Shown here in pieces: positions 1-64,000 of a stretch of 64,000 nucleotides of DNA. The stretch covers positions 6,178,460 to 6,242,459 of the forward strand of contig NC_087083.1 of NCBI RefSeq assembly GCF_026151205.1, read 5' to 3'. The number at the start of each line of letters is the position of its first letter. Position 1 is the first letter of the stretch. Both the position numbers and the translations under genes were made by a program. The notes under the pieces were generated by a model that ran no database searches, was not told where the DNA came from, and saw only the letters and a list, made by a program, of their open reading frames with translations. The stretch is from Bolinopsis microptera (lineage: Eukaryota; Ctenophora; Tentaculata; Lobata; Bolinopsidae).

Positions 1-102
1 CTAACTCAAAGTTAGTTACAGCTTTCATTCTCTCTCCGGAGAGCCACAGTGTTTCTGCTAAGTCAAATACTGCTTCTCTGTTTGCTCCACGGCTTAGTTT
101 TA
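1..102 (-). CDS. TPR gene, coding exon 10, cut by window edge
   Basis: Follows CCACCCACAG and encodes KLSRGANREAVFDLAETLW then LSGERMKAVTNFEL, another TPR-like helix pair. The frame is open to base 1, so the gene continues to the left of the window. Confidence 0.62.
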
Positions 103-3100
103 CTGTGGGTGGAAAAATGTGTTAAAATGTGTTAAATATGTGATAAATATGTGTTAGATATGTGATTAAGATGTGTTTAAGTCAAATACTGCTTCTCTGT
201 TTGCTCCACGGCTTAGTGTTACTGTGGGTGGAAATTCTGTTGAGGGAAAAAACATAGAAAAGTAGAACTTTATAAAATGATAAAACACTAATTTAATATC
301 AATGTATCAAGAAAAAACACACTCTAGAAGTATTATAGAGTCTATATTAAGAGAAACTTTGAGGATTATCTGTATTTATATAACTGTATAATATACATAA
401 TTTTAATAATATAACTGTATAATTTATATAATTATGCCTGCTGTAGAGAGGATATCAATAACTTGCTCTAATGTAACCAGTCGAGGTGGTTCCTTTGGTC
501 TCTCACTCGCTGCTTGTTCCTGTAACTCCAACTATTGGATTTGTGGTTTGAGAAATGGCTGGTGAACAATATCTCCTTATATGGGCATCACGTGACGTAA
601 TGTCTCCTTATATGGTAAAACAAGTTTTTTCTGACACGTGACAGCGGTTGACCAACCAGGCTTCAGTGTATTGAACAAGTCACCCTCAGAATTACTGTCA
701 CGTTTCAAAACAAATTGTATTATCCCAATTTCCTCACGTTTAGGATCGGATGAAAATATAAATCTTAAATCGTGTCTTACAAGGCTAGTTCTTTGAATTA
801 TGCTTTGGAAGCGTTCTCTTTTGAAGGTGAAAGTGGTTTCGGTTATATACATTTTTATTTGTTTGTATGCGTGTTTGTTAGTTTGTTTGTATGCGTGTTT
901 GTTAGTTCGTTAATTTGGTTGTATGTTTAAGAGTCTTACCTCGGTAAGAGTATTTTGTTGGTCCAATTCTACCGCTTCCTTTGGGGGTTTTGTGGTCTTT
1001 TTAGCGCCCCGCCCCTTTTCTTTAATATCTGGCTTTTTTGCTTCCTCTTGAATGATGGTGCTTTGTGTCTTGGCGAATAATCCTGAAATAAATCTAGGAA
1101 ATAAATTTAATCCACTGTTTTCTGACACTCACAGCATAACATTTATTTATTTTTAATAGTAATAACTTAATACTTAATGTAATTAGTTAGATAATTAATT
1201 AACTCCCAACTTGACAGTAATATATTACACTTATATATAAGTGTAATGTCCGGATAATACTAGTGAAACAACAATTACGCTCCCACTAAATCGCTCGCCC
1301 AAATTTTAGGAAATTTCTTGTGAAAAGGCCCTGAGGGCATCGTGATAGTCATCTAATTCGGTGTATACCGAATCACCCCCCATGCAGACGTAAGGTAAAA
1401 ATGCTTCCCTGAAGAGTTAAGGGCAAAAAACCGTTTTCTTCACGTGACAGGCTAATAAAACATGAATTCGATTGTTTAGGGCTCGGGTTAGGGTTAGGGT
1501 TGTGGTAAGGGTTATGGATAGCTTCAGGGTTATGGTTAGGGTTAGGGTTGGGATTAGAGTTTTTGTAAAACCGTTTTGTACGGCTGCAAAACCATAAAAA
1601 CCAAAGTCACGTGAAATTTTTGGGCGAGCGAATTAGTAAAAGCCGTAATGTCCGGATTATATTATTGAAACTCAAACAACAATTACCTTGTTTGTAGACT
1701 TCGTGCATGTCAGGGTTTGCTTTAAAGAAGGTAGCTCGCATTGCTAGAGCCAATAGATGGTACACCTGTGGTAGTTTTAATATTAATCCCACTAATAAAA
1801 AGGTACATATTGATTAATTGAGAAAATTGGCCAAGAAGTGACCCTTTGCTGATGTCAATTTCTGCTCAATTTCAGCTCGCAAATGGAATTGAAAACTCGC
1901 GGTTTTTGGGATCAAGGTTGCAGAAAAATACTGTATAGAAAAGAAAGCATTTTTAGAATTTCGATTTAGGCTTGAAATTTTTTATAATTAACGTCGGGAG
2001 TAAAGTAAAATTAGCAACAAAACGTTTTTCATCACAAATCATATAATTATAAATATAAGCGAGAAGTTTAGATTTAATTATGATCATTAAAACCGCTGCT
2101 AAAAGTAAAATCTGAGGTATTGTTATCCTACACCAACTTGTTATCGCAATGTGACATGTGACCATCAACTCAATTTGCCAAGTTTCGAATATATTGTAAG
2201 TACAGACCTATTAAACTTATTTTTACTAAAATATTCGGCACTATCGAACAATTTTATTCTATTACAAAAAATTCCCGTACTATCAAGAATATTCTCAGAG
2301 GCATAATTAGACAAGACACAACTTGTTTCACGTTTCGACTTGTATCACGTGGTGACCCCCACTGTCGCTTCACTATAGTAGAGTTTCGACGATACAGGGG
2401 GAGCCGCGCACTCGTGCGCGGCGGCCGGTCATACAACGTATGACAAGTTTCGACTTTAACCCAGGAAGGGAACTGAACTGGGACACGCGCTATATTTATA
2501 ACCTCTGGTAAAGATTAACGATAAATCGGAATTTGTTGTTATTTTGTAACTATATATAACGTCAATAAATTTTAAATAGCAGATATAAATTAAAATATCT
2601 GTAATAAGCAGTGTTGCATGTAGTGTTACGTTTAGTGTAACTGTTAGTGTTACGTTTAGTTTTACTTGTAGTGTTACGTGTTGTGTTAGGAGGAAAGATT
2701 TGTAATTGGACACCAACGAGTTTATGAAGTTGTAGCGCGATGCGTTACTGTGCCTGGCTAGATCGGCAAAATGCGCTACTGTGCCGCGCCGAGCTGCCAT
2801 GAATTTACATTACCTGAGGACTCCAGGCTATTATGTTCATTAACATAAAGATTTGGCGGAATGACAGGCTGAGCGCGGCCCAGTAAGAATTTACATTGTC
2901 AATTAAATGAAGGAGAGCGACATATTATTATTAATATAATAGTAACTTTAATATAATAGTAACTTTACGTCACTGATGTCATTTATGAAAACTACTTGCT
3001 TTGCTCCTAAATCACGGACATATTAAATACGAGGATGTGGAAACATGCTTTCTCAAAATTTTGAATTAGCTCAAAGATGGAAGTAGATAAAATACCTTCG

Positions 3101-6100
3101 AGTTCGGTTTCTTCTGAAGAGCCCTCTCAAAGATAGAAATAGCGCTGGGTTCTCCTTCCAATATCCCTAACTTTAAATATTCTTCCCCGATCATACACAG
3201 GATATCTGGAGCACAATCTGTCTCCATTACCTGGTATGGCATATTTAAAAATAGTTCATGACATATTGAAAAGTTTAAAAGTTTAAAGAGATTCTGTTTC
3301 CTCATCACACTAGAGACCGATTAGATTTAAAAATTACGTCGGAAGAGTAGATGTGTGGGAATATTAAAGAGTTTAAAAACACAGACGTAAGTAATACAAT
3401 TAATGCTTTTAGATAGTAATTTTAAAATCTATAAAGTTATAATCAAGATCTTAATTCTTGATTATTCTGAGGCATACATAGTACGACTTCAAACTCAACA
3501 AGAACAATGATAGGTCAACTGTAATATTGCTCATTGATCCATATTTAACTTTAAGGCTGTACTTGTAAATTTATAATCTACCAATTGACGCGCGCCGAGT
3601 TGAACTCGTCGACAGTCTTGAAACTCGTCGACGGTCTTGAAACAAGTATTTTACGAGTATCACCCGTTAAGGCTGTACCTGGGTGAAAATCCTGTCGGCC
3701 TCTTCATCCCCATTAGATTCAGGTAAAACTATAAGTATCAACTGGTTTTTAGCCTTGGCGTGGTATATCCGCGCCATCGTGAAATCCTCACACTTTGACA
3801 AAACCTTTTTAAACAAATCGAGAGATCGATTGAGATACCTGCAAACGTTATTTTGTTCAAGTATTTTTGATGAAATACCAGAAATTGCATTCCGTTTAAG
3901 TTTATGTGTGAGCGGAGACATATGTTAATTTGTTTTTTCTTCAACTGTTAAAAACCACCGAGTTAAACTTTTTGTTGTAAATATTCGTTTCATACTCAAA
4001 TAATTCAAATTGGCACAGCTTCAAAAATAATTACTAAGTTACCAAGTTAAAAAATTACTAAATTACTAAATTGCTAAGTAGCCAAGTTACTAAGTACTTA
4101 AATTACTAAGTTAGCAGGTTACTTCGTTACTAAGTTACCAATTTATTAAATCATCAAGTTTCCTTACTAAGCTAAAAAGTCACCAAGTTGTATACTCACT
4201 TGAAGCCACTGATGCGACCTTCATGTTTTGACATATCGTACAACACTACAGCTAAACCGTAGCAGCCTATCAAATTATCTGGGTCCAGGTTTAGACACTC
4301 TTTATATTCCCTCGCAGCAGCGCAGTTTAATCCAAACCACTGACGGGGATTGAAACAATGGTTTAGCAAACACGGTTAATTAATAAATATTAATAATTAT
4401 TTATTTAAAACTCCATAATGAAGCTGATCTCTTCGAAAAATATTCTGCGAGCAGAAATTGTAGTGATTACCTTTCACAAAGACGTTCGAAATTGTGTACA
4501 GTACAACTTTGTTATAATTTGCATCGAGGGAGGAAAGAATTTATTGAGGCGCATTAACACATATCGTTTCTATTGTAAGCAGTTCTGCAGGGTTACCTGC
4601 ACATAGGTTTGTGTTTGAAGATAAAATAATTCGCTTAAAAACCGCGTTATTATAGCGAGGTCCGTGTTATACTTATAACGAGGTCCGCGTTGTGGTACTG
4701 ACAAAAATTTAAATTATATTTATTATCTAGAAGATTACAGAAAAGTATAAAAACAAGATAATGGTAACTTTAAAAAGTAGAGAATAGTTGCCTGATAAAA
4801 GTGTCCCATTTCTGCGTGAATCTGACTGGAGCTGGATTGGTTGGTTGTTTTACATATTCTGTATATATCCGAGATTATCCTCTCAACCTTACAACGTTTA
4901 GTAAGTCAATTAATTTGGTGACATTTCATCAGCATTTATAAAGAAAATCTGAATGGGAATCTAGCAGAACCTGAATCTAGCAGTTTGATATTTGATTAAG
5001 TGATATGTGTGTCATAATGTTGTTATTGTTAATTTTAACAACTTATAGTAAATCTGCCCACAGTTTTGAAAAAAGATTCAAGCAATTTCAAAGTACAAAT
5101 TTCAAACTTTTAAAAAACACTTTTTTAACTAAATCTCACCTCTGTATAATTGTTGATTTTTAAAGCAAGATAAGCTTTGTTTGATAAGCATACCACATTC
5201 TTCTCATCCAGCTTAGTTACATTCCGAAAACATTGCGCCCCTTTTTTACCTTTGAAAGTCTATTATTGATTAAACAAAATTCGATATAACATGATTTAGT
5301 TAAACAAATTGGATACATTATGATTTGAATAAGCAGAATCTAATAAAAACATAATTAATTTTTTATAGTTTACTTTATCTGCCGGTTGCACCCTTCGTTT
5401 ACCTTCTCAAGTATGCTAACTTAATAAAATTAATTTACATCGCACAGCCATTGATCTTAAACTTAAACAAATAATTTATTAAGGAAGCACTGTGCTCCTC
5501 GATTACTATTTTAACTTAATCATTGATGCGAAAACTTAAACAGTCAGTTTTCCGGGAAATACTGTAGCCTTCGTTTACCTTTTTAACTGTATTATGGATA
5601 ACCAGCTGTCGGTTTATCAAGATTAAAGGATAATATTTAAAATTCCAAACATTTCTTTTTAAAGTGGTATGCTTTTAGCGGTTCCAACTTAATAAAGCAG
5701 CATACCTTGTTAGACTTTTAATAATTGTCTCGCGTTGTTGATTGAAATATTGCATTGTAAAATGTAAATTCATTTCAGTAATTTACAGTCGTGACGCTGA
5801 CAACATACTTTTATAAAATAAATATTGTCCGTTAAAATTATTGACCGTTAGGAATATGACCGAATGCCCACTCAACCGGCATACTTTAACGATCATGAAT
5901 TTGACTGCTATCGGAGATTTCCAAAGAAGGGGTAGCCGACTAGTGACTACCCCTTCCTTGGAAATATCCGATTAGTTAAAATTAATACAGATCTCTTCTC
6001 TTACTGCATGCTGTAATAATGTCAACTGAACTCTGCCCAATTTTTCGATAGATATCTACAGTCTAAATGGCCATGGAAACAGTATGACCGTTAAAAATAC

Positions 6101-7673
6101 CGACTGTTAAAAATATGGCCGCGGGATGGCCCAAACAGCGCTATTTTACAACCACCATAATATTAACGAGTATTAGAAATTCAGTTACATGACATTAACA
6201 ATTACGAACATACATCTGATGTCTGAAACATCACAATAACATCAAAGACAACGTAACGTTACATTCTCCTTGGTGTGACGTCACACCCCCTCTTGTGTGA
6301 CGCCACATCCTCTCTTGTGTGACGTCACACCCTCTCTTGTGTGACGTCACACCCTCTCTTGTGTGACGTCACACCCTCTCTTGTGTGACGTCACACCCTC
6401 TCTTGTGTGACGTCACACCCTCTCTTGTGTGACGTCACACACTCTCTTGTGTGACGTCACACCCTCTCTTGTGTGACGTCATACTTAAAACATCACAATA
6501 ACATCAAAGACAGCGCTAGACAATGGGCGATTATGTACGGCCCTAAACGGCCTCTAAATAGCCTCCAAGTCCATACGGCGTCTAAATAGATAAAATAATA
6601 TAAGTAATGGTTAAATGAACTTACCGTTTCCCTTAGCGCACTCAATGAACCCGATCAGATTTATCAGCACAGGCTTGAAGAAGGCCGGAAGAGTCTCCAT
6701 TTTAAAGAGGATCTCATTGTGAACATATGCTAGTCTGTTTTGGTCCTGAAATTAATATGGTAGTCTGTTCTGGTCCTGAAATAAATATTTTAGTCTTTTT
6801 TGGTCCTGAAATTAATATGCTAGTCTGGTTTGGTCCTGAAATTAATATGCTAGTTTTTTTTTGGGACTGAAATTAATATGCTAGTCTGTTTTGGTCCTGG
6901 AATTAATTAAATTCGTTTACTTTTGGATTATAGAATTGAAAAATACAGTCTAAACATAACTTTTAGAATAAGTTAAACAAATGTCGGTTAGAACTTAGAC
7001 TCTTTGTAGTGAAACCTGTGTTAAACTAGAAGAAAGAAGATCGCAAAACATTGCTCTCAAAGCAATATCTTTGAAGTGGTTTTGTTATTTATAATTTTAT
7101 TGTCAACTTGTTTTAAATGTGGTTAGAATTTAGAACCTCCTTGATTTGATCGAGATGCTAGATGAGTTAAGATAGAGAAAATGAAAGAGATTTGACAAAA
7201 TAAAATTCTTGGTTACAAGAAATAGAAAACGATGAAACATAGACATTTATCAGTTCCTAAATTTTAAAATGGAAAAGAAACCTGATAAAAGTAAAACACA
7301 TTAGAATTTTCAAATAAATCAAGAAAATTGTAGATTTTATAGACGATCTCAAATGGCGTCTCTATAAGTCGTAAAGATAAACAAATACAATTCTAACGCT
7401 GTTACTAACGAGGTATAAAAATGTAACTCATGTATTTATTAGTTACTTAGTTACTTATCAATTTGTTTGTGTAACTAGCACTTACCTCCATTTATTATAG
7501 TGCAACTTATTGCATTATAAGTAATTAATTAGTTAACTAATACAATTAGTTAATTAGTGTAATTTAACAGTACTTACCTTTTCAATCTTGTGGTTGAAGT
7601 GACTCGGTAGTCTTTCTAGTTCAGACTGTAGCTCAAACTTATGTTCATAATTAACACTTTGTTTCGAAACCAT
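1..7673 (-). CDS. TPR-repeat protein gene, 3' end outside window
   Basis: Ten coding exons were read on the minus strand: 7673-7578, 6745-6625, 5249-5140, 4339-4200, 3838-3679, 3230-3096, 1765-1687, 1082-940, 519-438 and 102 to beyond position 1. Phases join without a stop, and nearly all junctions are GT-AG. The protein is a helical-repeat (tetratricopeptide) protein. Recognisable pieces are LERLPSHFNHKI near the N-terminus, NKAYLALKINNYTE, LNLDPDNLIGCYGLAVVLYD, IGEEYLKLG and IFERALQKKPNS. The N-terminal LxRLxxHF pattern and DPDNxxxxYGxA repeats recall IFIT-type and TTC22-type cytosolic TPR proteins, but I cannot decide between these, so no symbol is given. A lysine-rich insert (exon 1082-940) lies between the TPR blocks. 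A short exon may be missing between 5140 and 4339, because the repeat spacing there is irregular. TPR proteins act as protein-binding scaffolds; no catalytic motif is visible. Confidence 0.72.
57..233. repeat. Partial duplication of an exon start with its acceptor
   Basis: Bases about 57-114 and 178-233 are near-identical (one or two differences). Each contains the first half of the last visible TPR exon plus its CCACCCACAG acceptor. The upstream copy could act as a cryptic acceptor or be a relic of a local duplication. Confidence 0.75.
438..519 (-). CDS. TPR gene, coding exon 9 with possible GC donor
   Basis: Follows GTTACAG and encodes EQAASERPKEPPRLVTLEQ then VIDILSTA. No GT donor gives the right phase. 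A CAG|GC donor at 437-436 leaves one base and joins in frame to the next exon. Read through instead, the frame stops at 424-426, so a short alternative C-terminus is also possible. Confidence 0.5.
570..620. repeat. CCTTATATGG plus CACGTGACGT motif, two copies
   Basis: Two copies of CTCCTTATATGG lie in a TPR-gene intron, the first followed by CACGTGACGTAA. CCTTATATGG fits the SRF CArG consensus and CACGTG is an E-box. The same combination is arrayed in the intron of the secreted-protein gene (11887-12000), so it may be a dispersed repeat rather than a promoter site. Confidence 0.4.
940..1082 (-). CDS. TPR gene, coding exon 8 (Lys-rich insert)
   Basis: Follows TTATTTCAG. It encodes LFAKTQSTIIQEEAKKPDIK, GRGAKKTTKPPKEAVELD and QQNTLTE, ending in phase 0 at GTAAGA. 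It is basic and probably disordered, an insert between TPR blocks rather than a repeat itself. Confidence 0.66.
1288..1637. mobile_element. MITE-like element with CGCTCGCCCAAA ends and TTAGGG-like core
   Basis: The left end AAATCGCTCGCCCAAATTTT and the right end AAATTTTTGGGCGAGCGAAT are inverted copies. The interior holds several TTAGGG-type hexamers (about 1492-1556). A second, inverted and partly degraded copy lies at about 16505-16735. No coding sequence. It is most likely a non-autonomous DNA element. Confidence 0.6.
1687..1765 (-). CDS. TPR gene, coding exon 7
   Basis: Follows ACCACAG and encodes VYHLLALAMRATFFKANPDM then HEVYKQ, with one leftover base before donor GTAATT. It continues the helical repeat after NSK of the previous exon. 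Confidence 0.68.
2736..2890 (+). repeat. Dispersed GC-rich repeat, copy 1
   Basis: The block about 2811-2887, containing GGCGGAATGACAGGCTGAGC followed by GCGGCCCAGTAA, recurs at 9731-9816 and, inverted, at 16286-16357. Similarity to the third copy extends out to GTTGTAGCGCGATGC. It looks like a non-autonomous interspersed element; no tRNA-like promoter boxes were convincing. Confidence 0.65.
3096..3230 (-). CDS. TPR gene, coding exon 6
   Basis: Phase-0 exon of 45 codons reading METDCAPDILCMIGEEYLKL and SAISIFERALQKKPNSK. The A-x-x-IFERAL-x-KxPNS pattern is a typical TPR helix B followed by the next unit. Acceptor is ATACCAG, donor GTATTT. Confidence 0.72.
3585..3675 (+). repeat. Dispersed repeat with GACGCGCGCCGAGTTG, copy 1
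   Basis: The stretch from GACGCGCGCCGAGTTG to TACGAGTATCACCCGTTA is found again at about 16748-16823 (same direction) and inverted at about 15758-15836. The copy near 16.8 kb is interrupted by a MITE exactly at the GTTA, and this copy shows the uninterrupted site. Confidence 0.65.
3679..3838 (-). CDS. TPR gene, coding exon 5
   Basis: Starts with one base completing a Lys codon from exon 4, then YLNRSLDLFKKVLSKCEDF, ARIYHAKAKNQLILIVLPE and DEEADRIFTQ. Ends in phase 0 at a GTACAG donor. Confidence 0.73.
4200..4339 (-). CDS. TPR gene, coding exon 4
   Basis: Follows CCCCGTCAG and encodes AAAREYKECLNLDPDNLIG and CYGLAVVLYDMSKHEGRI. It contains the classic DPxN turn between TPR units and ends with two bases at donor GTGAGT. 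Confidence 0.75.
5140..5249 (-). CDS. TPR gene, coding exon 3
   Basis: Starts with two bases that complete the Gly codon left open by exon 2, then KKGAQCFRNVTKLDEKNVV and NKAYLALKINNYTE, a good TPR helix pair. Ends in phase 0 at GTGAGA. Confidence 0.72.
6265..6483. repeat. 22-bp minisatellite with TGACGTCA in nearly every unit
   Basis: About ten head-to-tail units of 22 bp with consensus CTCTCTTGTGTGACGTCACA. TGACGTCA is the palindromic CRE bound by CREB/ATF bZIP factors. One unit has CGCCA instead. It lies in the intron between exons 2 and 3 of the TPR gene. Any regulatory role is inference. Confidence 0.85.
6625..6745 (-). CDS. TPR gene, coding exon 2
   Basis: Acceptor TTTCAG, then DQNRLAYVHNEILFKMETLP and FFKPVLINLIGFIECAKGN. 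Ends with one base of a Gly codon at donor GTAAGT. The first bases of this exon, with their acceptor, are repeated several times in the intron immediately upstream (see the repeat at 6730-6912). Confidence 0.75.
6730..6912. repeat. 30-32-bp tandem repeat copying an intron-exon junction
   Basis: About six units of TAGTCTGTTTTGGTCCTGAA plus ATTAATATGC. The first unit is the true acceptor and first bases of TPR exon 2. The others are diverging copies of the same junction inside the preceding intron. Confidence 0.8.
7578..7673 (-). CDS. TPR gene, coding exon 1 with start codon
   Basis: The ATG at 7673-7671 opens a 32-codon exon with the stretch ELQSELERLPSHFNHKIEK, ending in phase 0 at a consensus donor GTAAGT. 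It gives the N-terminal helix of the protein. No upstream in-frame coding was recognised. Confidence 0.7.
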
Positions 7674-8821
7674 TTCGTCTTTTTTATAACTAATTAATTA
7701 ATTATGATTAATACGTTAATTATGGTAGAAGTAATGCAACTTTAGTGATGAAGATAATGATGCCAATAGTAAATAAATATTAAATTCTAACTTTTATTAC
7801 ACGATTCGACATTAAAAATGTACCCAAAATAATGTACATTTAACAGAAATCGAAACATTTTTATAAGTTTAAACTAAATATTTGGGCAAAATATGGTCGT
7901 GATATTTATGAGGAATCAATCAAAATGTTTTAATCACCTAATATTATTTGTAATTTTTAGTATTATGTAATGGGATGGAAGTGCTTTGACCAGGTGTAGA
8001 CAATCACACCCCGGCTCCATAATATGAAAGACTTGTTTTAATTCTAAATGAAAAGCTCAAATACAATTTTTTCCAACGAATTTCTAATACTCTAATAAAT
8101 ATGCTATATTCTTAAAATTAAATCCAAAAAGAGCATGTTGCCCTTATCGCAGCAAAAAACGTGACAATCAAAGACTTTGAACACAAGCCACAAAGCATTA
8201 AACGTAAATAAAAGCTGTGATAGACTTATGTAACTGTAAATCACTGACTTCAAAGCAATTATTTTAAAGTTGAGTTTAAGGGCAATTTCAGTTCTTGATC
8301 AGTATCACATGCAAATAATGCAAGAGAAAGTTTGTAAAACTAGAAATTCCAAATCGGAAATTTCTTCGCATGCATATGTCATTTGCGCGTTCAATGCTCA
8401 TATAGAACTTAAATGTTCGATATTTTAATCGCATTAATTAAAAAACATATGGGAAATTTTGATCGTATTAAAAGAATGATCGATATGAGTTCCAAGTTCA
8501 CATGAATGATTATATTGTTCATGATTTGGATATGAATCAATGTTTTGACTGGCGATGATTTATGAAGTTTGAATCAATTTTTGAGAAAGTGATAGGTGTC
8601 TGCGATACGTTTTTTTTAACAACCTGATATAATAATATCAGCAATGAATTGTGAATATGGAGAATATCATACCTATTTATATGATGATATAATTACCAAT
8701 CTCACTTCTCGTTATCAAATATCACAGGATCTGTACAGTGTTAGAAGATTCGAGGTCTTAGCTGAACCTGCAGAACTTCAGATTCAGTTTCGTGGTGGAC
8801 TTTATCAACGGAATGGACTAC

Positions 8822-8940
8822 TTACATAACTAACATAACTCACATAACTCATATAACTTACATAAATTACATAAATTACATAACTAACATAACTTACATA
8901 ACTTACAGTTACATAACTTAAATAATCTACATAACTTCAC
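8822..8940. repeat. ACATAACT/ACATAAAT short tandem repeat
   Basis: Imperfect repeats of about 9 bp (ACATAACTT, ACATAACTA) over roughly 110 bp. Non-coding. Confidence 0.75.
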
Positions 8941-9057
8941 CCACAATCCACATGCGTTCTCATATGTTGCTTAAGTCCACGAACGTTCTCATCACCGTTT
9001 GCAATACGACTTTATGCAAATAATAATTTAGCACCTCTCCGCAAGCAATCCTTGGTA

Positions 9058-9290
9058 CTATTTAGTATTTAGCACCTGAAACCATAATGCTATAATGGTA
9101 CTATTTAGTATTTCACCTGAAACCATAATGCTATAATGGTACTATTTAGTATTTAGCACCTGAAACCATAATGCTATAATGGTACTATTTAGTATTTCAC
9201 CTGAAACCATAATGCTATAAGTATAATGGTACTATTTAGTATTTCACCTGAAACCATAATGCTATAATGGTACTATTTAGTATTTCACGC
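9058..9290. repeat. About 41-bp tandem repeat
   Basis: Five to six units of GGTACTATTTAGTATTTCAC followed by CTGAAACCATAATGCTATAA. No coding potential. Confidence 0.8.
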
Positions 9291-9730
9291 ACGAGCACTG
9301 CAACTTATCCGACTATAATATGTACTGCTCTTTCATAAATGTACATATTTCACGAACATGCTCCTGCTGATGGAAACAAAGAATTTCCTGACCACAAACT
9401 TTAAAACTTTACTCTCGCCACTTGGTTTTATTTGTGAAATAAGTATTTTGGAACAATCCTCCAAAAATATTTTCCTGAATATCAGCTCTTATAGTCCATG
9501 GTTTCTGCTGGTTGGACAAGTTTGTTTTTTGTTCCACAAACATTTTATCGATTTTTTCCATCCAACAATTTTTTCCTAAAAAATTGTCGGAGGTCGCTAA
9601 ATTTTAAAACCTCTAAAATTTTGGCCCCTCGTGAAGAAATTTATTCCTACACCCCTGGTACTCCTAGTGTGTTGAGTTTCAGTTGGTCAGAGATGTCCAG
9701 CAATAGTCTAGTATGAATTAATACCAGTGT

Positions 9731-9816
9731 TACCTGGGGACCTCAGGCTATAATTATGTTCATAAACATAATAGAGATTCGGCGGAATGACAGGCTGAGC
9801 GCGGCCCAGTAAATAC
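9731..9816 (+). repeat. Dispersed GC-rich repeat, copy 2
   Basis: Carries the same GGCGGAATGACAGGCTGAGC core and GCGGCCCAGTAA end as the block at 2811-2887, preceded by the related ACCTGGGGACCTCAGGCTAT. Confidence 0.7.
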
Positions 9817-11802
9817 CAGTGCTGTTAAGCACTTTGAGTTCAGCCTGGGAATCTGAGAATAAGTTAATGGTTGAGGTTGTTCCTAGGTTATCATTGATCC
9901 AGATACTTGCCATGTGGAGCGCAAGCCAAGCTGTCTAAGTTTAATGAGTTCTGGCAATTTGATATCGCAAGTCTGGGGGTACGCCTCTGTGTACGAGGAT
10001 AAAGATGTGATTCAGAATTCCTTTCCGCCTTTGGGTAAAACATTATATCTTCCCACTTAAGACGAATCACCAAAATGGAGAACACTGGACGGAAAATTCA
10101 AGAAACTAAGAATAACTGTAAGGGTTATAACTTATAACACCGCTTTTATGAAATATGGCCCTGTTCCTCCAGGATCTTCTTCTCACGAACTTGGTAATCA
10201 CGTGGTAATCACGTGTATTCACGCGGTAATCACGTGCTCAGTCCAAGACACATAAAGCACTAATCTAATTCTAACCATACATTTTGCTGTACAACTGATT
10301 AACTGGTGTTTGTCGTTGTTACACTGATCTTAAAATAAGATTTCGTTGCAATTTATCAATTAGTAGATCATGATTCATGATGCTCTCGACGAAATCCTTA
10401 CTCTATAGTCAATAGTAATACGTAAATAATAAAATCAAAGATTTAAAGAAATTCCATATTATAATGAAATAATATAATTAAAGATTTGTCTCCTAAGGGA
10501 CTTGTCACCCTCACGTAATATTTCAAATGTTTGGCTCTGTTTAAACAATATGGTTACTTAATGAATGTAATACTTTTTAGTTGTGAATTTAGTTTAAATT
10601 TCTTAACAACCACGTACAATGCTCCCACTTCCTTATATCATTAATTCTTTACAAGCCTAAATCTGACCACTCCCCCTCGAGTTGTAACTCCCTAAGTCCG
10701 CTAAAATGGATTGTTCTAAAGTCACGATCCCCAATTACTGCTTGTCAATCCACGTGGCAATCGAGCATTGTCAATCCACGTGGCAATCGATAATTTTGAT
10801 CTTGGAATTTTGAACTCCAAGGCGACGACGTGCATTTTTTTCAAATATGTCAAATATTATTTGTATTAAGAATAATTGTTTGTCTCTCCACTCTCGAGCG
10901 TTGTAACCACATCTGATGTAAAGCCTAGCAGATCAGTATCTCTGAATATGTTTTTGGTTTGACATGTTGTTACGTTAAATGATCATGATCAAATAAAGTG
11001 TTAATACCATTTCACTTAATAATCCACTAAAACAGTACACACAGCTTTCTAAACACCACACCCCGCATACCTTAACCAAGCTTATAAACTCCTACCTAGC
11101 TGTAGACCCCTACTCCTCCTTAACTTAATCTTCAAATATCTCCTGCCTCCCTGCTTACAGTTACATGTACAGAATGTCTCCATTTCATCGCGCTCTGTCG
11201 TTATATTATCAGAGGGCATTTCACTAAATACTACTAAATAATAATAGTAAGAAGTATAGTTAAGCATTGGGTTGGCTTCTCTCCGGTATGTTCATAAAAG
11301 TCAAGGATGCAGATATAATCTTCATAAATATCAGTTGGATTGGTTTGGCAGTTGTCATTTTTTAGTCAATTACTATTTAGGTAGCTAAATCTGTAAATTT
11401 GATGAATTTCGTTGGATATTTTGGAAGCTTATAACAGTTGAACAGATCGGCTTACGGACAACTAAGAACCTGTCAATTTTAAATAGTTAACTAATTAACA
11501 TGCTAGCTTGGGAAATCCAATCAGCTCCGACAACTAAGAACCAATCATTACATATCCCCGACAACTAAGAACCTCTGGTTCTTAGTTGACCTTAGTTAAC
11601 TTCTTTAATCCTTAAAGCAGTCCTTAAAGCAGTCAATTATTACTCCTAAAAAGCTTTTACACCGTTCTTCAACAATCTTATCCCGTTGATTATAAAATCA
11701 GTAAATAAAATTTTTTGCTACATCTTATTCTTGGCTGAGCATGCCATTAAGCGTTTGCTGATTGTTGATTATTCACTGACATTTATAATTTTATCAACCT
11801 CC

Positions 11803-11809
11803 TATTTAA
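11803..11809 (+). promoter_or_regulatory. Possible TATA-like box of the secreted-protein gene
   Basis: TATTTAA sits about 38 bp before the ATG at 11847, a spacing that would give a very short 5' UTR. This is position and composition only. Confidence 0.3.
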
Positions 11810-11846
11810 GTTGGATGCTTAAACTGATACCTGTAAAGTCACAACG

Positions 11847-11883
11847 ATGAAGATAGTCCTTTTGAGCCTCCTCGCTCTCTTGG
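11847..11883 (+). CDS. Secreted protein, exon 1 (signal peptide)
   Basis: Encodes Met-Lys plus a run of Leu/Val/Ile, the classic n- and h-regions of a signal peptide. Donor GTAAGC follows. The remaining base joins exon 2 to make Gly13. Confidence 0.82.
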
Positions 11884-14718
11884 GTAAGCAATATGTCCTT
11901 ATATAGGCAACTCGTGACGTAATATGTCCTTATATAGGCAACAAGTGACGTAATATGTCATTATATAGGCAACACGTGACGTAAATATGTCTCCTTATAT
12001 CATATAATCCTTTTGAGCTTCCTTGCTCTCTTGAATAAGTGGTTATTATAGCAAATAGAAATACATTTAGATAGCTTTTCTATAAACTTTATATGAGCTA
12101 TAATAATATTATAATGATATAATTTATTATAATAAACATAATAATATAATTAATAACTATAACGACTCGCCATTACAGGTTACGCCGTAGTGTCAACAGA
12201 AGACTGCACAGGTCTCCCGGCTGACTGGTACAGTCTCGAAACAACCGCTACCTTCCCCATCCGCAGCGGCCGTAAGATCGAGGTAACCTGTAAGAACGGA
12301 TACGTTGCTGATAACGGCAACTCAGAAGTGACTTGTCTTCAAGGAAGGGTCTTCTCCTACAGCCTCCCTCTCGTCCAGTGTGAGCTCTCCTCCTCGGAGC
12401 CTGCTGAATGGACTAGACTCTCCCCAGGAAAACTGGTGGTAGCTGATATCGACCCTGCTGATACCATGATAGAGTTCAAGTTCACTCCTTATCAGAGAGC
12501 AAGGAACCTTAAGTTCTCTCTCTACACAAGGCTCTATAAAGATGGGAGTGAGGAGATGATGGGAAATATCAACATCTTCTACCAGATGACAAAGACCACC
12601 GTCACTAAAAGCAAGATCAGGATCGGAGCACGAGAGAATGGCAGTGGGTTCAAGTACTGTAACGATCTCTACACTCTCCAGAATTTCATCCCTAAAACTG
12701 TTTCACAGGATGTGGGAAGTGCTCACGTTGTTGAAGTGGACTCTGTTCGACAGGCTACATTCCAGCAAATGAACTGTGAAGCTTATGGAGCGTGGAGGAA
12801 CCTGATTTCAAGTGGAGTTATCTCACATGTGAGCTTTGGACTGTCTGATCTGAACAGAAACCTAAAGAAATTCTTGGCAATTCACTATCGATTGGTTAAG
12901 ATTACAGCCCCCACTACCTTCCCTCCAACATCCAGAGATGGGGTTACTTTCGCCTTTTCTGAAAGTCCAACTCAAGCTTATGAGCTGGGAGAGCTGAATA
13001 TTGATCCCAATGCAGGAAACGATGAATCACCTTCAAGCGATGAATCATCAGGTGAGCATTCTAGCGGTGGATCATCTTCAAGCGGTGGATCATCAGGTGG
13101 ACATTCCAGCGGTGGATCATCTTCAAGCAGTGGGTCATCAGGAGTTGGAGGCGGATCATCTGGATCATCTTCAAGCGGTGGATCATCAAGCGGACATTCT
13201 AGTGGTGGATCATCTTCGAACGGTGGATCATCAGGTGGACATTCCAGCGGTGGATCATCTTCAAGCGGTGGATCATCAGGTGGGCATTCCAGCGGTGGAT
13301 CATCTTCAAGCAGTGGGTCATCAGGAGTTGGAGGCGGATCATCTGGATCATCTTTAGGCGGTGGATCATCAAGTGGACATTCCAGCGGTGGATCATCTTC
13401 AAGCGGTGGATCATCAGGTGGGCATTCCAGCGGTGGATCATCTTCAAGCAGTGGGTCATCAGGAGTTGGAGGCGGATCATCTGGATCATCTTCAAGTAGT
13501 GGATCATCAGGCGTTGGAGGCGGATCATCTGGATCATCTGGATCATCTGGATCATCTGGATCATCTGGATCATCTGGATCATCTGGATCATCTGGATCAT
13601 CTGGATCATCTGGATCATCTGGATCATCTGGATCATCTGGATCATCTGGATCATCTGGATCATCTGGATCATCTGGATCATCTGGATCATCTGGATCATC
13701 TGGATCATCTGGATCATCTGGATCATCTGGATCATCTTCAAGCAGTGGATCATCTTCAAGCAGTGGATCATCTTCAAGAGGTGGAAGCAATTCTAGTGGC
13801 CGAAATATACCATCAAATGATTCGGAAAATAATTCCCAATACGACGCACCTGCAGCTGTATCTACCAAGGCGGTTTTCTCAGCTGGTGAATCTGCACACC
13901 CTATTTGCAGCATATATGCCAGTGGAGTCATAGATGACTTCGATAGTGGTGTTAATCGATACGATTTGAAATGCACTCATGTTCTGGCAGCAGACTACTT
14001 TGGATTGGATGGTAAAATGCCTTGGTTCATCTATGGCTCATTTGATGAGTTCGATGGAGTAAGATCCCTTGCTGCCATGGCATTCTTTTTGGGTAGAAGT
14101 ACACCTTTCGAGATCCAGAGGGGATGGATGATCAATGACGACGGAAGCAAGATGAAGATCAAGGAAGAGAAGGAAGTAACTATGGGAGAAACAGGCTGTA
14201 CCATTCTCTTTGCCCAGAACGTTCTCAAGATAACTTGCGCTCCATTTACCGTATACTACGACGGTATGATGTCCGCTCACATCGAGTACACCTCCAAGAC
14301 CACCCAGGTTGGAACAGCCAAGGGTATGTTCAACATTGGACTTTGTTTCGATAACCAATCAGGACGACGACCCAACTGGCAGGTGAACACCATAGCAACC
14401 TGCTCGGTGACACCTGGAGCTCAGAAATTCTGCAACGGTGCCTCTCCTACCTTCTGTAACAACCTTCCTGATAGGGGTGACGCGTACCGACAAGCCTGTA
14501 ACCAGATGTTCTGTGATAAGAAGCAGAGCTCTGGATCAAACGATCTGAGTGATAAGCAAAAGTGTGCTCTTTCCGTGTCTGCTGCAGCTAAGCGTAACCT
14601 CCAGGGCTTCTCAAGCGGTTATCCTTCGTCAGGGTGCCCCAGTGATAACTGTACCTGGAAACATAGTGTCATCGAATCTGGTTGTTTCCAAGACCCATTC
14701 TTCGTCGGATGCAACTAA
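11847..14718 (+). CDS. Secreted Sushi-like / Ser-Gly-rich / vWD-like protein (858 aa)
   Basis: Two exons (11847-11883 and 12179-14718) join G|GT in frame. Exon 1 encodes a signal peptide (MKIVLLSLLALLG, then YAVVS). The mature part begins with a Sushi/CCP-like module (about 22-66: four Cys, CKNGYV, VTCLQG). An unrecognised region of about 220 residues follows, then a Ser/Gly linker (about 293-553) made of SSG and HSSGGSSSSGG repeats. A von Willebrand D-like segment (about 583-745) has CSIYASGVIDDFDSG, RYDLKCTHVLAAD, VYYDG and GLCFDNQSG. A Cys-rich tail resembles C8/TIL-type spacing. The protein is probably an extracellular matrix, mucus or adhesive protein; that role is inference. The usual ATG start is confirmed by the signal peptide. 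Confidence 0.85.
11887..12005. repeat. Intronic tandem repeat with CCTTATATAGG and GTGACGTAA
   Basis: Three to four units of about 33 bp: ATATGTCCTTATATAGGCAA then CACGTGACGTAAT-type sequence. The CCTTATATAGG core is close to a CArG box (one extra A/T), and GTGACGTAA resembles a CRE/bZIP half site. It lies just downstream of exon 1. Confidence 0.7.
12179..14718 (+). CDS. Secreted protein, exon 2 (main coding exon)
   Basis: Opens after CATTACAG and runs to TAA at 14716-14718. G+C and codon use are clearly higher than in the surrounding DNA. Both cysteine-rich ends are well ordered, so this is not a chance frame. The other frames through the repeat (poly Asp-Pro, His-Leu or Met-Ile) are shadows of the array. 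Confidence 0.9.
13055..13795 (+). repeat. Coding minisatellite (Ser/Gly linker)
   Basis: Two nested layers. The first part has longer units reading HSSGGSSSSGGSSGG and SSGSSGVGGG. The second part, about 13528-13735, is a near-perfect array of the 9-mer GGATCATCT (more than 20 copies) coding Gly-Ser-Ser. All units are multiples of three, so copy-number change keeps the frame. Confidence 0.92.
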
Positions 14719-15092
14719 ACTAATCGCTCATCTTGAAACGTATCTGGAGAGGTTTGCTGGAGCATTTTTAACTTAAACTTGGCTGGCAACAGAGAAAAGA
14801 CTGCATGTTTGCAATGTTAAAACAATGAAGCGCTCGTGGAAATCAATGGGCCAGCTTGCTTAAACTATCTCCCCAAGAGGCAGTCTCGTGCTTCTCTGCA
14901 GATGACTACCTCGTTATGATAAATAAGTTTGTGTATGGATGGACAAATATTTATTATTAAGTCACTATGAACACTATATTATTTTAATTTAGAGGCTCTT
15001 CATTTTTGAAACCGTGATCTATTGGAATATATTATTTCATGATATTTGTTAGAATCAATTTTTGATGGTTTCTTTATACAATCAATATTGTT

Positions 15093-15098
15093 AATAAA
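15093..15098 (+). terminator. Poly(A) signal candidate for the secreted-protein gene
   Basis: AATAAA about 375 bp after the stop codon, in AT-rich DNA with a T-rich stretch following. No other canonical hexamer is better placed. Confidence 0.4.
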
Positions 15099-15239
15099 AT
15101 AATTGTAATATTAAAGTTTTTTCTAAAATCTATGTAGTTTCATCATATTCATAATTTTGACATTTTTGTTTTCTTTCTGGTGATACCGAACATAATATCT
15201 TACACATTTTACACATGTTACATGTTTAAATAATCGAGC

Positions 15240-15428
15240 GACCCCCTCCGGCCGACTCCTCCAATCCTTTACTCCTCTGACCCCTCCCCCTCCAATCCTT
15301 TACTCCTCTGACCCCTCCCCTCCAATAACTTACTCCTCCGACCCCCACCCCTCCAATCCCATCCCCCTCCGACCCCTCCAACCCCTCCAATCCTTTACTC
15401 CTCTGACCCCTCCCCGGCCTCCAATCCC
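15240..15428. repeat. Pyrimidine-rich minisatellite
   Basis: Imperfect repeats of CTCCAATCCTTTACTCCTC and TGACCCCTCCCC, about 20-35 bp per unit. Almost pure pyrimidine on the plus strand. Confidence 0.75.
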
Positions 15429-15757
15429 AGCTCCCGAACTGGTATCATTGTTATTGAATTCACCACGCTATACACAACATCAAATACATACCTTATTGGA
15501 CGTTATTTATGATTAACCGTACATTGCGTGAACAGACATAATCTTGGATAGACAATAAACTTTAAAATGAACGCTCGAACATCGAAGACATTGAAAATTA
15601 TTACATATTACATATTAGACATCCAAAAGTTTTTACATTTTTGGGCGTTTTTTATTTTTTATCTTTTTGTTTTAACGATAATTTTTTAATCGACAGTAAT
15701 ATAATTATAAACGTGAAACAAGAAAAATAGTTCTTAAACAGTAATTTGATATGATTT

Positions 15758-15836
15758 AGTTTAACGGGTGATGCTCGTAAAATATTTGTTCCAAAGTCCA
15801 ACTCGGTTCCGAGTCCAACTTGGCGTGCGTCCTAGT
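15758..15836 (-). repeat. Dispersed repeat with TACGAG.ATCACCCGTTA, copy 2 (inverted)
   Basis: Read on the minus strand it matches 3585-3675 (ACGCACGCCAAGTTGGACTC to TACGAGCATCACCCGTTA) with several substitutions. Confidence 0.55.
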
Positions 15837-16285
15837 AGGTTATAAACCTACAAGATTTACTTTTAGTCCAATCAGATATATAGATTATAGATCATAAATA
15901 ATATAAATTGAAATCGATCAAATTAAAAAGTAATCATATCCTGGACAATAAATTCGTAGTGAAATATTTTTGGGAACATTAAATTTTAACGGACTTTGAT
16001 TTTAGGATGATGATTAATCACTTTATATTACAGTCGACTGTCACGTGCGCCATCGACAATGAGCCGCGCAAATTAAGCTGACTTGTTTGAGTTGTAACGT
16101 ATAATATAATGTCGGATGGTTGTCCAAAAAAGTTGAAGTATATATACTTCAACTTTTTTGGACATTTTCTTCATTCTTTGTCTATGAGTAGTCAGCTTAA
16201 CAATTTTTGCTATGATTGGATAGAGGGAAGGTTATTACCAAATATGTTGATTTACGATGTCAATCCTTCGCATCTCGCCGATCTT

Positions 16286-16440
16286 TACTGGGCCGCGCTC
16301 AGCCTGTCATTCCGCCAAATCTTTATGTTAATGAACATGATAGCCTGAGGTCCCCAGGTAAGCCGATCTGTGGTTGCGAGAAGCATTATTGGATGCGCGC
16401 GCGCGACCCAGTAGTGCATCGCGCTACAACCAAATATGCA
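16286..16440 (-). repeat. Dispersed GC-rich repeat, copy 3 (inverted)
   Basis: On the minus strand this reproduces the ACCTGGGGACCTCAGGCTAT to GCGGCCCAGTA block and the outlying GTTGTAGCGCGATGCACTAC, giving the longest match to copy 1. Confidence 0.65.
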
Positions 16441-16504
16441 TTTGTTTTACGAATTTTGTGCTGGCCGGAATTATCGTTAAAAATTAAAAATTGGCTTTTA
16501 CTAA

Positions 16505-16735
16505 TATTTTTAATTCGCTCGCCCAAAAATTATTACGTGTGAGGTGACTTTGGTTTTTACGGTTTTGCAGCCGTGAACAAAACGATTTTACATAAACTGT
16601 AAACACTAATCCCAACTCTAACTATAACCCCGAAGCTATATATCTATAACCCTAACCCGACGGCGACATAATCGAATTCATGTTTTACTAGCCTGTCACG
16701 TGACTAAAATGTTTTTTGCTCATAACTCTCTAGGA
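16505..16735 (-). mobile_element. Second copy of the CGCTCGCCCAAA element, decayed
   Basis: An inverted relative of 1288-1637. It has the same AATTCGCTCGCCCAAAAAT end, the same GGTTTTTACGGTTTTGCAGC interior and CCCTAACCC-type hexamers. The far end is eroded. Confidence 0.55.
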
Positions 16736-16747
16736 AATATTTCTACA

Positions 16748-16823
16748 TCATGACGCGCGCCGAGTTGTATTGGACTCATCGACGCGACGGTCTTAGGTAA
16801 TATTCTACGAGTATCACCCGTTA
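16748..16823 (+). repeat. Dispersed repeat with GACGCGCGCCGAGTTG, copy 3
   Basis: Same order of motifs as copy 1 (GACGCGCGCCGAGTTG, then TACGAGTATCACCCGTTA). It ends abruptly at the GTTA where the MITE at 16824 begins. Confidence 0.65.
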
Positions 16824-17287
16824 GGGGCCATCTACTTAGGACGTCCGCCAAAATCGCAGATTTTCAGACCACCCCCTCAACTCCCCCTGTCCGGGTGTCC
16901 GAATTTTCAAAACCACTCCCTCCCCCGGACGTCCGGATTTCTTGACGGGTGTTACTCGTCTTAATTTCTTCGAAGTAGTGCGCGCCGCTTTCTTCTCGAA
17001 ATATTGCCCGATGGCAAGTGCTACGAAGTAGCGCGCGCCGGGCCAGGCCATTAACAATGGTCAACCGGATTTCCAGCTACTTTTAAGAGTACAAATAAGA
17101 TTAGGACCAACTCAAATTCATTGTTAATAAAATTCAAAGAGTTGAAATAAATGGGACTTTTTCGTTAATTCTGCCAAAATTTCCGGATTTTCAGAAACCA
17201 CCCTCTCACCTCTCCCCCTGTCCAAAATTCCAAAACCACACCCCCCCCCCCCTTCTTATTTGTCGGACGTCCTAAGTAGATGGCCCC
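16824..17287. mobile_element. PIF/Harbinger-like MITE with perfect 24-bp inverted ends
   Basis: It begins GGGGCCATCTACTTAGGACG and ends with the exact reverse complement (24 of 24 bases). It is flanked by TTA on both sides (16821-16823 and 17288-17290). A 3-bp TTA duplication is the signature of PIF/Harbinger elements. The 464-bp length and lack of a transposase make it a non-autonomous copy. Confidence 0.8.
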
Positions 17288-18864
17288 TTAATTTAACATT
17301 CCACGGATGAATGTCAGATTTCAATTTTTGCAAGATTTTTCTCCCAGTTTACTATTGATCATAATATTTTAGGCTTTGATTGATGTCATCCTTTAGTTTT
17401 ACCAGGGTTGAATTCATTTCCGCGCAAAAGGGGACATGGAGCTCAGAGCATCAATATGATAAAACGGTATAGACCAATTTAAATCAATTATGCGCGATGT
17501 TGCGAGATATAATAGTGGGAGCCACGAACAATTAAAACACTAAATTTCCAACATCCAGACACCTGAATGTGATCAATGGCAAATAAAACTTTGGTGAAAG
17601 GCATCACTATAATAAAAAACAAACAACCCCTCCTCAGTGCGCACTTATGTTACTTAATTAATACAATAAGTGACACTGCAGATACCTGCACTTCGTAATT
17701 AGTAATTAACTAATTAACATTTATCTACTAATTAAACAATAATCTATTTATAAGGCTCATTAACAGAAGTTAACGCATCATCAGCAAAGCTCCAAATTCC
17801 GGTTAGGGCAACAGCTCCGCAGAATCTGTTACGCCACCACGTAAATCGGAAGTTTGACTGACGGTGCGGTGCTAACTCCGCAAACTGTCAGAGTAATAAA
17901 TGAGCAGAGGAACATACAATGGAACTACGTGTGAAGTCAGGATTTGGGCAGCTACGTTTGTACCGGGCTGGACCAGCATAAAATCTAAACTGAGTGACAG
18001 TCATGGAAAAGTATTTAAATTTAAAAAAGTCGGATCGCCCGGTTTTGTTTAGCTGCTCCACATGTTTTCTAGCTTAATCTATATGACTATAACTCTATCC
18101 TACAAATCAGTTTCAACTGAAGTTTACTAAAAGAATCGATTATCTTTGTACAATTTTCTATCAAAAATACTTCTGTCTCAAAACCAAGTCCAATGATACA
18201 AAACTCATTCCTGTCATCACGTTCATTTTGTGAAACTATAATCACTTTCGTTCTGTGGTGAAACTATGATCACTATTATCAAAACCAGGCGGGTTAATTG
18301 TATCCAATTATTTAAGTAGATTCATATCAAATTACCCACGTTATACTTGATTAGCTTATCCAGCTAACAAAACATGACGTCATAATGTTACAATTGATGA
18401 CGTGATAGGGGGATGACCGTAGTTTCACGACAGCCAGAAATCATACATACATCTCATTTACAAGTTTTAGGGGGGTGGGGAAGGGGAAGGGACTAAAATA
18501 TGTGATCATTATATCTACGAAAATCAAATTCCACAACTTTATCAAAGTATTACAATACCAAATGGTGGCAAGCGGAGCTGTTAACTGCTCTGCATCCCAA
18601 TAAATTGCTGTAAATTGAATTTCAAGATCGGAAGAAAATCCATCAATAGATTTAATAATAAATGCTTATTATCTACAGAATATTAATGCGGCCGGTCAAC
18701 GGCGCGCGCCCACGTGCAATATTTGTGCTTTGAGTCAACTTTCTCCATTAGTGATCAATCAGTTAATTGATCAATTACCTATCATTTAACCAATTAACTT
18801 GACACTGAGATTGTCATGTGAATCTGCCGTGCACTGTAAACCCTGTCCTGACAAGATCAAGAAT

Positions 18865-18968
18865 TGGTCACGTGACAGCTTGATATGACGTCACGCGACT
18901 GAGTGATGACGTCACGCGACTGGGTGATGAGGTCACGTGACCGAGTGATGAGGTCACGTGGCTTGGTA
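18865..18968. repeat. TGACGTCACGCGAC / GAGGTCACGTG array
   Basis: Four units of about 23 bp (GAGTGATGACGTCACGCGAC and the variant GAGTGATGAGGTCACGTGAC). They mix CRE palindromes and CACGTG E-boxes, like the arrays at 6265 and 24860. Confidence 0.7.
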
Positions 18969-19204
18969 AACAAGATCAGATTGGAGGCTGACATTTAGTG
19001 GGTGTATTACAGTCTTAATTCATTAGCTATGTTAACTGCAATGTCTTTGAACGCCAAGGAATTTCCTGAAAGGGAAATTTATTACTCAATAATTTAGTGA
19101 CTATGTATATTGAGCATCGCTTTAAATTTACGGATTGCAAGATTATGGAGAAATAAAAACCATGGCACTGAATCAAATCACCCTTAACCCCCTTATCATC
19201 ATAC

Positions 19205-57049
<37,845 letters not shown>

Positions 57050-57057
57050 TATTAGCT

Positions 57058-57078
57058 TCACTCCATATACACCATCAT
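57058..57078 (-). promoter_or_regulatory. Tiny upstream ORF before the MARK start
   Basis: ATG ATG GTG TAT ATG GAG TGA ends 8 bases before the MARK ATG at 57049. If it is in the 5' UTR it could dampen initiation at the main start. Transcription start is unknown. Confidence 0.35.
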
Positions 57079-58988
57079 AGAATCCAAGCCTTTGTGTCTA
57101 GTTAACACATGCCTACCATGTAGTTTTTGTTAATAAAGCAAATAAAAGCAGTTATTTTATCAGTAAATATGTCAATACCAGATTTTAAAGAAAATTGAAT
57201 AAATAATGAAAATATTTATAAAAAGCTTTTTTTTAAAGTTTTGTAACGATACAAAATTAGGATTGTCACGATACAGAATTAGGATTGTTTTGATTGAAAT
57301 AAATTTTCGTGCACATACAGAATGAATGGTTAATAATTTAATATATATGTAGACCAAGCTCTGTGCACGGGATTCTTCCTGGAAGAATCCAGTTCTTTTA
57401 GCGGGGCACCCTACCTAAAGCCAAATTGAGATATAATAATCATATTCCTAGGGAAATAATCAGAAATCGAATACCAATCAAATAATATGATATTATATAG
57501 GAGTATAAGTAGTAACCATATTTACTATGCAAAATGCCCCAACCATAGTGTAAATTTATATAGAATTCAAATTCCATATCATCATTAAACCTCAATAGTC
57601 AATATATAATAGCCCAAGCAAAATTAAATAACTTCTTATATACCTTACTGTGGATTGTGGAATTTATTGTATAACCTACAAGGAGTGGAGGGAGCGGTGT
57701 GGTGCATTAATTCGAATTACATTTGTCCTGAAAATTGGCTCACCTAATCACGTTGTAAGGTGAACCCATTAAGGCCGCCAAATTAAGGCCAGGAGTCAAA
57801 AAAATCGTCCAAAATTTTTGATGACAAAAACATTGCTGCTACTCACATATTTGTAGCTGCTTAACTTTTTCTTATAATTGAGGTTAACCGATTTTCACAA
57901 AATTGACTATACAACAATGAGGTTAATAAAATTGAGGTTAATATTTCAGGAAGTGACCGGGATTCCCGGTCACTTCAAGTCACATTTTGTATCCCGGTCC
58001 CGGTCCCGGTCAGGCCTGAAATCATGTCCCGGTCACTTCCTGTAATATTTTATTACACTACATAATTTTTTGTTATTTCGGTCAGCAAATTAAAATCTAA
58101 TATTTAGGTTCATAGTTGTCAGAAAAAGTTATTTCCAAACGTGATTAAATGAGGTTAACCTCTTTTTTTAGATATAGCGAGAATAGATCAAATGATAGAG
58201 TTATTATTTTCATCGTAAGTTTACGGTATACACATTTCAAAATAGATGGCATGTTGATTGACTTTCTTTTATCTTGGGAAAGTGGAAAAAATGAGGTTAA
58301 CCATCACATTTTGGTATTGTAAGAATATACATAACATTCTTATATATACATACATTCTTACTTTTGTAATGTACCACAATATTGCAGTGAGGTATCTATT
58401 GGTATCACAATGCCTAAACTATTATCACGTGACAAAGGTGATTTGAACTGACCATATTTAAGTAGAAGATTTTTAAAAATGAGGTTAACCTCTCATTTTT
58501 TCCCGATCCATGACTCAAAGTGCCGAAGGCACAAAAGAGTCAAGGACAAGGGTTAGCGATAGAGGTTTTTTTTTATATGGTAGCTTTGCGACCGTGTGTG
58601 CGCGCGAGTGTGCGACCGAACGTGCCTGCGAGCACTGTTATCGCCCACGTGACTACCTGCGCAAAGTTATTTTGCGTGACAATCTGAATTATATAATTGT
58701 TGGCGCGCGGCGCTGAACCAACCAAGTACATTATTAATTTCATCATGTACGTATCCCACTAGGCACTAATTAATAGCATATTATTATTATTTTGAGTTGG
58801 TATTACTATTTTGCACAGATCCGTGTCAGGTTGCATAAACAATAAACATATGGTTACATAGAAGTATACACGATTTTCAAATTCAATATAGAATTATATT
58901 AACTGGGCGGCGCTCGGCAGTCGGCATGTCGCTTCGCCATATTTGCATGTTTATATAAACAGTAAAGACTGGGCCGTCCCCAGGTTGT
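57079..58988. other. Intergenic, upstream of MARK
   Basis: AT-rich. Several TGAGGTTAACCT motifs (57890-58495). No convincing gene. Should include the MARK promoter, but no TATA or initiator stands out. Confidence 0.5.
57938..58052. repeat. Small foldback around CCCGGTCACTTC
   Basis: TTAATATTTCAGGAAGTGACCGGGA at the left is inverted as TCCCGGTCACTTCCTGTAAT at the right, with an inner GACCGGGATTCCCGGTC palindrome and a CCCGGT triplet repeat. Confidence 0.65.
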
Positions 58989-59565
58989 ATGGAATATGAT
59001 AAATACGCCATCACGGATCGGGAAATTGAGCGGCCATCCACAAAAGAAAAGCGGCCGCATTTCTTGTTTGAATACCTGACCAGTCAACTACATGTTAACC
59101 TCAAAAACTTAATCGTTACACTGTGCAAATGTTTTGCGCATCTTCTTCCAGTTGATGAGTTACCAAAGGGAACAGTCCTAGGAGACGAAGCTAGGCTGGA
59201 CATTTCTGCAAGATCGATTTTTTTTATTCCATGCCCCAGCCCCCTCCAATGCAAGCAAATCGATCCCAGCAATGTACCAGTCCCATGAAAATGAGAAGAA
59301 AAGGTGTTACAATGCAAGGGTTCTGGAAGTAGAGAAAGGAAGCTTCACGCCGTTCGTTTTCTCAACATCTGGTGGAATGGGTGGTGAAGCTGAAAGACTA
59401 GTAAAGAAGTTTGCTAGCAAGATGGAATACCACGCAGGAAAAAGGTATTCAGATGCTGTTGGATACATAATGAAGCGCCTTCGTTTCGAAATCCTAAGAA
59501 CAACAGTGATTTCTCTACGGGGGGACAGAGGTGTGAGAAAGAACTTTGTTGATATAAATAGTTAA
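58989..59565 (+). pseudogene. Retroelement ORF remnant
   Basis: The second frame (59272-59565) reads EKKRCYNARVLEVEKGSFTP, FVFSTSGGMGGEAERLVKKF, YSDAVGYIMKRLRFEILRTT. I recognise this as the segment found near the C-terminus of many invertebrate retroelement polyproteins (YN-RVLEVEKGSFTPLVFSTTGGMG pattern). The preceding frame has GDEARLDISARS, which belongs a little upstream in the same family. A deletion and frameshift separate them. No full-length protein is possible. Confidence 0.55.
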
Positions 59566-60536
59566 GATTTGAATTTGGAACCACAAGGCCAAGGTTAATA
59601 TTCCAATGCTTCTCCCAATATTTGAGATAGGGAACATGTTGATTTTTTGAAGGGCTGTTTTTATATAGGGTCATTGTGACAATCATGTGTATCTTGTTTG
59701 AATAATTTTTAATAGGAAAAAAAACATATGTTTTGCGATTAAAGCCCCAAAACGGTGTCAGGTTTGTAACTGATAATTATAATCCATGCTCCTGTGAGTT
59801 TGCTCCTGTATCTCAACTCGCTAAACTGAGGCATCTCCGCATTTACTAGGTTGCCGTTTGGTGTGAGCAATAGCGAACAGCACGCACACTCCTTTGCCCC
59901 GTAAACTTGTATCCAATCTATTTAAAGAGTGACAACCATACTACACATTGAATTAGGATTCCTTTAAATATCAAATTGATTTATTGTAAACTTGTTTACT
60001 CTGTAATAAATGGCATAAAATTGAATTTTTGTTTAACTGAATTTTTGTTTAACTGATCTTGGGTGAATATGCGTATGCACCTTGGGCGAAAATGCTCATA
60101 TCGTCTTCATACAAAACCCAGCTGTAACATATGTCGGTGAATACGGGTGGGCGGATGAAATAGTGAAGGTTGCGTGATAATGCCTAAAAGACACAGTTCC
60201 TGACTGTAAGGGAGAAGGTATATTCGTATTTCGCTGCTACTGCATACTGAAGCAGTCCTTGGTCTGGCAATCATGGCTTCTCTGTTTTTCGTCTAACTAT
60301 GTGCCATTGGGCTTGTGGAACCCTTGTGGGCGACATACATAGGTTTGTATGGATTTGTGCACCACAAGAAGTGAGGGGAGGACGGTTCAAGAAAAAAAGT
60401 AAAGTAAAGTAAAGTAAAATGTATGACATCACATCATCACACATGTTTACAAAATATCATCGCACTATGTAGATAAATATATAATAAATATTTCCCCACC
60501 AAGATTAATTATTTATCTAATACAATATTTTTTTTT
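59566..60536. other. Possible 3' UTR of the retroelement remnant
   Basis: Non-coding DNA following the remnant and ending near 60415 in GTAAAGTAAAGTAAAGTAAA. Short tandem repeats at the 3' end are common in CR1/L2-type LINEs, so this may be the tail of an older insertion. The next element starts about 120 bp later. Confidence 0.35.
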
Positions 60537-60538
60537 AA

Positions 60539-62161
60539 TTCATCAAAACAAAGAAGGGCAAAGAATGGCTTCTCAAATGTTGCAGATGCTCTCAACATTG
60601 GCACGCCTCCTGCAGCAACCTGAAGGGATCAAACCAGATTGGTCAGATTGATCTTGATGCCATCCTTCAGTACTGGGAATGTCCATGGTGCTTCACGTCA
60701 TTTCATCCCAAACCAAACAGCAGCACCGCGTCTAAATTTGATAAAGCTCTCCAGTCTAGTGTTGACTACAGTAAAAACATCCAAGCTGTATCTGATGCCA
60801 TCTCGAGTGCTGTATCTAACAGCATACCCACTGTGGAGATATCTTCATTGGAGGCCAGACTTTCACAACTGAGTGAAGAGATCCACTCCTTCCAAAAATC
60901 AAGGAATCATCTCGCCTCTACCCATGATGCAGCAGTGAAACGAGAGAGTAAGCCGTCAGTAGCTCTCCCTAAATGTGTACAGCCACCGATAAAGGACTAC
61001 CAAGTAGACATCTTGGACAAAGATCTGCTTGATGAGGTATCCAGATTTCTCACTGAGAGCAAAGATTCTGGTAAGTTTAGCCAGATGAATGGAAGGGCAG
61101 TCCTCAAATACGGCGAAAGCTACAACTATTCTGGAGACTCAAATGCCCCGTCATCAGCAGCCATTCCATCAGTTTTAACAGCTGCCATTGATAGAGTCAC
61201 GTCTCAGTGCAAACTCACGCACAGGCCTAACTCTGTGCTCATAAACTACTTCCCTCCAAGCAGCGGTGCAGAGGAAAGTATGTTGCCCTTTCACTGTGAT
61301 GACGAGCCAGAGATCCTCGCTGACTCTGACATAGCCACAATTTCCATAGGAGAGGTCAGAAAAATAAGTTTCATGCCCATCCACGAAGGACAAACACCCA
61401 CAAAAAACACTGAAATGTCCCTGGAATCAAACTCAGTTTACATCATGACACGTTCCTCACAGGCATGGTTCAAACATGGTATTAAAGCTACCCAACAGAC
61501 CAAGGTAACCCCGTCCATAGGACGTTACTCAATTACCCTTAGAACAGTTGACAAAAAATTTCGAAGAAGCACCATCATACTTGGAGATTCCAACACCAAA
61601 ACTATCAAGTTTGGGAGCGGTGTTGGTACTATGGGTCAGTCTTTCCCTGGCGAAAGAGTTAAGGCGGGTAAAGTTGGTTTGATTGACCCATGTCACTGTA
61701 TCGGATACAGCAATGCTGTTATTGTGTGTGGTACAAATGACCTTCGAGTAGACAACCTTAGAGGAGAGAATGCAATCTATCAGCTGGTTGACATTCTCCG
61801 CATGAAGATTGAACAGATAAAAAAGCTCTCCCCTAAAATCAAACTCTTTGTCACCGCAGTCCTCCCAACCAGACTGCCCCAAATGAACAAGAACATCATG
61901 ATCTTCAACCGACTAGTCGATGAATTGTTGAGTGCCAACTTTAACCAGACTGTATGGCACATTGGAGTTGGCCACTTTCTGGACAGTAGTGGACTCCTTG
62001 CCACTAATCTGACCAGAAGTGGTGATGATATACATTTAGGTATTTATGGTATTGCAAAATTTGTGAGATGTGTGAAGCACTGGGTGTATGTGAGAGCGAG
62101 GCAAGAGTGGACACGACGTGGAAAACACAACCAGTCAGTGGGGTCTAACAACCCCACTTAG
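60539..62161 (+). CDS. LINE ORF1: partial PHD, AlkB-like dioxygenase, SGNH hydrolase
   Basis: Open frame of 540 codons with no early ATG (first Met codon at 61085), so the true start is missing. The first 60 codons hold half a PHD finger (KCCRCSQHWHASC, then WECPWC) without its first Cys pair. Counting from 60833, a 2-oxoglutarate/Fe(II) fold of the AlkB type spans about 90-240: NSVLINYFPPSSG, metal ligands His154 and Asp156 in PFHCDDEPE, His215 in FKHGI, and 2OG-binding RYSITLRT (Arg231, Arg237). An SGNH/GDSL hydrolase follows: GDSN 251-254, VCGTNDLR (Gly300, Asn302), and DDIHLG (Asp398, His401). CR1-like ORF1 esterases are known; AlkB beside one is unusual. Likely binds and processes element RNA; substrate unknown. 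Confidence 0.87.
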   Translation, partial: FIKTKKGKEWLLKCCRCSQHWHASCSNLKGSNQIGQIDLDAILQYWECPWCFTSFHPKPNSSTASKFDKALQSSVDYSKNIQAVSDAISSAVSNSIPTVEISSLEARLSQLSEEIHSFQKSRNHLASTHDAAVKRESKPSVALPKCVQPPIKDYQVDILDKDLLDEVSRFLTESKDSGKFSQMNGRAVLKYGESYNYSGDSNAPSSAAIPSVLTAAIDRVTSQCKLTHRPNSVLINYFPPSSGAEESMLPFHCDDEPEILADSDIATISIGEVRKISFMPIHEGQTPTKNTEMSLESNSVYIMTRSSQAWFKHGIKATQQTKVTPSIGRYSITLRTVDKKFRRSTIILGDSNTKTIKFGSGVGTMGQSFPGERVKAGKVGLIDPCHCIGYSNAVIVCGTNDLRVDNLRGENAIYQLVDILRMKIEQIKKLSPKIKLFVTAVLPTRLPQMNKNIMIFNRLVDELLSANFNQTVWHIGVGHFLDSSGLLATNLTRSGDDIHLGIYGIAKFVRCVKHWVYVRARQEWTRRGKHNQSVGSNNPT

Positions 62162-62166
62162 TAAAA

Positions 62167-64000
62167 ATGAATATAAAACTGATTAAAGATGTGTGTGGCC
62201 CATGCAGCAGATCTATTAACATTGGACAACCTTTACTGGAGTGTGAAAACTGCAATAATGCAATCCATACCAAATGCTTCAAATCTGCCAAATATTCTTG
62301 CAAAAATGGTCTGTGGATGTGTTACGAGTGTGCTAGTTCTGCAGAGGAACGATACTATCCATTTCCATCTAATGAAGAATCTTATGACTCTGACAGATTC
62401 TATGAAAATAGGAACCAGGAGGATACCCTGATTGCATCGTATTCCCTTGTACTTGAACGCTGTCGTCGCTACTCTAAAATTGAATTTCTAAATGCAATTA
62501 AGCAGCTTAATTCCTTAAAAAAACCCATGTTATCATCTCTATTCTACAATGTGGATGGAAATGCATCCAACTTTGATAGCTTCTTGATTGAGCTCAGAAG
62601 TATAGGACACTCGTTTGATATGATAGGCCTTGCTGAAACCAATACTGATCCTGCGCAGCAGGGTCTGTATCAAATTCCAGCATACACAGGATTCTATGGG
62701 GAAACATTGGCGGGCAAGAAGAAAGGCACTGGTGTTGCACTCTATATATCTGACAATCTAAACACTGTGGTCTTAGAAAAAGTATCACATTGTACTCCAA
62801 ATATTGAAAGCCTCTTTGTTGAAACCACAGATAGCGCAGGCTGCAAAATTGTTCATGGAGTCATGTACCGACCCCCAAATGGCTGCTTTGACAGCTTTTG
62901 TGAAACGCTGGAGTTAATTGCAAGACAGCTAAATGGAAAAACTGTCAATTTGTTGGGCGACTTTAACTCAAACATACTTAATATTTCTACCAGTTCCCAG
63001 CTCTTTGAGGATACATTGTACAGAAATGGCTTCTATCCGACTATATCCATTGCAACACATTTTCGTCAAAACTGTAAAAGTTCATGTATTGATAACATTT
63101 TAACAAATAAAATAGAGAATGTAGTCTTATCAGGTGTTATCGAGGAGCGGCTTGGTGAGCATGCCCCTATATTTACCTTTACCTCAGCAGAGACCCCTCG
63201 CAATACAGAGCCCCAGAAACATGTCCGATATTATGATTACTCAAGCTCCAAATTAAAAAGTTTTGTAACTGAACTTGAGGTGAAGGTAAACCAGCTGACT
63301 CCTTCGACACAATTTGATGAGTTTACGGCATGTTTTGACCAGACACTTGATAAACACTGTAAACTGGAAGTACCAAAAGTGACAAAAAGAACTCCGAAAC
63401 TCAACCCATGGATTACAAACGGTATCATCCAGTCGGTAGAAAGAAAACATGAACTACGTAAGGAGTGGTCTGACACTGTTACCAATAAGAACCCTGGTGG
63501 TAATCTCTTGTTCTACCAAGTATTTAGCAATTATCGTAGGATGCTTAAAGCCATCATTAAAGCTGCCAAACGTTCGCATTACTGCAACGAAATCCTCAAC
63601 AACTGTGAAAACAGCAAGAAAACTTGGCAAATTATCAATGAACTTAGAGGCAAGAAGAAGAGACAAACCAAACCCCCGTTTATCATTGATAATCAAAGAA
63701 TAGTTGATAGAAGGACAATCGCTAATGGATTCAATGCTTGGTTTGTCTCTATTGCACCCAAGCTGAATGAGACGCTTAATGACCTATCTCATGGCATGCC
63801 TATATTACCCATGAAAACTTTTTATGACTTCCTGAATAAAAGAAATGAAAAAACTATTATGCTAGAAGATTGCTCCCCGACCGAAATATTGAAAATTATA
63901 AATCAGTTTGAAAACGGCAAAGCTAGTGACATTCCAATAAGTGTAATAAAAAAGTCATCTCATATAATTGCACCTGTCTTATCAAATTACTTCAATATCC
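62167..64000 (+). CDS. LINE ORF2: PHD finger, AP endonuclease, reverse transcriptase (cut by edge)
   Basis: ATG five bases after the ORF1 stop, then 611 codons open to the window end. Residues 10-55 form a complete C4HC3 PHD finger (Cys10, 13, 26, 29, His34, Cys37, 52, 55, with Trp50). The endonuclease/exonuclease/phosphatase domain (about 122-340) has SLFYNVDG, Glu157 in AETNT, GVALYIS, YRPPNG, LLGDFNS (Asp265, Asn267), CIDNILTN and GEHAPIF. The last is the position of the usual SDH, with Asp replaced by Glu331 and His332 kept. The reverse transcriptase begins near ENGKASDIPISVIKKSS (583 on); its catalytic YxDD lies outside. ORF2 nicks target DNA and primes reverse transcription. Confidence 0.9.
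   Translation, partial: MNIKLIKDVCGPCSRSINIGQPLLECENCNNAIHTKCFKSAKYSCKNGLWMCYECASSAEERYYPFPSNEESYDSDRFYENRNQEDTLIASYSLVLERCRRYSKIEFLNAIKQLNSLKKPMLSSLFYNVDGNASNFDSFLIELRSIGHSFDMIGLAETNTDPAQQGLYQIPAYTGFYGETLAGKKKGTGVALYISDNLNTVVLEKVSHCTPNIESLFVETTDSAGCKIVHGVMYRPPNGCFDSFCETLELIARQLNGKTVNLLGDFNSNILNISTSSQLFEDTLYRNGFYPTISIATHFRQNCKSSCIDNILTNKIENVVLSGVIEERLGEHAPIFTFTSAETPRNTEPQKHVRYYDYSSSKLKSFVTELEVKVNQLTPSTQFDEFTACFDQTLDKHCKLEVPKVTKRTPKLNPWITNGIIQSVERKHELRKEWSDTVTNKNPGGNLLFYQVFSNYRRMLKAIIKAAKRSHYCNEILNNCENSKKTWQIINELRGKKKRQTKPPFIIDNQRIVDRRTIANGFNAWFVSIAPKLNETLNDLSHGMPILPMKTFYDFLNKRNEKTIMLEDCSPTEILKIINQFENGKASDIPISVIKKSSHIIAPVLSNYFNI

Follow-up and report, generated by a model that had tools for sequence, protein, structure and literature searches.

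The ORF1 protein of a LINE in the ctenophore Bolinopsis microptera carries an AlkB-type 2OG/Fe(II) dioxygenase domain that is fused in front of an SGNH hydrolase domain, and AlkB domains are also present in further element types of this genome. The window, which is the whole stretch of 64,000 nucleotides that was analysed, contains the following features of this LINE (residue numbers refer to the ORF1 frame, fractions of 55 to rows of the alignment described below):

60539..62161, plus strand: ORF1, open frame of 540 aa, 5′-truncated
60551..60694, plus strand: C-terminal part of a PHD finger, residues 5-52 (PF16866, PHD_4, E 2.6e-4, below the Pfam cut-off)
60555..64000, plus strand: LINE copy (fragment); blastn against L002 gives 99.8% identity over 3104 bases with 6 mismatches and 0 gaps
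60725..60907, plus strand: predicted long helices (AlphaFold2, residues 63-95 and 101-123)
60986..61561, plus strand: AlkB-type 2OG/Fe(II) dioxygenase domain, residues 150-341 (PF13532)
61292..61300, plus strand: HxD iron motif H252, D254, then D255 and E256 (H and D 55/55)
61475..61477, plus strand: distal iron ligand H313 (55/55)
61523..61543, plus strand: 2OG-binding strand with R329, S331 and R335 (each 55/55)
61562..62098, plus strand: SGNH/GDSL hydrolase domain, residues 342-520 (motifs, fold, profile)
61583..61594, plus strand: SGNH block I, GDSN with S351 (55/55)
61730..61741, plus strand: SGNH block III, GTND with G398 and N400 (G and N 55/55)
62024..62035, plus strand: SGNH block V, DxxH with D496 (52/55) and H499 (54/55)
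62167..64000, plus strand: ORF2, zinc finger then APE-like endonuclease, continuing beyond the window
62194..62331, plus strand: N-terminal PHD/C1-like zinc finger of ORF2 (PF00130 E 1.4e-4 and PF00628 E 8.5e-4, both below cut-off)
62542..63138, plus strand: APE-like endonuclease (PF03372, E 3.7e-6, 27.3 bits versus a cut-off of 24.5)

An earlier sequence-only reading had proposed the AlkB domain, and the profile search bears this out: PF13532 (2OG-FeII_Oxy_2) matched residues 192-335 of ORF1 strongly, with an E value of 2.5e-17 and 64.2 bits versus a cut-off of 31.2. Among the PHROGs, ORF1 matched an 'alkylated DNA repair' family (E 1.2e-7), and a single-sequence search of the PDB returned ALKBH8 (E 0.0011) and ALKBH3 (E 0.014). 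The window frame was aligned with 54 of its 68 homologues, giving 55 rows; left out were 14 homologues, mostly short or redundant, with the AlkB-less P0068 among them. H252, D254, H313, R329, S331, R335, GDSN, G398 and N400 are invariant in this alignment. Residue 255, directly behind the HxD motif, is D in 43, N in 10 and H in 2 rows, while E256 is kept in 54. The AlkB landmarks given by the earlier reading (HxD at 154/156, His215 and RxSxTxR at 231-237, counted from 60833) are all at the right positions, as are SGNH blocks I, III and V behind them, which are near-invariant in the 55 rows. The iron triad and the R...R 2OG site (H, D, H, R, R) are also kept in 19 of 19 aligned AlkB domains, and fold comparison revealed an AlkB-enzyme fold. 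By profile, residues and fold we assign the domain to the AlkB-family 2OG/Fe(II) dioxygenases, with predicted enzyme activity.

No Pfam GDSL model reached its curated cut-off on the window ORF1 (Lipase_GDSL 15.1 bits versus 23.6, E 0.026). Despite weak single-sequence scores, the SGNH domain of the window family was confirmed by fold and profile. The profile of type-A SGNH domains (the type of the window family, see below) matches PDB entry 4c1b, an 'ORF1-encoded protein' (E 1e-4), which we take to be ZfL2-1. The AlphaFold2 helices at residues 63-95 and 101-123 form a probable coiled coil. The "half a PHD finger" seen earlier in front of the AlkB domain is indeed the C-terminal part only, and the first PHD cysteines are found in the longer sister copy L002.

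The ATG of ORF2 lies five bases past the ORF1 stop, and its RT begins at about window position 64060, outside the window (PF00078, E 3.1e-35 in L042). As an APE endonuclease and an RT directly follow, these frames represent ORF1 and ORF2 of a LINE, and by its sequence the element is classed as a non-LTR retrotransposon with an APE endonuclease. It may belong to the CR1/L2 group of the Jockey superfamily, a candidate placement suggested by the PHD/esterase type of its ORF1 and by how ORF2 is laid out. The family has many members that look intact; the window copy itself inserted recently and, compared with L002/L064, lacks both ends. Its homology to this sister begins at 60555, within the PHD finger, and ends at about window coordinate 64752 (G000:C12:6243211), inside ORF2; the homology of L042 to L064 ends at L042:1712. 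In L002 the ORF1 frame is 722 aa and the ORF2 frame 1141 aa long, and the ORF1 frames of longer family members comprise 697-724 aa. From L042:1713 (about window 64753) the sequence is unrelated to the LINE. An inverted repeat was seen by eye near L042:2850-3050, and perhaps another element lies in or next to ORF2.

Other frames were seen elsewhere in the window. A plus-strand frame at 26745-27386 encodes a zinc finger of the FLYWCH type (PF04500, E 2e-12), which is frequently associated with transposases. An 851-aa frame at 12163-14718 on the plus strand contains an extended Gly/Ser repeat and matches Sushi weakly (E 0.0023, below cut-off). Several Ser/Pro/Leu-rich frames of 208-304 aa at 52482-54841 on the minus strand look like translated tandem repeats, not genes.

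The genome searched (G000) comprises 264.65 Mb in 232 contigs, with 97.5% in C1-C13. At least 80 matches to ORF1 were found (80 of 1060 candidates scored). The entire AlkB domain is spanned in 48 of these 80, at least 100 of its 192 residues are covered in 63, and fewer than 20 in 6, all of them partial matches. A same-strand ORF2 match lies at most 1.5 kb downstream in 49 of the 80, and at most 25 bases downstream in 43 of the 49 (71 of 1841 candidates were scored in the ORF2 search). One subfamily, 62-63% identical to the window, includes 13 rows with a stop-free 697-aa frame. In the protein search, which scored the 7995 candidates sharing most words, 68 homologues were obtained at E ≤1e-3, and 67 of them contain PF13532. 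Two outcomes had been set beforehand as refuting the earlier reading, a profile search with no AlkB match and a lack of the region in other copies, which would have meant a one-off insertion; the profile match and the AlkB-bearing copies show that neither occurred.

Four Mnemiopsis proteins (P0030, P0127, P0128, P0131) are among the homologues. Two AlkB-bearing relatives filed under 'Planctomycetes bacterium' MAGs (P0094, P0118) come from contigs shorter than 2 kb and are probably eukaryote contamination. No relatives were found in the viral contig collection searched, and a search aimed at free-standing AlkBs gave 15 proteins, element fragments among them. P0068 is ORF1-like and has SGNH motifs without PF13532; its SGNH part is 35% identical to that of the window, making it a possible AlkB-less relative. 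Since P0068 has an SGNH domain without AlkB, AlkB would not be indispensable in all relatives. With P0068 as query in the same genome, 79 of 533 candidates were scored, many of which are type-A copies (types are defined below). Of three loci examined from this search, L071 has a full AlkB domain and L070 an AlkB tail; the AlkB model gave no match on the two longest frames of L072, which are broken up.

As estimated by the NG86 method, dN/dS of the AlkB domain ranged from 0.05 to 0.17 over seven measurable pairs (window-L003 0.146, window-L006 0.091, L006-L003 0.099, L037-L050 0.125, L043-L044 0.050, L041-L059 0.157, L041-L046 0.172). For nine further pairs, with saturated dS, no ratio was obtained, and dN was 0 for the window-L002 pair. 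For the SGNH domain, ratios of 0.106, 0.149 and 0.113 were obtained, together with 0.048 and 0.169, which are unreliable because dS exceeded 3. The AlkB domain is under purifying selection. A dead or decaying domain is ruled out by the invariant active site together with the low dN/dS.

AlkB is not confined to this family. A genome search with PF13532 gave at least 151 matches (150 of 587 candidates scored), all of those listed lying above the cut-off. We examined 32 of the listed places (L031-L041, L043-L063), picked to cover different frame lengths: 28 are element-borne and 4 host-like. The latter are an ALKBH2 (L031, E 4e-58), two ALKBH3-like frames (L033, E 1.1e-27; L032, E 3.2e-40) and an ALKBH8-like frame with AlkB and methyltransferase (L054). 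Downstream of the host-like ALKBH3 frame of L033 (near C5:22266892), at a distance of about 700 bases, lies an SGNH-like open frame (2662-3438, plus strand) whose Lipase_GDSL_2 match (E 3.3e-4) is below cut-off; it may be a gene, an element or a chance neighbour. Of the 28 element-borne places, 25 contain an SGNH-type domain, either of the same type or of a different one (by phmmer; seven were queries); in three type-C stretches (L044, L045, L063) the examined part ends before the SGNH region. The element-borne domains occur in these arrangements:

Type A, PHD-AlkB-SGNH: window family, L048, L051, L057
AlkB-SGNH without PHD match: L071 (PF13532 E 4.7e-17, Lipase_GDSL_2 0.0027)
Type B, AlkB-SGNH, with an ORF2 without PHD match: L037, L050, L058 (RT E 3.3e-39 in L065)
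Type C, AlkB at the front, followed by helices and, at the C-terminus, a domain whose SGNH-like motifs were recognised only by eye: L043 (its ORF2 matches PF14529 and, with E 1.8e-28, PF00078)
Type D, SGNH, Pro/Ala linker, AlkB, DUF6570 and Helitron_like_N in one frame: L041 (G000:C10:16871500-16881400)
Type E, AlkB-SGNH with another SGNH: L052, L053, L055, L056 (RT E 4.4e-35 in L069; PHD, E 7.3e-5, and endonuclease in L066)

L041 combines PF14214 (E 3.4e-22) and PF13532 (E 4.9e-21) in one open stretch of 2339 aa, and from this sequence we class it as a Helitron polyprotein carrying AlkB. Among 41 Helitron_like_N matches, at least six places have AlkB and Helitron_like_N in one uninterrupted frame (2225, 2459, 3226, 3321, 3366 and 3388 aa), and two further places have neighbouring pairs in broken frames; for the remaining Helitron_like_N rows, no same-frame AlkB was found among the matches listed. 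A frame upstream of the L041 polyprotein (2235-2735, plus strand) has no Pfam match and contains DVETNPGP near its end, which resembles a 2A self-cleaving peptide.

RT-core identity is 36-43% between types A, B and E and 29-33% between type C and the others. SGNH domains compared type against type mostly scored near noise. The SGNH domain of type E is better supported than that of type C: its profile matched that of type A with 91% probability (E 1.2e-6), with Lipase_GDSL values of 0.039 (L055), 0.032 (L052) and 0.001 (L053), all below cut-off. For type C, L043 gave no Pfam GDSL match, comparison with the type A SGNH profile covered 32 columns with 38% probability, and an AlphaFold2 model of the C-terminal part (five rows) had a mean pLDDT of 35.5 and no usable fold.

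A profile of 14 element AlkB domains matched ALKBH3 (4e-31), ALKBH2 (7e-28), ALKBH8 (8.5e-15) and E. coli AlkB (9e-12), followed by an N6-methyladenine DNA demethylase (9e-4), ALKBH1 (0.004) and ALKBH5 (0.05). Type C AlkB alone matched ALKBH3 with 3.9e-14. ALKBH2/3, the m1A/m3C type, are by profile and fold the closest solved relatives of the element AlkB. Identity to ALKBH2/3 in structural alignments is 20-24%, which is too low to fix the substrate. HxDDE or HxDNE is present in 137 of 143 element rows (DE 73, NE 64; the window has HCDDE), and in 135 of 149 rows when bacterial-looking rows are included. With N instead of D after HxD in 64 of the 143 rows, base preference may differ. We infer that the spacing from R335 to its partner arginine is that of E. 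coli R210, taking R204-R210 as the E. coli pair. According to the accessible text of PMC7968990, the N6 of m1A is close to D135 and its N1 close to R210 in the E. coli enzyme.

In a quick tree and in a careful one with host ALKBH8 as outgroup, type C (L043, P0132) groups with host ALKBH2/3 and bacterial-looking AlkBs (99/94), and types A, B and E stand apart from this cluster. Type A is placed outside it, with a poorly supported tree base. Constraining all element rows to one clade was not rejected (p-AU 0.056). In a tree without ALKBH8, all 32 element rows share one side of a branch (87/93, not starred); the 30 element rows other than type C do so at another branch (99/93). One or two events of AlkB capture by the elements are possible.

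Our data suggest that AlkB-carrying elements use the enzyme for repair or cleaning of their own nucleic acids. The reading that we put first, and in which belief and doubt are evenly balanced, is that AlkB, as part of a PHD-coiled coil-AlkB-SGNH ORF1 protein, would remove base methylation that blocks reverse transcription of the element's nucleic acid. ORF1p would multimerise through its coiled coil on element RNA, and the SGNH domain would bind or act on lipids or another ester, targeting membranes or lipids. AlkB would oxidatively remove N1-methyladenine, N3-methylcytosine and similar modifications from single-stranded element RNA or nascent cDNA, and on the cleared template target-primed reverse transcription would not be stopped. 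Base modifications can obstruct reverse transcription before AlkB removes them (accessible part of PMC7968990). The structure of ALKBH3 was solved with single-stranded DNA, which is its substrate. Helitrons pass through single-stranded DNA, and keeping a single-stranded intermediate readable would explain AlkB and SGNH in a Helitron, too.

A broader proposal, tentative and held with rather less than even confidence, is that a single-strand repair enzyme is a standard accessory of selfish DNA in this lineage. LINEs with clearly distinct RTs, and a Helitron, all pass through a single-stranded stage; they would carry an ALKBH2/3-like AlkB along with an SGNH-type domain, acquired or swapped on more than one occasion, and would use AlkB to remove copy-stopping base methylation. 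If this is true, methylation or alkylation of bases in element RNA or single-stranded DNA is a genuine obstacle, perhaps one raised by the host in defence, and AlkB is the elements' response.

AlkB could also be an epigenetic eraser that strips m6A from element RNA or 6mA from DNA and so evades or exploits host control, which we consider unlikely. An AlkB of orchid Ty3/Gypsy elements is an m6A demethylase in vitro (accessible text of PMC9289625), and PHD-type zinc fingers, here present in ORF1 and ORF2, suggest chromatin reading (accessible text of PMC4120745). Against this, the profile matches ALKBH5 and, with E values from 9e-4 to 0.01, ALKBH1 and entries for DNA N6-methyladenine demethylase, all far more weakly than ALKBH3 and ALKBH2, and the orchid domain is of the ALKBH5 type (same part of PMC9289625). 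The values for ALKBH5 and ALKBH3 rule out an m6A-type enzyme as first choice. The earlier reading had put forward three possible roles: protecting the element's RNA, erasing host methyl marks and repairing the nicked target. We favour the view that an ALKBH2/3-type domain, as judged from profile and fold, would fit protecting element nucleic acid better than erasing m6A-type marks.

Still less probable is an ALKBH2-like repair of alkylated bases in the nicked target DNA or in cDNA. The first Foldseek rows for the domain are ABH2 bound to double-stranded DNA and the element encodes an endonuclease, but ALKBH3 with single-stranded DNA is equally close by profile and fold, and ORF1 proteins are classically RNA-bound. 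It is improbable that nucleic acid is not the substrate and that the domain hydroxylates protein or serves as a binding module: some ALKBH proteins do act on other substrates, yet the catalytic residues are invariant here and the closest solved relatives, ALKBH2/3, are nucleic-acid enzymes. A host ALKBH gene that fused by chance, or inserted just once, into a LINE has next to no probability. In favour of this, the genome does contain host-like frames of ALKBH2, ALKBH3 and ALKBH8. Against it stand at least 150 places with a match over the cut-off (150 of 587 candidates scored), intact frames, purifying selection and homologues elsewhere, Mnemiopsis included; a single insertion is refuted by other copies with intact frames and by AlkB in other LINE ORF1 types and a Helitron of the same genome.

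The AlkB-carrying LINE can be compared with known systems. ORF1s of the esterase type (type IV) in CR1/L2 elements, such as zebrafish ZfL2-1, likewise combine SGNH and coiled coil upstream of an APE-RT ORF2, but the window ORF1 has AlkB fused before SGNH. CR1/L2 elements with PHD-bearing ORF1 likewise have a PHD-like finger N-terminal in ORF1 and at the start of ORF2. Esterase and PHD ORF1s were already described, and a lipid or membrane role was proposed for the fish L2 ORF1p of ZfL2-1 (accessible parts of PMC4120745, PMC3905857 and PMC5408684, the latter role in PMC3905857). In these parts the words AlkB and dioxygenase do not occur, nor does 2OG in the ORF1 survey PMC4120745. Phalaenopsis Ty3/Gypsy elements likewise acquired an AlkB-superfamily enzyme; they are plant LTR elements with an additional ORF of the ALKBH5 type (as far as the accessible text of PMC9289625 goes), whereas the window AlkB is part of a LINE ORF1 fusion with SGNH, nearest to ALKBH2/3 and not of that type (ALKBH5 0.05 versus ALKBH3 4e-31). 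In plant RNA viruses (Alpha- and Betaflexiviridae, Closteroviridae), as in the window element, an AlkB gene is part of a mobile RNA genome. According to the accessible text of PMC9289625, AlkBs of viruses have demethylated RNA in vitro; models of viral AlkBs share the fold of the element AlkB; the window element is, however, no RNA virus, and its AlkB is fused to SGNH and nearest to ALKBH2/3. Human ALKBH3 and ALKBH2 share the fold and the HxDDE...H...RxxxxxR signature, but at the low identity given above, and the element AlkB is part of a transposon protein.

The earlier remark that AlkB in a LINE ORF1 was not an architecture familiar to that reader agrees with the open-access PMC literature, in which we found no report of AlkB in LINEs, Helitrons or ctenophore elements; the accessible parts of PMC11294593, PMC8141815, PMC6431247 and PMC4982230 mention no LINE or Helitron that encodes AlkB. 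The orchid Gypsy elements are already known as retrotransposons with an AlkB; new here are AlkB in a LINE ORF1 and its unexpectedly broad spread over the elements of one genome. LINE ORF1 proteins are diverse and poorly understood, and LINEs now stand beside RNA viruses and orchid LTR elements as takers of AlkB enzymes. That an SGNH hydrolase stands before or after AlkB, also in the Helitron, raises the question why both enzymes travel together. Since the enzyme has a kept active site, is under purifying selection and occurs in many copies and several element types, a general question becomes testable: whether m1A and m3C limit reverse transcription of transposons in cells, and whether elements evolve to remove them.
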